Assembly (NCBI RefSeq): GCF_004365355.1
Contig: NZ_SODP01000004.1
Span: 590,266 to 654,265 of the forward strand
Length of the DNA: 64,000 bases
Reading direction: 5' to 3'
From: Kribbella pratensis
GTDB taxonomy: Bacteria > Actinomycetota > Actinomycetes > Propionibacteriales > Kribbellaceae
Shown here piece after piece: positions 1 to 64,000 of this stretch (position 1 is its first letter; every line of letters begins with the position of its first letter). The translations under genes were made by a program, and so were the position numbers. Under the pieces are notes generated by a model. That model searched no databases, was not told the DNA's origin, and was given only the letters and a program-made list of their open reading frames with translations.

Positions 1-560
1 TGGAACACGCCTTCGTACGCATCCAGCTTTCGCTCGTCCGCCAGCTCGAGCCGCTGCAACACCGCCCGCGCGAACTGCACCGGCGAGTCCGGCCCCGCCG
101 TGATCAGGTCCCCACCGACAACAGCCCGCTCGTCGACGTAGTTGCCGACGCCCTGGTATCCGGTCGCCTGCAGATACTCCTTCGCGGCACTCGTGTGCTT
201 GCGCTCATCCAGCAGCCCCGCCCGAGCGAGCCCAGCAGTCGCGCCGCAGATAGCCGCCACCGGCACCGATGCCTCGAGGAACCGCGCCGCCAACTTCGCG
301 AACGCGTCCCCACCCCCGTTGTCCCACTGCCCCGACCCAGCCAGCACCAGCAGGTCACCCGTATCCGGCTCGACGTCGGCAATCGTCACGTCCGGCACGA
401 CCCGCATCCCACCCATGGTCACCACCGGCTCCAGCGACTCCCCCACCGTCACCACAGCCCACGGCACCCCGGTAAACCGCCCCGTCCGCAACTCCACCAC
501 CAGGTGCCCGATCTCCCAATCCGCCAACGTCTCATAAACCGCCACATAAGCTGTCCTCAT
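1..560 (-). CDS. DJ-1/PfpI family protein (class I glutamine amidotransferase-like), 3' end cut by window edge
   Basis: The minus frame opens at ATG 560 (MRTAYVAVYETLADWEIGHL) and runs off the left edge after about 186 codons. The DJ-1/PfpI nucleophile elbow is visible as AAICGAT near residue 105, so the reactive Cys is present. The family (YdeA, PfpI, DJ-1) includes glyoxalase III, protein/nucleotide deglycase and protease-like members, and the exact reaction cannot be read here. A 33-bp block holding two GACA...TGTC dyads abuts the start codon, so transcription is probably repressed at the initiation region. The gene follows vapC on the same strand after 40 bp but has its own operator-like block. 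Family assignment is firm; the substrate is unknown. Confidence 0.85.
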   Translation of the reverse strand, partial: MRTAYVAVYETLADWEIGHLVVELRTGRFTGVPWAVVTVGESLEPVVTMGGMRVVPDVTIADVEPDTGDLLVLAGSGQWDNGGGDAFAKLAARFLEASVPVAAICGATAGLARAGLLDERKHTSAAKEYLQATGYQGVGNYVDERAVVGGDLITAGPDSPVQFARAVLQRLELADERKLDAYEGVF

Positions 561-561
561 A

Positions 562-594
562 GACAACATGCTGTCATTTAGACAACATATTGTC
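562..594. promoter_or_regulatory. Tandem 14-bp dyads in front of the DJ-1/PfpI gene
   Basis: Two near-palindromes, GACAACATGCTGTC (562-575) and GACAACATATTGTC (581-594), sit 19 bp apart centre to centre, about two helical turns, immediately upstream of ATG 560 on the minus strand. Spacing and symmetry suggest cooperative binding of a dimeric repressor. The regulator is not encoded in the visible sequence next to it. Confidence 0.6.
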
Positions 595-600
595 AATGAG

Positions 601-990
601 TCAGGTAGGTGCGTCGACAGTCAGGCCGGCTGCTCGGGCCGCGTCGGCGAGGCGTTTGTCGTAGGTGACGAAGGCGGTGAGCGGCTGGATGCGGAGGGCG
701 GTCGCGAGGTGGATAGCATCCAGGCTCCGCACGGTCGCCGGCCGAACGGTCTGCGCGAGAATCCGCGTACCTACATCCAGGTCGACGAGGTCGATGAGAT
801 CCAGGACCAGATGCAGTCGAGACACCGCGTGAGGAGCGTGCCGGGCCAAGGCCCGGAACGACTCGATCTCGGCGAGGACGGAGCTCACCCAACCCACCTC
901 GGCCCGCTCGTCCAGCCAGTCACGGAGAGCCTGCGATTCGGTCTCGGCGTGGACCAGCTTCACGATCGCGGCCGAGTCGAGGTAGATCAT
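601..990 (-). CDS. vapC: VapC-type PIN-domain ribonuclease toxin
   Basis: This 129-aa protein has the length and acidic quartet of PIN toxins: D5 (YLDSAAIVKL), E41 (SSVLAEIES), D91 (SLDAIHLATAL) and D111 (TYDKRL). VapC toxins are Mg-dependent endoribonucleases that cleave tRNA or rRNA when not held by VapB. The ATG (988-990) directly follows the TGA of the upstream antitoxin gene (991-993), a TGA-ATG junction typical of translationally coupled toxin-antitoxin pairs. All four metal ligands are present, so the toxin is probably active. The RNA target cannot be predicted. Confidence 0.93.
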   Translation of the reverse strand: MIYLDSAAIVKLVHAETESQALRDWLDERAEVGWVSSVLAEIESFRALARHAPHAVSRLHLVLDLIDLVDLDVGTRILAQTVRPATVRSLDAIHLATALRIQPLTAFVTYDKRLADAARAAGLTVDAPT

Positions 991-1224
991 TCAGCGCTCA
1001 CCGTCCCGGTCCTGGGACAGCTCGCCCCCGACGTCGATGCCATCCGGCTCGCCGAGCGGCATTCGCAGTACGGCTCGGCGCATCTCCGCGGCCCGCTCCC
1101 GGCGGGACGCCGCCTCGAGCACCGCTTGTCTGATGACCGCCGAGCGCGAACGCCCGCCCTGCGTCAGCACCGCCAGCGCATGCTCGGTCTCCGCGTCGGT
1201 ACGAATCGTGATCGTGTCCGCCAT
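991..1224 (-). CDS. vapB: VapB-type ribbon-helix-helix antitoxin
   Basis: This 77-aa protein has a ribbon-helix-helix N-terminus (beta strand TITIRTDAE, helix HALAVLTQ, turn GGRSRS, helix AVIRQAVLEAAS) and an acidic C-terminal tail (GIDVGGELSQDRDGE) expected to wrap VapC. It is the first gene of the pair and ends flush with the vapC start. RHH antitoxins bind short palindromes over their own promoter, and a perfect one lies 8 bp upstream of the start (1233-1253). The pair is therefore probably autoregulated as an operon. Confidence 0.9.
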   Translation of the reverse strand: MADTITIRTDAETEHALAVLTQGGRSRSAVIRQAVLEAASRRERAAEMRRAVLRMPLGEPDGIDVGGELSQDRDGER

Positions 1225-1232
1225 ACCACCAG

Positions 1233-1253
1233 CGTAAGACGATCTGTCTTACG
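1233..1253. promoter_or_regulatory. vapBC operator: perfect 8+5+8 inverted repeat
   Basis: CGTAAGAC (1233-1240), a 5-bp spacer, then GTCTTACG (1246-1253) form a perfect inverted repeat just upstream of the vapB start at 1224. Position and symmetry are those of an RHH antitoxin autoregulatory operator. Inferred, but strongly placed. Confidence 0.75.
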
Positions 1254-1303
1254 AAACCAGAAATTGGATGGTTGGAAGGTGGGTCTACTGGAAGGGTGAG
1301 GGG

Positions 1304-1747
1304 ATGGGTGTGCGGGAGTTGGCGGTGGAGGACTGGAGGCGGCTGTGGCCCTTGGTGAAGGGGTTCGGGACTGAGTTTTCGGAGGTGGAGTCGCGGGGGT
1401 TCTTCGAGGAATTGGTGGAGGATCCGCGGTGGGTGGCGTTGGGGTACGACGATGCTGGGGAGCTGATTGGCTATGCCGTGGTGCAGGACTACGGGACGCA
1501 CTTGCGGGCGGGGCGGAGACATCACGGGCGGTTGCACGATCTGTACGTCATGCCGGGGCGGCGGCGCGGTGGGGTTGGGCGGGCGTTGATGGATGCGGTC
1601 GCGGAGTGGGCGTCGACGCGGGTCCGGCATCTCGAGTGGCAGGGCCATCACGAGCGGGCGGCGCCGTTCTACGAGAAGCTGGGGTATCGCGGTGAGCCGT
1701 GTCCGCAGCCGGACTACCCGACCTTCGAGATCGACTTCGGCAGGTAG
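1304..1747 (+). CDS. GNAT family N-acetyltransferase
   Basis: The 147-aa protein starts at ATG 1304, chosen because a purine-rich GAAGGGTGAGGGG lies just upstream; an ATG at 1268 would add 12 unlikely residues. The acetyl-CoA pyrophosphate loop is HDLYVMPGRRRGGVGRALM, and the C-terminal GNAT motif B is AAPFYEKLGYRG. GNAT enzymes transfer acetyl from acetyl-CoA to amines; the acceptor is unknown. Its 3' end overlaps the convergent MFS gene by 34 bp. Confidence 0.85.
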   Translation: MGVRELAVEDWRRLWPLVKGFGTEFSEVESRGFFEELVEDPRWVALGYDDAGELIGYAVVQDYGTHLRAGRRHHGRLHDLYVMPGRRRGGVGRALMDAVAEWASTRVRHLEWQGHHERAAPFYEKLGYRGEPCPQPDYPTFEIDFGR

Positions 1748-2901
1748 GCGCGGACCTGGAGGAGGCCGGCGAGTGCGGTCGCGGCGGCGAGGATGAGCGC
1801 ACGGTGTACGTCGAGCGTGGCGAGGAGATTCGTCGACACGATCAGCGGAAGGGTCTGCACCAACGACAGCAGCGACTGAAGCCGAGTCAGATGCGATGTC
1901 GGCGTACTGCGAACGAACACCGGCGCAAGGTGGGACGTGAAGAGCCCGATACCGACGCCCTGGAGAAGAGTCGCGCCGACCGCCAGGGAGACGGACGGCG
2001 CCACCACGAGACCCGAGATCCCGAGCGCGGCGAGAAGGCACCCGACGCCGCCCGCCAGTTCGGCGCGCTCGAACGTGCCGAACCGGGCGACCAGGATCGT
2101 CACGACCAGCCCACCACAAACGTTGCCCGCCACAACAAATCCTGCTTGCCCGGCCGCCCAGCCGTGCGATCGGGCGAGCAACGGAATGCACAACGACGTG
2201 ACCGGCAGAACGAATGCTGCGACCAATGCCACCACAGCCAGAACCATCCGCAGCACAGGATCCCCAGCAGCAACCCGCAACCCATCCAGCGCCTCGCGGA
2301 CAACGGAACGGACGACGGAACGGCCGACGCGGCCCGCTGGGTTCACGTCGTACGGCGGCCTGAGCATGAACAGCACGAGGAACTGCACCGCGAACGTCAG
2401 CCCGTCGAGCATCAGCGCCCCGACCAGCCCGACCGTCGCAACGAGCAACCCACTGAGCGGTCCGCCGGCCAGCGTGATGAGCTGCGTGGCCGACGTGCGC
2501 AGAGCCATTGCCCTAGGCAACTGATCGTCCGCCACGAACAGCCGCGGCAGCACCCCCGCCGCCGGCAGCGCGAAGGCATCAACCGTCCCGACAGCCACCG
2601 CCGTCAGCAACAGCAGACCGGCCGCAGTCCCACGGATCCCGACCACCGCGGCCAGCAGGAAGCAGCACGTGCCGACGATCGCGCTGCAGGCGAGCAGCAG
2701 CCGGCGCGGACCGATCCGGTCGCCAAGGACGCCACCGAGCAGGAGCAGTACGGCACGCGGCAGGGTGAACCCGGTCAGCACCAGCGCGGCGACCTGCGGG
2801 CCGATGCCCGTCGCCGCCCAACCGAGCGCGAAGAACAGCGCGGTGTCGCCGAGTACCGAGAGAGTCGATCCTGCCAGCCAGCCGTAGTACGACCGCGTCA
2901 C
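1714..2901 (-). CDS. MFS transporter (EntS-like exporter subfamily)
   Basis: This 395-aa polytopic protein has about 12 hydrophobic segments, beginning GWLAGSTLSVLGDTALFFALGW, with the MFS loop 2-3 signature GGVLGDRIGPRRLL near residue 60. It resembles MFS_3/EntS-type exporters of small molecules. The GTG start (2899-2901) overlaps the stop of the upstream MerR-clamp gene by 4 nt (GTGA), so the two are translationally coupled. MerR-type regulators often control a linked efflux pump, so the exporter is a likely target of that unusual regulator. Substrate unknown. Confidence 0.85.
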   Translation of the reverse strand: MTRSYYGWLAGSTLSVLGDTALFFALGWAATGIGPQVAALVLTGFTLPRAVLLLLGGVLGDRIGPRRLLLACSAIVGTCCFLLAAVVGIRGTAAGLLLLTAVAVGTVDAFALPAAGVLPRLFVADDQLPRAMALRTSATQLITLAGGPLSGLLVATVGLVGALMLDGLTFAVQFLVLFMLRPPYDVNPAGRVGRSVVRSVVREALDGLRVAAGDPVLRMVLAVVALVAAFVLPVTSLCIPLLARSHGWAAGQAGFVVAGNVCGGLVVTILVARFGTFERAELAGGVGCLLAALGISGLVVAPSVSLAVGATLLQGVGIGLFTSHLAPVFVRSTPTSHLTRLQSLLSLVQTLPLIVSTNLLATLDVHRALILAAATALAGLLQVRAYLPKSISKVG

Positions 2902-3911
2902 CCGTCCAGCCGGACGGGCATAACGAGCGTGGTGAACGTGCCCTGGTCGGCCGACCGTACGACGACCGGTCGCGCCGGCTCGCAGATCTCGAGCAGCACG
3001 TCCGGCCCGACACTCGTCTCCAGCGCGGCGGCGAGCATACTCGCGGTGAGCCCGACCCGCACCGCCCCGGACCCGATCGCGTCGAGCTTCACCTCGTCGC
3101 CGATCGACAGGCTCCCGGAGTCGATGTCAAAGGCAACAACATCCCGCCCGACCAGGGCGTCGAGCAGCTGGACCCGATCCACCACCACCCGGCAGACCGG
3201 CGGCGTCAACCCGTCGAGAATCTGCTGGTACGCCGGATACTCCGCATCAACCACGGCCAGCTCACGCGACTCGTCACCCCGCACCAGCACGAGCCCGCCG
3301 TCGACCTCGACCCGCACAACATCCCCTGCCGCGGCCCACCGACTCACCTGCGCGAGCTCGTCCGCCCGTACCAGGACGCGCCCGGCCACCCCACCGAATT
3401 CCACCGGCCGAACCGTCCGCACCGCCAGCCGATAGCGATCGGTCGCCACGAACGTGATCTCGTCGGGCGAGAACTCGATCAGCACACAGTCCAGGCCGGG
3501 GTACTCAGCTGTCGCGGCCGCGGTCGGCGAGACCTGGCGGATCGCGCTGGCAAGTTCAGGTCCACCCAGGGCTGCTGTCGTTTGGTGCGAGAGGAGCTGA
3601 GTGAGGAGGCGGGTGGCAGCCTCCCGGGTGGCAGTCGACTTGGCTTCGAGCGTGCGGAGATGGGAGCGGACGAGGTCGGCAACGTCGGCAGGGTCGGCAT
3701 CCAGCGCGATGCGGACCTCTGGGAGCGGGAGGTCGATCTCGCGCAGGTCGCGCAGCAGCCGAGCCCTGGTTTGTTGCGACCTGTCGTAGTACCGATAACC
3801 GTTCGCCGCGTCCACAAAAGCAGGCGGCAGCAGCCCGCAGTCGTCGTAGAACCGCAGGGCGCTCGGGGCCAGCCCCACTACCCGCGCAAACTCACTGATC
3901 GTCAGCCTCAT
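2898..3911 (-). CDS. MerR-type regulator fused to a DNA polymerase III beta-clamp-like domain
   Basis: This 337-aa protein starts at ATG 3911. Residues 1-70 are a MerR winged helix (LTISEFARVVGLAPSALRFY, then GYRYYD), followed by a helical dimerisation region to about residue 110. From about 135 to the end it matches domains 2 and 3 of the DnaN sliding clamp: FVATDRYRLAVRT (155-166), DAEYPAYQQIL (222-232), and a C-terminus RSADQGTFTTLVMPVRL (319-335) close to the clamp's closing strand. In ordinary MerR proteins this position holds an effector pocket. The gene lies in a minus-strand run with anmK and a kinase upstream and an overlapping MFS gene downstream. The clamp part could bind DNA, an effector or a clamp-interacting protein; none of these can be decided from sequence. 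Confidence 0.88.
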   Translation of the reverse strand: MRLTISEFARVVGLAPSALRFYDDCGLLPPAFVDAANGYRYYDRSQQTRARLLRDLREIDLPLPEVRIALDADPADVADLVRSHLRTLEAKSTATREAATRLLTQLLSHQTTAALGGPELASAIRQVSPTAAATAEYPGLDCVLIEFSPDEITFVATDRYRLAVRTVRPVEFGGVAGRVLVRADELAQVSRWAAAGDVVRVEVDGGLVLVRGDESRELAVVDAEYPAYQQILDGLTPPVCRVVVDRVQLLDALVGRDVVAFDIDSGSLSIGDEVKLDAIGSGAVRVGLTASMLAAALETSVGPDVLLEICEPARPVVVRSADQGTFTTLVMPVRLDG

Positions 3912-3945
3912 GGGCCCGACCCTGATCCCTGAACCAACTCGAAGG

Positions 3946-4464
3946 TCAACTCCGGAGCCGGCCCCACAGGTTGAGGGTCTTACCGAAGCGTTCACCGCGG
4001 ATCCAGTCGAGGATGCTGCGGGCGACGCGGTCGGGCGAGAGGTCGCCGCGGACCGAGCGCGGGACCCGGGTCCGGAGTTCGGCCGCGTCGGCGAGGGCGT
4101 CGGCGATCTGGTCCTCGGCCCAGCCGCGGAGCGCGAGCCGTTTGCGGCGAATGGCGTCCGGACAGTCCAGGTGCAGCCAGCGGCCCTCGGGCAGCTCGGC
4201 CGGCAGCAGCGGGGAGAGCAGCAGCACCGGAATCCCGGATCGCCTGATCAGCTCGGTGATCCGCAACCAGAGCGCGTTGTACGCCGGCCAGATCGGCGCC
4301 GCCGTCGGACTGGCGATGTCGATCCCGAGCAGCCGTCCGTTGTCGTCCAGCAGCTCGTCCATGTCCATCACGACCAGGTTCCCCGGGCTGAGCCGCACCA
4401 GCTCCGGCACCACCGTCGTCTTCCCCGACCCGGGTGCTCCCGTCACCACGAACATCCTCGTCAC
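3946..4464 (-). CDS. AAA family ATPase / small P-loop kinase
   Basis: This 172-aa protein opens with a Walker A loop, VVTGAPGSGKTTVVPEL, and carries VVMDMDELL as the probable Walker B/substrate aspartate region. The layout is that of AAA_33-type small-molecule kinases, with an Arg-rich lid (DAIRRKRLALRGW). The phosphoryl acceptor is unknown. It starts 15 bp after the anmK stop on the same strand and ends 34 bp before the MerR-clamp gene, so it is probably in one transcript with anmK. GTG 4464 and ATG 4455 are both possible starts. Confidence 0.78.
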   Translation of the reverse strand: MTRMFVVTGAPGSGKTTVVPELVRLSPGNLVVMDMDELLDDNGRLLGIDIASPTAAPIWPAYNALWLRITELIRRSGIPVLLLSPLLPAELPEGRWLHLDCPDAIRRKRLALRGWAEDQIADALADAAELRTRVPRSVRGDLSPDRVARSILDWIRGERFGKTLNLWGRLRS

Positions 4465-4479
4465 AGCACTAGTGTGCGG

Positions 4480-5631
4480 TCACTGGACCAGAAGGCGCAT
4501 TGGAGGTCGTGCCTCGCCCGAAATCGTCGGTAGTCCGCTCAGCCCGGGCGTGACCGAGCCGAGCACGCTGGAGTGCCTGGCGCCGGTGCAACTCGGCACG
4601 GTCCCGCCGAGGCCGTGCACACTCAGGAACCCGAGGACGGCGAACGCGTACGCCTCCTTCGCCGCCGACGGCATGCCCAGCTCGTCCGTGGTCCGCACCG
4701 GAATCTCCAACTCGTCCGCCAGCAGATGCATCAGCGCCGGGTTCTGGATCCCGCCTCCCGATGCGACCACCTCGGTCCCGCCGTACCTCCGCACGGCGTC
4801 GGCGACCGTCCGAGCGGTCAGCGTGGTCACAGTGGCGACCAGGTCCTCCGCCGGGATCTCCGGTAGCCCCTCCATCGCCTTGGCAACGTAGGCGAGGTTG
4901 AACAGCTCCTTGCCCGTCGACTTCGGCGCCGGCCGCGCGTAGTACGGCTCGGCCAGCAGCCGGGCGAGCAGCTCCTCGTGTACCTGACCCCGCGCCGCCA
5001 TCACCCCGTCGGCGTCGAACGGCTGCCCGGTCAGCTCCGTCACCACGGCGTCGATCAGCGCGTTCGCCGGACCGGTGTCGAAGGCAACCGGCTCGCCGTG
5101 GACGACGGTGATGTTCGCGATCCCCCCGAGATTCAGAGCGACCGGTACGCCGGGACGCCCGCGCAACCACAGCACGTCGATGATGCTGACCAGCGGCGCA
5201 CCCTGCCCGCCCGCCGCCACGTCCCGCGCCCGCAGGTCCGACACCACCGGTACCCCCGTCGCCTCGGCGATCCACGCCGGCTGCCCGAGCTGCAGCGTCC
5301 CGCGCACAATTCCGTTGTCGACCCAGTGGAACACCGTCTGCCCGTGCGAGACGATCAGGTCGGCGTACCCACCGCAGAGCTGCTCAACCGCCTGCTGAGC
5401 CACCGCGGCGAACGCCTGCCCGATCCCGGTGTCGAGCCGGCAGACCTGCTCGACCGTCGTCGATGCCGGTGGCAACGACGCCGCGACCGCAGCCCGCAAC
5501 TCCGGCGGATACGGCTGGCTGAGCATGCCCAGCGGCGTCAGCACCAACACGTCGCCGTCCAGCCGCAGGTCCGCGGCAGCGGCGTCGATCGCGTCGTACG
5601 ACGTCCCGGACATCAGCCCGATCACTCGCAT
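4480..5631 (-). CDS. anmK: Anhydro-N-acetylmuramic acid kinase
   Basis: This 383-aa protein begins MRVIGLMSGTSYDAID, the ATP-binding signature of AnmK, with SHGQTVFHW and LNLGGIANIT further on; length fits the family (about 370). AnmK hydrolyses and phosphorylates 1,6-anhydro-MurNAc to MurNAc-6-phosphate in cytoplasmic peptidoglycan recycling. It is the first gene of a minus-strand run with a kinase, the MerR-clamp regulator and an MFS exporter. Across a 241-bp divergent intergenic region lies a secreted Endo H-type glycosidase, suggesting shared amino-sugar salvage. No MurQ or NagZ gene is seen nearby. Confidence 0.92.
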   Translation of the reverse strand: MRVIGLMSGTSYDAIDAAAADLRLDGDVLVLTPLGMLSQPYPPELRAAVAASLPPASTTVEQVCRLDTGIGQAFAAVAQQAVEQLCGGYADLIVSHGQTVFHWVDNGIVRGTLQLGQPAWIAEATGVPVVSDLRARDVAAGGQGAPLVSIIDVLWLRGRPGVPVALNLGGIANITVVHGEPVAFDTGPANALIDAVVTELTGQPFDADGVMAARGQVHEELLARLLAEPYYARPAPKSTGKELFNLAYVAKAMEGLPEIPAEDLVATVTTLTARTVADAVRRYGGTEVVASGGGIQNPALMHLLADELEIPVRTTDELGMPSAAKEAYAFAVLGFLSVHGLGGTVPSCTGARHSSVLGSVTPGLSGLPTISGEARPPMRLLVQ

Positions 5632-5731
5632 ATCAACTCCCGTCGATGGCGGTCGAAGCGTCCATCTTCATCCACAACCCCGCCACGCCGCGACCCGGGC
5701 GGGGCAAGCCTTCCGGTCCTACCGTGAACTC

Positions 5732-5846
5732 TTGACACCGGGTTTCGCCGGATCGATGATCGGTGTCGCTATACCGGTTTATCTCCTGCCGCCGCCTCGG
5801 CTCTCGCCCGAGCGGCGACCGGTACTTAACCGATATAGCGACACCG
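5732..5846 (+). promoter_or_regulatory. Promoter and 21-bp inverted repeat upstream of the Endo H gene
   Basis: TTGACA (5732-5737) and GATGAT (5755-5760) are separated by 17 bp, a plausible housekeeping promoter. Directly after it begins a long inverted repeat: arm 5761-5781 pairs with arm 5826-5846 with 19 of 21 matches, enclosing 44 nt that contain a smaller CTCGG...CCGAG hairpin. The first arm lies over the expected transcription start. This could be a repressor site pair allowing looping, or a structured leader. Confidence 0.5.
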
Positions 5847-5872
5847 CCCACCTTTGACGAGGAGTCGATCGG

Positions 5873-6787
5873 ATGAGTTCATCGCTCATGAAACGAAGGA
5901 CCCTGTTGTCAGCCCTGGCCGCCGGTACCGCCGCGGCCGCCACCGGTGCCGCGCTGCCCGCCGAGGCCGCGACCAAGCGCCGCCGCGCGCAGAAGACCGG
6001 TCCGGTCACCGTCGCGTACATCGAGGTCAACAACTACAGCATGCTCAGCGCCGGCAAGTACACGCTCGCGAACGGCGGCGCGCAGGTGATCGACGTCGCG
6101 GTGATCTTCGCGGCGAACATCAACTATGACGGCTCGAACGCGTACCTGTTCTTCAACGACCAGGTGACCAACGTCCTGAACAACGTCGCCACCCAGGTCC
6201 GCCCGCTGCAGCAGAAGGGCATCAAGGTCCTGCTGTCGGTCCTGGGCAACCACCAGGGCGCCGGCTTCGCGAACTTCCCGAACCAGGCGGCCGCCGACGC
6301 GTTCGCGCAGCAGCTCGCCGACGCGGTCAACCAGTACGGCCTGGACGGCATCGACTTCGACGACGAGTACGCGGAGTACGGCAACAACGGCACCGGTCAG
6401 CCCAACGACTTCTCGTTCGTCTACCTGGTCCAGGCCCTCCGCGCCAAGCTCCCGAACAAGCTGATCACGCTGTACGACATCGGCCCCGCGGCGGACCGCC
6501 TCACCTACAACGGCCAGAGCATCGCGGAGACCTTCAACTACGCCTGGAATCCGTACTACGGCACCTGGGGCGTCCCGAGCGGACCGAGCGAGAAGTCCCG
6601 CCTCTCGCCGGCCGCCGTCTCCTACACCGACACCAGCTCGTCGACCGCCGCGAGCCTCGCCCAGCGAACGGTCAGCGAGGGGTACGGCGTCTTCCTGACG
6701 TACAACCTGACCGAGTCCGACACGTCGTCGTACATGTCGGCCTTCACCAAGAAGCTGTACGGCAGCGCGACCGTCTACACGCTTTAG
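5873..6787 (+). CDS. Secreted endo-beta-N-acetylglucosaminidase, GH18, Endo H type
   Basis: This 304-aa protein has a twin-arginine signal (MKRRTLLSALAAG, cleavage after about AEA at residues 30-32). The GH18 catalytic motif is LDGIDFDDEYAEYGNNGTG, with D163 and E165 matching the catalytic pair of Streptomyces Endo H. NYAWNPYYGTWGVP and EGYGVFLTYNL also match that enzyme. Endo H cleaves the chitobiose core of high-mannose N-glycans (EC 3.2.1.96) outside the cell. The start has a GAGGAG site 8-9 nt upstream. The stop overlaps the convergent phosphatase gene by 4 nt. Confidence 0.93.
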   Translation: MSSSLMKRRTLLSALAAGTAAAATGAALPAEAATKRRRAQKTGPVTVAYIEVNNYSMLSAGKYTLANGGAQVIDVAVIFAANINYDGSNAYLFFNDQVTNVLNNVATQVRPLQQKGIKVLLSVLGNHQGAGFANFPNQAAADAFAQQLADAVNQYGLDGIDFDDEYAEYGNNGTGQPNDFSFVYLVQALRAKLPNKLITLYDIGPAADRLTYNGQSIAETFNYAWNPYYGTWGVPSGPSEKSRLSPAAVSYTDTSSSTAASLAQRTVSEGYGVFLTYNLTESDTSSYMSAFTKKLYGSATVYTL

Positions 6788-7299
6788 ACCCGGTACTCCC
6801 AGCCCGGCTGCCAGTTGAACGGGGAGACGATCAGCTCCTCCATCGAAGCGCGACCGCCGAGGAGGTGCTCGAGGGCCCACCGGTTCGCCGAGTGCGCGAC
6901 CACGAGCACCACCCGGCCGTCGTACCAGCGCTTGGCGTCCTCGAGGAAGGAACGGGTCAGCTCGACGACGTCGGTGTAGCTCTGACCGCCGGGGAACGGA
7001 CTGTGGACGCGCTTGACCCTCGGGTCGAGCGCGTCCACGGGTGCGCCGTTCAGCTGGCCGTAGTTGCACTCGCGCAACCGCCAGTCCTGCAGATGCGGCA
7101 CGGTCAGGCCGGACAGCTCGACGGTCTGTACTGCACGACGCAGGTCGGAGCTGAACACCACGTCGACATCTTGTCGGCGCGGCCCGAGCTCAGCCGCGAG
7201 CCGCCGCCCCTCGTCGGACAGCTCACCGGGCAGCCAACCGGTCGCGATCCCGCGTTCGTTGTCGACAGTGATCGAGTGGGTCTCGTAAATCAGCTTCAT
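6784..7299 (-). CDS. Histidine phosphatase family protein with altered RHG motif
   Basis: This 171-aa protein follows the phosphoglycerate-mutase-like fold: GELSDEGRRLAAELG, SSDLRRAVQT, and the second catalytic His in VLVVAHSANRWAL (about residue 139). The usual N-terminal RHG is replaced by THS (IYETHSITVDNE), so the nucleophile His8 is kept but the phosphate-binding Arg before it is Thr. Whether it remains a phosphatase is uncertain. It is divergent from the acyl-CoA dehydrogenase gene; their starts are 96 bp apart. Confidence 0.83.
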   Translation of the reverse strand: MKLIYETHSITVDNERGIATGWLPGELSDEGRRLAAELGPRRQDVDVVFSSDLRRAVQTVELSGLTVPHLQDWRLRECNYGQLNGAPVDALDPRVKRVHSPFPGGQSYTDVVELTRSFLEDAKRWYDGRVVLVVAHSANRWALEHLLGGRASMEELIVSPFNWQPGWEYRV

Positions 7300-7319
7300 A
7301 CCTCACAGTCAATCTCCCT

Positions 7320-7365
7320 TTGACCTCGTTACCGGCGGGTATATACTCAAGTTACCGGCGAGTAA
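7320..7365 (+). promoter_or_regulatory. Promoter with two operator repeats before the acyl-CoA dehydrogenase gene
   Basis: TTGACC (7320-7325), 16 bp, then TATACT (7342-7347) form a likely promoter. A repeated near-palindrome GTTACCGGCGGGTA (7328-7341) and GTTACCGGCGAGTA (7351-7364) lies 23 bp apart, one copy in the spacer and one downstream of -10. This layout suits repression by a TetR-type regulator of fatty-acid breakdown; the regulator is not adjacent. Confidence 0.6.
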
Positions 7366-7395
7366 ACATGCGGCTATTAGGTATGGGGAGCTTCT

Positions 7396-9255
7396 GTGAG
7401 CCACTACAAGTCGAATCTGCGGGACATCGAGTTCAACCTGCTCGAGGTATTGGGCCGCGGTGACGTCCTAGGTCAGGGCCCGTACGCCGACATGGACGTC
7501 GACACCGCCCGTGAGGTGCTCGCGGAGGTCGACCGGCTGGCCAAGCACGAGCTGGCCGAGTCGTTCGCGGAGGCCGACCGGAACCCGCCGGTCTTCGACC
7601 CGGACGCGCACGAGGTCCGGATGCCCGAGGCGTTCAAGAAGAGCTACCACGCCTACATGGACGCCGAGTGGTTCAAGCTCGAGCTGCCCGCCGAGCTCGG
7701 TGGCCAGCCGACGCCGCCGTCGCTGCGCTGGGCCGCCGCTGAGCTGGTGCTCGGCGCCAACCCGCCGGTCCACATGTACGCCGCCGGCCCGAACTTCGCG
7801 CACGTGCTCTGGCGCAACGGCGTCGACCGTGACAAGAAGATCGCGCACCACATCATCGAGCGCGGCTGGGGCGCGACCATGGTGCTGACCGAGCCGGACG
7901 CCGGCTCCGACGTCGGTGCCGGCCGCACCAAGGCCACGCTGCAGGAGGACGGCAGCTGGCACCTCGAGGGTGTCAAGCGGTTCATCACCTCGGGCGAGCA
8001 CGACCTGACCGAGAACATCATCCACCTGGTTCTCGCGCGGCCGCAGGGCATCGAAGGCGTCGGCGGCCCGGGTACGAAGGGCCTGAGCCTGTTCGTGGTC
8101 CCGAAGTACGACTTCGACCTCGAGACCGGTGAGCTGACGGGCGAGCGCAACGGCGCCTTCGTCACGAACGTCGAGAAGAAGATGGGCATCAAGGTCTCCA
8201 CGACCTGCGAGATCACCTTCGGCGATGGCGTGCCCGCGAAGGGCTGGCTGCTGGGTGAGGTGCACGACGGCATCGCGCAGATGTTCCAGGTCATCGAGTA
8301 CGCACGGATGATGGTCGGCACCAAGGCGATCGCCACCCTGTCCACCGGCTACCTGAACGCGCTCGAATACGCCAAGGAGCGGGTGCAGGGCGCCGACCTG
8401 ACCCAGCCGGCCAAGGACGCGCCGCGGGTCACGATCACGCACCACCCCGACGTACGGCGTTCGCTGATGACGCAGAAGGCGTACGCCGAGGCGCTGCGGG
8501 CGCTGGTGCTGTTCACGGCGACGTACCAGGACCGGGCGGAGCAGGCGCGATACGCGGGTGAGCACGACGACCTCGCCGAGCGGGTCAACGACCTGCTGCT
8601 GCCGCTGGTCAAGGGCTACGGCTCGGAGAAGTCGTGGACGCTGCTCGGCACCGAGTCGCTGCAGACGTTCGGCGGATCCGGCTTCCTGCAGGACTACCCG
8701 ATCGAGCAGTACGTGCGGGACGCGAAGATCGACACGCTCTACGAAGGCACGACGGCCATCCAGGGCCAGGACCTGTTCTTCCGCAAGATCATCAAGGACC
8801 AGGGCAAGGCGCTCGGTCACCTGGCCGAGCAGGTGCAGGCGTTCGTCGCCTCCGAAGCCGGCAACGGCCGGCTGAAGGAGGAGCGCGGACTGCTCGCCAA
8901 GGGCCTCGAGGACACCCAGAAGATCCTGGGCATCATGGGGCAGGCCCTGATGGCCAGCAACCCGCAGGCGGAGAACGGCGACCCGCGCAACATCTACAAG
9001 GTCGGCCTGAACACCTCGCGGCTGCTGTTCGTCCTCGGCGACGTGGTCTGCTCGTGGCTGATGCTCCGCCAGGCGGAGGTCGCGCTGGAGCGGCTGGGCG
9101 GCGAGCTTTCCCCTGCTGACCAGGACTTTTACACCGGCAAGGTGGCGGCGGCCCAGTGGTTCGTCCGCAGCACGATGCCGTCGGTCCGGGCCGAGCGGGT
9201 CAAGGCCGAGCTCACCGACCTCGACGTGATGGACCTCCCGGAGTCCGCCTTCTGA
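7396..9255 (+). CDS. Acyl-CoA dehydrogenase, large FadE type
   Basis: This 619-aa protein has the flavin/substrate signature [19 protein letters not shown] and [12 protein letters not shown], and the C-terminal [33 protein letters not shown] that carries the base region. It matches the large FadE5-like dehydrogenases of mycobacteria, longer than the usual 380-400 aa enzymes through N- and C-terminal extensions. It oxidises acyl-CoA to trans-2-enoyl-CoA with FAD in beta-oxidation. The GTG start has GGGGAG 5 nt upstream. It stands alone with its own operators and a downstream hairpin, so it is probably monocistronic. Confidence 0.92.
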
Positions 9256-9260
9256 CAGCT

Positions 9261-9296
9261 CCTCCGGCTCGGGTGCTTGCGCGGTCGAGCCGGAGG
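9261..9296 (+). terminator. Hairpin after the acyl-CoA dehydrogenase gene
   Basis: CCTCCGGCTCG (9261-9271) pairs perfectly with CGAGCCGGAGG (9286-9296), 5 bp after the stop codon. There is no U tract, as is common in actinobacterial terminators. Two more hairpins follow before the next gene: 9307-9326 (GGGGCAGAT/ATCTGCCCC, 2-nt loop) and 9398-9429 (CCCTGGCT/AGCCAGGG). Confidence 0.65.
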
Positions 9297-9472
9297 GTTC
9301 CAACTCGGGGCAGATTCATCTGCCCCGGGATGCCCCGCGATCTGCCCTGTTGTAAAGCGGGGCGTTGTAGCAACGTTTCTGCCCTGCAACACCGTGACCC
9401 TGGCTTGGCTTCCCCTGTCCGAGCCAGGGTCGCGTCTATCTCGGGAACCGCGCGGGAGGATTCGGCGTCCGT

Positions 9473-10726
9473 GTGAGTGTGTCCAGATCCGGTCGTCGTA
9501 GGCTGTCCGCGATGTCCGCCCGACTCTTCTGCGCCGTGGTTGCGGCCCTGGCGTTCCTGCCGGTGCTCCCCGCGCAGGCCGATACCCCCGAGCTGCCCGA
9601 CCGCATCGCCGCGGCCTGGCGGACCGACCACCTGTCCGTGGACGAGCGACTGCGAGCGACGATGCCGGCGTCCGAGCTGGCCCGGATCCGTACTGCGATG
9701 CGGACCGCCGGTCTGCCGGTGTACGTCGCGCTCGTGCCGCAGTCGCCGTACCTCCGGGCGAGCGGCTACGACCTGCCGACGTTGCTGCACGCGCGCATCG
9801 GCGAGCCCGGCGTCTACATCGTCGCGGTTGTCTACGACACCTACTGGTCGGACCGCGCCGAGCTGTTCCGGCCGGCCGGGCTGCGTGGCCGGGACCTCTC
9901 CAGCGTTCGGGCCGACGACAAGCAGGACTCCGATCTCGTCGACGAGCGTCCGGCCCCACAGATCGTCCGGACGATCCAGCAGGCCTCCACGGCGTACGAC
10001 GGTCGTCCGCTGCCGCAGGTCCCGGCCGCTGATCTGGATCCGCGGCGCAGCGACGGCGGGCTCTCGGTGACCGACAAGGAGGATCGGTCCGCGTACGTCG
10101 GCCTCGGGGCCGGCGCGGTGATCGGGTTCGCGCTGGTCCTGTTCCTCGGGCTACGTCGCCGTCGGCCGGCCAAGCGGACGAAACGGCAACGCGCCGACGA
10201 GCCGCCGATCGACGCGTGGGACGTGGAGCTCAAGGCCGACGACAAGATCAAACAGGCCGAGCGCGCACTCGCGCGGCTCGACGAGCGCAACAACAAGTCG
10301 ACGAAGCAGCTCGACCAGCGCGATGACGCGTACCGCCGGCTGGATGCGGCGCGCAGACTGCGCGCGGATCAGCCGGAGGACCTGCTCGCGGCCGCCGGTG
10401 CGCTCGTCCTCGCGCGGCAGGCCGAGCGCGTGGCCTCGGGAGCTGCCGTGCAACCGCCGTGCTTCTTCAATCCGACGCACAATCCCGGAACGGCCACGGT
10501 CGACTGGGAGGACGAGGTCGAAGTACCCGCATGCCAGTCGTGTGCGAGCGTCATCCGGCGCGGCCGGACGCCGACCGGGTTGCGGGTGTGGAGCAAGTCC
10601 GGGCTGCTCGGTCACGACCGCAAGCAGGTGCCGTACTGGACGCTCGATCCGGAGGACAACCCGATGGTCGCGACCGGCTTCGGCGCGCTGTCCGACGACC
10701 TGCCCGAACGGATCGCAGTCCGATGA
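9473..10726 (+). CDS. Membrane protein with ectodomain, one TM and cytoplasmic metal-site domain (paralogue 1 of 3)
   Basis: This 417-aa protein has a signal peptide (to about AQA, residue 36), an extracytoplasmic alpha/beta-like region (RTAMRTAGLPVYVALVP, GEPGVYIVAVV), one TM at about 207-227, then a Lys/Arg-rich charged helix and a C-terminal domain. That domain has C330-x5-H336 (CFFNPTH) and C354-x2-C357 (CQSC), a probable zinc site. The ectodomain vaguely recalls TPM-domain proteins. Function unknown. Its stop overlaps the next paralogue's start (ATGA). GTG 9473 has GGGAGGA upstream at a long spacing; ATG 9512 is an alternative start that still keeps the signal peptide. Confidence 0.8.
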   Translation: MSVSRSGRRRLSAMSARLFCAVVAALAFLPVLPAQADTPELPDRIAAAWRTDHLSVDERLRATMPASELARIRTAMRTAGLPVYVALVPQSPYLRASGYDLPTLLHARIGEPGVYIVAVVYDTYWSDRAELFRPAGLRGRDLSSVRADDKQDSDLVDERPAPQIVRTIQQASTAYDGRPLPQVPAADLDPRRSDGGLSVTDKEDRSAYVGLGAGAVIGFALVLFLGLRRRRPAKRTKRQRADEPPIDAWDVELKADDKIKQAERALARLDERNNKSTKQLDQRDDAYRRLDAARRLRADQPEDLLAAAGALVLARQAERVASGAAVQPPCFFNPTHNPGTATVDWEDEVEVPACQSCASVIRRGRTPTGLRVWSKSGLLGHDRKQVPYWTLDPEDNPMVATGFGALSDDLPERIAVR

Positions 10727-11391
10727 GGCGCCTCGTTCTGTTGCTGCTGGCCACTGCCTTCGCCCTGACCGGGACCGCCTGGGCGGCCTTGACCGGGACG
10801 GCCTGGGCGGCCACGCCCGCCGATCCCCGGATCGCCGCGGCCACCGCCGCCTGGACGAAGCAGGGGCTGTACGTCGATCCCGACTTCACCTCGATTGCTG
10901 ATGGCAACGAGATGCTGCGGGTGATCTCGTCGGCGAAGATGCCGGTCTTCGTTGCCGTCGTACCGACCGGCGAATGGTTCCCGGAGAAGGGCGACGCGGA
11001 TCTCCTCGCCGGCCGGCTGGCCGCCGCGAACGGGAAGCCGGGCGTGTACGTCGTGATGGACGGCGACACGACGTACGGCGTGGCGCATCAGCTCGCGGCG
11101 TACGCGCCGGACAGCACCTGGCGGGAGAAGGACGAGACCCTGAGCGCGCAGCTGTCGAAGTACCTCGACAATGTCGAGCTGAACGCTCGCTACTCGCCCG
11201 AGCCGGCCCGGACCGAACCGGTGCCGACGGCGCCGGAGCGTTCGTACCCGGAGGAGAAGTTCACTGTCGGCAAGGCGATCGGGAACGGTCTCGGCGGTGG
11301 TGTGCTCGGGATGATCGGCGGCGGGATCCTCGCCGGAATCGTGTTGATCGTGGCGGCGATCGCCGCCCGGCGTCGGAAGGGAAGCGCGTGA
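10723..11391 (+). CDS. Short membrane-anchored paralogue without the metal-site domain (paralogue 2 of 3)
   Basis: This 222-aa protein has a signal peptide, the same extracytoplasmic region (PVFVAVVPTGEWF, GKPGVYVVMDGDTTYG), and a C-terminal TM (GGGVLGMIGGGILAGIVLIVAAIAA) ending in a short basic tail RRRKGSA. It lacks the cytoplasmic helix and C/H-C-C domain of its two neighbours. The signal peptide carries a 24-bp tandem duplication (10765-10788 and 10789-10812) giving ALTGTAWA twice. ATG 10723 overlaps the previous stop, and its own stop overlaps the next GTG, so the three are one coupled operon. Confidence 0.8.
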   Translation: MRRLVLLLLATAFALTGTAWAALTGTAWAATPADPRIAAATAAWTKQGLYVDPDFTSIADGNEMLRVISSAKMPVFVAVVPTGEWFPEKGDADLLAGRLAAANGKPGVYVVMDGDTTYGVAHQLAAYAPDSTWREKDETLSAQLSKYLDNVELNARYSPEPARTEPVPTAPERSYPEEKFTVGKAIGNGLGGGVLGMIGGGILAGIVLIVAAIAARRRKGSA

Positions 11392-12605
11392 AGGGCCTCT
11401 TGAGCTGCTTGGCGGCTTTGGTGTTGTTGGTCGCGGTCCCGGCTGAGGCCGACGCGGATGCGGCGCGGACGCCGGCGGAACGGGCTCGGGAGATCGCGAC
11501 CGCGTTGACCAAGGATCCGCTGTACATCGATCCGGCGTACGCGTCGGCGCTGCCGGAGAAGCTGCGGGCCGACGTACGGACGAAGGCCAAGGCGGTCGGG
11601 TACCCGATCTACACGATCATCCTGCCGCTGACGCCGAGCGACGAGTTCCAGGGCGAGGAGAGCACCGTGCTCACCCTGGTGATGGACGCTTTGCGCAAGC
11701 CGGGGTTGTACGTCGTGGTCGACGGCGGCGACCGCTTCCCGTGGTACGAGGCGCGCGACGTACCGCAGGTCAGCGAGGACAAACTGCAGGCGGCGCGCGA
11801 ACGTGCGCTGGACGACGAAGGGTACGACGCCGGGCCGACCGAGGTCCTGGCCCGGATGTACGAGCTGCTCGCGGCGCCGGGGATCCCTTCGACCACGCCC
11901 CGTGCGACCACGCCGGGCAGCCCCTCCGACGCTTCCGACTCGGACTCGGGTGGGCATGGCTGGGTCGTTGCGCTGTCGATCGTCGGCGGGCTCGTCGTAC
12001 TGATTCTGCTCGGTTTGGTGATCGGGCTGCGGCGACGCGCGCCTCAGCGGGAGAAGGCCTTCCGCATCCCGCCGCACGTGGCCGCGACGGTCGCGGCCGA
12101 GCGGCGCCGGCGACTGGAACGGGACACGACGGCTGAGCTGACCACGCTCGGCACGAAGCTCGCCGCCCTGCCCACGACCGACGGGCCAGGTCTGGTGCAT
12201 CAGCAGGCGGCGCTCGACGATCACGCGGCGGCCGGGAAGGTTCTGGACTCGTCCACGTCGTTGGTGGACCTGGTCGGCGCGATGGTGCTCCTCGACAAGG
12301 CTCGCCGGGAGTACGACGTCGCGGTGACGGGCCGGCCGGACGCCGTACCGGATCTGTGTGCCTTCAACCCGCTGCACGGTCGGTCGGCCGGCAAGCCCAC
12401 CCAGGTAGAAGCCGACGGCACCACGCTCACGCTCCCCCTCTGCGCCGACTGTCGCCGAGCCCTCAAACGCGGCACTGCACCGGCGTCGCTCCCCGGCGAC
12501 GCCGGCCCCTACTGGTACGACGACACCCTCTGGGCCCGCACCTTCTACGGCACCACCGGCGAGGACCTGGCCGAGTCCGTCTCGCGAGGCGAGCTACACC
12601 GCTAA
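11388..12605 (+). CDS. Membrane protein with ectodomain, one TM and cytoplasmic metal-site domain (paralogue 3 of 3)
   Basis: This 405-aa protein starts at GTG 11388. It has a signal peptide (LSCLAALVLLVAVPAEADA), the shared ectodomain (AVGYPIYTIILP, KPGLYVVVDGGDRF), a Ser/Thr/Pro-rich linker (165-190), a TM at about 191-213 and a cytoplasmic helix. The C-terminal domain keeps C324-x5-H330 (CAFNPLH) and C352-x2-C355 (CADC), then RGTAPASL and GPYWYDD, which align with RGRTPTGL and VPYWTLD of paralogue 1. The conservation of four putative ligands in two diverged copies supports a real metal-binding domain. Role unknown; envelope sensing or proteolytic-complex scaffolding are guesses. Confidence 0.8.
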   Translation: MKGLLSCLAALVLLVAVPAEADADAARTPAERAREIATALTKDPLYIDPAYASALPEKLRADVRTKAKAVGYPIYTIILPLTPSDEFQGEESTVLTLVMDALRKPGLYVVVDGGDRFPWYEARDVPQVSEDKLQAARERALDDEGYDAGPTEVLARMYELLAAPGIPSTTPRATTPGSPSDASDSDSGGHGWVVALSIVGGLVVLILLGLVIGLRRRAPQREKAFRIPPHVAATVAAERRRRLERDTTAELTTLGTKLAALPTTDGPGLVHQQAALDDHAAAGKVLDSSTSLVDLVGAMVLLDKARREYDVAVTGRPDAVPDLCAFNPLHGRSAGKPTQVEADGTTLTLPLCADCRRALKRGTAPASLPGDAGPYWYDDTLWARTFYGTTGEDLAESVSRGELHR

Positions 12606-12617
12606 CCCCCCGGTGGT

Positions 12618-13388
12618 TTACCGTGCGTGGAGCTCGATGTCGCCCGAGGTCGTCGTGGCGGTGAGGCTGTGGGAGGCGTCGGCGGAGTTGCCGAGTGAGT
12701 TCTCGACGTCACCGGTGCGGGACTCCGTGGAGACCTTGTAGTCGCCGCCAGGCGCGGTGATCTCGATGTCGCCGCTCGTCCCCTTCACGCGGACATCGTT
12801 GGCCTCGGCGAGTTGGAGTTCGATGTCGCCGGACGAGGTCTCGACGTCGACCGGGCCGCCCTTCAGGCCGGCGGCCTCGATGTCGCCCGAGTTCGCCTTC
12901 ACATCCAGCTTGCCGGTGAGGTCGCTGACGGACACATCGCCGGATGTCAGGTCCAGGTTCAGATCGCCGTTGATCTCGCGGAGTGTGACCTCGCCGGAGC
13001 GGGACTTCACGTCGACGCCGGCAACGCCGCTCAGCTCGAGGTCGCCGCTGCCGTTCTCACCGGTGATCTTTGTTCCCCGCGGGACGGTGACTTCGAAGTC
13101 GGCGCTGCATTGCCAGCCGCAATCGCCGTCGAGTTTGAGGACGCCGTCCTTCACGGAGTACGCGTCGCCGTGCTTGAAGAACCAGTACTTGCGCTGCTCC
13201 TGGACGGTGGTGGTGTCGTCGTCGGACACGTTGATCGTGATGTCGGAGTGTCCGGCGGCGAGCTGCACCGTGGTGATCTTGTCGTCGACCTTGTGCGTGT
13301 CGTCGGAGTCCTTGTCCCCGAACTGCCAGAACGCCAGCCCGGCCGCCACCACCAGCAGGATCACGCCGAGCTGCTTGTTCTCCGCCAT
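12618..13388 (-). CDS. DUF4097-type beta-strand-repeat protein, membrane anchored
   Basis: This 256-aa protein starts at ATG 13388, preceded by AAGAGGCGG. An N-terminal TM (LGVILLVVAAGLAFWQF) is followed by an exported region built of short repeats of the type SGDI/SGDV (SGEVTLREINGDL, SGDVSVSDLTGKL, SGDIEAAGL, SGDIELQL, SGDIEITAP), expected to form a right-handed beta-solenoid (DUF4097/putative adhesin). Such proteins are often linked to envelope stress systems. Two cysteines (GDCGWQCSAD) may form a disulfide. It converges on the three-paralogue operon with a 12-bp gap. Confidence 0.82.
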   Translation of the reverse strand: MAENKQLGVILLVVAAGLAFWQFGDKDSDDTHKVDDKITTVQLAAGHSDITINVSDDDTTTVQEQRKYWFFKHGDAYSVKDGVLKLDGDCGWQCSADFEVTVPRGTKITGENGSGDLELSGVAGVDVKSRSGEVTLREINGDLNLDLTSGDVSVSDLTGKLDVKANSGDIEAAGLKGGPVDVETSSGDIELQLAEANDVRVKGTSGDIEITAPGGDYKVSTESRTGDVENSLGNSADASHSLTATTTSGDIELHAR

Positions 13389-13514
13389 CGTCCGCCTCTT
13401 CTCGAGCCCACCCACGTTGTCGCATCGACAGTAGGTGGCGAGGCGTGCTCGCTGGATCAGGCAGATCCCCCGAGCTGTCCCTGAGCGTTCCTCAGGGACG
13501 ACCGGGAACTCCGC

Positions 13515-13763
13515 CTACTCCGTGATGTCGCGGTGGTGTTCCTCGACGACGCGGTACTCCTCTTCGACGGCCGGGTCGATGGCGTCGGTCGTCACGCGGC
13601 GGCGGCGGTTGGTGATGTAGAAGGAGAGCAGGATGCCGGCCAGACCGGCCAGCAGCAGGATGTAGCCGACCACTTGCAGGTTGACGGCGTCCCAGGTGTC
13701 GCGGACAGCGAACGCGAGCACGGCGCCGACCACCATCAGAAAGATCCCCACACCGATGCTCAT
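13515..13763 (-). CDS. Small two-TM membrane protein, DUF6458 type
   Basis: This 82-aa protein has two TM segments (IGVGIFLMVVGAVLAFAV and VVGYILLLAGLAGILLSFYI), a basic loop NRRRRV and an acidic, His-containing tail (EEEYRVVEEHHRDITE). The pattern fits the small actinobacterial DUF6458 family. Function unknown. It lies 127 bp upstream of the DUF4097 gene on the same strand and may be cotranscribed. Confidence 0.8.
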   Translation of the reverse strand: MSIGVGIFLMVVGAVLAFAVRDTWDAVNLQVVGYILLLAGLAGILLSFYITNRRRRVTTDAIDPAVEEEYRVVEEHHRDITE

Positions 13764-13820
13764 CGACGTCCTCGCTTCGCTCCGGGCGCCGATGAGACAC
13801 GTGGCGCACTGTGCTTGATG

Positions 13821-13843
13821 ATGAGCTCGCTTCGCTCGCTCAT
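13821..13843. repeat. REP-like GCTTCGCTCGCT palindromic motif
   Basis: ATGAGC and GCTCAT flank CGCTTCGCTC here. Similar CGCTTCGCTCC and CTCGTCGCTCCGCTC tracts lie at 13772-13784 and inside the 27.95 kb hairpin, suggesting a dispersed extragenic motif. Only a short motif; evidence is modest. Confidence 0.4.
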
Positions 13844-13908
13844 GTGAGTCTCCCAGTGAGTCGTCCTACTTCGTCAAAGCTACCTCCCTGTACCCACACA
13901 AGAAACAG

Positions 13909-14445
13909 CTAACTGACGGAAGACCGGCGGGCAGTGCCGCGATACAGAGCCAAATGCCCCCCGAGGAACCCCGCACCCGCCATCACCAAGTTCCCGGCCA
14001 TCGCAAGCTTCGTGCCCAGGCCGTGCCTCCCGCGCAGTCGCGCCACGAGCGAGCCGGCGAACAGGAACGTCGCGGTGTCCGCGCCGAGCGCGTGGACTGC
14101 CCCGATCCTCCGTTCCTCGCCCGACAGTTCCGCCCAGTCGCCCGCGCCCGCGAGAGCCGTCGGCAGGGACGCGAGCAGCCCGAACCCGGCCAGGAGCGTC
14201 GCCCCGCGACGCGACTGGGACCCACCCGCGAGATCGAGAAGCGACGTACCGAGCCAGCACCCGGTGGTCACATCGGTGAGCGATGGGTGCAACGAATGAC
14301 CGAGTACGTCGGTGTGCAGCGGACTGTCTCGCACCCAGTCGATCAGCGGTTGGTAGGCCAGCTCCTGCGCACGGGCCAGCCGCTCGGAAAGCGGGCTTTC
14401 GCCGACCGCGTGAACTGCGCGCTGCGGCAGGGATCTGGACGCCAC
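13909..14445 (-). CDS. DUF2231-type membrane protein
   Basis: The 178-aa reading starts at GTG 14445; the longer open frame to 14589 has no likely start and is antisense to the neighbour. The DUF2231 signature is clear: DVLGHSLHPSLTDVTTGCWLGTSLLDL, with HALGADTATFLFAGSLVA and GHLALYR near the end. DUF2231 proteins are multi-TM, about four segments here, and some bind haem through the conserved His residues. Function not established. It ends without overlap and is transcribed in the same direction as the thioredoxin-NHL gene upstream. Confidence 0.8.
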   Translation of the reverse strand: MASRSLPQRAVHAVGESPLSERLARAQELAYQPLIDWVRDSPLHTDVLGHSLHPSLTDVTTGCWLGTSLLDLAGGSQSRRGATLLAGFGLLASLPTALAGAGDWAELSGEERRIGAVHALGADTATFLFAGSLVARLRGRHGLGTKLAMAGNLVMAGAGFLGGHLALYRGTARRSSVS

Positions 14446-14495
14446 GCTCTCACGGTACGTCCCGGCCGTCGGCCCGGGAAGCGCTCGGTGACCGG

Positions 14496-16274
14496 TTACT
14501 TGCCGCCGGAGAGCACCAACTCGACCCGGGCCGGGCCGTCGGGAGTGACGCGGATCGGCACCCCCCAGTCCTGCCGGTGCATGTGGCACGCCGGGAACTC
14601 CACCTCGGACGCGTCGTCGCAGGAGGCTGCCTGTACGGCGACGTGGAGGACGCCGGTGCCCGCGTGCGGGTCGATGACCAGGCGGCGTACGAGGTCGCTG
14701 GAGTCGCCGGCACCTTCGCGCAGGAGCGTGTCCGGGGTTGCCGACACCAGCAGACGGGTGGAAGGGCCGTAGCGGTCGTCGAGTTTCTGGCCGGGCGGCG
14801 GAGTGAACACGACTTCCAGGGTGACCTCGCCGGCGGCCACGTCCATCGGCGGGCGCTGGGTCTGCGTGCTGAACTCGTCAGCGGTGGCGGACGCTCCCAA
14901 AGGCACCCGGGTGAGGCGATGGGCCGCCGACTCGACGACGACCAGTTCGTTGCCCACGACAACCGCACCGCTGGGCTCGGCCAGACCGGTCGCCATCGTC
15001 TCCACGACCTCGGTGCGCGGGTCATAGCGGCGTACGGCGCCGTTGTAGGTGTCGGCGATCGCTATCGACCCGTCGGGAAGAACGGTCACGCCGAGCGGGT
15101 GCTGCAGCAGGGCCTCGCTCGCCTTCCCGTCCCGCAGGCCGAAGTCGAACAGCCCGGTCCCGACGGCAGTGTGCACCTCGGTGTCGATCCATCGCAGCGC
15201 AGAGATCTCGGAGTCGGCCAGCCACAGCCGATCGCCATCCGCCGCCAGTCCGCTGGTCTGCGCGAACCACGCGTCCGCCAGCGGCCCGTCCTTCAAGCCT
15301 TCGTTGGTAGTACCCGCAGCAACCTCAGTCACACCGGTGAACGGATCGAACGTCCACAGCTGATGTACGCCGGCCATCGCGATCCACACCTTGTCGCCCC
15401 ACCACGCCACGTCCCAGGGCGAGCTGAGTACGTCGGTGCCGTCGCCATCCATCCACTGCTTGCCCGTGCCAACCAATGTCCGCACCTGACCATCCGCCAA
15501 CGAGATTCCCCGCAGTGCATGGTTGACGGTGTCCGCGACGACCACGTCGTACCCGAGACGACCGGCGACGTCGGGCGGAAGAACCACGAGCCCGTTCGGC
15601 TCCGAGAACGACGCTTCATCAGCGGAGCCGTCCGTGAAGCCACGCCGGCCGGTCCCGATCCGGCGTACGACGGTGGTCGCGTCGGCGGCGAGCTCGACGA
15701 TGCTGTGGTTTCCGGCATCCGCGACGAGCAACCCGTTGTCCAGAGCAACGACCTTCGCCGGGAAGCGGAGATCGGTGGGCTCGGCAACAGGTGCGACGTA
15801 CGGCGACTTGCCGCGGGTCAGCGTCCCCGCCTGCTCGTGCTGCACAATCAGCTCGGCCAGCAGCGCGTCCAAAGCGTGCGCGTGCCCCTCGCCGGAGTAC
15901 TGCGCGACGATGTATCCGTTCGGATCGACCAGCACGAGCGTGGGCCAGGCGCGGGCGGTGTAGTTCTGCCAGGTGATCAACTCCGGGTCGTCCAGCACCG
16001 GATGACCCACCTCGTACCGCTCGACAGCGGCCCGGACCGCGGCCTCTTCGCCCTCGTGCGCGAACTTGGGCGAGTGCACGCCGACGATCACCAGCGCATC
16101 GCCGTACTTCTCCTCCAACGGCCGCAACTCGTCCAGCACGTGCAGGCAGTTGATGCAGCAGAACGCCCAGAAGTCCAGCAACAGGAAGCGCCCCCGGAAG
16201 TCAGCGAGCGACAGCTCCTGACCACCAGTGTTCAACCAACCCCGACCCCGCAACTCCGGCGCACGCACATGCAT
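14496..16274 (-). CDS. Thioredoxin-like protein with NHL beta-propeller (NHLRC2 type)
   Basis: This 592-aa protein starts with a thioredoxin/TlpA-like domain (residues 20-150): FLLLDFWAFCCINCLHVL carries CxxC as C-I-N-C preceded by an extra Cys, and the cis-Pro is ARAWPTLVLVD. Residues 160-470 hold NHL repeats (PAKVVALDNGLLVADAGNHSIVEL, FSEPNGLVVL, HPLGVTVLPDGSIAIADTYNGAVRRYDP), and a C-terminal beta domain follows. There is no signal peptide, so it is probably cytoplasmic. The architecture matches human NHLRC2 and bacterial relatives; the redox substrate is unknown. Confidence 0.9.
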   Translation of the reverse strand: MHVRAPELRGRGWLNTGGQELSLADFRGRFLLLDFWAFCCINCLHVLDELRPLEEKYGDALVIVGVHSPKFAHEGEEAAVRAAVERYEVGHPVLDDPELITWQNYTARAWPTLVLVDPNGYIVAQYSGEGHAHALDALLAELIVQHEQAGTLTRGKSPYVAPVAEPTDLRFPAKVVALDNGLLVADAGNHSIVELAADATTVVRRIGTGRRGFTDGSADEASFSEPNGLVVLPPDVAGRLGYDVVVADTVNHALRGISLADGQVRTLVGTGKQWMDGDGTDVLSSPWDVAWWGDKVWIAMAGVHQLWTFDPFTGVTEVAAGTTNEGLKDGPLADAWFAQTSGLAADGDRLWLADSEISALRWIDTEVHTAVGTGLFDFGLRDGKASEALLQHPLGVTVLPDGSIAIADTYNGAVRRYDPRTEVVETMATGLAEPSGAVVVGNELVVVESAAHRLTRVPLGASATADEFSTQTQRPPMDVAAGEVTLEVVFTPPPGQKLDDRYGPSTRLLVSATPDTLLREGAGDSSDLVRRLVIDPHAGTGVLHVAVQAASCDDASEVEFPACHMHRQDWGVPIRVTPDGPARVELVLSGGK

Positions 16275-16329
16275 GGCCCCATTGTCCGCCGCCGCTCAAC
16301 CCGATCCGCGCCGGGCCCGGCGGCTGAGA

Positions 16330-17955
16330 TCAGAGCGGGAGGATCAGGGTGTCGGTCAGGAGTTTGGCGGTTTTGCGGAGGGTTGCCGGGGAGGACGAGA
16401 GATCGGTGGCGAGGGCGTAGGGGGTGAGGGTTTCACCGGGGCCGACGAGGCGGTGGCGGTGGGCGAGGAGCCAGACGATGGCTCGGGGCCAGGTGGAGAG
16501 GCGGGCCTTGGCGAGGAGGTCGGGGGCGTCGCGGACCAGGCGTTCGGCGATGTCGAACGCGTCGGGTGCGTACGCCGTCCCGAGGGTTTCGCCGGCCATC
16601 AGCCAGGCGTGCGGGGCCAGGACGGAGAGCGTGGCTGCTTGCGAGTTGTCGAGGCCGCGGAGGTCCGGTTGGGGCGGAGAACCTAGGCCGGCAAGGGCTC
16701 GGTAAGCGTCTTCCAGGTCGTTGGTGGTGTCGTCGAGGAAAACCCGCTCGCCGGGCTTCGAGCCGACCGGGTCGGTCATCGCGGCGGCCTCCAGCGCGGG
16801 CTGCCAGACGTCGACGGCATCGACTGCCTCGTCGATCGCATCCAGCGGCAACTGGGTGCGGTCCCCCGCGAACCGGAGCCAGGCCTTCACCACCACGGGA
16901 ACCGCGTCGAAATACGTGCTGTCGGCAAGGACCTTGCGAGGCAGCCAGTGGGCAAGGAAAAGCTCGACGAGCACGGCACTGACGCGCAACGGACCGCCGA
17001 CCGTGTGATCCACCGCGTGGTCGATCCACAGCCTGACGATGTCCGCGGCGTCATCCGGTAACGCAGGCGTGGACTCGAGGAACTCCTCGACCAGCTGATC
17101 GCGCTGACGCGGGGACAGCAGCGGCCGGACCGGCGGGCGGATCGGGCGCTCCGGCAACTGGGTCAGCCGGTTCACCAGCAGGCCGGTGAAGAACTCGAAG
17201 TCCTCGCTGACCGGCGGATCGTCGTAGTCGCGGGTCTCCCCCAGCGCCTGCAGGATGATGCCGGCCGCGGTCGAGGGCCGCACGGTCCGGATGGTCACCC
17301 GGCCGCCGCGCTGGTACGCCTCGAGCACCCGATCGACCGGTGGGCCGACGAACACGTCCTTGACGATCGCGCCGAGGTTGTTGTCGATGAACACCACCAC
17401 GGTGTGCGGATGCTGCTCGTCGTCGTAGTCGAGCACGACGCTCAGGCCGTCGCCGGTGATGTCCTCGGACACGATCGCGCTGGTCAGCCGGAACCCGGCG
17501 ATCCGGGTCACCCACTCGGGCACTTCGTCCTGGGTGCGTAACCGGGAGATATGGGCCCGTTGCAACGGCAACCGCCCGGCCGGACCGACCGTCCGCGCCA
17601 GACTCGTCAGCAGGACGAAGGATTCGAGATCGCGCCGCTCGGCGAGCACGCGCGCGGCGTCGGCCCAGAAGAACCGCTCCACCTCGCCGATCTCGTCCGG
17701 CCGCCCGGCCGGCCACAGTTGATCGGCGAGCATCGAGGCCGAGCGGGCCACCGACGCCTCCGCGATCACCGGATGCAGGGCGGCCGGCACCGCGGCCAGG
17801 TCGAGGGAGAGCGTTTCCAGCAGGGTCTCCAGCACGGCGACGCTCGGCGTCGTGTCGACATCGACACCCGCCGTCGGCCCGTGCGGCTCGCCCGGATCGG
17901 GGACGAGCCGTAAGTGGCTGCGCCGCCCGTCCCGTCCGCGTGGAGACTTGGTCAC
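16330..17955 (-). CDS. Large actinobacterial protein of unknown function
   Basis: This 541-aa soluble protein starts at GTG 17955 (VTKSPRGRDGRRSHLRLV). No catalytic motif is recognised. The middle third holds an alpha/beta stretch (LSVVLDYDDEQHPHTVVVFIDNNLGAIVKDVFVG), and the C-terminal half is helical and Trp/Leu-rich (VVKAWLRFAGDRTQL, LSTWPRAIVWLLAHRHRL), ending in a segment resembling a small helix-turn-helix (LSSSPATLRKTAKLLTD). Proteins of this pattern recur in actinobacteria without assigned function. It is flanked upstream by a nested palindrome that separates it from the ABC transporter operon. Confidence 0.7.
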   Translation of the reverse strand: MTKSPRGRDGRRSHLRLVPDPGEPHGPTAGVDVDTTPSVAVLETLLETLSLDLAAVPAALHPVIAEASVARSASMLADQLWPAGRPDEIGEVERFFWADAARVLAERRDLESFVLLTSLARTVGPAGRLPLQRAHISRLRTQDEVPEWVTRIAGFRLTSAIVSEDITGDGLSVVLDYDDEQHPHTVVVFIDNNLGAIVKDVFVGPPVDRVLEAYQRGGRVTIRTVRPSTAAGIILQALGETRDYDDPPVSEDFEFFTGLLVNRLTQLPERPIRPPVRPLLSPRQRDQLVEEFLESTPALPDDAADIVRLWIDHAVDHTVGGPLRVSAVLVELFLAHWLPRKVLADSTYFDAVPVVVKAWLRFAGDRTQLPLDAIDEAVDAVDVWQPALEAAAMTDPVGSKPGERVFLDDTTNDLEDAYRALAGLGSPPQPDLRGLDNSQAATLSVLAPHAWLMAGETLGTAYAPDAFDIAERLVRDAPDLLAKARLSTWPRAIVWLLAHRHRLVGPGETLTPYALATDLSSSPATLRKTAKLLTDTLILPL

Positions 17956-18052
17956 CTTCGTGAGATTACCGTCCGGAACCAGTCCGCCGCAGTCCCGTGC
18001 GCGCGTCCTGTGGACAACCCCGCCACCCCGGAGCCACCCCGCCCCGCCATCC

Positions 18053-18145
18053 GACGTCTCAGGGGTCAACCCCGCAGTTGGTGGGTTCGGCCACCAGAAT
18101 CTCGGGGGCCAACCCACCAGCTCACGGGTTGACCCCTGAGACGTC
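18053..18145. repeat. Nested palindromic element, copy 1
   Basis: Outer arms 18053-18072 and 18126-18145 are a perfect 20-bp inverted repeat (core CAGGGGTCAACCC). Inner arms TGGTGGGTT (18079-18087) and AACCCACCA (18111-18119), then GGCC/GGCC, form a second stem. A copy with the same inner and outer layout and about 85 percent identity lies at 62230-62318. It sits between the ABC permease stop and the next minus-strand gene, so it may terminate the importer operon. Confidence 0.8.
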
Positions 18146-18167
18146 GTCAGTCGGGCGTACGGGGGCG

Positions 18168-19067
18168 TCAGCCCTTGAGGGCGCCGGCCATCAGGCCGCC
18201 GATGAACCAGCGGCCGAGGAGGATGTAGACGATCAGCGTCGGGAACGACGTGATCAGCGCGCCGGCCATGCTCGCGGCGTAGTCGACCTTCTGGCCGCCG
18301 GCCAGCGCGGCCAGGCCCAGGGTCACCGGGCCGTTGTTCTGCTGGGTCAGGAACAGTGCGAACAGGAAGTCGTTCCAGACCGAGGTGAACTGCCAGATCA
18401 GCGTCACCACGAAGCCGGAGATGGAAATCGGAAGGATGATCCGCAGGTACGTCTGGACCAGCCCGGCGCCGTCCACCCGGGCCGACTCGATGATCTCGTT
18501 CGGCACGATCGTGGCGTAGTAGTTCCGGAAGATCAGCGTGCAGATCGGGATGCCGTAGATGCAGTGCGCGATGATCAGCGTCGGCACACCCCGGGTCACG
18601 TCCAGCGCGGTGAACGTCGTACGCAGCGGCAGCATCACCGCCTGGTACGGAATGAACATCCCGAACAGGATGAACGCGAACACGAGGTTCGCGCCCGGGA
18701 ACCGCCAGCGGGCCAGCACGAACCCGTTCGCCGAACCGATCAGCGACGAGATGATCGCGGCCGGGATCGCCAGCGACAGCGACCGGATCATGTACGGCTG
18801 GAGAACGTCCCAGGCCTTGCGCCAGGGCTCCAGCGTCCAGGTCTTCGGCAGGTTCCACTGCGAGGCCGCGGTGGTGTCACCGGAGGTCTTGAAGCTGGTG
18901 ATCAGTACGACGTACACCGGGATCAGCACGAACACCAGGAACAACAGCAGCAGGACGTAGCGGGTGGTCCGGCTGCGCCGGGTCGTGCCGTCGGCGATTC
19001 CGGCGCGGCGCGGCTTCTGGCGGATCGCTGCGGCAGTATGGCCGGTCGCAGCCTCTACGGCGGTCAT
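18168..19067 (-). CDS. Carbohydrate ABC transporter permease, MalG/CUT1 type
   Basis: This 299-aa inner-membrane protein has six TM segments. The EAA loop that docks the ATPase reads EIIESARVDGAGLVQTYLRIILPIS. It is the second permease of a CUT1 importer; its start overlaps the upstream permease stop by 4 nt. No ATPase gene is present, as is usual for actinobacterial CUT1 systems that share MsiK. The sugar cannot be read from the permease. Confidence 0.93.
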   Translation of the reverse strand: MTAVEAATGHTAAAIRQKPRRAGIADGTTRRSRTTRYVLLLLFLVFVLIPVYVVLITSFKTSGDTTAASQWNLPKTWTLEPWRKAWDVLQPYMIRSLSLAIPAAIISSLIGSANGFVLARWRFPGANLVFAFILFGMFIPYQAVMLPLRTTFTALDVTRGVPTLIIAHCIYGIPICTLIFRNYYATIVPNEIIESARVDGAGLVQTYLRIILPISISGFVVTLIWQFTSVWNDFLFALFLTQQNNGPVTLGLAALAGGQKVDYAASMAGALITSFPTLIVYILLGRWFIGGLMAGALKG

Positions 19068-19963
19068 TGCTCAGTCTCCTGCCGGACGGTCCACGCGAGG
19101 TACGGGATGACGAGTACGGCGACGACCGCGAGCATCACGATCCCGATCGCCGACGCCTTGGCCAGATCACTGCGTAGCAGCGTGTTCCACATCAAGATGG
19201 CCGGTACCTCGGTGCGGAACTGGTTCGGCCCGGTGATCGCGTAGATCAGGTCGAACAGCTTCAGCGAGATGTGGCCGAGGATGATCAGCGCGGACAGCGC
19301 GATCGGCGACAGCTGCGGGAACAGCACGTGCCGGTAGAGCTTGAACTCGGACGCACCGTCGACCCGGGCCGCCTCGCGCAGCTCCGGCGGGATTCCCCGG
19401 AATCCGGCCAGGAACAGCGCCATGATGTAGCCCGACATCTGCCAGACCGCGGGCAGCGCGATGGACGCCATCGTCGTCCATCTACTGCCGCCGGTCCACC
19501 ACGGATTCTCCAGGAAATGCAGGTGGAGCATCTCGAACAACCGGTTCAGGCCTCGCGCGTCCTCGCCCTGGGACGGGTTCAGCAACCAGCCCCAGACGAC
19601 GCCCGAGGCGATCATCGAGATCGCCATCGGGAACAGGTAGATCGACCGGAAGATCGACTCCCCGGGCACGCCCTTCTCCAGCAGCAATGCCCAGAGCAGG
19701 CCGAAGATCAGCGTGCCCACGATGAATACCACCGTGAGCACGCCGAGGTTCTTCAGCGAGTTGATGAACCGGTCCTCGCTGAACAGGTTCGCGTAGTTCT
19801 CGAACCCGACGTGCTGCGCCGGGCCCTTGCGGGCGGTGTGCCGATCCGTCAGCGAGGTGTTGAAGGACCACGCGATCAGCCCGTAGACGAAGTACCCGAG
19901 CAGCAGCACGGTCGGCAGCAGCACCAGGGCACCAGGCCCCCAGGTGCGGATTCTTCCGTGCAC
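19064..19963 (-). CDS. Carbohydrate ABC transporter permease, MalF/CUT1 type
   Basis: This 299-aa permease has a long N-terminal TM and five more, with the EAA loop ELREAARVDGASEFKLYRHVLFPQLSP. It forms the channel with the downstream permease. The gap from the binding-protein gene is 63 bp, consistent with one operon in the order binding protein, MalF, MalG. Confidence 0.93.
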   Translation of the reverse strand: MHGRIRTWGPGALVLLPTVLLLGYFVYGLIAWSFNTSLTDRHTARKGPAQHVGFENYANLFSEDRFINSLKNLGVLTVVFIVGTLIFGLLWALLLEKGVPGESIFRSIYLFPMAISMIASGVVWGWLLNPSQGEDARGLNRLFEMLHLHFLENPWWTGGSRWTTMASIALPAVWQMSGYIMALFLAGFRGIPPELREAARVDGASEFKLYRHVLFPQLSPIALSALIILGHISLKLFDLIYAITGPNQFRTEVPAILMWNTLLRSDLAKASAIGIVMLAVVAVLVIPYLAWTVRQETEQ

Positions 19964-20026
19964 GCTCAGTCCTCCAACTCGTCGACCATACGGTTCCTCA
20001 ACTCTGTGTTCATTTTCTTGGCAGCG

Positions 20027-21313
20027 TCAGTTGGTCTTCATCGCCGTGGCGAGCGCCGACTGCAGCTTGGCGACGTCCGGGCTACCGCTGAACTGGCTGA
20101 GCGCGGACAGGATGTCGTTGTTCTGACCGGCCGTGCAGGCGGCACCGTGGGCGCAGGACGGGACGATCGTGTCCTTCTTCCAGTCGGCCATCGCACCTTG
20201 CTGGTACTTCGGGTAGTCAGCCGGGTCGGCGTCCGAACGGGCCGGGATCGAGCCCTTCTTGGTGTTGAACGCCTTCTGGCCCTCGGCCGAACCGACGGTC
20301 TTCAGCCAGCACTTCGCGCCGTCCGGGTCCGCGCCGTTGGTCGGCAGCGTGAACGAGTCGGACAGGAACTGGAAGTCCTCACCGGTGCCCGGAGACGGCC
20401 AGTAGGTGTACGCGGAGTCCGGGATCTTGTCCGCCAGCTGCTGCGCGGCGACCCAGTCACCCATCAGCGTGTAGCCGGCCTTGCCGGAGTTCACGTAGCC
20501 CAGCGCGTCCGGCCAGTCGATCGCCTCGCGGTCGGTGTTGGTGAACGTGAGCAGCGTCTTGTACTTGTTCAGCGCCGCCGTCACGTCGCCGCCGGCCCAG
20601 TCCGTCTTGCCGTCCCACAGACCCTTGAACTTGTCCGGGCCCAGCTCACCCAGCAGCACAGCCTCGACGAGCATCTCTTGGGCGAAGCCCTTCGAGATCG
20701 CCAGCGGGGCGGTTACCCCGGCGGCCTTCAGCTTGGTCAGGTCGGCGATCCACGCATCCACGTTGGCCGGGGCCTTCGTGGCGTCGATGCTCGCCTTCTT
20801 CAGCACCGTCGGGTTCACCCAGACCATGTTCGCCCGGTGGACGTTGGCCGGGATCGAGTAGATCTTGCCGTCGACCGTCAGGTTGTCGATCAGGTTCTGC
20901 GGGAACGCCTTGTCCAGCCCGAAGTCCTTGTACAGCTGGCTGACGTCGTCCACCTGGCCGGCGTTGATGTAGTCCTTCAGCTCCGCACCGGCGTGCGCCT
21001 GGAACGTCGACGGCGGCTTGCCCGCCTGCAGGTCGTTGGCCAGCACCTGCTTGGCGTTCGAGCCTGCGCCACCGGCGACGGCCGAGTTGACGAACTTGTA
21101 GTCCTTGCAGGCGGTGCCGAACACCGACACCAGACCGTCCAGACCGGCCTTCTCACCACCGTCGGCCCACCAGGTGAAGACAGTGACGTCCTTACTCGCG
21201 GACGAGTTGCCTCCACCGCCGCCGCCGCTGTTGTCGCTGTTACCGCAGGCGCTCACCGCGAGAAGACCCGCCGCACCCACCAGCGCCAGGGTCTTACTCA
21301 GACCACCACGCAT
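20027..21313 (-). CDS. Sugar ABC transporter substrate-binding lipoprotein
   Basis: This 428-aa protein starts at ATG 21313 (GGAGAG 6 nt upstream). The lipobox is LAVSACG, followed by a Gly/Ser-rich linker, so it is a lipoprotein on the outer face of the membrane. FTWWADGGEKAGLDGL and MGDWVAAQQLADKIP are typical of extracellular solute-binding family 1. It delivers an oligosaccharide or sugar derivative to the two permeases downstream. A TTGACA-17-GAGAGT promoter lies 61 bp upstream. Confidence 0.93.
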   Translation of the reverse strand: MRGGLSKTLALVGAAGLLAVSACGNSDNSGGGGGGNSSASKDVTVFTWWADGGEKAGLDGLVSVFGTACKDYKFVNSAVAGGAGSNAKQVLANDLQAGKPPSTFQAHAGAELKDYINAGQVDDVSQLYKDFGLDKAFPQNLIDNLTVDGKIYSIPANVHRANMVWVNPTVLKKASIDATKAPANVDAWIADLTKLKAAGVTAPLAISKGFAQEMLVEAVLLGELGPDKFKGLWDGKTDWAGGDVTAALNKYKTLLTFTNTDREAIDWPDALGYVNSGKAGYTLMGDWVAAQQLADKIPDSAYTYWPSPGTGEDFQFLSDSFTLPTNGADPDGAKCWLKTVGSAEGQKAFNTKKGSIPARSDADPADYPKYQQGAMADWKKDTIVPSCAHGAACTAGQNNDILSALSQFSGSPDVAKLQSALATAMKTN

Positions 21314-21373
21314 GATTACTCTCCGATCAGTTGATGGAGCCGCCTGTGACAACGATGCCCCCTTGACTGTGCA

Positions 21374-21402
21374 ACTCTCGGACGGCGCGCACCGGGTGTC
21401 AA
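21374..21402 (-). promoter_or_regulatory. Promoter of the sugar ABC importer operon
   Basis: On the minus strand TTGACA (21402-21397), 17 bp, then GAGAGT (21379-21374) precede the binding-protein gene. Upstream of it the region is rich in TTGCGCA and TGTGCGC repeats (21405-21510) that could be operators, but no single dyad stands out. Confidence 0.5.
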
Positions 21403-21511
21403 CGTTCCGCGCAGGCGCGTTGCGCAGCCGTGACCCCGCAGACCTTGACAGTGTGAGAGCGCGCACATTCACGGCCCGACAGGGCACAGTGCGCAACCCG
21501 ACTGCGCACAA

Positions 21512-22543
21512 TCAGGGCCGCAGCAGCACCTTGATCGCGCGCCGCTCGTGCATCGCGGCGTATCCCTCGGCCACGTCGGCCAGCGGGAGCTCCGAGTCGA
21601 ACACCTTGCCGGGGTCGATCGCCCCGCTCAGTACGTCGGCCATCAGGGCCGGCAGATACGCGCGACACGGCGCAGCACCGCCCGCGAGCCCGATGTTGTT
21701 CCGGAACATCGTGCTGATCGGCACCTCGACGCCGTGCGGCACACCCACGAACCCGACCGTCGCCCCCGGCCGGGCGACGTCGAACGCGGTCGTCATCGAC
21801 TGCGCGGTGCCGACACATTCCAGCACCGCGTCGGCCCCGACACCCTTCGTCAGTTCGAGTACGGCGTCCTTGGCCGCGTCGCCGCGTTCGGAAATGATAT
21901 CCGTGGCACCGAATTCCTTCGCCAGCTTTTGACGGGGCTCATGCCGCGACAGGGCAACGACCCGCTCCGCACCCATCCGCGAAGCCGCAAGTACGCCGCA
22001 CAGTCCGACCGCACCGTCGCCCACGACAACTACCGTGTCGCCGGCCTTCACCCGCGCCGAGCGCGCCGCGTGCCAGCCGGTGCCCATCACGTCGGACAGC
22101 GTGAGCAGGGACGGCACGAGCGCGTCGTCCGGCACCTCGGGCGTCGCCACCAGCGTGCCGTCGGCGTACGGGAGCTTCACGTACTCACCCTGGCCGCCGT
22201 CGGCCTTGCCCTGGCCATAGCCGACGAGGTTCTGGCAGGCGGTCTGGTAGCCGGCCAGGCAGTGCGGGCAGGTGCCGTCGCTCACCACGAACGGCGCGAC
22301 CACGAAGTCGCCCGGCTTGACCGTGCGGACGTCGAAGCCGACCTCCTGGACGATGCCGACGAACTCGTGCCCGATCGGCCGCGGCTGCTTCACCGGCGGA
22401 TCACCGCGGTACGGCCAGAGGTCGGACCCACAGATGCATGAGGCAACGACTTTGACCACCGCATCGCCCGGTCCCTCGATCCTCGGGTCCGGAAGCTCTT
22501 CCAGCCGTACGTCGAACGGCGCATGGATCACTGTGGCTCGCAT
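21512..22543 (-). CDS. Zinc-dependent alcohol dehydrogenase family protein
   Basis: This 343-aa MDR enzyme starts at ATG 22543. Catalytic zinc ligands appear in CICGSD and GHEFVG, the structural zinc site in CPHCLAGYQTAC, and the NAD(P) site in VVVVGDGAVGLCGV. It should oxidise a secondary alcohol or polyol. It precedes the sugar importer on the same strand but is separated by a promoter, so cotranscription is not assured. The substrate might be a polyol taken up by the importer; that is inference only. Confidence 0.9.
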   Translation of the reverse strand: MRATVIHAPFDVRLEELPDPRIEGPGDAVVKVVASCICGSDLWPYRGDPPVKQPRPIGHEFVGIVQEVGFDVRTVKPGDFVVAPFVVSDGTCPHCLAGYQTACQNLVGYGQGKADGGQGEYVKLPYADGTLVATPEVPDDALVPSLLTLSDVMGTGWHAARSARVKAGDTVVVVGDGAVGLCGVLAASRMGAERVVALSRHEPRQKLAKEFGATDIISERGDAAKDAVLELTKGVGADAVLECVGTAQSMTTAFDVARPGATVGFVGVPHGVEVPISTMFRNNIGLAGGAAPCRAYLPALMADVLSGAIDPGKVFDSELPLADVAEGYAAMHERRAIKVLLRP

Positions 22544-22580
22544 GCAGCCCACAGTAAGCTGTCCGGGATCCGCGGGATCA

Positions 22581-23135
22581 TCAGGCCGGACTGAGCACAG
22601 CCTCCACCCGCTTCGGGCTCGACGCCAGCCACACGCACCCGACGGCGAGAAGCACACCGTGGACGATCCGCACTGCGGGCGGGGCGAAGAACTGCGGCAG
22701 GAAGAGAACGAAACCCGTCGCGAACAGGATCGCCGGGACGGTTCGCAGCCGGATCGCAACCATGACGGCGCCCGCGGCCATGGTCAGCAGGCCGAGACCG
22801 AACATCGTGATCGCGACCGGGTTGTAGCGCACAGATCCGGCCAGGTCGACCAGGTTCGGCTGCGCGGCGATCGCGTGCAGGCCGAAGTCCTCGGCGCCGT
22901 AGTAGGGCAGAGTCAGTCCGGCGCCGATCCAGAAGGTGATCGCCGACGGACGGTGGATGTCGAGCAGTGCGAGCGCTACCAGCACGAACCCGAGCATCGC
23001 GCATAGGTGCGCGACGACCCAGGCGGTGGAGCCCATCGCGGCTGCGGCGCCGGACGTGGTCGTCTCGTCATGCCAGGGGCGCAGGACGGGATACAGCAGG
23101 AACAGCACTCCTGCGACGGACAGTGGGATTCTCAT
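22581..23135 (-). CDS. Polytopic membrane protein of unknown function
   Basis: This 184-aa hydrophobic protein has about six predicted TM segments (LSVAGVLFLLYPVL, AHLCAMLGFVLVALALLD, ITFWIGAGLTLPYY, VAITMFGLGLLTMAAGAVMVAI, AILFATGFVLFLPQFF, VHGVLLAVGCVWLAS). No family motif recognised. Its ATG overlaps the TetR stop by 4 nt, so it is coupled to and probably controlled by that repressor. Confidence 0.75.
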   Translation of the reverse strand: MRIPLSVAGVLFLLYPVLRPWHDETTTSGAAAAMGSTAWVVAHLCAMLGFVLVALALLDIHRPSAITFWIGAGLTLPYYGAEDFGLHAIAAQPNLVDLAGSVRYNPVAITMFGLGLLTMAAGAVMVAIRLRTVPAILFATGFVLFLPQFFAPPAVRIVHGVLLAVGCVWLASSPKRVEAVLSPA

Positions 23136-23695
23136 GTGTCTTTCCTCAGGCTGGCGAGATACATCTGGATGAGCTGGTCGTAGGTGTCGTCGAGGCCTTC
23201 GGGCAGGCCGAAGCCGCCCGCGGACTCGATGGAGGCGAAGCCGTGCACGAGGACCCGCAGCCGGCGGGCCGCGTGGACCGCGGCCGGGCCCTCGAGTCCG
23301 TAGCTCCGCAGCGTCGCGAACATGACGTCGATCTGTTTCGCGCCGGCCGTCTTCTGGATCGGGTCGTGCAGCGGATCCATCGGCATCGCGGAGTACCGCT
23401 TCGGATGGTCGTTGACATAGGCGCGGTACGCACCCATCAGGGCTGTGACCGCCTCGTCGCCGCCGCGGCCCAGAACGGCGGCGGTGAACCGTTCCGTCAT
23501 GTCGTCCAGCACCCGAACCCCGACGAGTGCTTTCAGTTCACCAAGGTTCGCCACGTGCTTGTACAGCGACGGGGTGGCCACCTCGCAGCGCTGCGCCACG
23601 GCGGCGAGCGTGAGGCCCTCGAGCCCGTGTTCGTCCACGATGCCGAGGGCCACGTCGACCACGACAGCGGGTGTCAACGGCTTCTTAACTACCAT
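23132..23695 (-). CDS. TetR/AcrR family regulator (WHG-type C-terminus)
   Basis: This 187-aa protein has a TetR HTH: VVDVALGIVDEHGLEGLTLAAVAQRCEVATPSLYKHVANL. The C-terminal half resembles the TetR_C WHG class, with HPKRYSAMP and a conserved HGFASIE segment. A 29-bp dyad lies 3 bp upstream of the start, so it should autoregulate itself and the coupled membrane protein. Ligand unknown. Confidence 0.9.
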   Translation of the reverse strand: MVVKKPLTPAVVVDVALGIVDEHGLEGLTLAAVAQRCEVATPSLYKHVANLGELKALVGVRVLDDMTERFTAAVLGRGGDEAVTALMGAYRAYVNDHPKRYSAMPMDPLHDPIQKTAGAKQIDVMFATLRSYGLEGPAAVHAARRLRVLVHGFASIESAGGFGLPEGLDDTYDQLIQMYLASLRKDT

Positions 23696-23697
23696 AG

Positions 23698-23726
23698 CTC
23701 ATAGGCTAATGGCATTAGCCGATGAG
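23698..23726. promoter_or_regulatory. TetR operator, 14+1+14 inverted repeat
   Basis: CTCATAGGCTAATG (23698-23711) and CATTAGCCGATGAG (23713-23726) form an inverted repeat with one mismatched pair, directly upstream of the TetR start. Symmetry and position make it the likely autoregulatory operator. Confidence 0.75.
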
Positions 23727-23758
23727 CGTCAAAGGATTTCGATCGTCGTGCTGATTCG

Positions 23759-24277
23759 TCAGATCGTCACATAGCGTCCGCGCCGGTGAACCAGGGCAGG
23801 AACCCCGTCGTCGGTGAGCTCGACGTGGACGATCTCCAGCTGCACCTGCAAGCCCCAGCCGACCTCGGGCGGGTCCTGGTCGACCAGCGTGCAGCCGGCC
23901 CAGGTGCTGACCCCGACCGGTGCCGGCCCCCAGGCGGTGTCCGTCCAGTCGATCAACCGGAACGGCCCGCCCGGGGCCGGTGCGACGTACCCGAAGGCGT
24001 CCGCCAACTGCCGATGCGGCGCGCCGAGCAGCGACACCACCGCGGTCCTTGCCTCACGCAACGTTTCCCACAGGTCCGAGTCCGGGTCGATCAGCCCGAT
24101 CACGTAGCCGGGCTCACCGTCGGCCACCAGCATCGACGACACCGTGAGCCCGGCCCGCTTCCCGTCGTACGCCGTCGTCCACAGCCCGACCGGTGACGGC
24201 AGCCGCCCGCGAAACCGCCGTACCGGACTCCGCTCGGACTCGGGCGGCAGGAACGGGTGGTCGCCGTGGATGGTCAC
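23759..24277 (-). CDS. Flavin reductase-like, FMN-binding split-barrel protein
   Basis: This 172-aa protein starts at GTG 24277, inside a longer uninterrupted frame that is only a shadow upstream. RGRLPSPVGLWTTAYDGKRAGLTVSSMLVADGEPGYVIGLID is the FMN-binding half-barrel of flavin reductase-like proteins. Its start overlaps the stop of the serine hydrolase gene (GTGA), so it is coupled to it. It may reduce flavin for a monooxygenase or be a stand-alone oxidoreductase. Confidence 0.85.
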   Translation of the reverse strand: MTIHGDHPFLPPESERSPVRRFRGRLPSPVGLWTTAYDGKRAGLTVSSMLVADGEPGYVIGLIDPDSDLWETLREARTAVVSLLGAPHRQLADAFGYVAPAPGGPFRLIDWTDTAWGPAPVGVSTWAGCTLVDQDPPEVGWGLQVQLEIVHVELTDDGVPALVHRRGRYVTI

Positions 24278-25644
24278 TCCGCCACGGTAACGCGCTCCGG
24301 GAGAGTGAACGTGTCGATGGGGTGCAGGGTGAGGCCGCTGGAGCCGCGGACCGACTCGACGGCGCCGTTGGCGTCGAAGGTGAAGCGGTACGACTCGCCG
24401 TACGAGCCGTAGCCGTTCCCGCCGGTGACGCGCAGCGTGTCGCCGTCGGCTTCGAGCTCCTGGGGCTCCTCGGCCGGATTCGCGAGGGTCGGGTCGGTTG
24501 CGTACAGGCGGCCGCCGAGCAGGACGAAGTCGGTGATGCCCCACAGGTTCGCGAACCGGCCGGTGAACCGGCCCAGCCCGGCCTCCTCGACCCGGTCCTT
24601 GGAGTCGGCCAGGTTGAGGAGCCGAAGCAGGCCCTCGGCCAACTGCGCCGCGGGACCGTCGATCGCATTGGTCAGCGCCGACACGACGAGCCGGCGTTCC
24701 GGGTCGACGAGGGTCCGGGTGATGTGGCCCGGGTACCCGCCGCCGTGACCGAAGACGTCCACCTCGCCGACCTTCGTCACCGAGAGGCCGAGGCCGTACC
24801 GCGCCTTGTCGTCCGCGCCGGTGGTCCACAGCGGATGCTGCATCTCGCGCTTCGACTTGTCGGTGAGCAACCGGTCGTCGCCGGGCAGATGCGCGGAGAA
24901 GTACGTCACCAGGTCGCGGGCGTTGCCGAAGAACCCGGTCGCCGATGCCAGCGCCCGGGTGTTGATGTGCTCGATCGGCACGCGCTTGTCGGCGTACGCC
25001 AGTGCGCTGTAGCCGGCGGCGTACTCCGTCAGCCGGTCCGGATCGAGCTCCGGGCCGAGCCCGGCCAGCCCGAGCTTGTCGACGATCGCGGTCTGGACGT
25101 AGGCGTTGTACGGCGTACCGGACGCCGCCTCGATGATCAGACCGAGCAGGCCGTAGCCGATGTTCGAGTACTTGAAGCGATCGTTCTCGGGAATGACGGC
25201 CGATGACTCGTGCCGCATGACCTCGAGCAGCTCGTCGCGGTCCGGGAAGCTGGTGAACAGCTGCCACCAGTCCGCGTCGAGACCGTCCCGGGTGACACCG
25301 CCCGCGTGCGCCAGTAACTCGCGGACGGTCCGCTGGCCGAGCGGCGTGCCGACGATCTCGGTGACGTGCTGCTCGGCCTTGTCGTCCAGCCGCAGGCGGC
25401 CCTGCTCGACCAGCTGCAACACGGCTGTGGCCGTGAACGTTTTCGAGTGCGACGCGATCCGGAACAGGTGCTGCTCGGTCAGCGGTACGTCGTTCTCCAC
25501 GTCCGCGAGCCCGTAGGCCGCCGAGAACGCGATCGCGTCCTCGGCGTACACCGCGACCTGGAGGCCCGGCACCCGCTGATAACGCTGGTTGAACGCCAGC
25601 CAGCTGTCGTAGTAAGCGAGTGCCTCGGTCAAGCTTTCAGTCAC
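24274..25644 (-). CDS. Serine hydrolase, class C beta-lactamase/PBP4* family
   Basis: This 456-aa protein has the SxxK motif in RIASHSKTFTA, the YxN motif in FKYSNIGYG, and a third motif HGGG in FGHGGGYPGHIT; a C-terminal beta-barrel follows from about residue 335. There is no signal peptide, so it is probably cytoplasmic and acts as an esterase or peptidase. GTG 25644 is preferred (AGGAG 7 nt upstream); ATG 25689 with GGAGGG at 2 nt would add 15 residues. A paralogue lies at 35972. Confidence 0.87.
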   Translation of the reverse strand: MTESLTEALAYYDSWLAFNQRYQRVPGLQVAVYAEDAIAFSAAYGLADVENDVPLTEQHLFRIASHSKTFTATAVLQLVEQGRLRLDDKAEQHVTEIVGTPLGQRTVRELLAHAGGVTRDGLDADWWQLFTSFPDRDELLEVMRHESSAVIPENDRFKYSNIGYGLLGLIIEAASGTPYNAYVQTAIVDKLGLAGLGPELDPDRLTEYAAGYSALAYADKRVPIEHINTRALASATGFFGNARDLVTYFSAHLPGDDRLLTDKSKREMQHPLWTTGADDKARYGLGLSVTKVGEVDVFGHGGGYPGHITRTLVDPERRLVVSALTNAIDGPAAQLAEGLLRLLNLADSKDRVEEAGLGRFTGRFANLWGITDFVLLGGRLYATDPTLANPAEEPQELEADGDTLRVTGGNGYGSYGESYRFTFDANGAVESVRGSSGLTLHPIDTFTLPERVTVAE

Positions 25645-25710
25645 GGTGGGTCTCCTGGACGGATCGGCGGATGGAGATGAGTCAGTCATACCCTCCGTCT
25701 CAGGGTCAGC

Positions 25711-27402
25711 TCAACGACGCTCGGCAGCAACTTCAGCACTGTGGCGGCGGGACTGGATGACGCGGAAGCGGCTCGCGACGTACGCCCCGTCGGTGTACGT
25801 CGCGTTCGCGGCCGGATTCGCGCCGGTGCCGTGGAAGTCGCTGAACGCGGCGGACTGGTTCACGAACACCTGGCCGGTCAGGTTCTCGGACAGGGCGACG
25901 CCGGCGTCGAGGGCCGCGTCCCGGGCTTCGTCGAGGATCTTCGGGTCGGTCGAGTAGATGCCGGCGGTCATCGCGCCGCCCTCGGTCACGGTCGACTTGA
26001 ACAGGTCGATCGACTGCGCGGTGTCCGCGGTCCTGACCAGGAACGAGACCGGCCCGAAGCACTCCCGCCGGTACACGTCGGCGTCCTCGGCGTCGATCGC
26101 GACGAGCAACGGCGTCCGTACGACGGCATCGGGGAAGGCCGGGTGCTCGATCGCGCGCGACTCCAGCACCACGTCGCCGTACTCCGGGGCGAGCTCGAGG
26201 CGACTGATCACAGCCTGGTTCACGATGCCGCCGAGGATCTCGACCGCACGGGCGTCGTCGCCGAGCAGCTTGCTGATCGCAGTCGCGATGCCCTGGCCGA
26301 CCTCGTCGAACGACTTGTGGCCCTCGTCTGTCTCGATGCCGCCGGCCGGGATGAACAGGTTCTGGGTGGTGGTGCACATCTGGCCGGAGTACAGGCTCAG
26401 GGTGAAGGCGAGGTTGTTGCACAGCGCCTTGAAGGAGTCGGTGGAGTCGATGATCACCGCGTTCACGCCGGCCTTCTCGGTGAAGACGGTCGCCTGGGTC
26501 GCGTTCTGCTCGAGCCACTCGCCGAACTCGCTGCCGCCGGTGAAGTCGATCAGCTTCACCTCGGGCCGCTGCGCCAGCGGCTTGGCCAGGCCGTCACCGG
26601 CCCGCTCGGTGGCCAGGGTGACCAGGTTCGGGTCGAATCCGGCCTCGGCGAGCACCTCGCGGCACACGTCGACGGTGATCGCGAGCGGCAGGACGGCCAG
26701 GGGGTGCGGCTTCACGACGACCGCGTTGCCGGTGACCAGGGAGGCGAACAAGCCGGGCCAGGAGTTCCAGGTCGGGAACGTGTTGCAGCCGATCACCAGC
26801 GCGACGCCGCGACCGGTGACGGTGAACGTCTTCTCCATCCGGATCGGGTCGCCCTTCGCAGGCTTCTCCCAGGTCGCGGTGGCCGGGTAGCGGTGCATCT
26901 CCTCGTACGCGTAGGCGACCGCTTCGAGCGCACGGTCCAGCGCGTGGGCGCCGCCGGCCTGGAACGCCATCACGAACGCCTGCCCGCTGGTGTGCTGAAC
27001 CGCGTTGGCCAGCTCGAACACCCGCTTGTGCAACCGATCGAGGATCTCCAGCGCCACGCCGGTACGGCCGTCGATCCCGGCCCGGCGCCAGTCCGCGAGC
27101 CCCTGCTGGGCAGCCGTGAGCAGCTCGTCCAGGCCCTCCTCGACGACGCGCGGGTACGCGACGTCCATCCGGATCCCGAACGGCGATTGCTCGGTGACGA
27201 CCGTTCCGTGCGCGCCGGGGATGTCCAGCTCGTAAGTCTTGGCCAGATGCGCCTCGAACGCCGTCTTGCCGTCGGCCGCCGCGTTCTCGCCGTACACCCG
27301 CGGGCTCGGCGACTCGGGGAACGCGGAGTGGTAGCCGCGGCTGCGGATCGCGGTCAGAGCGGCGTCGAGTCGGTCACGATGAGCGGCGAGCAGATCGGTC
27401 AT
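25711..27402 (-). CDS. paaN: Phenylacetic acid degradation protein PaaN (aldehyde dehydrogenase family)
   Basis: This 563-aa protein matches the PaaN form without a fused hydratase: VALVIGCNTFPTWNSWPGLFASLVTGNAVVVKPHP (NAD/substrate region), the GGSEFGEW segment and the catalytic Cys in YSGQMCTTTQN near residue 340. In the phenylacetate pathway this family is linked to the aldehyde oxidation step after ring opening; in organisms with PaaZ its role is less certain. It is divergent from paaI across 74 bp that hold no obvious strong palindrome. Confidence 0.9.
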   Translation of the reverse strand: MTDLLAAHRDRLDAALTAIRSRGYHSAFPESPSPRVYGENAAADGKTAFEAHLAKTYELDIPGAHGTVVTEQSPFGIRMDVAYPRVVEEGLDELLTAAQQGLADWRRAGIDGRTGVALEILDRLHKRVFELANAVQHTSGQAFVMAFQAGGAHALDRALEAVAYAYEEMHRYPATATWEKPAKGDPIRMEKTFTVTGRGVALVIGCNTFPTWNSWPGLFASLVTGNAVVVKPHPLAVLPLAITVDVCREVLAEAGFDPNLVTLATERAGDGLAKPLAQRPEVKLIDFTGGSEFGEWLEQNATQATVFTEKAGVNAVIIDSTDSFKALCNNLAFTLSLYSGQMCTTTQNLFIPAGGIETDEGHKSFDEVGQGIATAISKLLGDDARAVEILGGIVNQAVISRLELAPEYGDVVLESRAIEHPAFPDAVVRTPLLVAIDAEDADVYRRECFGPVSFLVRTADTAQSIDLFKSTVTEGGAMTAGIYSTDPKILDEARDAALDAGVALSENLTGQVFVNQSAAFSDFHGTGANPAANATYTDGAYVASRFRVIQSRRHSAEVAAERR

Positions 27403-27476
27403 GCCTGCGATGTTACAGTCGTGGGCGCAACCGGGACTAGAGTGTCATAAACCTTCTTCTCGATGGGGCGGGCCGG

Positions 27477-27896
27477 ATGGACTTGGCAGCCAGGGTGGCC
27501 GCGGCGATGTGGGCGGAGGACACCGCCAGCGCCGGGCTGGGCATGCGACTGGTGGCGGTCGGCGAGGGTACGGCGCGGCTCGAGATGAGCGTGCGCGACG
27601 ACATGGTCAACGGGCACGGGATCGCGCATGGTGGATTCGTGTTCAGTCTGGCCGACTCGGCGTTCGCCTTCGCCTGCAACTCGCGCAACCAGGTGACGGT
27701 CGCACAGGCCTGCGACATCGTGTTCGTCGCCCCGGCCCGCCGCGGCGATCTGCTGGTCGCCGAGGCGCAGGAGCGGACCACGTTCGGCCGGAACGCGATC
27801 TACGACGTGACGGTCACCCGCGGCGACGCGGTGATCGCCGAGTTCCGCGGCCGCAGCCGCCAACTGTCCGGCACCATTCTCGAGGAGCAGTCATGA
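27477..27896 (+). CDS. paaI: Hydroxyphenylacetyl-CoA thioesterase
   Basis: This 139-aa hotdog-fold protein has the PaaI signature DMVNGHGIAHGGFVFSLADSAFAFACNSR, with the catalytic Asp and HGGF. PaaI hydrolyses ring-hydroxylated phenylacetyl-CoA and other dead-end thioesters, freeing CoA. Upstream, ACTAGAGT (27444-27451) offers a TAGAGT -10 box. It is followed by a large hairpin before the thiolase gene. Confidence 0.92.
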   Translation: MDLAARVAAAMWAEDTASAGLGMRLVAVGEGTARLEMSVRDDMVNGHGIAHGGFVFSLADSAFAFACNSRNQVTVAQACDIVFVAPARRGDLLVAEAQERTTFGRNAIYDVTVTRGDAVIAEFRGRSRQLSGTILEEQS

Positions 27897-27927
27897 ACTG
27901 TAGTGAATGCGCGCCTCCGGCGCGCGG

Positions 27928-27998
27928 GTCATGGGGCTGTTGCTCCCGGCCTTCCCTCGTCGCTCCGCTCCTCGGTCCAGGCCGGGAGGCCCCATGAC
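27928..27998 (+). promoter_or_regulatory. Stem-loop burying the ribosome site and start codon of the thiolase gene
   Basis: GTCATGGGGC (27928-27937) pairs with GCCCCATGAC (27989-27998), and CTCCCGGCCT (27943-27952) with AGGCCGGGAG (27979-27988): 20 perfect pairs interrupted only by a 5-nt bulge on the 5' side, loop 26 nt. GGGAGG (27984-27989) and ATG 27994 are inside the 3' arm. A smaller hairpin GCGCGCC/GGCGCGC (27909-27925) precedes it. Either a translational control element or a repeat insertion that now includes the start. Confidence 0.7.
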
Positions 27999-29196
27999 CA
28001 GGGAAGCGTTCCTGGTCGACGGCGTCCGGACCCCGATCGGACGGTACGGCGGCGCGCTGGCCGCCGTACGGCCCGACGACCTCGCGGCGAACGTGATCTC
28101 GTCGCTGGTGAACCGGACCGCGCTCGACCCGGCGCTGATCGACGACGTGATCCTCGGCTGCGCGAACCAGGCCGGCGAGGACAACCGGAACGTGGCCCGG
28201 ATGGCGGTACTGCTGTCCGGCCTGCCGGACTCGGTGCCCGGTACTACGATCAACCGGCTGTGCGGATCCGGGCTCGACGCGGTCGCGTCCGCGGCCCGGT
28301 CGATCATTGCCGGAGACAACGACATCGTCGTAGCAGGTGGAGTCGAATCGATGTCGCGGGCACCCTTTGTGATGCCTAAGGCAACGACCCCGTTCTCGCG
28401 GCAGGCAGAGATCTTCGACACGACCCTCGGGTGGCGGTTCGTGAATCCCGCGCTGCAGGCGCAGTACGGGATCGACTCGATGCCCGAGACGGCGGAGAAC
28501 GTCGCGGCGGAGTTCTCGATCTCTCGTGAGGACCAGGATCTGTTCGCGTTGCGGTCCCAGCAGCGGGCGGCCAAGGCGCAGGCGAACGGGCGGCTGGCCG
28601 AGGAGATCGTTGCCGTTGACGTGCCAGGGAAGCGTGGGGCTGTCACGGTGGTCGATGCCGATGAGCATCCGCGGGAGACGTCGCTCGAAGCTCTTGCCGG
28701 TTTGAAGACTCCGTTTCGCTCGCCCGGGACTGTGACGGCGGGGAATGCGTCAGGGGTGAATGACGGGGCTGCCGCGCTGCTCGTGATGAGCGGGGAGGCG
28801 GTGGAGCGTTTCGGGATGAATCCGCTGGCCCGGGTGGTCGGGACGGCCGCGGCCGGTGTACCGCCGCGGATCATGGGAATCGGGCCTGCGCCCGCGACGC
28901 GGAAGCTGCTGGATCGCACCGGGGTCGCTTTGTCCGATATCGACGTGATCGAGCTGAACGAGGCGTTCGCGTCCCAGTCCCTCGCCGTACTGCGGCAGCT
29001 CGGCCTGCCCGACGACGCCGAGCACGTCAACCCGAACGGCGGAGCGATCGCCCTCGGCCACCCGCTGGGGATGTCGGGGGCACGGTTGGCGTTGACCGCG
29101 GCGCTGGAGCTTCGCCACCGCGACGCCCGGTACGCGCTGGCCACGATGTGCATCGGTGTCGGACAGGGCATCGCGACCCTGCTCGCTCGTCCTTAG
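27994..29196 (+). CDS. Thiolase, 3-oxoadipyl-CoA/acetyl-CoA C-acyltransferase type
   Basis: This 400-aa protein has the thiolase triad: nucleophile Cys in [13 protein letters not shown] (about residue 90), His in [16 protein letters not shown], and the second Cys in [21 protein letters not shown] is also standard. Placed between paaI and paaK, it most probably acts as PaaJ/PcaF, cleaving 3-oxoadipyl-CoA to succinyl-CoA and acetyl-CoA. ATG 27994 is chosen for conserved [16 protein letters not shown]. Its initiation region is enclosed in a stem-loop. Confidence 0.92.
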
Positions 29197-29205
29197 GGGT
29201 TCTCC

Positions 29206-30501
29206 ATGCTCGGTGAGGCTTGTCCTTCGGAGTTGCAGGACGCCGGCGAACGGCTGTCCGTCGACGAACTCCGCACCCACCAGTTGTCGTTGCTGCAGGC
29301 AACCGTACGGCGTGCTTACGAGAATGTGCCGCACTATCGGGCCGCGCTGGACGGCGTCGGGTTCAAGCCTGGCGATCTTCAGTCGCTGGAGGATCTGAGC
29401 CGGCTGCCGTTCACGGCGAAGAAGGATCTGCGCGACAACTACCCGTTCGGCATGTTCGCCGTACCGCGGACCGAGGTGGCGCGGGTGCACGCCTCGTCCG
29501 GTACGACGGGGCGGCCGACGGTGGTCGGCTACACGAAGCGCGACCTGGACAACTGGGCCGACCTGATGGCGCGATCGATCCGCGCTGCCGGTGGGCGTGC
29601 AGGGGATGTGTGTCATGTTGCCTACGGCTACGGTCTGTTCACCGGCGGGCTCGGCGCACACTACGGAGCCGAGCGCCTCGGGTGCACCGTCGTACCCGTC
29701 TCCGGCGGGATGACCGAGCGCCAGGTCGACCTCATCCGCGACTTCGGCGCACGCATCATCATGGTCACCCCGTCGTACTTCCTCTCGATCGTCGACGAGA
29801 TGTCCGCCCGCGGCCTCGACCCACACGACACGTCGCTGCGGATCGGCATCTTCGGCGCCGAACCCTGGACCGAAGCCATGCGCACCGAGGTCGAGGAACG
29901 CACCGGCATCCACGCCGTCGACATCTACGGTCTGTCGGAGGTCATGGGTCCAGGCGTCGCGCAGGAATGCGTGGAAACCAAGGACGGCCTCCACATCTGG
30001 GAGGACCACTTCTACCCCGAGATCATCGACCCGGTCACCGGCGAGGTCCTGCCCGACGGCTCCGAAGGCGAGCTCGTCTTCACCACCCTCACCAAGGAAG
30101 CCTTCCCGGTCCTCCGCTACCGCACAAGAGACCTGACCCGCCTACTCCCCGGCACCGCCCGCCCCGGCCTGCGCCGCATGCAGAAGATCACCGGCCGCAC
30201 CGACGACATGATGATCGTCCGAGGAGTCAACGTCTTCCCCACCCAGATCGAGGAGCAGATCCTCCTGGTCCCCGGCCTGACCCCGCACTACCTCTGCATC
30301 CTGACCCGCCCCGGCCGCCTGGACGAACTAACCGTCCAGGTAGAAGCCACCCCCGACCTCGACGACTACGCCCCCGCCGCAGCCACCCTCTCCCGCCACA
30401 TCAAAGACCGAGTAGGCGTCACCGCAGCAGTAGAGGTCGTCCCTCCCCACGCCCTGGAACGCTCCCTAGGCAAAGCCAAACGCATCAAGGACAACCGCTA
30501 G
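29206..30501 (+). CDS. paaK: Phenylacetate-CoA ligase
   Basis: This 431-aa adenylate-forming enzyme has the P-loop HASSGTTGRPTVVGYTKRD, the PaaK-specific HVAYGYGLFTGGLGAHYGAE, IYGLSEVMGPGVAQEC, and the C-terminal hinge RTDDMMIVRGVNVFP. It converts phenylacetate, ATP and CoA to phenylacetyl-CoA, the first step of the pathway. It starts 9 bp after the thiolase stop, so the order paaI-thiolase-paaK is one transcript. The ring epoxidase paaABCDE is not in the window. Confidence 0.95.
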   Translation: MLGEACPSELQDAGERLSVDELRTHQLSLLQATVRRAYENVPHYRAALDGVGFKPGDLQSLEDLSRLPFTAKKDLRDNYPFGMFAVPRTEVARVHASSGTTGRPTVVGYTKRDLDNWADLMARSIRAAGGRAGDVCHVAYGYGLFTGGLGAHYGAERLGCTVVPVSGGMTERQVDLIRDFGARIIMVTPSYFLSIVDEMSARGLDPHDTSLRIGIFGAEPWTEAMRTEVEERTGIHAVDIYGLSEVMGPGVAQECVETKDGLHIWEDHFYPEIIDPVTGEVLPDGSEGELVFTTLTKEAFPVLRYRTRDLTRLLPGTARPGLRRMQKITGRTDDMMIVRGVNVFPTQIEEQILLVPGLTPHYLCILTRPGRLDELTVQVEATPDLDDYAPAAATLSRHIKDRVGVTAAVEVVPPHALERSLGKAKRIKDNR

Positions 30502-30513
30502 ACCCGAAGGTCC

Positions 30514-31197
30514 TCAGAGGAGAGAGTCGGGTTGGGTTTGTGGGTGGCGGGGTTTGCGGAAGGCTGGTGGGCGGATGTGGGGGCGGACGAGAGCCTCCAC
30601 CTCGAAGTCTTCCAGGTGGAACTTGGCTGCGATCTCGCGGTACGACGCTCCGGTGCGGACCTCGTCGATCACGTCCTCCACGGGTACGTCGTCAACCATC
30701 GGGCGGCCGTACGATCGCGCCGGGTCCACGATCACGTCGATGTCGTGGTAGATCACCAGCCGCAGCGTGCCGGCGTACCCGTCGTCGGCCCAGCCGATCG
30801 CGGCCGATCCACGGCGCAGTACGCCGGGGAAGCCGCCCTGGCTGTCGCGGATCCGCTCCCAACCCGCGTCACGCCCTTCCGCGGCGATCTCGACGAGCAG
30901 ATCGCGTCCATCGTGAGCGAGCCCGGACCACGCCAGCGGATAGTGCCGCCCCGCCCGCGATCGCAGCGCCACCGCCGCCTCGCCGATCGCCTGCAATGAC
31001 AACCCGGTACGGCGCAGGTGCCGCAGCATATGCGTCTCGACCAGCCCGGCGAACGTGATCGTCGGCTCACCACGACCGCCGCTGCCGGCCTCCAGCGCAC
31101 CGGACCGCAGCCAGTCCCCGAGCGTCGTCGCCGGCAGGCCGAGGTGGAGGGCAACCTCAGCGCGGGTGTAGAGCGGCAGGTCGAACCGTGGATCCAC
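30514..31197 (-). CDS. DUF433-domain protein with MerR-like N-terminal helix-turn-helix
   Basis: This 227-aa protein starts at GTG 31197 with GAGGTGA upstream. The N-terminus (LPLYTRAEVALHLGLPATTLGDWLRSG) is a MerR/Xis-like HTH. The C-terminal DUF433 part reads DVIVDPARSYGRPMVDDVPVEDVIDEVRTGASYREIAAKF. DUF433 proteins are commonly antitoxin-like and paired with a PIN-like DUF5615 toxin, but no such partner is next to it. It converges on paaK with a 12-bp gap. Confidence 0.8.
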   Translation of the reverse strand: MDPRFDLPLYTRAEVALHLGLPATTLGDWLRSGALEAGSGGRGEPTITFAGLVETHMLRHLRRTGLSLQAIGEAAVALRSRAGRHYPLAWSGLAHDGRDLLVEIAAEGRDAGWERIRDSQGGFPGVLRRGSAAIGWADDGYAGTLRLVIYHDIDVIVDPARSYGRPMVDDVPVEDVIDEVRTGASYREIAAKFHLEDFEVEALVRPHIRPPAFRKPRHPQTQPDSLL

Positions 31198-31333
31198 GTG
31201 TCACCTCGTTGCGCGGTGCGGGCGCTTGTCAGAACTAGAGTGCCAGAAATGCGGTTTCCTCCCCGGCTGTGATCGGATACGGTCCTCCTGCCGGGGGCAT
31301 CGACACCTCCGGCGGCGAGAGGAGGTGAGCGCG

Positions 31334-31381
31334 ATGTCGAGTCCGATTGTCGTGCTGCCCGTCCGCCGTGCCCGCGGCTGA
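31334..31381 (+). CDS. 15-codon leader ORF upstream of the DinB gene
   Basis: ATG 31334 to TGA 31381 encodes MSSPIVVLPVRRARG. It is preceded by AGGAGGTGA (31320-31328), the strongest Shine-Dalgarno site seen in this region, at ideal spacing, while the DinB start 34 bp further on has only AAGGAG. CCTCC tracts at 31283-31287 and 31306-31310 could pair with the AGGAGG and mask it. The basic end of the peptide may stall ribosomes. A regulatory leader peptide is likely; its signal is unknown. Confidence 0.55.
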   Translation: MSSPIVVLPVRRARG

Positions 31382-31415
31382 CCGGGTGGCTCCGTTCCAC
31401 CAAGGAGTTAGTCGC

Positions 31416-31937
31416 ATGACCGAAGTACAACGTCCGTCCCTGACCGCCGACGAGCGCGCTCAGTTGACCGGATGGCTCGACCTGCAACGTTCCTTCGTCC
31501 GGATGAAGTGCACCGGGCTCAGCGAGGAAGATGCCCACCGCAAGGTTCTGCCGACCTCACCGTTGATGACCGCCGCCGGGCTCGTCGCCCACCTGCGCTG
31601 GGTCGAGTACTCGTGGTTCCAGCTCGGCATCGCCGGCGTCCCCGACACCGGTCAGACCCCGTGGGTCGAGGGCGCGCACGTCGACGCCGAGATGTTCGTC
31701 GACGACGTACCGCTCAAGCAACTCCTCGACGAGTACGACGATGAGTGCCGCCGGTCGAACGAGACCATCGCCGACCTCCCGCTCGAGGTCGTCGAGAAGG
31801 GTCAGCCGGCCGAGAAGGCGGCATCGCTGCGGTACGTGCTGTGCCACATGATCGAGGAGACCGCGCGCCATGTCGGCCACCTCGACATCATCCGCGAGCT
31901 GCTCGACGGAGTGACGGGATACACCAAGCCGAACTGA
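31416..31937 (+). CDS. DinB family protein (DUF664)
   Basis: This 173-aa four-helix-bundle protein has conserved His residues in GLVAHLRWVEYSWFQ, and LCHMIEETARHVGHLDIIREL, which form the metal site of DinB/YfiT-like proteins. Many members are thiol-dependent S-transferases using mycothiol or bacillithiol. A 15-codon ORF lies just upstream and a TetR gene just downstream. Confidence 0.88.
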   Translation: MTEVQRPSLTADERAQLTGWLDLQRSFVRMKCTGLSEEDAHRKVLPTSPLMTAAGLVAHLRWVEYSWFQLGIAGVPDTGQTPWVEGAHVDAEMFVDDVPLKQLLDEYDDECRRSNETIADLPLEVVEKGQPAEKAASLRYVLCHMIEETARHVGHLDIIRELLDGVTGYTKPN

Positions 31938-31944
31938 CGAGGAG

Positions 31945-31957
31945 GTAACCCGGTTAC
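31945..31957. promoter_or_regulatory. 13-bp palindrome GTAACCCGGTTAC before a TetR gene
   Basis: Perfect dyad with a single central base, 8 bp after the DinB stop and 63 bp before the TetR start. TetR proteins often bind such sites to regulate themselves. Confidence 0.55.
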
Positions 31958-32019
31958 ACCTGCGCCGAGGGGTGGATAGGATGTCCGGCATCTGGCACGG
32001 GGTAGCGACAAGAGGTGTG

Positions 32020-32646
32020 ATGAGGGAACCCTCCGTACGCCGTTATTCCGGGCGGTCAGTCGAGGAGTGGAAGGCCGCGCGCCGGGAACGGTTGCTGGCC
32101 GCCGCGCTCGAACTCTTCGGGACCGAAGGATATCCGGCGACATCCGTGGAACGCCTGTGTACACAGGCGAAAGTGTCCACCCGGCACTTCTACCACGAGT
32201 TCCAGAACAAGGAAGCCGTACTGCTCGCCGTGCACGCGCAGGTGATCGAGTTGGCGGTCCGGAGCACCGGAGATGCGCTCCGCCGGACCGCCGACCGACC
32301 GGTCCGGGAGCGGATCACCGCGGCCGTCGACTCGTACCTGCGCACGATCATGGCCGACCTCCGCCGGGCGCGGATCTCGTTCGTCGAGGTGGTCGGCACC
32401 AGCCCCGCGGTCGAGGAGCAGCGGATCGCGTTCCGGGAGTTGCTGATCGGCAATGTCCGCGACCTCGGCGACACCGCAGTCGAGCGCGGTGAGATCAAGC
32501 GCAAGGACTTCCGGTTCCTCGCGCTGGCGTTCTTCGGCGCGGTGAACACCGTCGTCTACGACTGGATGCTGGCCGAACCACGGCCGCCGGAGCAGAAGGT
32601 GCAGAACTCACTGCGGGACCTCGCCGTACAGCTGATCACCGCTTAG
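32020..32646 (+). CDS. TetR/AcrR family regulator
   Basis: The 208-aa reading starts at ATG 32020 (MREPSVRRYSGRSVEEWK); ATG 31981 with GAGGGG upstream is an alternative adding 13 residues. The HTH is LLAAALELFGTEGYPATSVERLCTQAKVSTRHFYHEFQNKEAVL. The C-terminal domain is a typical ligand-binding helical bundle. It may control itself through the upstream palindrome; the target may be the DinB gene. It converges on the AfsR-like gene with a 4-bp overlap. Confidence 0.88.
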   Translation: MREPSVRRYSGRSVEEWKAARRERLLAAALELFGTEGYPATSVERLCTQAKVSTRHFYHEFQNKEAVLLAVHAQVIELAVRSTGDALRRTADRPVRERITAAVDSYLRTIMADLRRARISFVEVVGTSPAVEEQRIAFRELLIGNVRDLGDTAVERGEIKRKDFRFLALAFFGAVNTVVYDWMLAEPRPPEQKVQNSLRDLAVQLITA

Positions 32647-35600
32647 TCGGAGCTGTAGCGTTTGCGAAGCTCGGCGACCGCCTCTTCGCGGGTCAGTGCG
32701 GCGCCGGCGGCATAACAGGCGTCGTACTTTTCGTTGCCCAAGGCATCACGCAGGCGATCGACAGACCGTTGTACGTCGCCGTCCGGGATCGAGCGCATCC
32801 CCCGCAGTACCGTTGTCATCCCGAGGGTCCGCGCCGCCGTCTCGGTCTCGCCCGCGGCCAGGTCCACATCCACCGCGGTCTCGACGACGGAAGCGACGAG
32901 CGGCATGTCCTCTGTGGTCAGCGCCAACCGCACGGACTCCTGGTTGCGGCGTTGCGCCAGCTCGAGGTCGCCGGTGGCCGCGTTCGTCCGGCTCAGCTGC
33001 GCGAGCATGCTCGCCTGTCCGTGCGGCGCGACCCGCTCCGCCTCGAGGTCGAGCAACCCGTACGCGCGCTCCGCCAGATCCCTCGACTCGTCGAACTGAC
33101 CGGTCCGGTACGCGATCCGCGCGAATCCCATGTAGGTCATGGCCTCACTGCCGCGGGACCCTGTCTCCTCGGACAGCCGCAAGGCGCGTTCCAGGTCCGC
33201 CCGGGCACCGTCCAGGTCGCCGAGCTCGATCCGGGCCATCGCGGCCCCGCCGAGCAACTGCGCGACACCTTCGGTCGTACCGAGTTCTTCGATCAGGTGG
33301 CGCGCTTCGATCAGCGACTCCAGCGCCAGAGCATGATCACCGGTGTTGGCCTGGTAGCCCGCGAGCCCGCGCAACGCCATCGACGTACCGAAGCGGTCAC
33401 CGAGCTGCCGGAAGCCGGCGAGCGCGACCGTCAGGTTGGCCGCCATCTGCTCGACCTCGCCCTCGTTCTCGCGGAACATCGCGCCCATCATCACGCCCAT
33501 GTTCCGGACCCACGGATCGCGATGCTCGCCGGCCGCCTCGAGCTCCCGGAAGCAGGTCGCCTTGTCCCGCCGGATCGCTGCCCAGACCGCGTTGGTGAAC
33601 AGTCCGATCCCGGCGTCGACGAGCTGCTGGTGCCGCCGCGTCATCCAGCGGACCGTCGCCAGTCCGCGGATCATCTGCTGGAACGACTTCGCCGGATCAT
33701 CACCGCTCGACATCTGCCCGAGCGCGAGTAGGTACAGCGCCTCGGCCTTGTCCAGCGGCACACTCTTTCCCGGCACGGCCAGAGCCGCCCGCATCCAGTT
33801 GACCGCCTCGGCCGGACGACCGCTCATCGTCCAGTACTCGCCCAGCACCGCAACCATCTGTACGGCGATCCGTGCCGAGCCGATGTCGATCGCAGTACGG
33901 AGGGCGTCGAGCAGGTTCTCGTTGTCGGCGGTCAGCCGGGCGATCCACTGGATCTGCTCACCGGTCCGCAGCTTCGGCCGCGCCTGGCGCAGCATCCGGC
34001 TGAAGTACGCCGTGTGCTTGCGCCGGAAGTGGTCGTACTCTCCCGAGGCCTTCAGCTGCTCGGCCCCGTACGCACGGACCGTCTCCAGCATCCGGTAGCG
34101 CACGGACCGCTCGTCGGCCGCGGCCTCCACGAGGGACTTGTCCACAAGGGAGGCGAGCACACCGAGCACGGCCTCTGGCGGGATGCGGTCGTCGCTGCAG
34201 ATCTGCTCGGCCGCGTCGAGCGTCGCGCCGCCGGAGAACAGTGAGAGCCGCCTGGCGACCGCCTGCTCGTCCGGGTCGAGCAGGTCCCAGCTCCACTCGA
34301 CAACGGCTCGCAGGGTCTGGTGCCTGGGCAGTGCGGTCCGGGAGCCGCTGGTCAGCAACCGGAACCGGTCCGCGAGCCGGTCCACGATCTGCGGCGGCGT
34401 GAGCGCCCGCAACCGAGCCGCGGCCAGCTCGATCGCCAGCGGCATCCCGTCCAGCCGGCGACAGATCTCGGCGACCGCGTCCCGGTTCTTGTCGATCAGC
34501 ATGAAGTCCGGGCGTACGGCGCGCGCCCGGTCGACGAACAGCTGCATCGCCGGGTAGTCGTCGGTGTCGTTGTGCTCGTCGTCGGGCGGCATCGCGAGCG
34601 GACCGACCGGATGCAGGTGCTCGCCGGGGATGCTCAGCGGCTCGCGGCTGGTCGTCAGCACCCGGAGCCGCGGGCAGGAGGCAAGCAGGGAGTCGACCAG
34701 TCCGGCGACCTCCTGGATCAGGTGCTCGCAGTTGTCGAGCACGAGCAGGACGCGGCGGTCGCCGATCACCTCGACGAGCCGAAGCGTTGCAGCCCGGCTG
34801 GTCGGGATGTGCTTCGGCGCGAAGGTGGCCGGCTGCACGTCGACGTACTCGCTGGCGCCGAGAGTGGACAGGACAGCTGGTGCCACATCGGCGGCGTCTC
34901 CGAGTGGCGCGAGCTCAACGAACCAGATGCCGTCGCCGCTCTGGTCTACGAGCGTCCTACCGGCCTCGGTGGCCAGTCTGGTTTTGCCGGCGCCACCCGG
35001 GCCGACCATGGTGACCAGTCGGGTCCCGTTGCTCATCAACCGGGTCAGCTCGGCCACGTCCTCCCGGCGCCCTACGAAGCTGGTCAGCGGAGCACGCAGG
35101 TTGCTACGCGGCGCTGAAGGCACAGGAGCTGGTACTGCGGAGGACTTGGCGGTTGGGTCGACGCTGTCGCCGCGCAGTACCGAGACGTGGAGGTCGCGGA
35201 GCCGGATGCCGGGGTCGGCGCCCAACTCATCGGCCAGCGTGGTCCGGACCCGTTCGTACGCCGCCAAGGCCTCTGCCTGGCGACCGTCGGCGTACAGAGC
35301 GCGGATAAGAAGTTCGTGGACGCGCTCGCGGAGTGGGTGCGTGACGGCGAGCTGCTCGAGGTCGGTGATCAGGTCACGCGCCTGGCCGCAGGTGACAGCG
35401 GCCTCGGCGAGATCCTCCGCGGCGGCAAGGCGCAGCTCGGCCAGGCGGTCCGCCTCGACTGCCGCGAACGGGAGGTCACGGAGGTCGGTGAGGGCTTCAC
35501 CGCGCCACAGCTTGTCGGCCTGGGTCAGGAGGGCGTGGGCCCGCTCCGGCTCGGTCGTCAGCAGGGCGCGGCCGCGGCGTACCAGATCTTCGAACTGGAG

Positions 35601-35897
35601 AGCGTCGACGCAGTCCGGACCGATCGTGAGCGTGTAGCCGGCCGGGCCGGACTGGACCGAGATGCTCGACTCGGTGGCCGGGAGACCGGCCCGCAGGCGG
35701 GACACCAGGGACTGCAGAGCGTTCGCGCTGGGGGCCTCGCTGCCCCACAGGCCGTCGACGAGCGTGTCGACGCTGACCGGCCGCCCGGCGCTCAGCGCGA
35801 GGCGCGCGAGCAGTCCGCGCAGGCGGACGCCGCGGATGTCGAGCGGAGTCCCGTCAGCCGCCCACATCGCGAGAGGCCCAAGCACCGCTATGCGCAC
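32643..35897 (-). CDS. AfsR/SARP-type regulator with BTAD, NB-ARC ATPase and TPR regions
   Basis: This 1084-aa protein starts at GTG 35897 (VRIAVLGPLAMWAADGTPLDI). Order: OmpR-like winged helix (1-90, LRGLLARLALSAGRPVSVDTLVDGLWG), bacterial transcriptional activation domain (about 95-240), linker, STAND ATPase with Walker A VGPGGAGKTRLA near residue 300 and LLVLDNCEH as Walker B, then TPR-like helices (700-1050). SARP-family regulators activate secondary metabolism or stress clusters, with ATP and TPR inputs. No biosynthetic cluster is adjacent, so the targets are unknown. Confidence 0.92.
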   Translation of the reverse strand: MRIAVLGPLAMWAADGTPLDIRGVRLRGLLARLALSAGRPVSVDTLVDGLWGSEAPSANALQSLVSRLRAGLPATESSISVQSGPAGYTLTIGPDCVDALQFEDLVRRGRALLTTEPERAHALLTQADKLWRGEALTDLRDLPFAAVEADRLAELRLAAAEDLAEAAVTCGQARDLITDLEQLAVTHPLRERVHELLIRALYADGRQAEALAAYERVRTTLADELGADPGIRLRDLHVSVLRGDSVDPTAKSSAVPAPVPSAPRSNLRAPLTSFVGRREDVAELTRLMSNGTRLVTMVGPGGAGKTRLATEAGRTLVDQSGDGIWFVELAPLGDAADVAPAVLSTLGASEYVDVQPATFAPKHIPTSRAATLRLVEVIGDRRVLLVLDNCEHLIQEVAGLVDSLLASCPRLRVLTTSREPLSIPGEHLHPVGPLAMPPDDEHNDTDDYPAMQLFVDRARAVRPDFMLIDKNRDAVAEICRRLDGMPLAIELAAARLRALTPPQIVDRLADRFRLLTSGSRTALPRHQTLRAVVEWSWDLLDPDEQAVARRLSLFSGGATLDAAEQICSDDRIPPEAVLGVLASLVDKSLVEAAADERSVRYRMLETVRAYGAEQLKASGEYDHFRRKHTAYFSRMLRQARPKLRTGEQIQWIARLTADNENLLDALRTAIDIGSARIAVQMVAVLGEYWTMSGRPAEAVNWMRAALAVPGKSVPLDKAEALYLLALGQMSSGDDPAKSFQQMIRGLATVRWMTRRHQQLVDAGIGLFTNAVWAAIRRDKATCFRELEAAGEHRDPWVRNMGVMMGAMFRENEGEVEQMAANLTVALAGFRQLGDRFGTSMALRGLAGYQANTGDHALALESLIEARHLIEELGTTEGVAQLLGGAAMARIELGDLDGARADLERALRLSEETGSRGSEAMTYMGFARIAYRTGQFDESRDLAERAYGLLDLEAERVAPHGQASMLAQLSRTNAATGDLELAQRRNQESVRLALTTEDMPLVASVVETAVDVDLAAGETETAARTLGMTTVLRGMRSIPDGDVQRSVDRLRDALGNEKYDACYAAGAALTREEAVAELRKRYSSD

Positions 35898-35971
35898 CCC
35901 ACCAGCCTCGCATATCCAACCGACCAAATCCCCCTGCCTTTTGTCATCCACCTCCCTTAAGGTCGGAACTC

Positions 35972-37324
35972 GTGACAGATATCGCCGAGCAGACCCAGAA
36001 CGCACTCACCCGTATCGTCGCCGAGCGGCAAGCGAAGGGCCGGGTTCCCGGGGTGGTGGGCGCTGTCGCCCGCGCCGGGAAGCTGGCCTGGTCGACCGGA
36101 GCCGGATCGGCCGACCTGGACAATCCCGGCGTACCGCCGACCGCGGACTCGCAGTTCCTGATCGCATCGCAGAGCAAGACGCTGACCGCGGTCACGATCA
36201 TGGCGTTGCGCGACGAAGGCAAGCTCACCCTGGACGACACGGTCGACAAGCTGATCCCGGGCAGCAAACACGAAGGCATCACCGTGCGGCAGATGCTGAG
36301 CCACGCCAGCGGCATGCAGCGGGAGCCGGTCGGCGACGTGTGGGACCTGATGAAGTTCCCCTCCCGCGACGAGCTGGTCGACGGGTGGAACGACGCGGAG
36401 CGGATCGGCAAGCCGCACCACCGCTTCCACTACTCCAACCTCGTGTTCGCGCTGCTCGGTGAGATCGTCGCGCGGATCGACGGCCGGTCCTGGTACGAGT
36501 CGGTCAAGGCGCGGATCCTCGACCCGCTGGAGATGCGCCGTACGACGGTCGGCATGGACGGCGGACCGGCCCAGATCGGGTACTACGTGCCGCCGTGGAC
36601 CGACGTACCGGTCCGGGAGCCGCTGCTCGACATCGGCGCGATGGACGCCTGCGGCGGCCTCGCATCGACGGCCGAGGACCTGGCGAAGTGGGCGATGTTC
36701 GTCGCGAACCCGGTCGACGAGGTGCTGTCGAAGGACACCCTCGACGAGATGTGCCAGGTGCAGATCATGGCCGATGTGGACCGCTGGCAGCTCGCGTTCG
36801 GGCTCGGGTTCATGCTGCTGCGCCGCGGCGACCGGCTGTTCGTCGGGCACGACGGCGGCATGCCGGGCCACATCACGTCGACGTTCGTCGACCGCGAGTC
36901 CGGTACTGCGGGTATCGCGCTGTTCGGCTCGACGTCCTCGCCGGCCCCGAGCGCACTGGCGACCGACCTGATCATCAAGGTGCTCGAGGACGACCCGCTG
37001 CCGCCCGAGGCCTGGGTCCCCGGCACCGAGGTCCCGTCCGAGCTGACCGGTGTCCTTGGGACCTGGTTCACCGAGGGCAGCCCGTTCAACTTCACGGTGA
37101 AGAACGGCGTACTCCAGGCCAAGTCCCCGGCGGCCGCCGAGTGGCAGTCACCCGCCGTCTTCGAAAAGATCGCCGCCGACACCTACCGAACCGTCTCCGG
37201 CCGCGAGACCGGCGAACTCCTGCAGATCACCCGCGACTCCTCGGGCACGCCCGAAAAGTTGCACTGGGCAACCTACCTCTGCACCCGTCAACCGCTGGCC
37301 TTCAGCGAGATCAACCCCGGCTAG
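35972..37324 (+). CDS. Serine hydrolase, class C beta-lactamase family
   Basis: This 450-aa protein has SxxK in LIASQSKTLTA, YxN in FHYSNLVFA, and HDGG in VGHDGGMPGHIT, with a C-terminal beta domain. No signal peptide, GTG start. It is a paralogue of the protein at 24274-25644: both share the order of motifs, the GHIT.TLVD/GHIT.TFVD block and a similar C-terminal barrel. Probably an esterase or D-amino acid peptidase. It is divergent from the AfsR-like gene across 74 bp. Confidence 0.87.
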   Translation: MTDIAEQTQNALTRIVAERQAKGRVPGVVGAVARAGKLAWSTGAGSADLDNPGVPPTADSQFLIASQSKTLTAVTIMALRDEGKLTLDDTVDKLIPGSKHEGITVRQMLSHASGMQREPVGDVWDLMKFPSRDELVDGWNDAERIGKPHHRFHYSNLVFALLGEIVARIDGRSWYESVKARILDPLEMRRTTVGMDGGPAQIGYYVPPWTDVPVREPLLDIGAMDACGGLASTAEDLAKWAMFVANPVDEVLSKDTLDEMCQVQIMADVDRWQLAFGLGFMLLRRGDRLFVGHDGGMPGHITSTFVDRESGTAGIALFGSTSSPAPSALATDLIIKVLEDDPLPPEAWVPGTEVPSELTGVLGTWFTEGSPFNFTVKNGVLQAKSPAAAEWQSPAVFEKIAADTYRTVSGRETGELLQITRDSSGTPEKLHWATYLCTRQPLAFSEINPG

Positions 37325-37764
37325 ACCACGCAGAAGTCGTTGCCTTCCGGGTCCTGCATCCAGAGGTGGTCGAGGGTGGTGGAGTTCTCCATCGGGACTT
37401 CGCGGATCAGGGTGGCGCCGGCGGTCAGCAGAGTTTCGGCTTTGGAGCGGATGCGTTGTTCGCGCAGGTGCTGGGGCTCGGCACGGCCGCCGGCTGCCTG
37501 AAGGTCGAGGTGGAGGCGGTTCTTGACCGTCCGGGGCTCGGGGACCTTGAGGAACGAGATCGACGGGAGGATGCCGTCGGGGTCGGAGATCGAGGCGCCG
37601 TCGTTCCACTCGTCCTCAGGGACGTTCAACGCGGTCAGCCAGTCCTCCCACGTGTCCCACCCGGTCGGTGGATCCGCCTCGGTGTAGCCCAGCGCCGTAC
37701 ACCAGAAGCGCGCGACCACGGCCGGGTCCGCGCAGTCGATGGTGAGCGTCCAGTTCGTCGTCAT
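37321..37764 (-). CDS. VOC family (glyoxalase-like) protein
   Basis: This 147-aa protein starts at ATG 37764. TLTIDCADPAVVARFWCTALGY and a terminal LWMQDPEGNDFCVV mark a Glyoxalase_6-type VOC fold. Such small proteins may be dioxygenases, isomerases or antibiotic-binding. It overlaps the 3' end of the serine hydrolase gene by 4 nt and precedes nothing on its strand. Confidence 0.85.
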   Translation of the reverse strand: MTTNWTLTIDCADPAVVARFWCTALGYTEADPPTGWDTWEDWLTALNVPEDEWNDGASISDPDGILPSISFLKVPEPRTVKNRLHLDLQAAGGRAEPQHLREQRIRSKAETLLTAGATLIREVPMENSTTLDHLWMQDPEGNDFCVV

Positions 37765-37796
37765 ACGACCACCTTGACGCTCACCACCGACAGATT

Positions 37797-38612
37797 TCAG
37801 GTACGGCGGCGGTAGGCGCGGATCGCCAGCGGGGCGAAGACCGCGACCAGACCGACCATCCAGGCCAGCGTGATCAGCAACGGCTTCTGGACCGCACCGC
37901 CACCCATCAGGGCGCGTTCGGTGTTGACCAGGTACGTGATCGGACTGACCTTGGTGAAGGCCTGCAGGAAACCCGGCAGCGTGCTGGTCGGGACGAAGAT
38001 GTTGCTGCCGAAGGTCAGCGGGAACATCACCAGGAACGCGATGCCCTGGACGCCCTGGGCGGTCTTCATGGTGAGGCCGAGCCAGACCCAGATCCAGCAC
38101 ATCGACAGCGCGAACAGCAGCACGATCAGCATGGCGAGGAGGCCGTTGCCGACGCCGTTGTGGAAGCGGAAGCCCAGCACGAATCCGCTCGTCATCAGGA
38201 TCACGATCGACAGCGAGTACCGGACCGCGTCGCCGAGGACCGCGCCGATCAGCGGCGAGATCCGGGCGATCGGCAGGCTGCGGAACCGGTCGAAGACGCC
38301 CTTGGCGAAGTCGTCGTTCAGGCCGACCCCGGTGCCCATCGTCGCGAACACGACGGTCTGCACCAGCAGGCCGGGCAGCAGAACCGGCAAGTAGCTGCGC
38401 CAGCCGCCACCGCCCGCGATCGCTCCGCCGAAGACGAACAGGAACAGCGCCAGGAAGATGATCGGCTGGAACGTCACGTCCGCCAGCGCTTCCGGGTTCT
38501 GCCGGATCCGGACGATGTTGCGCCAGGCGAGCGTCAGGCTCTGCGAGACCCAGGCGAACGGCCGTGACCGGTGGCCCAATTGGGTAGGTGGTTCGAGGGT
38601 TGCGGTGGTCAC
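37797..38612 (-). CDS. ABC-2 type transporter permease, DrrB family
   Basis: This 271-aa protein has six TM segments and the ABC-2 membrane signature (PIIFLALFLFVFGGAI, GVGLNDDFAKGVFDRFRSLPIAR, TFGSNIFVPTSTLPGFLQAFTKVSPITYLVN). It forms the pore of a DrrAB-type drug or lipid exporter with the ATPase encoded just upstream (4-nt overlap). Confidence 0.92.
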   Translation of the reverse strand: MTTATLEPPTQLGHRSRPFAWVSQSLTLAWRNIVRIRQNPEALADVTFQPIIFLALFLFVFGGAIAGGGGWRSYLPVLLPGLLVQTVVFATMGTGVGLNDDFAKGVFDRFRSLPIARISPLIGAVLGDAVRYSLSIVILMTSGFVLGFRFHNGVGNGLLAMLIVLLFALSMCWIWVWLGLTMKTAQGVQGIAFLVMFPLTFGSNIFVPTSTLPGFLQAFTKVSPITYLVNTERALMGGGAVQKPLLITLAWMVGLVAVFAPLAIRAYRRRT

Positions 38613-39598
38613 CGACCCACTCCTTCCAGTACGGCGTCGGACTTCTTCTCTTCGGCGGTGTGACCGGTCAGGGCGAGGAAGACCTCGTCCAGGCTGGGCA
38701 GTCGCAGCGACAGCTCGGTGACCGCGATCCCGGCCTCGTCCAGCCGCCGTACGACGACCGGCATCGACGAGCCGTCGCTCACCGGAACGCTGACGAGGGT
38801 GTTCACCACGTCGACGCTCGGACGCGTACCGGTCGACTCCGCGACGATCGCGGCGACCCGCTCGAGGTGCGCCGGCTCGGCCGGGCGGACATCCAGCGAC
38901 TGCTTGCCGGCCTGCGCCTTCAGCTCGGCCGGACGGCCGGACGCGACCACAGAGCCCTTGTCGAACACCACGATCGAGTCGGCCAGCGCATCGGCCTCCT
39001 CCAGGTACTGCGTGGTGAGCAGGACGGTGGTGCCGTCGAGGACCAGGTTGCGGATCGTCTCCCAGACGCCGTTGCGGGCGTGCGGGTCGAGACCGGTGGT
39101 GGGCTCGTCCAGGTACAGGATGCTCGGGTTGCCGACCAGGCTCGCGGCCAGGTCGAGCCGGCGGCGCATACCGCCGGAGTACGTCTTCGCGATCCGCTCA
39201 CCCGCGTCGGTCAGCTCGAACCGCTCGAGCAGCTGGTCCGCCCGGGCCCGGGACTGCTCCCGCGAGAACCCGAGGAGCCGGCCGATCATGATCAGGTTCC
39301 GGCGACCGGACATGTCCTCGTCGACGGAGGCGTACTGGCCGGTGAGCCCGATGATGCTGCGGACCTTGCCGGCCTCCCGTACGACGTCGTACCCGCCGAC
39401 CGTCGCCTGGCCGGCGTCGGGCCGGAGCAGGGTGCCGAGAATGCGGACCGCGGTCGTCTTGCCGGCGCCGTTCGGACCGAGGACGCCGAGAACCGTGCCG
39501 GTGGGCACGCTCAGGTCGACGCCGGCAAGCGCGGTGGTGTTGCCATATTTTTTGACCAGACCGACCGCCTCGATGGCGACCTGGTTCGTTGTGGTCAT
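38609..39598 (-). CDS. ABC transporter ATP-binding protein, DrrA family
   Basis: This 329-aa ATPase has Walker A LGPNGAGKTTAV, signature TYSGGMRRRLDLA, Walker B ILYLDEPTTGLD, and the long C-terminal domain typical of DrrA (GSSMPVVVRRLDEAGIAVTELSLRLPSLDEVFLALTGH). It powers the DrrB permease. Its start has GGGAGGAA, which overlaps a dyad at 39606-39630. No biosynthetic genes are near, so the exported compound is unknown. Confidence 0.93.
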   Translation of the reverse strand: MTTTNQVAIEAVGLVKKYGNTTALAGVDLSVPTGTVLGVLGPNGAGKTTAVRILGTLLRPDAGQATVGGYDVVREAGKVRSIIGLTGQYASVDEDMSGRRNLIMIGRLLGFSREQSRARADQLLERFELTDAGERIAKTYSGGMRRRLDLAASLVGNPSILYLDEPTTGLDPHARNGVWETIRNLVLDGTTVLLTTQYLEEADALADSIVVFDKGSVVASGRPAELKAQAGKQSLDVRPAEPAHLERVAAIVAESTGTRPSVDVVNTLVSVPVSDGSSMPVVVRRLDEAGIAVTELSLRLPSLDEVFLALTGHTAEEKKSDAVLEGVGR

Positions 39599-39605
39599 CA
39601 GTTCC

Positions 39606-39630
39606 TCCCAGTGGCCTTACTTCACTGGGA
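39606..39630. promoter_or_regulatory. 8+9+8 inverted repeat over the drrA-like ribosome site
   Basis: TCCCAGTG (39606-39613) and CACTGGGA (39623-39630) are perfect arms. On the minus strand the 3' arm runs into the GGGAGGA ribosome site of the ATPase gene. It may be a repressor operator downstream of the promoter or an RNA hairpin limiting translation. Confidence 0.55.
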
Positions 39631-39659
39631 CTACCTTGGCCCTCTGCCCTGTCACCGAC

Positions 39660-39687
39660 CTGGCACTTGCCTGACACCCCGTGCCAG
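39660..39687 (-). terminator. Hairpin after the MFS gene
   Basis: CTGGCAC (39660-39666) and GTGCCAG (39681-39687) form a 7-bp stem 9 bp beyond the MFS stop on the minus strand. A modest intrinsic terminator without a U run. Confidence 0.4.
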
Positions 39688-39696
39688 CGCGCTGTC

Positions 39697-41013
39697 TCAG
39701 CCCTTCAGGGGGACGATCTGGTTCGCCAGCAAGGCCTGGTAGGCCTCCGGGTTGTAGCGGGCCAGGTGACCGCGCGCCTTGCGGCGGTACTTGAGGATCT
39801 GCCGCGTGCCGATCGCCCACAGCACGTACTGGAACGCCAGCGCGAACTTGAAGTCCTCGATCGTCTGCGGCGCCCCACCGGACGAGGTGTCGAGCAGGAT
39901 GCCCACCATGCCGATACACAGCAGCGTGGCGATGAACCCGCCGGTGTTGACCATCCCGTTGGCCGCACCGAACCGGGTCGCGGGGTTGAACGTCCGCGCG
40001 TAGTCCAGCCCGAGCATAGACCCCGGACCACCAGCAGCCTGTACGACGATCAGCAGCAGGAGCACCGGCATCGGCGCACGGCCCGGCCACAGCAGTACTA
40101 CGGTCCACATCAGCACCGAGCCGGCGATCACCGCTAGCACGATCCACGACCGGTAGAACGGGAACCTAGCGGCGTACCGCCCGACCAGGGGGCCGTAACA
40201 GAGCCCAGCGAGCACAGGGATGATCAGCATTGCCGCTGCGGTCGTCGGCGCGACGCCCTGACCCTGCACGAGGAACGGATAGCCCCAGAGCAGTCCGAAG
40301 GTGCTGCCGGAGAAGCTGGTGGTGAAGTGCGTCCACAGCCCCAGCCGCGTGCCCGGCTCCTTCCAGGCACGACGCAGGTTCTGCTTGACCTCGTGGAGCG
40401 GCTGCTTCGCGCGGCGGAGCGGTTCGTCGTACGGCGTGTCCTTGATGAGGAACAGCACCAGTACGCCGGCCACGAGGCTCAGCACGCTCGCACCCGCGAA
40501 CGTCGGAGTCCATCCGAAGGCGTGGAAGGCAGCAGCCATCGGAACGGTCGACATGATCGCTCCGAGACCACCGAGCATTCCGGTCGCCTGTGACATCACT
40601 GGCTGCCGCAGTGCGGGGAACCAGGACATGACCACACGCAGCACGCTGATGAACACCAGTGCGTCGCCTACACCCAGTACGGCGCGTGCCGCGAGTGCAG
40701 CGGGGTACGAATCGACCAGACTGAACGCGGACTGCGCCACGAACAGCAGTCCGGACGCAGCGATCAGCAAACGCTTGGAGCCGTACCGATCGAGCAGGAT
40801 GCCGACGGGCACCTGCATGGCGGCGTACACCGTGAGCTGTACGACGGTGAAGCTGGCCAGTGCGGATGCGGAGATGTGGAAGCGCTCAGCGGCCTGTAGG
40901 CCGGCCACGCTCATCGAACCGCGGTGCAGCACGGTGACGAGGTACGTCAGGACAGCAGTGATCCACACCGCCCAGGCTCGCCGACCGCCCAGGGGGAAGA
41001 GAAGTTCGGTCAC
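39697..41013 (-). CDS. MFS transporter
   Basis: This 438-aa protein has about 12 TM segments and the signature PVGILLDRYGSKRLLIA; the N-terminus AVWITAVLTYLVTVLHRGSMSVAGL is like sugar-acid/anion symporters of the MFS. Its start overlaps the stop of the GntR gene by 4 nt, so it is coupled to that regulator. The pair probably senses and imports a carboxylate or sugar acid; that is inferred from FCD regulators generally. Confidence 0.88.
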   Translation of the reverse strand: MTELLFPLGGRRAWAVWITAVLTYLVTVLHRGSMSVAGLQAAERFHISASALASFTVVQLTVYAAMQVPVGILLDRYGSKRLLIAASGLLFVAQSAFSLVDSYPAALAARAVLGVGDALVFISVLRVVMSWFPALRQPVMSQATGMLGGLGAIMSTVPMAAAFHAFGWTPTFAGASVLSLVAGVLVLFLIKDTPYDEPLRRAKQPLHEVKQNLRRAWKEPGTRLGLWTHFTTSFSGSTFGLLWGYPFLVQGQGVAPTTAAAMLIIPVLAGLCYGPLVGRYAARFPFYRSWIVLAVIAGSVLMWTVVLLWPGRAPMPVLLLLIVVQAAGGPGSMLGLDYARTFNPATRFGAANGMVNTGGFIATLLCIGMVGILLDTSSGGAPQTIEDFKFALAFQYVLWAIGTRQILKYRRKARGHLARYNPEAYQALLANQIVPLKG

Positions 41014-41741
41014 CGAGCGCCTCGCAGATCATTTGCGGCTTCGGCAATGTGCGCGACGACGAGCTCACGGAACCGCTTGACGCTGTTGCCGCCGAGCGCG
41101 TCGATCATCTCCTGGTGCGCAATGATCGACTTGTCCATCCTCGCGGGCTGCACCTCGATACCGGGCACGCCCATCCGGACCTGACGGTCACGCAGGCTGT
41201 TGTAGAGCTTGGCGAGGATCTCGTTGCCGGCGGCACCGACAATGGCCTCGTGGAAGGCCCGGTCGGCCTCCAGGAAGCTCTTCGCGTCGCCCGCCTTGCG
41301 GTGGGCGCGCATCTCGTCGACGCGCTGGGTCAGCCGCTCGATCAACTGCTTGCGCCGCGGCCAGACCTTGGCGGCGGCGTGCGTCTCGAGCAGCTCGCGG
41401 GCCTCGAGGACGTCCTCGATCTCCTGCGGCAGGACGGGCAGGACAAGCGCGCCCTTCTTCGGGTACAGCTTGACGAGTCCGGATTCCTCCAGGCGGAGCA
41501 GGGCCTCGCGGACCGGCGTACGGGAGACTCCGACGGCGGTAGCGAGCTCGCCCTCGGTCAGCAGCTCGCCGCCTGGGTAGACGCGGTCCAGGATCGCCGC
41601 CTTCACGTACGCGTACACGCGCTCGGCCGCGGGGATCTTCTCCACCCCCGGCGCCGCCTCGACCACCACCCGGGCGATCTCCGCGGTCTGGTCTCCCAGG
41701 ATCAACGCATCACTCGCCGGCTCCGGCGCCCCGCTCACCAC
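41010..41741 (-). CDS. GntR family regulator, FCD (FadR) subfamily
   Basis: This 243-aa protein starts at GTG 41741 with GGGGAG upstream. A 35-residue N-terminal extension precedes the HTH (ERVYAYVKAAILDRVYPGGELLTEGELATAVGVSRTPVREALLRLEESG). The FCD domain has the metal-ligand pattern ADRAFHEAIVGAAGN and IIAHQEMIDAL. It probably controls the coupled MFS gene. GATAC direct repeats (41770-41785 region) upstream are possible sites. Confidence 0.9.
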   Translation of the reverse strand: MVSGAPEPASDALILGDQTAEIARVVVEAAPGVEKIPAAERVYAYVKAAILDRVYPGGELLTEGELATAVGVSRTPVREALLRLEESGLVKLYPKKGALVLPVLPQEIEDVLEARELLETHAAAKVWPRRKQLIERLTQRVDEMRAHRKAGDAKSFLEADRAFHEAIVGAAGNEILAKLYNSLRDRQVRMGVPGIEVQPARMDKSIIAHQEMIDALGGNSVKRFRELVVAHIAEAANDLRGAR

Positions 41742-41829
41742 TGAAACTCCCCACCCATACGACTGGTATCTCTGTTGTATCTATCTTACCCACACCTCAA
41801 TCCACCGGCCGGGCGGGTTATTCCCCAGC

Positions 41830-41937
41830 TTGTCCACGAGTTATCCACAGGCAGATCCACAGGATGTGGGCAACTGAGCGTGAACGGGTGGACGCTCGGT
41901 AGTGACGAATGCAGGGTTTCCCCTGCGTTGTGGATAA
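41830..41937. promoter_or_regulatory. Cluster of DnaA-box-like 9-mers
   Basis: Two perfect consensus DnaA boxes lie here: TTATCCACA at 41841-41849 and its reverse complement TGTGGATAA at 41929-41937. Near matches TTGTCCACG (41830-41838) and AGATCCACA (41853-41861) flank the first. The cluster is in the 281-bp divergent region between the GntR and protease genes. Too few sites for an origin; possible DnaA control or titration. Confidence 0.5.
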
Positions 41938-42022
41938 GGAACTCCGTCTGTCCGGAATCCGCTCTAGAGTCTCCGGATACGGCCCGGCCCCGTCCGCCCG
42001 GGCCCAGCTCCGAGGAGGCAGC

Positions 42023-43456
42023 GTGTCCCGAACTTCCCGTCCCCGCCGGCTGTCGGCCGGCCTGGCCGCGGCCACGCTGGCGCTGACGTCCCTCAGCGCC
42101 GCGACGGCGTACGCCGCACCGCTCGACAACCCCACGCCCGGTCCCCTGATGAACTACGTGATCAACACCAAGGCCTCGCCGGGCCATGTCCGGAAGGTCG
42201 AGGACGCGGTGAAGCAGGCCGGCGGGACGGTGCTCTCGTCGTACCGGGAGTTCGGGGTGGTGGTCGCGCAGTCGACCAACGCGAACTTCAAGGTCGACGT
42301 GCGCGCCGGACACAACGGGCGGGAGGTGCAGTCCGTCGGCGCCACCCGGACCGCGGCCGTCAGCGAGGGGGCGAGCGGGCTGAGCTCGGCCGCGTCGGTC
42401 AACTCGGTCGGCTCGGTGGATGAGACCACGGCGACGCCGGTGCTCGACCCGCGCGAGAGCGAGCAGTGGGACATGGTCCAGATCAAGGCGGACCAGGCTC
42501 ACACCGTGACCGACGGCTCGCGGCGCGTGCTGGTCGGCATCAACGACAGCGGCGTGGACGACACCCACCCCGACCTTGCGCCGAACTTCGATGCACGTGA
42601 CTCGGTCAGCTGCGTGAAGAACGGCGTACCGGATCAGACGCCCGGCATCTGGCGGCCGACGACCAGCCCGCACGGCACGCACGTCGCGGGCACCGTCGCC
42701 GCGGCGCGCAACGGCGTGGGCATCGTCGGTGTCGCCCCGGGGGTGCGGATCGCGTCGGTCAAGGTCGTGAACGACGACGGCTTCATCTACCCGGAGTACT
42801 CGATCTGCGGGATCGTGTGGGCCGCCGAGCACCACATGGACGTGACGAACCACAGCTACTTCATCGACCCGTTCCAGTTCTGGTGCAAGGACAACGGCGA
42901 CCAGGGCGCGGTGCAGGAAGCGGTCCGGCGCGCGTACGCGTGGGCCGCTGACCGCGGGACGCTGTCGGTCGCCGCAGCCGGCAACTCGAACTACGACCTG
43001 GCCAACAAGACCACCGACACCACCAGCCCGAACGACTCGACCCCCGTCAGCCGGACGATCGACAACAACTGCCTCGACATGCCGACCGAGCTCCCCGGCG
43101 TGATCACCGTCGCCAGCACCACGCAGGCGCGGGCCAAGAGCAGCTTCTCGAACTTCGGCCTGAACAAGATCGACGTCGCCGCACCCGGTAGCTCGATCCT
43201 GTCCACGCTGCCCGGTGGTGGCTACGGCCTGATGAGCGGTACGTCGATGGCGTCGCCGCACGTCACCGGCATCGCAGCCCTCCTCAAGTCCACCCACCCG
43301 TGGTGGGGCCCGCGCGACCTCGAACAAGCCCTCCAGCGCGAGGCCGACGACACCGCCTGCCCGACCACCCCGGACGCCCGCTGCACCGGCACCACCGCCA
43401 ACAACGCCTTCTACGGCGAAGGCATCGCCGACGCCCTCGACGCCGTCCACCGCTAA
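42023..43456 (+). CDS. Secreted subtilisin-like serine protease (S8)
   Basis: This 477-aa protein starts at GTG 42023 with GAGGAGG upstream. The signal peptide ends near AYAAP (about residue 32). A propeptide-like region precedes the catalytic domain with Asp175 (VGINDSGVDDTHPDL), His217 (SPHGTHVAG) and Ser408 (MSGTSMASPHV). The region between about 105 and 145 is low complexity. It is an extracellular degradative peptidase. A TAGAGT -10-like box lies at 41965-41970, and a strong terminator follows the gene. Confidence 0.93.
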   Translation: MSRTSRPRRLSAGLAAATLALTSLSAATAYAAPLDNPTPGPLMNYVINTKASPGHVRKVEDAVKQAGGTVLSSYREFGVVVAQSTNANFKVDVRAGHNGREVQSVGATRTAAVSEGASGLSSAASVNSVGSVDETTATPVLDPRESEQWDMVQIKADQAHTVTDGSRRVLVGINDSGVDDTHPDLAPNFDARDSVSCVKNGVPDQTPGIWRPTTSPHGTHVAGTVAAARNGVGIVGVAPGVRIASVKVVNDDGFIYPEYSICGIVWAAEHHMDVTNHSYFIDPFQFWCKDNGDQGAVQEAVRRAYAWAADRGTLSVAAAGNSNYDLANKTTDTTSPNDSTPVSRTIDNNCLDMPTELPGVITVASTTQARAKSSFSNFGLNKIDVAAPGSSILSTLPGGGYGLMSGTSMASPHVTGIAALLKSTHPWWGPRDLEQALQREADDTACPTTPDARCTGTTANNAFYGEGIADALDAVHR

Positions 43457-43462
43457 CAAGCC

Positions 43463-43494
43463 GAGTGGGGGTCCACCGCCCGGGACCCCCACTC
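43463..43494. terminator. Bidirectional terminator between protease and GNAT genes
   Basis: GAGTGGGGGTCC (43463-43474) pairs perfectly with GGACCCCCACTC (43483-43494), loop 8 nt, between convergent genes. A second hairpin CGACCG/CGGTCG follows at 43511-43527. Confidence 0.8.
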
Positions 43495-43583
43495 ACTCAT
43501 CACCTGTCTTCGACCGAACTGCGGTCGGGGTGAATGTGGTTCGGCCCATCGACCGCCAGCTCCGCGTCGACCGCTGGGCTGGT

Positions 43584-44171
43584 TCAGGCGTGTGTGGCTG
43601 GGGCCACCTCGCGCACCATTACGCAGTTGCCCAGCCCCTTGGGGCGGTCGTAGGTGAAGCCTTCGCGCTCGTACATCGTGCGGGTGCCGTTGTACAGGAA
43701 CGACGAGTTCTTCTTCCGGACGCCGCCGGTGTCGTGCGGGTAGCCCTCGACGAGTCCGCCGCCGGCCTGCGCGATCAGGTCGACGGCCCCGCGCAGGGCG
43801 ATCGCCGCAAGGCCCTGACCGCGAACACCGCGTTCGACCAGGATGCACGTGACCCGGTAGTCGGGCAGTCGCTCGGCAGTGGCGACGTACTCCTTGCGGT
43901 GCTGGATGTTGGGCAGCTCCTCGGGTGATCCATACTCCGCCCAGGCGACGGCCCGGTCGCCGTCGTAGACCAGCGCCGCGTGCGCGATCCCGTCGGCCAC
44001 CAGACGTTGCTTGAGCGCCCGGTTCCCCTCGGCGGTCTGGCCCTTCTCCGCGCAATCGGGATGGAAATGCGTGCACCAGCAGCTGGCGAACATGCCCTTG
44101 TTCCGCTCGACGAGAGCGGCGAAGTCATCGAACGTCTCCGGCGTGAGCGCCTTGATCGTGAAGTCGGACAT
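43584..44171 (-). CDS. GNAT family N-acetyltransferase
   Basis: This 195-aa protein starts at ATG 44171 (MSDFTIKALTPETFDDFAAL). Motif A is CILVERGVRGQGLAAIALRGAVD, and MYEREGFTYDRP is motif B. The N-terminus has a Cys-rich SCWCTHFHPDC stretch as in small actinobacterial GNATs. Acceptor unknown. There is no clear ribosome site, so the start could be leaderless. Confidence 0.85.
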   Translation of the reverse strand: MSDFTIKALTPETFDDFAALVERNKGMFASCWCTHFHPDCAEKGQTAEGNRALKQRLVADGIAHAALVYDGDRAVAWAEYGSPEELPNIQHRKEYVATAERLPDYRVTCILVERGVRGQGLAAIALRGAVDLIAQAGGGLVEGYPHDTGGVRKKNSSFLYNGTRTMYEREGFTYDRPKGLGNCVMVREVAPATHA

Positions 44172-44292
44172 ACCGGCAACGTACTCCCGATTCCGGACGT
44201 TCCGCGTCCGGTAACTCACTTCGAGCCCATCGCCAATCACTGGGATACGTCTTTCAATACGGTTATTCCTCGGACGCATCTCAGGAGGACCG

Positions 44293-44814
44293 ATGACTCT
44301 TCCACCATTGATCCTCACGGGTGGACCTGCGGCAGGAAAGAGCGTGACGGCGCGTGCTCTGGCGCAAGGTCGCCCAAGGTGCGCAGTCATTGACGTGGAC
44401 GACGTGCGCCAACTCGTCGTCTCCGGCGGCGTCGCTCCGTGGGAGGGCCAGGAAGGCCAGGCGCAGCAGCGGCTCGGTGTGATCAACGCCTGCGGCCTTG
44501 GTCGAAACTTCCTTGCCTCCGGCATCGAAGTCGTCGTCGCTGACGTGCTCACACCACAGACCTGCGCCTTGTACAGACGAGAGCTACCCGGGTGCCTGAT
44601 CGTGCATATGACCTTGGATCTGCCAGACGCGCGGCAGCGCGCGGAGTCCCGCGAGGTGTGGCTGACCGACGATGAGTTCCGCATGCTCCACGAGTCGGAC
44701 ACGGCGAACCCTCCGGACGCCGATCATCACATCCAGGTCGGCACCCTCGACTTGCACAACCAGACCGAGATGGTGGCAAGACTCTGGGGAGCGGCCGCCG
44801 ACGATCGGCTCTGA
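44293..44814 (+). CDS. Small P-loop kinase / AAA family ATPase
   Basis: This 173-aa protein starts at ATG 44293 with AGGAGG upstream. Walker A is LILTGGPAAGKSVTARAL; VIDVDDVRQL is the acceptor-site Asp region. Resembles adenylylsulfate-kinase-like or Zeta-toxin-like small kinases, without a distinguishing motif. It converges on the EamA gene with an 11-bp gap. Confidence 0.75.
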   Translation: MTLPPLILTGGPAAGKSVTARALAQGRPRCAVIDVDDVRQLVVSGGVAPWEGQEGQAQQRLGVINACGLGRNFLASGIEVVVADVLTPQTCALYRRELPGCLIVHMTLDLPDARQRAESREVWLTDDEFRMLHESDTANPPDADHHIQVGTLDLHNQTEMVARLWGAAADDRL

Positions 44815-44825
44815 TCGCAGTACGC

Positions 44826-45656
44826 CTATCCGAGGGTGATCAGGACGATGCCGGTTACTACTACGGCGGCGGCTGCGGCGCGTTTGGGGCCGAAGCGTTC
44901 GTTGAAGAAGAGGGTGCCGATGAGGGCCCCGAAGATGATGCTGGTTTCGCGGAGGGCGGCGATGGCTGCGAGGGTGCCTCGGGTTTGGGCCCAGAGGACG
45001 AGACCGTAGGCGGCCATCGAGACGACTCCGCCGAACAGGCCCGAGAAGATCGCGGGTTTGGGCAGGTTGAAGGCTTGTGGACCGCGCCAGAGTACGACGG
45101 CCAGCGGGACCGCGAAGCCCTGGAGCATGAAGACCCAGCCCATGTACGTCGCGACCGGCATCTTGTGGACGGCGACCCCGTCGACGACCGTGTACGACGC
45201 GATCATCAAGCCGGTGCCGAACGCGGCGAGCAGCGCCGGCAACTGACGGCGGCCGGGACGGCCGATGAAGACCAGGCCGATCAGACCGCCCGAGATCAGC
45301 AGTACGCCGGCCAGCTCGATAACCGCCAGGTGCTGGTGCAGTACGACGATCGACACCACAGCGACGACCCACGGCGACGTACCGCGAGCCAATGGATACA
45401 TCTGGCTGAACTGACCGAGCTGGTACGACGCCAGCAACCCGCCCAAATACGCAAGGTGCAGCAGCGCCGACGCGACGATGTACCCCCAGGTGCCGGCCGG
45501 CGGAAGACCCGTCAGCAGGATGGCGACGAGACCGATCACCCCGGCGGCGAGCTCGAACAACGCCAGCCCGGCGACGCGATCCGGTGCCCCGTGCGCCATC
45601 GCGTTCCAGGTGGCGTGCAGAACCGCCGCTCCGAGCACCACAAAGATCACCAGCAC
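44826..45656 (-). CDS. DMT superfamily transporter (EamA)
   Basis: This 276-aa protein has ten TM segments in two EamA halves (start MLVIFVVLGAAVLHATWNAMAHG; second half FGTGLMIASYTVVDGVAVHKM; FGALIGTLFFNERFG). These are metabolite exporters. It stands alone. Confidence 0.87.
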   Translation of the reverse strand: MLVIFVVLGAAVLHATWNAMAHGAPDRVAGLALFELAAGVIGLVAILLTGLPPAGTWGYIVASALLHLAYLGGLLASYQLGQFSQMYPLARGTSPWVVAVVSIVVLHQHLAVIELAGVLLISGGLIGLVFIGRPGRRQLPALLAAFGTGLMIASYTVVDGVAVHKMPVATYMGWVFMLQGFAVPLAVVLWRGPQAFNLPKPAIFSGLFGGVVSMAAYGLVLWAQTRGTLAAIAALRETSIIFGALIGTLFFNERFGPKRAAAAAVVVTGIVLITLG

Positions 45657-45789
45657 CGCCCCACCATCTCACCGCCCACGTCAGAAGGCAGCCGGATTAC
45701 GCCAGCCGCAGACGGTGGCCTGAGGCGTCGCTGACGGTCCGCTGATCATCCCGGCGCGCGAGCTGGAACGGGTCGGCTGGCGGTGAGGT

Positions 45790-46737
45790 TCAGAGGATGC
45801 CTGGCGCTAGGCCGAGGTTGCGGAGGCTTTCGGCGGTTTCGAGGATGGTGGTTTTGAGGGCGCGGGGTTGCCAGCCGAGTTCGGTTCGGGCTCGGTCGTT
45901 GTGGATGATCGGGCGGGGCAGGTCGGGGCCCGGCGCCTCTTCGGTGGGCGCGGGCGGGCCGAGGATCTGGGCGATCTCGAGGAAGCTGACGGTCGGATCG
46001 TTGGCTACGGCAAGGAAACGCTTGCCTGCGGCATCGGGTTCGGCCATGGCGCGGACGTGGAGATCGGCGACGTCGCGTACGTCGACCACGCCGAAGCGCG
46101 CTCGTGGCGCCACGGTCATCGTGCCGTCGAGCATCAGCTTGATCAGCTGGGTCGACGAACGCAGGTCGGTGGTGAGCGTCGGGCCGAAGATCGCGGTCGG
46201 GTTCACGACCACGAGTTCCGTGTCAGCGCCGCGCATCAACTCCCATGCAGCTCGCTCGGCGATCGCCTTCGAGCGCGGGTACGGCGCAAGTCCGGGCGTA
46301 GCGGGATCCGTCCAGTCGTCCTCCGTGAACTCGGCACTGGGCTTCGGCGTGTACCCGACAGCCGCGAACGACGACGTCACTACGACGCGCCGCGCGCCGG
46401 CGTCACGCGCTGCCCGCAGTACCCGCAGCGTTCCCTCGCGTGCCGGGATGATCAGCTCGTCCGGATCTTCCGGCTGCGTCAGCGGGATCGGCGACGCGAC
46501 GTGATGAACTTCCGAGCAGCCTGCGACCGCAGCAGACCAGCCGTCGTCGGACATCAGGTCGGCCTCGACGATCTCCAGCCCCGAATCGTCGGCACCACCT
46601 CGGCGTACGGCGGCGCGCACTTCGGCGGAGCGGGCCGTCGTCGAGCGAACCGTCGTACGGACCTCCTGCCCGTCGCGGAGGAGGCGCGCGATCAGGTGGG
46701 TGGCGAGGTAGCCGGAACCGCCGGTGACCAGGATCAT
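45790..46737 (-). CDS. NAD-dependent epimerase/dehydratase (extended SDR)
   Basis: This 315-aa protein starts at ATG 46737. NAD motif TGGSGYLATHL, active-site YPRSKAIAER (YxxxK) and VVNPTAIFGPTL match flavonol- or cinnamoyl-CoA-reductase-like extended SDRs. Its start overlaps the MerR stop by 4 nt, so it is the regulated partner of that protein. Substrate unknown; aldehyde or ketone reduction is likely. Confidence 0.9.
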   Translation of the reverse strand: MILVTGGSGYLATHLIARLLRDGQEVRTTVRSTTARSAEVRAAVRRGGADDSGLEIVEADLMSDDGWSAAVAGCSEVHHVASPIPLTQPEDPDELIIPAREGTLRVLRAARDAGARRVVVTSSFAAVGYTPKPSAEFTEDDWTDPATPGLAPYPRSKAIAERAAWELMRGADTELVVVNPTAIFGPTLTTDLRSSTQLIKLMLDGTMTVAPRARFGVVDVRDVADLHVRAMAEPDAAGKRFLAVANDPTVSFLEIAQILGPPAPTEEAPGPDLPRPIIHNDRARTELGWQPRALKTTILETAESLRNLGLAPGIL

Positions 46738-47162
46738 CGCAATACCTCCACCACGCCGATGAGGCGCTCGATCGTCTCGGCCTCGGCGGTCGCGTCGCCG
46801 CGGTCGCGGGCGTCCCAGAGCGCGGCCTTCTCGCGGAGATACTCGAGCCGCACGCGCTGGGCGGCGATCTCCGCCTCGACCCGCTCCGCGTGGCGCAGCA
46901 GCAGGTCGCGCTGCTCGGCCGCCGCCTCGCGACCGCGGATCCGGTTGGCCAGGTACGTGCGCATATCGTCGATGCCGACGCCGGCCGCGCGGAGACAGGC
47001 CAGCGCTTCGAGGGTGTCCACGTCGGTGTCGCCGTACCGGCGATGGCCGCTGCTGGCGTCGCGGTCGATCGGGCCGACCAGGCCGACGTCCTCGTAGTAA
47101 CGCAGCGTGGGCTCGCTCAGCCCGCTCCGCCGCGCCACCTCCTGAATGGTGAAGCTCGTCAT
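46734..47162 (-). CDS. MerR family regulator
   Basis: This 142-aa protein starts at ATG 47162. The HTH is FTIQEVARRSGLSEPTLRYYEDVGL, with GHRRYGDTD, then a long dimerisation helix. There are no metal-cluster cysteines in the C-terminus, so it is not SoxR or a metal sensor. No ribosome site is visible: a palindrome (47162-47178) reaches the ATG, suggesting a leaderless or structured start. It is coupled to the downstream epimerase gene and likely binds the CCTCAAG dyad upstream. Confidence 0.9.
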   Translation of the reverse strand: MTSFTIQEVARRSGLSEPTLRYYEDVGLVGPIDRDASSGHRRYGDTDVDTLEALACLRAAGVGIDDMRTYLANRIRGREAAAEQRDLLLRHAERVEAEIAAQRVRLEYLREKAALWDARDRGDATAEAETIERLIGVVEVLR

Positions 47163-47197
47163 GTGACCCACGGTCACACACCTCAAGCGCTTGAGGT
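47162..47197. promoter_or_regulatory. Two adjacent dyads at the MerR-epimerase promoter
   Basis: ACCTCAAGCGCTTGAGGT (47180-47197) is a perfect 18-bp palindrome very like a SoxR/MerR-type site. TGTGACC-CAC-GGTCACA (47162-47178) is a second perfect dyad up to the start codon. On the minus strand TTGACC overlaps the first as a -35 element; no good -10 is seen. Confidence 0.65.
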
Positions 47198-47324
47198 CAA
47201 ACAGCACGGCGCCGCTGTTCGCGGAACATTTCTGCCACCCGGCGCAACATTGCTTCCGCAAACCTGGTCCAGGAGCGGGCGAAGGCCCGGGTGGTTGCCC
47301 ACCCGGGCCTTCGTGGAACGTTGC

Positions 47325-48794
47325 TCAGAACATCAGTGCGCGGGCCGGGTCCTCGAGGATGCTTGCGACATCGGAGAGGAAGATCGAGCCCTTCTCGCCG
47401 TCGATCAGGCGATGGTCGAACGAGAGCGCGAGCGTGGTGACCCAGCGCGGGACGATCTCGTCGTCCACAACCCACGGCTGCTTGCGGACGGCGCCGAAGG
47501 CGAGGATCGCGGCCTCGCCCGGGTTGATGATCGGCGTACCGGCGTCGACGCCGAACACGCCGACGTTGGTGATCGTGAACGAACCGCCGGCCTGGTCCGC
47601 CGGTTGCGTCTTGCCCTCGCGGGCGGTGGCGACCAGGTCGTTCAGCGCCTTACACAGCTCGGGCAGGGTGAGCGAGTCGGCGCCCTTGATGTTCGGGACG
47701 ATCAGCCCGCGCGGGGTGGCCGCGGCGATGCCGAGGTTGACCGCGCCCTTGTACACGATCTCCTGCGCCTGCTCGTCCCACGCCGCGTTGATGATCGGCG
47801 TACGACGGGCCGCGAGGGTGACGGCCTTCGCGACGATGAGCAGCGGCGAGACGCGGAGGTCGCGGAACGCCTTGTCGCCCTTCAACCGCTCGACCAGCTC
47901 CATCGTGGCGCTGACGTCGACGGTGATCCACTCGGTCACATGCGGCGCGGTGAACGCACTGGCAACCATCGCCTGCGCCATCACCTTCTGCACACCCTTC
48001 ACCGGCACCCGAGTGTCACCCTGACCACTCACCACCGGAGCAGCTTCATAAGCCGGCTCGGCCGGAGCGGACTCATAAGCCGGAGCGGCCGCATGACCCT
48101 CGACATCAGCCCGGGTGATGATCCCACCCGGCCCACTCGCGGTCACCACAGCCAGATCAATCCCCAGATCCTTGGCCAGCTTGCGAACCGGCGGCTTAGC
48201 CAGCACGTGCACGGCAACACCGTTGCCTCCGGCAACATCACCGGCGTGCGCCGCGGGTGCGGCTGCCGGCGCCTGTGGCGCCGGGGTGAGGGTGGAAGCG
48301 GCGGCCGGAGCGGAAGAGGCAGCCGGAGCTGCGGCCGGGCGGGCCGGGGGTGCGGCGGCGGGGCCGGCGACCGGCGTCGGCTGGGTAGCTCCACCCGCAG
48401 CCGGGGGCGAGCCGGCAGGTGGCTTGCGGGCTCGGCGTTTGGCTTCGGTGGTTTTGGGGCCGTAGCCGACGAGGACCGCGGTGCGGCCGCCGGTTTCTTC
48501 GGCCGGTTCGGGGACGGTGGGCACCAGGTCGTCGGCCAGAGCCTCGGCCGGCGACTCGGTTTCCACGGAGATGATCGGGGTGCCGACGTCTACCGTCTCG
48601 CCCTCGGGAACCAGGAGCTCTTTGACCACGCCGGCGAACGGCACCGGCAGCTCGACCAGGGACTTCGCGGTCTCGATCTCGACGATGGTGTCGTTGAGCT
48701 TGACCGTGTCGCCCGGCTTGACCTTCCAGCTGACGATCTCGGCCTCGACCAGCCCCTCACCGACGTCGGGGAGGCGGAACTGCTGGATGCCCAT
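47325..48794 (-). CDS. Alpha-ketoacid dehydrogenase E2 (dihydrolipoamide acyltransferase)
   Basis: This 489-aa protein starts at ATG 48794. The lipoyl domain (1-80) has Lys44 in IVEIETAKSLVEL; a Pro/Ala-rich linker follows; the E3-binding domain is KPPVRKLAKDLGIDLAVVTASGPGGIITRADV; and the catalytic domain ends with SFDHRLIDGEKGSIFL, holding the active His and Asp. It transfers an acyl group to CoA. It is the third gene of an E1a-E1b-E2 operon whose ATG overlaps the E1b TGA by one base. Branched-chain versus pyruvate preference cannot be decided. Confidence 0.94.
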   Translation of the reverse strand: MGIQQFRLPDVGEGLVEAEIVSWKVKPGDTVKLNDTIVEIETAKSLVELPVPFAGVVKELLVPEGETVDVGTPIISVETESPAEALADDLVPTVPEPAEETGGRTAVLVGYGPKTTEAKRRARKPPAGSPPAAGGATQPTPVAGPAAAPPARPAAAPAASSAPAAASTLTPAPQAPAAAPAAHAGDVAGGNGVAVHVLAKPPVRKLAKDLGIDLAVVTASGPGGIITRADVEGHAAAPAYESAPAEPAYEAAPVVSGQGDTRVPVKGVQKVMAQAMVASAFTAPHVTEWITVDVSATMELVERLKGDKAFRDLRVSPLLIVAKAVTLAARRTPIINAAWDEQAQEIVYKGAVNLGIAAATPRGLIVPNIKGADSLTLPELCKALNDLVATAREGKTQPADQAGGSFTITNVGVFGVDAGTPIINPGEAAILAFGAVRKQPWVVDDEIVPRWVTTLALSFDHRLIDGEKGSIFLSDVASILEDPARALMF

Positions 48795-49771
48795 CAGTAC
48801 TCCATCACCCGGTCGACGCCGTCCAGCACCCGGTCCAGGTCCGGCAGGTAGTCGTCCTCCATCCGCGATGGCGGGTAGGGCGTGTCGTACCCGGTCACGC
48901 GCAGTACCGGAGCCTCGAGGTGGTAGAAGCACTCCTCGGTCACCCGCGCCGCGATCTCGGATCCGGTGCCTAGCGACAGCGGCGCCTCGTGCACCACCAG
49001 CGCCCGCCGGGTCTTCTTGACCGACGCGAAGATCGTCGCGAGGTCCAGCGGCGCGATCGTCCGCAGGTCGACAACCTCCAGGTTGCGTCCGTCCTCGACC
49101 GCGGCCTCGGCCGCCTGCAGGCAGGTCTTCACCATCGGGCCGTAGCAGAACAGTGTCGCGTCGGTGCCCTCACGGACCACCTTCGCCTGGTGCAGCGGCT
49201 GCACGGGCGGTACGGACTCGTCCAGCTCCGCCTTCTCGTGGTAGCGGCGCTTCGGCTCGAAGAACACGACCGGGTCGTCGGACGAGATCGCCTGCTGGAT
49301 CATCCAGTACGCGTCCACCGGGTCGCCACACGAGACGACCTTGAGCCCGGGCACGTGCGCAAACAGCGTCTCCGGCGACTCCGAGTGGTGCTCGACCGCG
49401 CCGATGCCACCGCCGTACGGGATCCGGATGACGACCGGCATCTTGATCCGGCCCTCGGAGCGGTAGTGCATCTTCGCGACCTGGTTGATGATCTGGTCGT
49501 ACGCCGGGAACACGAAGCCGTCGAACTGGATCTCGCAGACCGGCCGGTAGCCGCGCAGCGCCAGGCCGACCGCGGTGCCGATGATGCCGGACTCGGCCAG
49601 CGGGGTGTCGATGACTCGGTCCTCGCCGAAGTCTTTCTGCAGACCCTCGGTGACGCGGAAGACGCCGCCGAGCTTGCCGATGTCCTCGCCCATGACGACG
49701 ACCTTCGGGTCCTTCTCCATCGCGGCCCGCAGGCCCGCGTTGATGGCCTTGCCGAGAGTGATCTTGGTCAT
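48794..49771 (-). CDS. Alpha-ketoacid dehydrogenase E1 beta subunit
   Basis: This 325-aa protein has the transketolase pyrimidine-binding domain with EDIGKLGGVFRVTEGLQKDFGEDRVIDTPLAESGIIG, and IPYGGGIGAVEHHSESPETLFAHVPGLKVV. It pairs with the alpha subunit to decarboxylate a 2-oxo acid with thiamine diphosphate. It begins 3 bp after the alpha-subunit stop. Confidence 0.95.
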   Translation of the reverse strand: MTKITLGKAINAGLRAAMEKDPKVVVMGEDIGKLGGVFRVTEGLQKDFGEDRVIDTPLAESGIIGTAVGLALRGYRPVCEIQFDGFVFPAYDQIINQVAKMHYRSEGRIKMPVVIRIPYGGGIGAVEHHSESPETLFAHVPGLKVVSCGDPVDAYWMIQQAISSDDPVVFFEPKRRYHEKAELDESVPPVQPLHQAKVVREGTDATLFCYGPMVKTCLQAAEAAVEDGRNLEVVDLRTIAPLDLATIFASVKKTRRALVVHEAPLSLGTGSEIAARVTEECFYHLEAPVLRVTGYDTPYPPSRMEDDYLPDLDRVLDGVDRVMEY

Positions 49772-49774
49772 CGC

Positions 49775-50938
49775 TCAGCCCTCGCCTTCGAACGACGCGG
49801 CGTACGCGGCGAACTGGTCCCGCTGCTCGGCCAGCTGCGGGGTCTCCTCGACGTACACGTGCTTGAAGAAGTCCGTGAGCACCGGATCCGGCAGTGCGAG
49901 GCAGCCGTCCCGCAGCTCGGCGGCGATCTTGTCCGCGTCGGCCTCGACCTGGTCGAAGAAGTCGTGGTCGACCCCGGCATGCCGGGCCAGGTACGCGTGC
50001 ACGCGCTCGATCGGGTCCTTGAGCTTCCAGTGCTCGAGGTCCTCGTTGAGCCGGTACTTCGTCGGGTCGTCGGAGGTGGTGTGCGCGCCCATCCGGTACG
50101 TGTACGCCTCGATCAGCGACGGACCGCTGCCCTCGCGGGCCCGCTTCAGCGCCTGCTGGGTGACGGCGTACGTCGCGAGCACGTCGTTGCCGTCGACGCG
50201 GACGCCGGGGAAGCCGAAGCCGGCAGCGCGCTGGTACAGCGGGATCCGGGTCTGCCGGTCGATCGGCTCCGAGATCGCCCACTGGTTGTTCTGGCAGAAG
50301 AAGACCACCGGCGCGTTGAAGACCGAGGACCAGATGAACGCCTCGTTGACGTCGCCCTGGCTGCTGGCGCCGTCACCGAAGTACGCGATCGTCGCCTCGC
50401 CGTTCTCGGCGTCGCCGATCGCGTGGTCGCGCTGCTGACCCATCGCGTACCCGGTCGCGTGCAGCGTCTGGGCGCCGATCACAATCGTGTAGAGGTGGAA
50501 GTTGTTGTCCTTGGGGTCCCAGCCGCCCTGGTCGACGCCGCGGAACAGGCCGAGCAGCCGCAGCGGGTCGACGCCCTGGCACCACGCGACACCGTGCTCG
50601 CGGTAGGTCGGGAAGACCATGTCCCTGTCGTTCAACGCCCGGCCGGAGCCGATCTGGGCGGCCTCCTGACCGAGCAGCGACGCCCACAGCCCGAGCTCAC
50701 CCTGGCGCTGCAGAGCGGTCGCCTCGGAGTCGATCCGGCGGACCAGGACCATGTCCCGGTAGAAGCCCTTGATCGCGTCGTCGTCGAGGTCGAACGAATA
50801 GTCCGGGTGCTCGACGCGCTCACCTTCCGGCGTCAGCAGCTGGACGAACTCGACCTCCTCGGAGGCCTGGGGCGGACTGACCGGCGCCTCGTGGGGCGCG
50901 AACACTTCCGGGGCAGGGCCCGGCACCGACTCACTCAC
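49775..50938 (-). CDS. Alpha-ketoacid dehydrogenase E1 alpha subunit
   Basis: This 387-aa protein starts at GTG 50938 with GAGGAG upstream; the upstream-extended frame is not coding. The ThDP/Mg motif is AYFGDGASSQGDVNEAFIWSSVFNAPVVFFCQNNQWAIS, and YRMGAHTTSDDPTKYR is the phosphorylation-loop region of this family. It is the first gene of the operon. Annotated relatives are BkdA or PdhA; which one is open. Confidence 0.95.
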   Translation of the reverse strand: MSESVPGPAPEVFAPHEAPVSPPQASEEVEFVQLLTPEGERVEHPDYSFDLDDDAIKGFYRDMVLVRRIDSEATALQRQGELGLWASLLGQEAAQIGSGRALNDRDMVFPTYREHGVAWCQGVDPLRLLGLFRGVDQGGWDPKDNNFHLYTIVIGAQTLHATGYAMGQQRDHAIGDAENGEATIAYFGDGASSQGDVNEAFIWSSVFNAPVVFFCQNNQWAISEPIDRQTRIPLYQRAAGFGFPGVRVDGNDVLATYAVTQQALKRAREGSGPSLIEAYTYRMGAHTTSDDPTKYRLNEDLEHWKLKDPIERVHAYLARHAGVDHDFFDQVEADADKIAAELRDGCLALPDPVLTDFFKHVYVEETPQLAEQRDQFAAYAASFEGEG

Positions 50939-51270
50939 ATGCACTCCTCGGGTTCGAGCGCGGGATCGCCGCGACCGCAACGTTGCACGGGGCCGGCCCG
51001 TTTCGCCGGATGAGGCTTTCGCAGGCTGGTCCGCGTGATTCCAGGGGTTGATGCACTGCAGGCAGTGGACCTCCTCACCGGTCTCACTCCCATCTTGCCG
51101 GACACCGTACCGAGCAGGTGCCTGATCCGCTAACTGTCTGGACTCCGGCAGGTACGCCGGTACCGAAAACGGTCTCAGGATGAGACACCAGTCCACCTAC
51201 TGGTCCCATCCCAGCGCTCATATTACAGATTTCCGGCGCATCGACGACATGCGTCACAACTTCGTCTCGA
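50939..51270. other. Intergenic region upstream of the dehydrogenase operon with two dyads
   Basis: This 332-bp gap holds CACTGC-AG-GCAGTG (51054-51067) and GTCTCA-GGA-TGAGAC (51174-51188), both perfect inverted repeats. On the minus strand GTAATATGAG near 51225 is AT-rich and could contain a -10 box. No ORF is supported. Confidence 0.55.
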
Positions 51271-52488
51271 TCAGGGCAGTTTCTCCAGCCGGACCAGCTT
51301 GAAGTTCGTGCCCTCGCGGTCGCCGTCACCCGGAGTGTTATCTCCGTCATGTACGGCGAACAGCCCGTGCGGGAACCGCGCTCCGAGCGGCTCGGTGGTC
51401 ACCGCGGCGCCGTCACTGTGCTGTACGCCGTCCGCCGCGGGGCCGTCGACGACCTCGAATCCGGCGCGGTAGAACAGTCGGCGTCCGTCCATCCGGTAGC
51501 TCGCGAACGTCGAGTCGCCCTGGCTGGACGCGTACAGCGTGCGCCGGCCGTGCTCGTACGCGATGGTCAGACCCTCGGCGTCCGCGCTGAGGTGCTTCCC
51601 CGCGTCCGGGCTGACCGGTCCGGCCGCCTCACACTCTTCGGTCTGCTCGTTATAGACAGCCTTCTGGCCGAACTCACGGACCTTCTCCAGCAGTTCAGGC
51701 TTGCCGTGCTGCGGGATGCGCCAGACGCCGACATCCTCCTGGGCGGCGTACAGGTCGTTGGTGGTGCGGTCGAACACCATGCCCTCGAGCTGCGGCCGGT
51801 CGCCCGGGTCCTCGCAGGGCGACCACGTGGTCCCGTCGGTGAGCGTGAAGCTCGCCGGCAGATCGACATACCATACGGTTTGGTATGTCGTCTTCCCGCG
51901 GCCGTCCGGGACGAGCCGGAGGAACGCGACGCGGGTCTCGCTCCGCCGGGTCACCGCGACGACAGGCTGCCCGTTGATCGAGGTCGTCGCGAGACCGTAC
52001 GCCGTCCGCTGATCCTGCACCTCTTCTCTGTCCTTGCTGAACACGAGCGGGGCGTTGGCGCTGGTCACGTCGGTGAGGCGGCCGTTCTTGATCGCGTACG
52101 TGCGGAGCTGGTCGCGGCCGCGGTCGGTGACGACGGCGAGGTTCCCGACGATGTCCACGTTGTTGAACCGGCCCGACTCCTGCCCCTCCTCCGGCGCAGG
52201 CGGCGTGGCGAACCGCTGCACCTGCTTGCCGGTGAGGTCGAAGACCGTCAGCCCGCCGTTCTTCAGCGTGCCGAGGACGACGCTGCGTCCGGGGTCCTTC
52301 TGATCGATCCAGATCGCGGGATCGTCCGCGTTCGCATTGCCGCCGGCCTCGTCGTCCCAGTTCGGAGCGGTCTCGGCGGCGGCGGTCACCCCCGTCAACT
52401 CTGTCACCCCAGTGGGCCCACTCGCGTACGCCGGGTGCACCCCGAGCGTCACAGTCAGCGCAGCCACGACTACCCCGGCGATCCGCAT
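51271..52488 (-). CDS. Secreted 3-phytase, beta-propeller type
   Basis: This 405-aa protein starts at ATG 52488, 7 nt after AGGAG. The signal peptide is RIAGVVVAALTVTLGVHPAYASG. The BPP signature is DDPAIWIDQKDPGRSVVLGTLKNGGLTVFDLTGKQV, with DRGRDQLRTYAI and ADAEGLTIAYE as further calcium/phosphate-site blades. These enzymes release phosphate from phytate outside the cell. It is followed by the dehydrogenase region and is probably independent. Confidence 0.92.
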   Translation of the reverse strand: MRIAGVVVAALTVTLGVHPAYASGPTGVTELTGVTAAAETAPNWDDEAGGNANADDPAIWIDQKDPGRSVVLGTLKNGGLTVFDLTGKQVQRFATPPAPEEGQESGRFNNVDIVGNLAVVTDRGRDQLRTYAIKNGRLTDVTSANAPLVFSKDREEVQDQRTAYGLATTSINGQPVVAVTRRSETRVAFLRLVPDGRGKTTYQTVWYVDLPASFTLTDGTTWSPCEDPGDRPQLEGMVFDRTTNDLYAAQEDVGVWRIPQHGKPELLEKVREFGQKAVYNEQTEECEAAGPVSPDAGKHLSADAEGLTIAYEHGRRTLYASSQGDSTFASYRMDGRRLFYRAGFEVVDGPAADGVQHSDGAAVTTEPLGARFPHGLFAVHDGDNTPGDGDREGTNFKLVRLEKLP

Positions 52489-52653
52489 CTTCATTCTCCT
52501 CACGATCACGGCAGTAGCCGCACCCTGCCGGGTGCCGATGGCCTGGCGGGAAACAGTGGATTGCTGGCCGGAAACCGCCTTGCGCGCCGGATCGCCCAGC
52601 CATAGCGTAAGCATCATTCCTGCATGACACCCCTGACAGGTGAGGAGACTCGG

Positions 52654-53592
52654 ATGGCCGCCTCCGCTCCGGCCCCAGTGGTCGGGACCGGTTCCCGTCC
52701 GGCCTCCGGCGCGATGATCTGGACCGCGCTCACGGTCGTGTACATCGTCTGGGGTTCGACGTACCTGGCGATCCGGGTGGTCGTGGACGCCGACATCCCG
52801 CCGATGCTGGGGATGGCGACGCGCTTCCTGACCGCGGCGGTACTGCTGGCGGCAGGCCTGGCCGTGAAGTCCGGGTGGAAGCGGCTGCGGATCACGCGCC
52901 AGGAGGCGGTCGGCGCGGCCACGGTCGGCGTACTGCTGCTTGCCTTTGGCAACGGTGCGGTGGCGATCGCGGAGCAGACCGTCCCGTCCGGGTTGGCGGC
53001 GCTGCTCGTCGCGGCGATCCCGTTGTGGCTGATGTTGCTGCGGGTGGGTGGCGGCGAGCGGCCGCGCGCGATGACGTGGATCGGTGTACTGATCGGGTTC
53101 GGCGGCGCGGCATTGCTGGCGTTGTCAGGTGGCAACACCAGCGCGAAGCCGTTGTCGGTCGCGATCCTCATGGTCGGCACGATCTGCTGGGCGATCGGTT
53201 CGCGGTTCGCACCGCGGCTCGGCCTGCCGCGGGATCCGCTGGTGACCGCGCTCTACGAGATGGTCTTCGGCGGTACGGCGATGGTGCTGCTCGGCGTACT
53301 GCGAGGCGAGCCCGGGCGGTTGCACCTCGACCGCGTGGACGGGTCGGGGTGGATCGCGCTGGGGTACCTGGTCGTGTTCGGCTCGCTGCTCGCGTACACG
53401 GCGTACTCGTATCTGCTGGCGAACGCGCCGATCTCGCTGGTCGGGACGTACGCGTACGTCAACCCGGCGGTGGCTGTGTTCCTGGGATGGCTGATCCTCA
53501 GCGAGAGCCTGACGTGGCAGATCCTGCTCGGCGGCGCGGTGATCATCGTCGGCGTCGCCCTCGTGGTCACGTCGGAGCGCCGGCGGAAGTGA
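52654..53592 (+). CDS. EamA family (DMT) transporter
   Basis: This 312-aa protein starts at ATG 52654 with GAGGAG 6 nt upstream (ATG 52624 is less likely). Ten TM segments in two EamA domains: VYIVWGSTYLAIRVVVD, ALLVAAIPLWLMLLRV, NPAVAVFLGWLILSESLT. A metabolite exporter of unknown substrate. The stop codon lies in a 26-bp tandem repeat. Confidence 0.9.
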   Translation: MAASAPAPVVGTGSRPASGAMIWTALTVVYIVWGSTYLAIRVVVDADIPPMLGMATRFLTAAVLLAAGLAVKSGWKRLRITRQEAVGAATVGVLLLAFGNGAVAIAEQTVPSGLAALLVAAIPLWLMLLRVGGGERPRAMTWIGVLIGFGGAALLALSGGNTSAKPLSVAILMVGTICWAIGSRFAPRLGLPRDPLVTALYEMVFGGTAMVLLGVLRGEPGRLHLDRVDGSGWIALGYLVVFGSLLAYTAYSYLLANAPISLVGTYAYVNPAVAVFLGWLILSESLTWQILLGGAVIIVGVALVVTSERRRK

Positions 53593-53638
53593 CGTAGTAC
53601 GACCCCGGTACGAAGTGACGTAGTACAGAGCCGGATAC
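53586..53638. repeat. 26-bp tandem direct repeat at the EamA stop codon
   Basis: GAAGTGACGTAGTAC occurs at 53586-53600 and 53612-53626, followed in each copy by a related CCGG(T/A)(T)AC tail. The first copy includes the TGA stop. Confidence 0.7.
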
Positions 53639-53644
53639 AAGGAA

Positions 53645-53673
53645 AGACCCGGGCCCACGAGGGACCCGGGTCT
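53645..53673. terminator. Terminator hairpin after the EamA gene
   Basis: AGACCCGGG (53645-53653) and CCCGGGTCT (53665-53673) form a perfect 9-bp stem with an 11-nt loop. Confidence 0.75.
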
Positions 53674-54106
53674 CCCACCGCTGCCGATGCGCGCGGCAGC
53701 GGGTCTGACGCCGGTCGCACCGTGCCCCGAAAAAACACGGCACGAAACTCGGCAATGGTTCCAACGATATTCCGGCAGATCGTGCTATTGCCAATTCGGC
53801 GACCACCGAGCCCACCGAAACAATGTCCCGATTCACCGGGCATCCGTCACCCGCGCTGACTCAACGACGCACCACGGGCTCGGTTACGGGTGCTTCTGTT
53901 TCAACTTCCACTCGCTCTTCCGACCGTGCCGTTGCTGGTAAGTTGCCTGGTCAGCACGGGATTGATTGCTTTGTCAGGAAACTCATCACCGTCGACCTAT
54001 GTGCCCGCCTGCGGCGAAAAAGTTGACGAAAAAGTTTGTAACCGGTGCTGCCAGGTGTCGTTAGCACTAAGACGAATCCGTCAAACCCGAAAGGAAACCT
54101 GGCATA
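53674..54106. other. Lower-GC upstream region of the secreted repeat protein
   Basis: This 433-bp stretch is clearly less GC-rich than its surroundings and contains TTGACG at 54023-54028 as a possible -35 box. No ORF with a ribosome site is supported. It probably holds promoter and leader sequences for the gene at 54107. Confidence 0.5.
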
Positions 54107-54700
54107 ATGCAGGTAACTCGCAAGATCGTCGCAGCTGCGGCAGTGGCGACCGTCGCCACCCTGGGCCTGGCCACCATGGTGAGCGCCAACGTTCTGGACG
54201 ACGCGCAGAAGAAGGCTCAGGACACCGGCCTGGCCGACGCGGCATCGGCGGCCAGCAAGGGCTACGACATGGGCCACGCTCGCTGGTGGGGCGTCAAGAA
54301 GGACGGCTCCCTGGTCGCGATCGACCGCAACGACCTCGGTGCGGTCCAGGCCTGCCACAACTTCGGTGCCGGCACCGGCATCGGCGGCACCGTGCCGGCC
54401 GAGGACATCACCGGCATCGTTGGCTGGGGCAACGACGGCAACAGCATCACCGCCGTCAAGACCTGCGAGCAGAGCAACGAGCAGAACCGCAAGTGGTACA
54501 AGGCTGACGGCAACGGCGTTGTCTCGGTGAGCGACAACAAGGTCGGTCCGTGGCAGGTCTGCCACAACGAGATCGACGCCACGGGCATCGGCGGCACCGT
54601 GCCGCTGACGAACCCGACCGGCATCCTCGGCCTGGACAACGACGGCAACTCCGTCGACTCGCTCAAGACCTGCGAGCAGAGCAACGAGCAGAACAACTGA
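54107..54700 (+). CDS. Secreted protein of two cysteine-bracketed repeats
   Basis: This 197-aa protein has an AAAGGAAA ribosome site and a signal peptide ending near VSA (about residue 27). Two 60-residue repeats follow, at about 68-127 and 137-196. Each holds C-x36-C (C83-C120 and C152-C189), with CHN at the first Cys, GIGGTVP, a hydrophobic TGI(V/L)G block and NDGNS before TCEQSNEQN. The 69-residue offset is exact at both cysteines. It resembles rodlin/chaplin surface proteins in having short Cys-bounded hydrophobic segments, but no clear family match is claimed. A strong terminator follows. Confidence 0.8.
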   Translation: MQVTRKIVAAAAVATVATLGLATMVSANVLDDAQKKAQDTGLADAASAASKGYDMGHARWWGVKKDGSLVAIDRNDLGAVQACHNFGAGTGIGGTVPAEDITGIVGWGNDGNSITAVKTCEQSNEQNRKWYKADGNGVVSVSDNKVGPWQVCHNEIDATGIGGTVPLTNPTGILGLDNDGNSVDSLKTCEQSNEQNN

Positions 54701-54777
54701 CCCTCCCTGGTCAGTGATGCAGGACCCGAACCAGCCACCTCGGTGGGTTGACTGATTCGGAGCAACACGCAACAACC

Positions 54778-54825
54778 GCGGCGCCGGGAGCAAGCCTCAC
54801 TCCTCCCGGCGCCGCTCTTTTGTTT
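54778..54825 (+). terminator. Intrinsic terminator with U tract
   Basis: GCGGCGCCGGGAG (54778-54790) pairs perfectly with CTCCCGGCGCCGC (54803-54815), followed by TCTTTTGTTT. The clearest Rho-independent terminator in the window. Confidence 0.93.
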
Positions 54826-55052
54826 CACCAAGCCGCGCCGTGAGTCGAGTCGTGGGGATCGGGCGAGCCGACGTCCCTCCCCCCGCCCTATCGCCGGACC
54901 TTCCCCACAGATCACTCACCAAGCCGCGCCGTGAGCCCGAGTCGTGGGGATCGGGCGAGCCGACGTCCCTCCCCCCGCCCTATCGCCGGACCTTCCCCAC
55001 AGATCGCTCACCAAGCCGCGCCGTGAGCCCAAGTCGTGGGATTGGGCGAGCC
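54826..55052. repeat. 91-92 bp tandem direct repeats, two full units and a partial
   Basis: Units begin with CACCAAGCCGCGCCGTGAG at 54826, 54917 and 55009. The first two are nearly identical; the third diverges after about 44 bp. The period is not a multiple of three, so the repeats are not coding. Confidence 0.85.
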
Positions 55053-55190
55053 GTGGCGACCTCGTTCACGACTCGGCGCGGCGGACACCCGCCAAACGCC
55101 ACGAGTCGGCGGCAGAGCGGACGGACTGGGGCGGGAGCCGGATCGGCCCGGCGAACCCCAGCTCCCCGAGCGGCTCCGGTTGGCGAACGT

Positions 55191-55270
55191 CTCAGGGGTT
55201 AACCCCTGGCCTTGCCGGTTCACACGCTTCATACAGGCCGCTAACCGGCAAGTGGACGGGTTAACCCCTC
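55191..55270. repeat. Nested palindromic element, divergent copy
   Basis: Outer arms AGGGGTTAACCC (55194-55205) and GGGTTAACCCCT (55258-55269), inner arms CTTGCCGGTT (55211-55220) and AACCGGCAAG (55243-55252), all perfect. Same two-stem layout and length class as 18053-18145 and 62230-62318, but with changed arm sequences. Confidence 0.75.
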
Positions 55271-55500
55271 CCGTGCCGGGCGACGCAGCTTGGTGGCCAG
55301 CGGTGGCTCGGACGTGTGCGCCGGTTCGTCAGCTCCGTCAGCTTCCCGTCCTGCGCGAGCTTGACGATCGCGGCGGTGCAGCACGAGTCGATCGATCACC
55401 ACGGTCGCGGCCCACCACGAAGCAGTTCTACGCGCGGCAGCGCGCTGGTACGGCGGTAGCCGGAAAGGATTCGCTGACGATGAGTCGGAGGGTGGGTCGC

Positions 55501-55677
55501 AGCCGCGCGTAACGCCGCGCGGGCCGACCGCACCCGGGCGAGCTGGCCGGGTGGGTGGGAGCCGCGCGTAAGACCGTGCGGGCCGACCGCACCCGGGCGA
55601 GCTGGCCGGCTGGGCGGGAGCCGCGCGTAACACCACGCGCGCCGACCGCACCCGGGCGAGCTGTCCGTAGTACCTAT
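55501..55677. repeat. 59-bp tandem direct repeats, three units
   Basis: AGCCGCGCGTAA recurs at 55501, 55560 and 55619, each followed by GGCCGACCGCACCCGGGCGA-like sequence. The copies differ at several positions. Non-coding (59 is not a multiple of three). Confidence 0.88.
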
Positions 55678-55697
55678 CGCCCGGGTGACCGCAGTAC

Positions 55698-56405
55698 CTA
55701 GAGGTGGCGGAGGTCTACGCAGGAGCCGTTGGGGAGGTTTCGGGTGAGGAGGGACCAGATGCCGGTGGCGGCTGCTTCTGGGGTGGTGAGGGAGCCGGAG
55801 CGCTTTAGCTCGTGGAAGCGGGACACGGATGGGAAGTCCGCCTCGGCTGTGGCGCGGATCTCGGACTGCATGGCGGTGTCGACCACGCCGGGAGCCACGG
55901 CGATGACGTAGGAGTTGGCGGGTTGCTCTTGGCCGACCGTGCGGACCCAGTGCTCTACGGCCGCCTTCCCCGCGTTGTAAGAGGACCAACCGGCGTACGC
56001 CGTCTTGGCAGCTCCGGAGGAGAGCAGGATCAGGTGGCGTTCGCACGTGAGGTGAGCGGACGCGCGGAGGAACGCGGCGCCGAGCACCTGCGGAGCGGCC
56101 GAGTTGAGCAGGACCGCACGGGTGTACGAGGACGGATCAGCAGAGGCCGCGGGGCCGATCGGGCTGATGGTGCCGGCGTTGTGGATGAAGATCGCGTGGT
56201 CGCCGTCGTACTCGGCCAGTTCCTTCGTGAAGTGCGCTTCGACAACGGCCCAGCCGGCGGGGTCCGAGAGGTCGGCCCGCAGGTGGTTCGGCGTACCGCC
56301 CCGGCGGGAGATGTCGATGACGCGGGCGTCCGGGATCGGCACCGCCGCGGCGAGGGCGGCGCCGATCCCGGCCGATGCGCCGGAGATCCAGACGAGCGCG
56401 CTCAC
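55698..56405 (-). CDS. Short-chain dehydrogenase/reductase
   Basis: This 235-aa protein starts at GTG 56405, overlapping the aminotransferase stop (GTGA). The NAD motif is [16 protein letters not shown] is the NNAG-type motif, Ser in ILLSSGAA and YNAGK complete the active site. It resembles sepiapterin-reductase-like SDRs. Coupling to the aminotransferase suggests a shared keto or amino acid pathway. Confidence 0.88.
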
Positions 56406-57481
56406 TGGCGCCAAGCGCGGGCGACGCCGAGGAAGAGGTCGTTGGCTTCGGACTCGCCGATGGTGACGCGGACGCCGTCGCCGGGGAACGGGCGGACCGA
56501 GACGCCCTCGGCCTGCACAGCTTCGGCGAACTTGACGGTGTCCTCGCCCAGGTCGAGCCAGACGAAGTTCGTCTCCGACTCCGGCACGTCCCAGCCGGCG
56601 GCACGCAGCTCATCGACAACGCGGGTCCGCTCGGCGACCAGCGCGTCGACCCGCTCGAGGAGCTCCTCCTCGACAGCCAGGGACGCGATCGCCGCGGACT
56701 GTGCGACGTAGCTGACTCCGAACGGCAGCGCGCACTTGCGGATCGCGGCGACCACCGGCGGGTGGCCGATCGCGTACCCGACGCGGAAGCCGGCCAGACC
56801 GTACGCCTTCGAGAACGTCCGCATCACGACCACGTTCGGCCGGTCGCGGTACACCTCGACGCCGTCAACAACGTCGGTCTCGCGGACGAACTCGCGGTAC
56901 GCCTCGTCCAGGACGACGAGCACGTTCGACGGTACGACGTCCAGGAACGCGAGCAGCTCGTCCCGGCGTACGACGGGGCCGGTCGGGTTGTTCGGCGTAC
57001 AGACCAGCACGACCTTGGTGCGGTCGGTGATCGCGGCCTCCATCGCCTTGAAGTCGTGGCGGGCGTCGGCGGTCAGCGGCACCTGGACCGACGTGGCGCC
57101 GGTCAGCTGAACAGCGATCGGGTACGCCTCGAACGAGCGCCAGGCGTAGACGACCTCGTCACCCTCCGAGACCGTGGCCTGCAGCAGGTGGTACAGCAAT
57201 GCGACCGATCCGGTCCCGACCGCGAGATCGCTGACCGGTACGCCGAACCGGGCCGAGAGCGCGTCGAGCAGCTCGACACAGCCCATGTCCGGGTAGCGGT
57301 TCATCTGGGCCGCAGCCTCGGTCGCGGCGGCGAGCACGCCCGGGAGCGGCGGGTACGGGTTCTCGTTGCTGGACAACTTGTACGTCGGCCGGCCGTCGGT
57401 GCGCGCCGGCGGACGGCCCGGCTTGTAAGCCGCGACGTCGTCCAGGCAGGCGCGAAAGCGAACCTCGTTGTCAGGGGTCAT
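56402..57481 (-). CDS. Histidinol-phosphate/aromatic aminotransferase
   Basis: This 359-aa class I/II PLP aminotransferase has [15 protein letters not shown], the PLP Lys in [20 protein letters not shown], and the C-terminal substrate Arg in [16 protein letters not shown]. It fits HisC or the closely related phenylalanine aminotransferase Pat; since it is not in a his operon, Pat is a real alternative. It is divergent from the DDAH-like gene. Confidence 0.88.
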
Positions 57482-57577
57482 GCCCGCAGGTTAGTCCTTA
57501 CCTCACGCCGGAACCACCCTCCTTCGAGCGACCTCGCGCACACCGTTTGACTCCGGGTACGTCGAGCCTCAAACTGA

Positions 57578-57596
57578 CTGATTGTCGGACAATCAG
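57578..57596. promoter_or_regulatory. Perfect 9+1+9 palindrome upstream of the DDAH-like gene
   Basis: CTGATTGTC-G-GACAATCAG (57578-57596) lies 41 bp before the start. TTGTC-n-GACAA is typical of AsnC/Lrp or GntR operators in actinobacteria. No such regulator is adjacent. Confidence 0.65.
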
Positions 57597-57637
57597 GAGA
57601 TCTGACACTGGATCTCATCGGGTCAGGGAGGGTGTTC

Positions 57638-58510
57638 ATGGGGCAGCCACTGGGGTGGGGTCGTCGCTATCTGATGGTCCGGCCGGACCACTTCCGGATC
57701 GACTACGTGATCAACCCGTACATGTCGACCCAGGACCAGCCGGACCCGGCGCTGACGCTCAAGCAGTGGGACTCCCTGCGGCAGGCGATCGTGGACGCCG
57801 GCGGCGAGGTCGAAGTACTGGCGCAGCGCCAGGACTCCCCCGACATGGTGTACGCGATGAACCTCGGGCTGGCGGCCGCGGACGGGCGCGCGATGCTCTC
57901 GCACATGCGGTTCGAGCCGCGCCGCAAGGAGTCGCTGACCGCGGCCGAGTGGTTCACGGGGCACGGTTTCCAGCTGGACCGGACCGGCGGTGAAGGCGTC
58001 GGACCGCACTTCGAGTCCGGGGATGCGTTCGTGTTCGGCGACAGCCTGGTCGTCGGGTACGGTCCGCGCACCGAGGCCGACGCACTCAAGCACCTCGCGA
58101 CCGGGTGGAACATCCGCGTCCGTGGGCTGCGGATCGCGCACGAGGGCATGTACCACCTGGACCTGCCGTTCTGCCCGGTGGACAGCACCCACGCGATGGT
58201 CTACCCGCCGGCGTTCGACACCGCCAGCCAGGCCGAACTAGCCGCCATCGTTCCCGACCCGATCGTGCTGACCGACGACGAGGCCTTCGCGTTCACCGCG
58301 AACTCCATCGTCGTGAACGAGACGATCATCATGCCCGCCTGCTCCCCACGCCTTCGCGCAATCTTCACCGACTTGGGCCTACGAGTAGTCGTCCTGGACC
58401 TCTCCGAGTTCCACAAGGGCGGCGGCTCGGCCCGCTGCCTGACCAACCCCCTGGACTTCCCCCTGGCCGACATCACCACCCCCGGCGGCGAACTACTCCT
58501 ACCAGCCTGA
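57638..58510 (+). CDS. Dimethylargininase-like (DDAH) amidinotransferase-family enzyme
   Basis: This 290-aa protein starts at ATG 57638 with AGGGAGG upstream. Catalytic Cys267 lies in GGGSARCLTNPL, His173 in EGMYHLDLPFCPV and Glu126 in HFESGDAF. The family hydrolyses dimethylarginine or arginine to citrulline, or is an ornithine-type amidinohydrolase. The upstream TTGTC dyad suggests amino-acid-responsive control. It overlaps the convergent phosphotransferase by 12 nt. Confidence 0.88.
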   Translation: MGQPLGWGRRYLMVRPDHFRIDYVINPYMSTQDQPDPALTLKQWDSLRQAIVDAGGEVEVLAQRQDSPDMVYAMNLGLAAADGRAMLSHMRFEPRRKESLTAAEWFTGHGFQLDRTGGEGVGPHFESGDAFVFGDSLVVGYGPRTEADALKHLATGWNIRVRGLRIAHEGMYHLDLPFCPVDSTHAMVYPPAFDTASQAELAAIVPDPIVLTDDEAFAFTANSIVVNETIIMPACSPRLRAIFTDLGLRVVVLDLSEFHKGGGSARCLTNPLDFPLADITTPGGELLLPA

Positions 58511-59179
58511 GCGCGCGTCAGCAGCCGCCAGCCCAGCACGCATCGACTCCCGGACCGCCGGCTCCCAGGCGCCCGTGTTGGCGAGCGGGATCTCGGTCAT
58601 GAACCGCCGCTCGGCCTCCGGGATCCGAGCGACGACGAGATCCGGGTCAGAGACGACGGTCGCGTAAATCGTCGGACCATCGGCGGAGAACAGGTCTGCG
58701 ATGACCAGTCGTCCGTCGGCGGTCCGCATGACGTTGTCCGGATTGTCGTCCAGCGGTCCACACCAGGGCAGCTCTGCCTGGGCGCGCTCGTGAACGCGGT
58801 GCACCACGTCGACGAGATCGGCGACTTCCGGTGCTCGTGCAGCAATCGCGTCGTGGAACGCCGCGGCTTCGGCTTCAGGAACCGGCTGGAGTGGCTCCAT
58901 CAGTTGGAGGTCGCCGCCGCCGGTCAGGCGGTGGTGGGCGAACAGTTGTGGGACCTGGCCGGTGTACGACGCCTCGCGGTAGAACGCGGCGACGTACGGA
59001 CCGGCCGGGTCGAACGGGCTGATGCGCGCGACCGCCGTACCGTCCGGGGACAGGAGTGCTGTCGCCCAGTCGCCGACACCGCAGTGGGTCCACCCCGCCG
59101 CGAGAAGCCCCCCTTCTACTTGCCGGTGGTCCAGATCAGGTCGAGGGTGGCTGGGTCCCAGCCATAGCCTTGGATCCAT
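58499..59179 (-). CDS. Phosphotransferase-like protein; start uncertain
   Basis: The conserved part reads GGLLAAGWTHCGVGDWATALLSPDGTAVARISPFDP, then ELPWCGPLDDNPDNVMRTADGRLVIADLF, where DDNPDN and DLF stand for the catalytic and metal loops of aminoglycoside-phosphotransferase-like kinases. The frame begins inside the upstream PEGA gene. The nearest in-frame ATG is 59179 (64 nt overlap); rare CTG near 59135 would fit the domain better. Stop 58499. Function and substrate unknown. Confidence 0.7.
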   Translation of the reverse strand: MDPRLWLGPSHPRPDLDHRQVEGGLLAAGWTHCGVGDWATALLSPDGTAVARISPFDPAGPYVAAFYREASYTGQVPQLFAHHRLTGGGDLQLMEPLQPVPEAEAAAFHDAIAARAPEVADLVDVVHRVHERAQAELPWCGPLDDNPDNVMRTADGRLVIADLFSADGPTIYATVVSDPDLVVARIPEAERRFMTEIPLANTGAWEPAVRESMRAGLAAADARSGW

Positions 59180-59739
59180 TGGTCGGCTTTTTCTCTGCCT
59201 TGGGGACCGTAGATCTCGATGACGACCGAGATCGCCTCCGGGTTGGTCGGGTCGGTCTTGGACTTGGTGTAGGTGGCCTCGAAGCCGTCGCCGACGTACG
59301 GCAGCTGGCTGAGGATCGGGTACTTCTGCTTGAGCCTGGCCTGGGTCTCGTCGTACCGCCGACCCGCCTCGGCCTCGAGCTTCAGTTCCTCTCCGGGATT
59401 GTTCTTGGCCCATTCGCGACCCTCGGCGCTGTTGGCATAGAGGTACATCTTGACGGCCTGCCGATCGCCCTCGGCGGTGAACGTCATCGTGTAGCCCTCG
59501 AAGCCCCGGCGCTGACCCTCGAGCGTGTGCTGGCCGGCCTTCACCTTGATCTCACCGTTCGCGGGGATCTCGTGGCCGTCCAGCTTCAGCGTCAGGTCGT
59601 TCGGGATGGACTCCACGGTCAGGCTGGTCTGCGAGCCGCCGCGGAACAGCAGGATGCCGCCGACCAGCACGACGACGACCGCCAGCGCGACCACGCCGAT
59701 AAACAACGGCCGCCGGTTCTCCTCCAGCATCAGCTGCAC
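59116..59739 (-). CDS. Membrane-anchored PEGA-like protein
   Basis: This 207-aa protein starts at GTG 59739 (ATG 59730 possible). It has an N-terminal TM (LFIGVVALAVVVVLVGGILLF), a PEGA-like beta domain (SLTVESIPNDLTLKLDGHEIPANGEIKVKAGQHTLEGQRRGFEGY), and a charged C-terminal region. The outside domain likely binds wall carbohydrate. It follows the wall-hydrolase gene after 12 bp and is coexpressed with it. Confidence 0.82.
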   Translation of the reverse strand: MQLMLEENRRPLFIGVVALAVVVVLVGGILLFRGGSQTSLTVESIPNDLTLKLDGHEIPANGEIKVKAGQHTLEGQRRGFEGYTMTFTAEGDRQAVKMYLYANSAEGREWAKNNPGEELKLEAEAGRRYDETQARLKQKYPILSQLPYVGDGFEATYTKSKTDPTNPEAISVVIEIYGPQGREKADQWIQGYGWDPATLDLIWTTGK

Positions 59740-59751
59740 CCGTTCCTTTCC

Positions 59752-61374
59752 TCAGCTCTTCGGTACCGGCGCGCTCTTCAGCCGGTAGACAGTGAACTGC
59801 CCACCGACGCCGTACAGGTGACCGGCCTCCGGCACGTGATCGTGCAGCGAGCCGGACGCCGAGTTGTACCCGCCGCCGTCCTTGCCCCACGGACCGACGT
59901 ACAGGTACGTGTGGCCGGGACCGTTCAGGATGTCACCCGGCTTCATCCCGCCCGGTGGCTCACCGTGCCACCAGTCGTACTTCCCCGAGGACTCCAGGTA
60001 GGTGCGCTGCACATCGGTGCCTACATTCGGGTACTTCGGGTCGGCGCCGCTCATGTGCATCACCGTCGCGACGAACCGGCCACAGTCACTGTACGGATCC
60101 TCGCCGCTGCCGCCGTCGTTGTACTTCGCCATCGCCTCGACGAACTCCGGCTTCGCGATGCTCGCGGCGACGCCGTCGTGACCGCTCTCCGGCCAGGCCA
60201 GGTTCTTCGCGACCGCGGCGATGTTGCCGCTGCCGGCGCCGCACCCGCTGGGGTCGTCGCCGCCGCCCTTGCCGGCGGCCGGAGCCGATCCGCCGAAGGT
60301 GTTCAGCACGTGCTCGGCGTTCGCCTTGCGCTCGGCGTACCGCGGGTTGTTCGGGTTCTCGTATCCTGCGAACCGCTCGAACTGGCCGCCGAACGCGACC
60401 GCGGCAGCGTCGACGCTGGTGGCGGCCTTGACCGCGTCACCGGCGGCCTTCTCCGACAGCGGCGGCTTGCCGAGGAGCTGTTTGTGCAGGAACTCCAGCT
60501 GGTAGGCCAGCGAGCCGATGACGTCGTCGCCGACCCCGGCATCGCGGGACGGGTTGATCATCTTGGACGCCGGCGTCCACTGGACGATGCCCCAGCCGCC
60601 CGAGTACCCGAGCACGTCCGCGGGCTTGGTCACCGTCCCGGGCGCCGTGCCCTGCTTGCGGCCGGGCTCGACGCTGGACTCGCTGATCATGTTGCCGACG
60701 ATGCCGGCGGCCTGCTCCTTGGTGTATCCGTTCTGGACGAAGAAGTTGAACGCCTTCTGCTGGTTGTTCGCTCCGCTGAGGTCGCCGTTGAGGCAGGAGC
60801 AGCCGCTGTCGCCGGAGTCGGAGGTGTCGAGCTCGAACGGGTTCTTGTCCGGCTTCTGGGTCTCCCAATCCGCGGGATCGTCTTTCTTCTCGGCCTTGTT
60901 GACCCACATCTCCCAGTGGATGTGCGGGCCGACCAGCCCGGGCGCGACCTCGTCGCCGGTGCCGGAGGTGCCGATCACGTCGCCGCGCTTGACGTCGGCG
61001 TTCAGCGCCACGCTGATGGTCTTGAGGTACTTCGTCCGCGTCTCGACGTCCTCGCGCCGGATCCGGACCTCGCCGCCGTCGGCCTTGACGACCTTGCCGT
61101 CCTGCGAGGCGTAGACCTTGCTGCCCTCGTCGACCTTGAAGTCGTATCCCTGGTGCGGAGCGACGGACAGCGGGTCGGTCCAGTCGACGTCGATCTTCTG
61201 CGAGTCGGTCGGGTACGCGAACAGGCTCTGTTCCGTGGCCTGCTGAGCGCATTGCGCCTCGGCCGTGTCCATCCCGCCCAGGACACCGAGCAGCATCAGC
61301 AGGACGATCAGCAGCGGGAGCAGCAGGATCAGCCCGATCGCGCCGAGGATCGGCAGCACTTTGCTGTCTCCCAC
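59752..61374 (-). CDS. Three-domain membrane-anchored cell-wall hydrolase (M23, lysozyme-like, CHAP-like)
   Basis: This 540-aa protein is read from GTG 61374, 6 nt after AGGAG. An N-terminal TM is followed by an M23/LytM domain with zinc ligands H74-x3-D78 (APHQGYDF) and H151-x-H153 (GPHIHWEMW); the usual AHL histidine appears as a KYL. Next is a phage-tail-lysozyme-like domain (NGYTKEQAAGIVGNMISESSVEP, GWGIVQWTPAS), and a C-terminal CHAP/NlpC-like domain with DCGRFVATVMHMSG and GHTYLYVG. Such triple hydrolases occur in actinobacterial conjugation or secretion loci, but no conjugation genes are seen here. The PEGA gene follows in the same operon. Confidence 0.85.
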   Translation of the reverse strand: MGDSKVLPILGAIGLILLLPLLIVLLMLLGVLGGMDTAEAQCAQQATEQSLFAYPTDSQKIDVDWTDPLSVAPHQGYDFKVDEGSKVYASQDGKVVKADGGEVRIRREDVETRTKYLKTISVALNADVKRGDVIGTSGTGDEVAPGLVGPHIHWEMWVNKAEKKDDPADWETQKPDKNPFELDTSDSGDSGCSCLNGDLSGANNQQKAFNFFVQNGYTKEQAAGIVGNMISESSVEPGRKQGTAPGTVTKPADVLGYSGGWGIVQWTPASKMINPSRDAGVGDDVIGSLAYQLEFLHKQLLGKPPLSEKAAGDAVKAATSVDAAAVAFGGQFERFAGYENPNNPRYAERKANAEHVLNTFGGSAPAAGKGGGDDPSGCGAGSGNIAAVAKNLAWPESGHDGVAASIAKPEFVEAMAKYNDGGSGEDPYSDCGRFVATVMHMSGADPKYPNVGTDVQRTYLESSGKYDWWHGEPPGGMKPGDILNGPGHTYLYVGPWGKDGGGYNSASGSLHDHVPEAGHLYGVGGQFTVYRLKSAPVPKS

Positions 61375-61557
61375 GTTGTGCTCCTCGCTCACTCGAGTGG
61401 ACTCCCGCGCCGGTCCGCGAAGAGGGGCGGCCACTGGGGGAAATGCTGCCCGAAAACCGGGTCATCGTGTCGGAAGTTATCCACAGGCCGGCGGCTGGGG
61501 TGGTCCGCGAACCGGGTCGCGCGCGACAACGGACCGGGTCTGGACGAGAATCACACC

Positions 61558-62226
61558 ATGTACGAACGGCTGCGGGTGGACCGCTCGACCACGGTGGACC
61601 GGGTGGTCGACGCGCTGCGCGCCGCGCTGTTCGCCGGCGACCTGGAGCCCGGTACGCCGCTGCGCGAGCAGCCGCTGGCCGAAGCGCTGGGGGTCGCCCG
61701 GAGCACGATCCGGGAAGCGATGACGATGCTGGTCACCGAAGGTCTCGCGGTCCGCGAGCCGAACAAGGGCGTCAGCGTCGCGATCCTGCACCCCGAGGCG
61801 GTGGCCGACATCTGCCGGGCACGGTTCGTGCTGGAGTCGGCCGGGATCCGGGCCTGGTTCGACGCGGACGAGGCAGCTCGGGAGCGGGTCCGGGAGGCGA
61901 TGCGGGTGTTCGCCGCGACCGCTAAGGATGGCGCGGACCCGGAGGCCTTGACCGAGACCCACCTCGCGATCCACCGCAGTCTGGTCGCGTTGACCGGCAG
62001 CGAGCGGTTGATCGCCACCGCCGACTCGATCACCGGCGAGGCCCGGCTCGCGCTCGCACGGGTGGATGCCTTGCGGCAGGACGCGCGCCAACAGGTCGCG
62101 TCCCACCGCAAGCTGATCCGGCTGCTCGAGCGGGGCGAGCTCGACGAATGCGTCGACGAGCTCCGCCGTCACCTCGAAGGCGCCCAGGAATCTCTCCTGG
62201 AAGCCATCGCCATGCCGCCCAGCTGA
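61558..62226 (+). CDS. GntR family regulator, FCD subfamily
   Basis: This 222-aa protein starts at ATG 61558. HTH: VDRVVDALRAALFAGDLEPGTPLREQPLAEALGVARSTIREAMTMLVTEGL; the FCD domain has THLAIHRSLVALTGSERL and VASHRKLIRLL. Its likely targets are the glycosidase downstream or the divergent hydrolase operon. A perfect DnaA-like 9-mer (61477-61485) lies in the divergent gap. Confidence 0.9.
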   Translation: MYERLRVDRSTTVDRVVDALRAALFAGDLEPGTPLREQPLAEALGVARSTIREAMTMLVTEGLAVREPNKGVSVAILHPEAVADICRARFVLESAGIRAWFDADEAARERVREAMRVFAATAKDGADPEALTETHLAIHRSLVALTGSERLIATADSITGEARLALARVDALRQDARQQVASHRKLIRLLERGELDECVDELRRHLEGAQESLLEAIAMPPS

Positions 62227-62229
62227 TCC

Positions 62230-62318
62230 CATCTGAGGGGTCAACCCCGCAGCTTGTGGGTTCGGCCCCCAGAATCTCGGGGCCTAACCCACCATCGCAG
62301 GGGTTGACCCCTCAGATG
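62230..62318. repeat. Nested palindromic element, copy 2
   Basis: Perfect 19-bp outer arms 62230-62248 and 62300-62318 (core GAGGGGTCAACCCC), with inner GTGGGTT/AACCCAC arms. Alignment to copy 1 (18053-18145) shows about 85 percent identity over its whole length. It separates convergent genes and starts 4 nt after the GntR stop, so it may act as a two-way terminator. Confidence 0.82.
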
Positions 62319-62328
62319 GGGGTGCGGG

Positions 62329-64000
62329 TCAGGCCAGACCGTCGGCGGTGACGGTGTAGGTGGTGGAGCCGACGCGGAGGCCGATCAGCCGGGCGTCCGG
62401 GTCCAGCGCCGCGACCTGTGGGTTGGCAGTGACGGTGCCGTCGAGCGCTACCTCGATGCCGAAGATGCCCTCCAGGACCAGGCTGACCCAGGCGCCGGAC
62501 GACGAGCAGGACCAGTCGATCAGGTACGGGAACTGCGGCGGGGACTTGGCTGCTCCACCGGCCATCGCCGGCTGCGCCTCCTCCACGAAGTGCGCCTGAC
62601 CGCACGGGCCCTGGTTCGCCGTCTTCGCCAGCCCAGGCAGCCAGTCGAGTAGTACGTCACCGCGGCCGAGCGCGAAGAGCGCACGCCCTGCATCCGCCGG
62701 CCACGCCGGATACGCACCGTTCCATTGGTGATCAGGGCGGACGCTGAACGCAGCATCAGCGTCGTACGGCGACAGGGCGCGCATCCACGTCGGCGTCTGC
62801 AGCTCCTCCTGGAAGAACGACACCATCTCGGCGCACTGCGACTCGGACAGGTCGTCCGGCATCGTCGTAGCGATGAGGTTGAAGTCGTAGCAGTGCCGCA
62901 CCGGTACCAGTGATCCGTCTGGTTGCCGGGCGTGCCAGAAGCCCTTGCCCTCGACGTACAACTCGTTGACGTGGCCGGCCTGTGCCGACGCCTCCTTGCG
63001 CAGCAATGCGGCGCGATCGGAGTCCCCCGACCGGTCTGCGATCTCAGCCGCGACCCGCATGCACCAGACGTTCGCAGCGTTGAAGCTGGCGACCTCGTGC
63101 ACGTAGCTGCTCACGCACTCCATCAGGTTGTCGATGCCGCCGTAGTCCGCCAGCGCGTGCTCGCCGCGCAGACCACGCCAGGCGGTCGCCCAGTCGTGCA
63201 CATGCTCCCCGACAGCCTTCGGACCGACCGTAGCGTCGAGGAACGTCTCGTCACCGGTGAAGCGGACGTAGTCGCGCACGAGTCTGGTCATGGCGAAGTC
63301 GTTGACCGAGTACCAGTAGCCAACCGGTCCGCCGGTCAGCCACTCGGTGCCGAAGTGCTTGTGGGTGTCGAGGCCGATCCAGTGCTCGATGTGTTTGCGC
63401 ATCGGCTCCGGGTCCAGCAGCGCATGCGTCAACGACGACAAGCTGTAGTCCCAGATGAACGTCGTGGTCTGCCAGTACCTCGGCATCAACGTGTCGTAGG
63501 TCCGGCCGAGCACGCTGGCCGGGTTGTCCCTCCGGAACCAGATGACGCCCAGCACGCCCCACCAGTACAGCTTCTGCAGCGCCTCGTTCGACGTCTCCAG
63601 CACAGGCAAGGACCCGCTGAAGCCCTGGCTGGACGGGTCGAAAGCGTCGGCAATCGCCACATCCCACATGCTCTCCGCCACTGCAATCACCGCAGGTACG
63701 TCGGCCACACAGACGTCAAAGTGCTCCGCAGCTTCTTCCAACGACCCCGCCAGCACGTGCACATACGACAGACTCCCGCGCCCTGCCTCATCCAGAACCA
63801 GGCTCGTCTCGAGCATCCCCCTGTCCACAGTGCTGGGCACATCGAGGCCTTGCAGGCTCACAGCCGATCGGGACTCACCAGTGCCGACAACCCGACCGTC
63901 GACAGCTGACAGCGTGTTGGGCTCCGACGGCGGCTCCGGGCGCAACCATCCAGTCGACGAGCGAGTCGCCGTGCTCTCCAGTGCGAACCCCAGTTGGACC
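62329..64000 (-). CDS. Six-hairpin (alpha/alpha)6 glycosidase-like protein, 5' end outside window
   Basis: The frame is open to the right edge (upstream codons read GFALESTATRSSTGWLRPE), so the start is outside the window. At least 556 residues are visible. Six-hairpin features: WWGVLGVIWFRRDN, YWQTTTFIWDYSLSSLTHAL, GGIDNLMECVSSYVHEVASFNAANVW, and DHQWNGAYPAWP, with a C-terminal beta-sandwich (NPQVAALDPDARLIGLRVG). No exact GH family can be assigned. The GntR gene and sugar theme nearby suggest carbohydrate catabolism. Confidence 0.8.
   Translation of the reverse strand, partial: VQLGFALESTATRSSTGWLRPEPPSEPNTLSAVDGRVVGTGESRSAVSLQGLDVPSTVDRGMLETSLVLDEAGRGSLSYVHVLAGSLEEAAEHFDVCVADVPAVIAVAESMWDVAIADAFDPSSQGFSGSLPVLETSNEALQKLYWWGVLGVIWFRRDNPASVLGRTYDTLMPRYWQTTTFIWDYSLSSLTHALLDPEPMRKHIEHWIGLDTHKHFGTEWLTGGPVGYWYSVNDFAMTRLVRDYVRFTGDETFLDATVGPKAVGEHVHDWATAWRGLRGEHALADYGGIDNLMECVSSYVHEVASFNAANVWCMRVAAEIADRSGDSDRAALLRKEASAQAGHVNELYVEGKGFWHARQPDGSLVPVRHCYDFNLIATTMPDDLSESQCAEMVSFFQEELQTPTWMRALSPYDADAAFSVRPDHQWNGAYPAWPADAGRALFALGRGDVLLDWLPGLAKTANQGPCGQAHFVEEAQPAMAGGAAKSPPQFPYLIDWSCSSSGAWVSLVLEGIFGIEVALDGTVTANPQVAALDPDARLIGLRVGSTTYTVTADGLA

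Follow-up and report, generated by a model that had tools for sequence, protein, structure and literature searches.

Three co-inherited membrane proteins of Kribbella pratensis with predicted TPM-type ectodomains and treble-clef-like fingers: a possible envelope-stress platform

Gene organization of the locus

The window, that is, the whole stretch of 64,000 nucleotides of Kribbella pratensis DNA that was analysed, contains three overlapping genes, each encoding a signal peptide, an ectodomain, and one transmembrane (TM) segment. The features are as follows.

9473..10726, + strand: gene 1; GTG start; ectodomain of predicted TPM type by homology to gene 3; TM ~209-228
10460..10543, + strand: predicted finger ligands of gene 1, C330-x5-H336 / C354-x2-C357
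10723..11391, + strand: gene 2; ectodomain of predicted TPM type by homology; TM ~197-216; short basic tail; finger absent
11388..12605, + strand: gene 3; signal peptide, predicted TPM-fold ectodomain, TM ~194-215, cytoplasmic bundle and finger
11472..11891, + strand: predicted TPM-fold ectodomain of gene 3 (model residues 29-168)
12063..12338, + strand: cytoplasmic helical bundle of gene 3 (residues ~226-317)
12357..12452, + strand: predicted finger ligands of gene 3, C324-x5-H330 / C352-x2-C355
12618..13388, - strand: Toastrack/DUF4097 gene, convergent with gene 3 in this window
13515..13763, - strand: small membrane protein DUF6458, the usual further neighbour

The coordinates bear out the coupling described in an earlier note on this DNA: genes 1 and 2 are joined by an ATGA overlap and genes 2 and 3 by a GTGA overlap. 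With starts as set by the gene caller, the overlap of genes 2 and 3 is four bases in 29 of the 30 Kribbella-like loci (the window's own included) and one base in the remaining one. An alternative ATG start of gene 1 is possible at 9512. The signal peptide and single TM segment that had been ascribed to each protein agree with the N-terminal hydrophobic stretch and the single further one, with Arg/Lys after it, seen in all three. In genes 1 and 3 a cytoplasmic region comes next, containing a helical bundle and a finger of the pattern C-x5-H/C-x2-C; the FNPxH and RG(R/T)xP motifs reported together with this finger are also present (FNPTH/FNPLH and RGRTP/RGTAP). Neither bundle nor finger was found in gene 2, in keeping with its description as ectodomain and TM only. 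The adjacent DUF6458 gene is probably a bystander. An ABC-transporter permease gene lies at 18168-19067 of the window, and no regulator and no respiratory gene was found among the 11 window neighbours scanned.

Fold of the ectodomains

The ectodomains are paralogous, as had been proposed: the three pairs gave BLASTP E values of 3e-7, 3e-8, and 6e-7, and a profile comparison of gene 2 relatives with the gene 1/3-type ectodomains gave a probability of 99.3 (E 8.5e-21, 90 columns). The AlphaFold model of the gene 3 ectodomain has pLDDT values of 84-98 in ten-residue blocks over residues 31-160. Its best structural match is 5anp_B (Z 12.9, rmsd 2.5 over 128 residues), with 2kpt (Z 11.9), 7tbr (11.6), 3pvh (11.0), and Psb32 (8c7i, 10.8) as further matches. 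All seven top-ranked chains (Z 10.8-12.9) align to this ectodomain; the title of 7tbr names a TPM domain, and the other chains we take to be TPM proteins. Solved structures of TPM proteins include BA41/BA42, Cg2496, AtTLP18.3, and Psb32.

The likeness to the TPM family is one of fold, whereas identities in the fold alignments are just 8-13% and none of the 74 family members matched the PF04536 profile at E 0.01. No window protein matched it either; the profile does detect another protein in the same Kribbella genome. Foldseek with the gene 3 model gave a best E of 7.2e-3 and no match at E 0.001. By its structure model, then, the ectodomain of gene 3 adopts the TPM fold, and those of genes 1 and 2 are, judged by homology, of TPM type. 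The ectodomain of one distant finger protein (L096) matches the Rv1476 family (PF20381) at 8.2e-9, but the other 73 of the 74 homologues do not match this family, and neither do any of the 18 gene 2 relatives.

Cytoplasmic bundle and finger

The order of elements in the finger is a knuckle, a β-hairpin, and a helix starting with the second ligand pair. This order fits a treble clef, with a best structural Z of only 3.6, and the predicted metal finger may be treble-clef-like. Conservation of all four ligands had been expected; the first three are invariant in 74 of 74 members, but at the fourth position 50 members have Cys, 23 have Asp, and one has Asn. The model of the finger alone, with pLDDT of 57-64 in its end blocks, gave weak matches to the Lsr2 dimerisation domain (Z 3.6), a ClpG chain (8p66, 2.4), and ribosomal-subunit chains (2.0-2.1). 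No match in this fold search reached Z 5, and no solved relative of the finger was among them. The helical bundle resembles many bundles, such as the uranyl-binding protein 4fzo (Z 9.7) and SCIN (2qff, 8.6); this was read as a common arrangement.

No convincing Pfam or NCBIfam family was found for the three proteins, nor any kinase, DNA-binding, or enzyme domain. Among 22 homologues the best Pfam match was 0.0061. The NCBIfam matches GVDTG_CTERM (7.9e-5) and Rv0361_Cterm (0.0042), each in two of the 22, were taken for likeness of tail or TM. Pfam searches with the 74 homologues returned only the single Rv1476 match, and those with the 18 gene 2 relatives nothing convincing. Sequence searches of the PDB gave no match below E 0.04, and a plasmid collection gave a single weak match, from Streptomyces (E 9e-3). 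Searches of the open-licence PMC literature brought up no account of either the finger or the set of three genes. The finger, for which no Pfam or NCBIfam family was found, is a definable, apparently undescribed domain. The same motif lies in the C-terminal half of a Streptomyces-like TerD protein (L085), where, unlike here, no TPM-type ectodomain was seen. Furthermore, one class of finger homologues carries a Gly-rich tail ending in Phe.

Distribution and inheritance

Co-occurrence in other actinobacteria had been suggested as a check. All three genes are contiguous in 36 of 38 Kribbella-like genomes, and the other two have none of them; this all-or-none pattern means that the three genes are inherited as one unit. 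In one genus of another family, two fingered proteins again accompany one finger-less protein at all six loci targeted; 6 of 61 Streptomyces-like genomes show the same composition, there apparently as a fusion. "Streptomyces-like" and "Nocardioidaceae-like" are presumptive labels, as are all names of genera and families given to these genomes except Kribbella. The finger family as a whole is found in 138 of 196 same-order genomes, also as singles and pairs, and the finger in 39 of 396 genomes of the phylum; some single finger proteins have no ectodomain (L044, L046). Scattered single genes, which would have spoken against a conserved system, describe the finger family at large but not the three-gene set.

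At the loci of the other family, the gene 3 type is clear in six of six and the gene 1 type in five. Gene 1 types are grouped at 90/81 in the finger-domain tree, and gene 3 types are not joined. When the Kribbella gene 2 profile was compared with the finger-less protein from the other family, it scored no more than -3 to 17 bits, which does not show the two to be orthologous. At L025 (G026), gene 1 was missed by the gene caller, and its match changes frame near its end; in G019 and G032, gene 1 matches in two pieces. One-unit inheritance and the recurrent two-plus-one composition would fit a hetero-oligomer.

Genomic neighbourhood

Finger homologues lie less than 5 kb from a PspA gene (PF04012) in 13 of 27 finger-positive genomes of the phylum, counted with the own genome and the Streptomyces-like family left out. 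By family, this linkage is seen in 4/4 (f36), 3/3 (f48), 3/5 (f12), 2/7 (f24), 1/2 (f50), 0/3 (f23), 0/2 (f45), and 0/1 (f62) genomes. The distance is below 0.8 kb in 12 of the 13 linked genomes and about 4 kb in the other (G240). PspA was confirmed by Pfam at L089, L095, L096, and L097, and PspAA at L089. No pspA was found within 5 kb among the finger matches listed for 11 Streptomyces-like genomes and for 11 same-order genomes, including the own one; in Kribbella pratensis, pspA is on another contig than the operon (G000:C1:775062). In the finger-domain tree, the three-gene proteins fall on one side of a 98/99 split and all seven pspA-linked proteins sampled fall on the other; a change of partner is therefore possible.

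Next to gene 3 there is a Toastrack gene at every one of the 30 Kribbella-like loci, and in 28 it lies downstream on the strand of gene 3 (window copy called by Pfam PF13349 at 3.4e-21, the others by BLAST to it). In these data the adjacency is limited to the genus, where it could be synteny passed down by descent. Band_7, which served as a control for the pspA linkage, had no gene closer than 5 kb to a finger match in any of 14 genomes (the 13 pspA-linked ones and the own one). Near the three-gene loci of the other family there are bPH_2 genes (Pfam, L041 and L103) and, by eye, biotin carboxylases.

Comparison with the PspA-YdjGHI system

In the ydj operon, it is the TPM protein YdjH that is described as the conserved partner of PspA, and Toastrack is counted among the recurrent components of PSP systems (Ravi et al. 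2024, PMC11237479; this and the other papers cited were available in part). PspA foci need YdjG and YdjH, and YdjG-YdjH and YdjH-PspA interact in two-hybrid assays (PMC8581546). In Streptomyces coelicolor, pspA is listed as an envelope-stress gene in a sigma-E regulon paper (PMC6767563), in the available part of which none of three guessed locus tags for a finger gene occurs.

The proteins described here resemble the YdjGHI set in having a TPM-type domain, here by fold only, together with membrane anchors and a zinc-ribbon-like element, of which YdjG has two (PMC11237479). pspA stands beside their distant homologues, and the Gly-rich, Phe-ending tail of one homologue class has a counterpart in the ydjH and ydjG primers, which by eye end so (PMC8581546). 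A Toastrack gene adjacent to the Kribbella set likewise recalls PSP-associated Toastrack operons. In contrast to YdjGHI, it is the TPM protein itself that carries the bundle and finger, placed after its TM, there are three TPM subunits, the window's three proteins lack a Gly-rich tail, no Band_7 gene is near, and the Kribbella pspA is not linked.

Proposed function

We propose, with a probability of roughly 0.48, that the three proteins form a hetero-oligomeric envelope-stress platform like B. subtilis YdjGH, the fingers of which dock a PspA- or Toastrack-type partner. Three single-pass subunits would present TPM-fold domains outside the membrane, where these might monitor or assemble something at its outer face. 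Inside, two of the subunits would present a helical bundle capped by the treble-clef-like metal finger. The fingers might dock a cytosolic phage-shock-type effector (PspA/ESCRT-III-like), possibly with the Toastrack protein of the adjacent gene, much as YdjG and YdjH anchor PspA in B. subtilis, and gene 2 would contribute one more TPM domain, which has no dock. The gene structure, the TPM fold of the gene 3 model, the conservation of the finger, the co-inheritance of the three genes, and the two adjacencies (pspA beside distant homologues, Toastrack in the genus) are observed; that a complex forms, that metal is bound, that docking takes place, and that the role lies in stress are all inferred. 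Since the Kribbella pspA lies elsewhere, we likewise infer the partner in this organism to be PspA or Toastrack.

The earlier note had pictured a hetero-oligomer in which a subunit lacking the metal domain tunes two signalling subunits. Co-inheritance and the conserved two-plus-one composition suit the hetero-oligomer, and the topology would suit a transmembrane receptor. The signalling part seems improbable, as the three proteins contain no output domain, the scanned neighbours include no regulator, and some members of the finger family stand alone and have no ectodomain. The TPM fold, the Toastrack neighbour, and pspA beside distant homologues point to an envelope-stress scaffold rather than to a classical signalling receptor. 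The phosphatase claim for TPM proteins is said to concern AtTLP18.3. A TPM-type phosphatase complex would draw on the fold and on that claim (cited in PMC12419801), but it is very hard to credit here: such activity is called unlikely in the available part of the same paper, and PF04536 does not match these proteins.

Somewhat easier to entertain, although still unlikely, is a factor outside any stress system that helps to assemble or stabilise one particular membrane protein complex, be it respiratory or of another kind; the TPM domains would hold the extracytoplasmic side of that complex and the fingers a cytoplasmic subunit. A complex-assembly role has been proposed for TPM domains (PMC11237479), and chains of the mycobacterial respiratory supercomplex (6adq_J, Z 9.3; 6hwh_O, Z 8.9) are among the fold matches, as is Psb32, which acts in the assembly of photosystem II. 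This explanation is weakened by the lack of a respiratory gene among the scanned neighbours, and it leaves the adjacency of pspA and Toastrack unexplained.

If the envelope-stress platform is taken further, the proteins might tentatively be regarded as undescribed actinobacterial receptors of ESCRT-III-like/PSP type: each would be an obligate A-B-C hetero-oligomer that combines three TPM ectodomains with a pair of bundle-finger docks, the finger (C-x5-H/C-x2-[CD]) occurring also on TerD. In only a few phyla is it known how membrane-remodelling proteins of the PspA/Vipp1 type become attached to a damaged membrane. A candidate receptor for them would, if the proposal is right, be named in many actinobacteria, with the simple prediction that PspA or Toastrack is a binding partner of the cytoplasmic domains encoded by genes 1 and 3. 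The strict two-plus-one composition makes a case for asking why the complex would retain a dock-less paralogue.

Gene architecture and co-inheritance

The set consists of three overlapping membrane-protein genes:

9473-10726, + strand: gene 1, ATGA junction with gene 2
10723-11391, + strand: gene 2, between genes 1 and 3
11388-12605, + strand: gene 3, GTGA junction with gene 2

In all three proteins a hydrophobic stretch at the N-terminus precedes an ectodomain and a single transmembrane segment (TM), with basic residues after it. Past the TM, the proteins of genes 1 and 3 have a helical region and then the finger, a cytoplasmic C-x5-H/C-x2-C domain, and that of gene 2 ends about 7 residues beyond its TM. 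The ectodomain homology of the three pairs is weak but significant by BLASTP (E 3e-7, 3e-8 and 6e-7), and gene 2 relatives match gene 1/3-type ectodomains strongly when their profiles are compared (probability 99.3, E 8.5e-21). Gene structure, BLASTP and profile comparison confirm the observation in the earlier note of three coupled genes with a common ectodomain and a finger in genes 1 and 3 alone. The signal peptide of gene 2 contains a 24-base tandem duplication (10765-10812, LTGTAWAALTGTAWAA; 22/24 alike by eye), the repeated copy of which is absent from the 14 other Kribbella-like gene 2 sequences aligned.

The named gene 3 relatives in the GTDB collection are seven, all from Kribbella. 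Gene 2 is present in 36 of 38 genomes of the genus, with strong gene 1 matches in the same 36. Gene 3 is near full length in 35 of the 37 searched, and in the 38th (G470) a gene 3-like match lies immediately behind gene 2. By coordinates, the three matches lie side by side in each of the 36 genomes carrying them. The other two (G009 and G020) lack all three genes and gave weak matches to other finger proteins only. Co-occurrence, which the earlier note had put forward as a check, was borne out, and the set behaves as a single unit. Gene 2 sits between genes 1 and 3 in 29 of the 30 loci read in detail, including that of the window. In the remaining locus (L025, genome G026) gene 1 was missed by the gene caller, and the genome search shows a frame change near the match end; this change (G026:C22:59171-60417, near residue 366-376 of the match) may be a sequencing error.

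Ectodomain fold and finger structure

The gene 3 model, based on a 74-sequence alignment, had a mean pLDDT of 86 and a pTM of 0.53; in blocks of ten, pLDDT was 84-98 at residues 31-160 and 89-98 at 231-400. Foldseek with this model gave no match at E 0.001, the best being 2kpt (7.2e-3), 3ptj, 5anp and 4oa3. A structural aligner was run on Foldseek's own candidates, and the top match of the ectodomain was 5anp_B (Z 12.9, rmsd 2.5 over 128 residues), followed by 2kpt (11.9), 7tbr (11.6), 3pvh, 2kw7 and 3ptj (11.0) and Psb32 8c7i (10.8). The entry 7tbr is titled as a TPM domain, and we take the remaining top matches to be TPM proteins as well. PF04536 matches none of the family (window proteins and 74 homologues), and it does match a separate protein of the same genome. 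Because the fold matches TPM but the PF04536 profile fails, the modelled gene 3 ectodomain is termed TPM-fold, not a PF04536 member. For genes 1 and 2 the same fold would follow from homology. A finger protein next to pspA (L096, 5643-6950) matches the Rv1476 membrane family (PF20381, 8.2e-9) over its ectodomain, hinting that this family also has an ectodomain of this type.

The model of the finger alone (pLDDT 80.5) shows a hairpin followed by a helix that starts with the second ligand pair, an order of elements like that of treble clefs. A search of solved structures with the finger alone gave nothing above Z 3.6. Ligand conservation was examined in 74 homologues. This is a reduced set: rows more than 82% alike were taken out, and three of 77 rows were dropped as weak or divergent. 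The four-ligand conservation expected earlier holds for three positions, C324, H330 and C352 being invariant in 74/74; the fourth (C355 in gene 3) is Cys in 50, Asp in 23 and Asn in 1. A Gly/Ser-rich tail accompanies Asp in 21 of 23 homologues and is missing in 43 of the 50 with Cys. A Cys/Asp swap at one of four positions would be tolerable for a putative metal site.

Distribution of the finger

In the order, 138 of 196 genomes have a finger profile match; in the phylum the figure is 39 of 396, and the own genome is counted each time. This genome has six: the two of the operon, a pair (L031), a 286-residue single protein (L081) and a 197-residue protein (L082). The L031 pair (6795-9223) belongs to a second kind of two-gene finger-protein pair, also seen at L047, L049, L050 and L104, in which one member has a Ser/Arg/Gly-rich tail; by eye, all but the L104 pair adjoin an apparent MFS-type transporter and a small ArsR-like gene.

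The composition of two fingered proteins and one finger-less protein recurs elsewhere. In a Nocardioidaceae-like family (f3; this label and "Streptomyces-like" are inferred), six loci were targeted by a gene 3-type match, all in genus g6 (L041-L043, L101-L103). Each of the six combines two fingered proteins with a short finger-less one (213-266 residues); one fingered protein is gene 3-type in 6/6, and the other is gene 1-type in 5/6, L102 being nearly tied. Two other loci of this family (L105, L106) have single finger proteins. By eye, the sets at L041, L043, L101 and L103 are near a biotin carboxylase gene, and single TM-finger proteins with C-x2-D lie beside or near such a gene at L044, L045, L046, L107 and L108. 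Genes for bPH_2 (bacterial PH) adjoin the set at L041 (8350-8826) and L103 (7281-9277) by Pfam, and at L101 (3557-5535) by eye.

At the Streptomyces-like locus L087, a 686-residue protein has two ectodomains and one finger domain, and a 482-residue fingered protein adjoins it. The total for this pair is again three ectodomains and two fingers. The 686-residue protein occurs in 6 of 61 genomes of the Streptomyces-like genus, along its length in G228, G635, G628 and G598. In G611 and G607 the match is broken into two pieces that appear to share a reading frame. The partner gene was read at L087 alone. The finger appears mobile between protein types, because a Streptomyces-like TerD protein (L085, 6315-7463; PF02342, 2.3e-66) carries the same finger (CFFDPQH...CGAC) in its C-terminal half. 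Another Streptomyces-like membrane protein (L086, 6112-7176) has the helical cytoplasmic part (E 6.2e-10, profile 5-86) without the finger.

In the unrooted finger-domain tree (51 rows), one split (98/99) places the three-gene proteins, the L087 pair and a Kribbella-like pair (L048) on one side, and singles, other pairs, ordinary Streptomyces-like proteins and pspA-linked proteins on the other. Branches are long for some of these rows, above all for the 686-residue protein of L087.

Linkage to pspA and Toastrack genes

Adjacency to pspA (PF04012), defined as 5 kb or less from a finger match, was examined in the 38 finger-positive phylum genomes besides the own. The Streptomyces-like family accounts for 11 of these and shows none; of the other 27, 13 show it, and 12 of these 13 genomes have their two matches less than 0.8 kb apart. 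By family, the counts are f36 4/4, f48 3/3, f12 3/5, f24 2/7, f50 1/2, f23 0/3, f45 0/2 and f62 0/1. For genomes of about 2-6 Mb that carry one or two pspA genes, we estimate that chance would place pspA near a finger match in about 1% of genomes or fewer. No pspA match exists in two of the 14 non-adjacent genomes, and many of the 14 are fragmented. For the control family Band_7, neither the 13 pspA-adjacent genomes nor the own genome has a match 5 kb or less from a finger match. The neighbor was confirmed as PspA at L089, L095, L096 and L097, and at L089 the next gene is PspAA. Among the finger matches listed for 11 same-order genomes, the own included, none is adjacent to pspA, and pspA is unlinked to the three-gene set in Kribbella. 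A Toastrack gene adjoins gene 3 in all 30 Kribbella-like loci, on the same strand in 28; the two convergent cases are the window and L002, its nearest relative. YvlB is also a Toastrack protein.

Possible function

In Bacillus subtilis, passages of PMC8581546 describe PspA foci as requiring the membrane proteins YdjG and YdjH, with YdjG-YdjH and YdjH-PspA interactions. In parts of Ravi et al. 2024 (PMC11237479), the TPM protein YdjH is a conserved PspA partner and an assembly role is proposed; an excerpt of PMC9239133 describes YvlB as connecting PspA homologues to membrane proteins.

The three genes might encode a hetero-oligomeric envelope-stress platform, the fingers of which dock a PspA/Toastrack-type partner. 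We give this reading a probability just under one half (about 0.48), lowered slightly because the recurring three-gene loci of the other family all come from a single genus (g6). Extending the argument from the pspA-linked homologues to the operon in Kribbella is an inference, since the two lie on opposite sides of the main tree split and pspA is unlinked in Kribbella. The interpretation in the earlier note, a hetero-oligomer in which the finger-less subunit would tune two signaling subunits, is partly supported. TPM-fold, PSP-associated membrane anchors are known as a kind; the finger domain is apparently undescribed. Unlike in B. subtilis YdjGH, the finger and the TPM domain sit on one chain in the Kribbella set, which would work as a variant of YdjGH-type PspA membrane anchoring.
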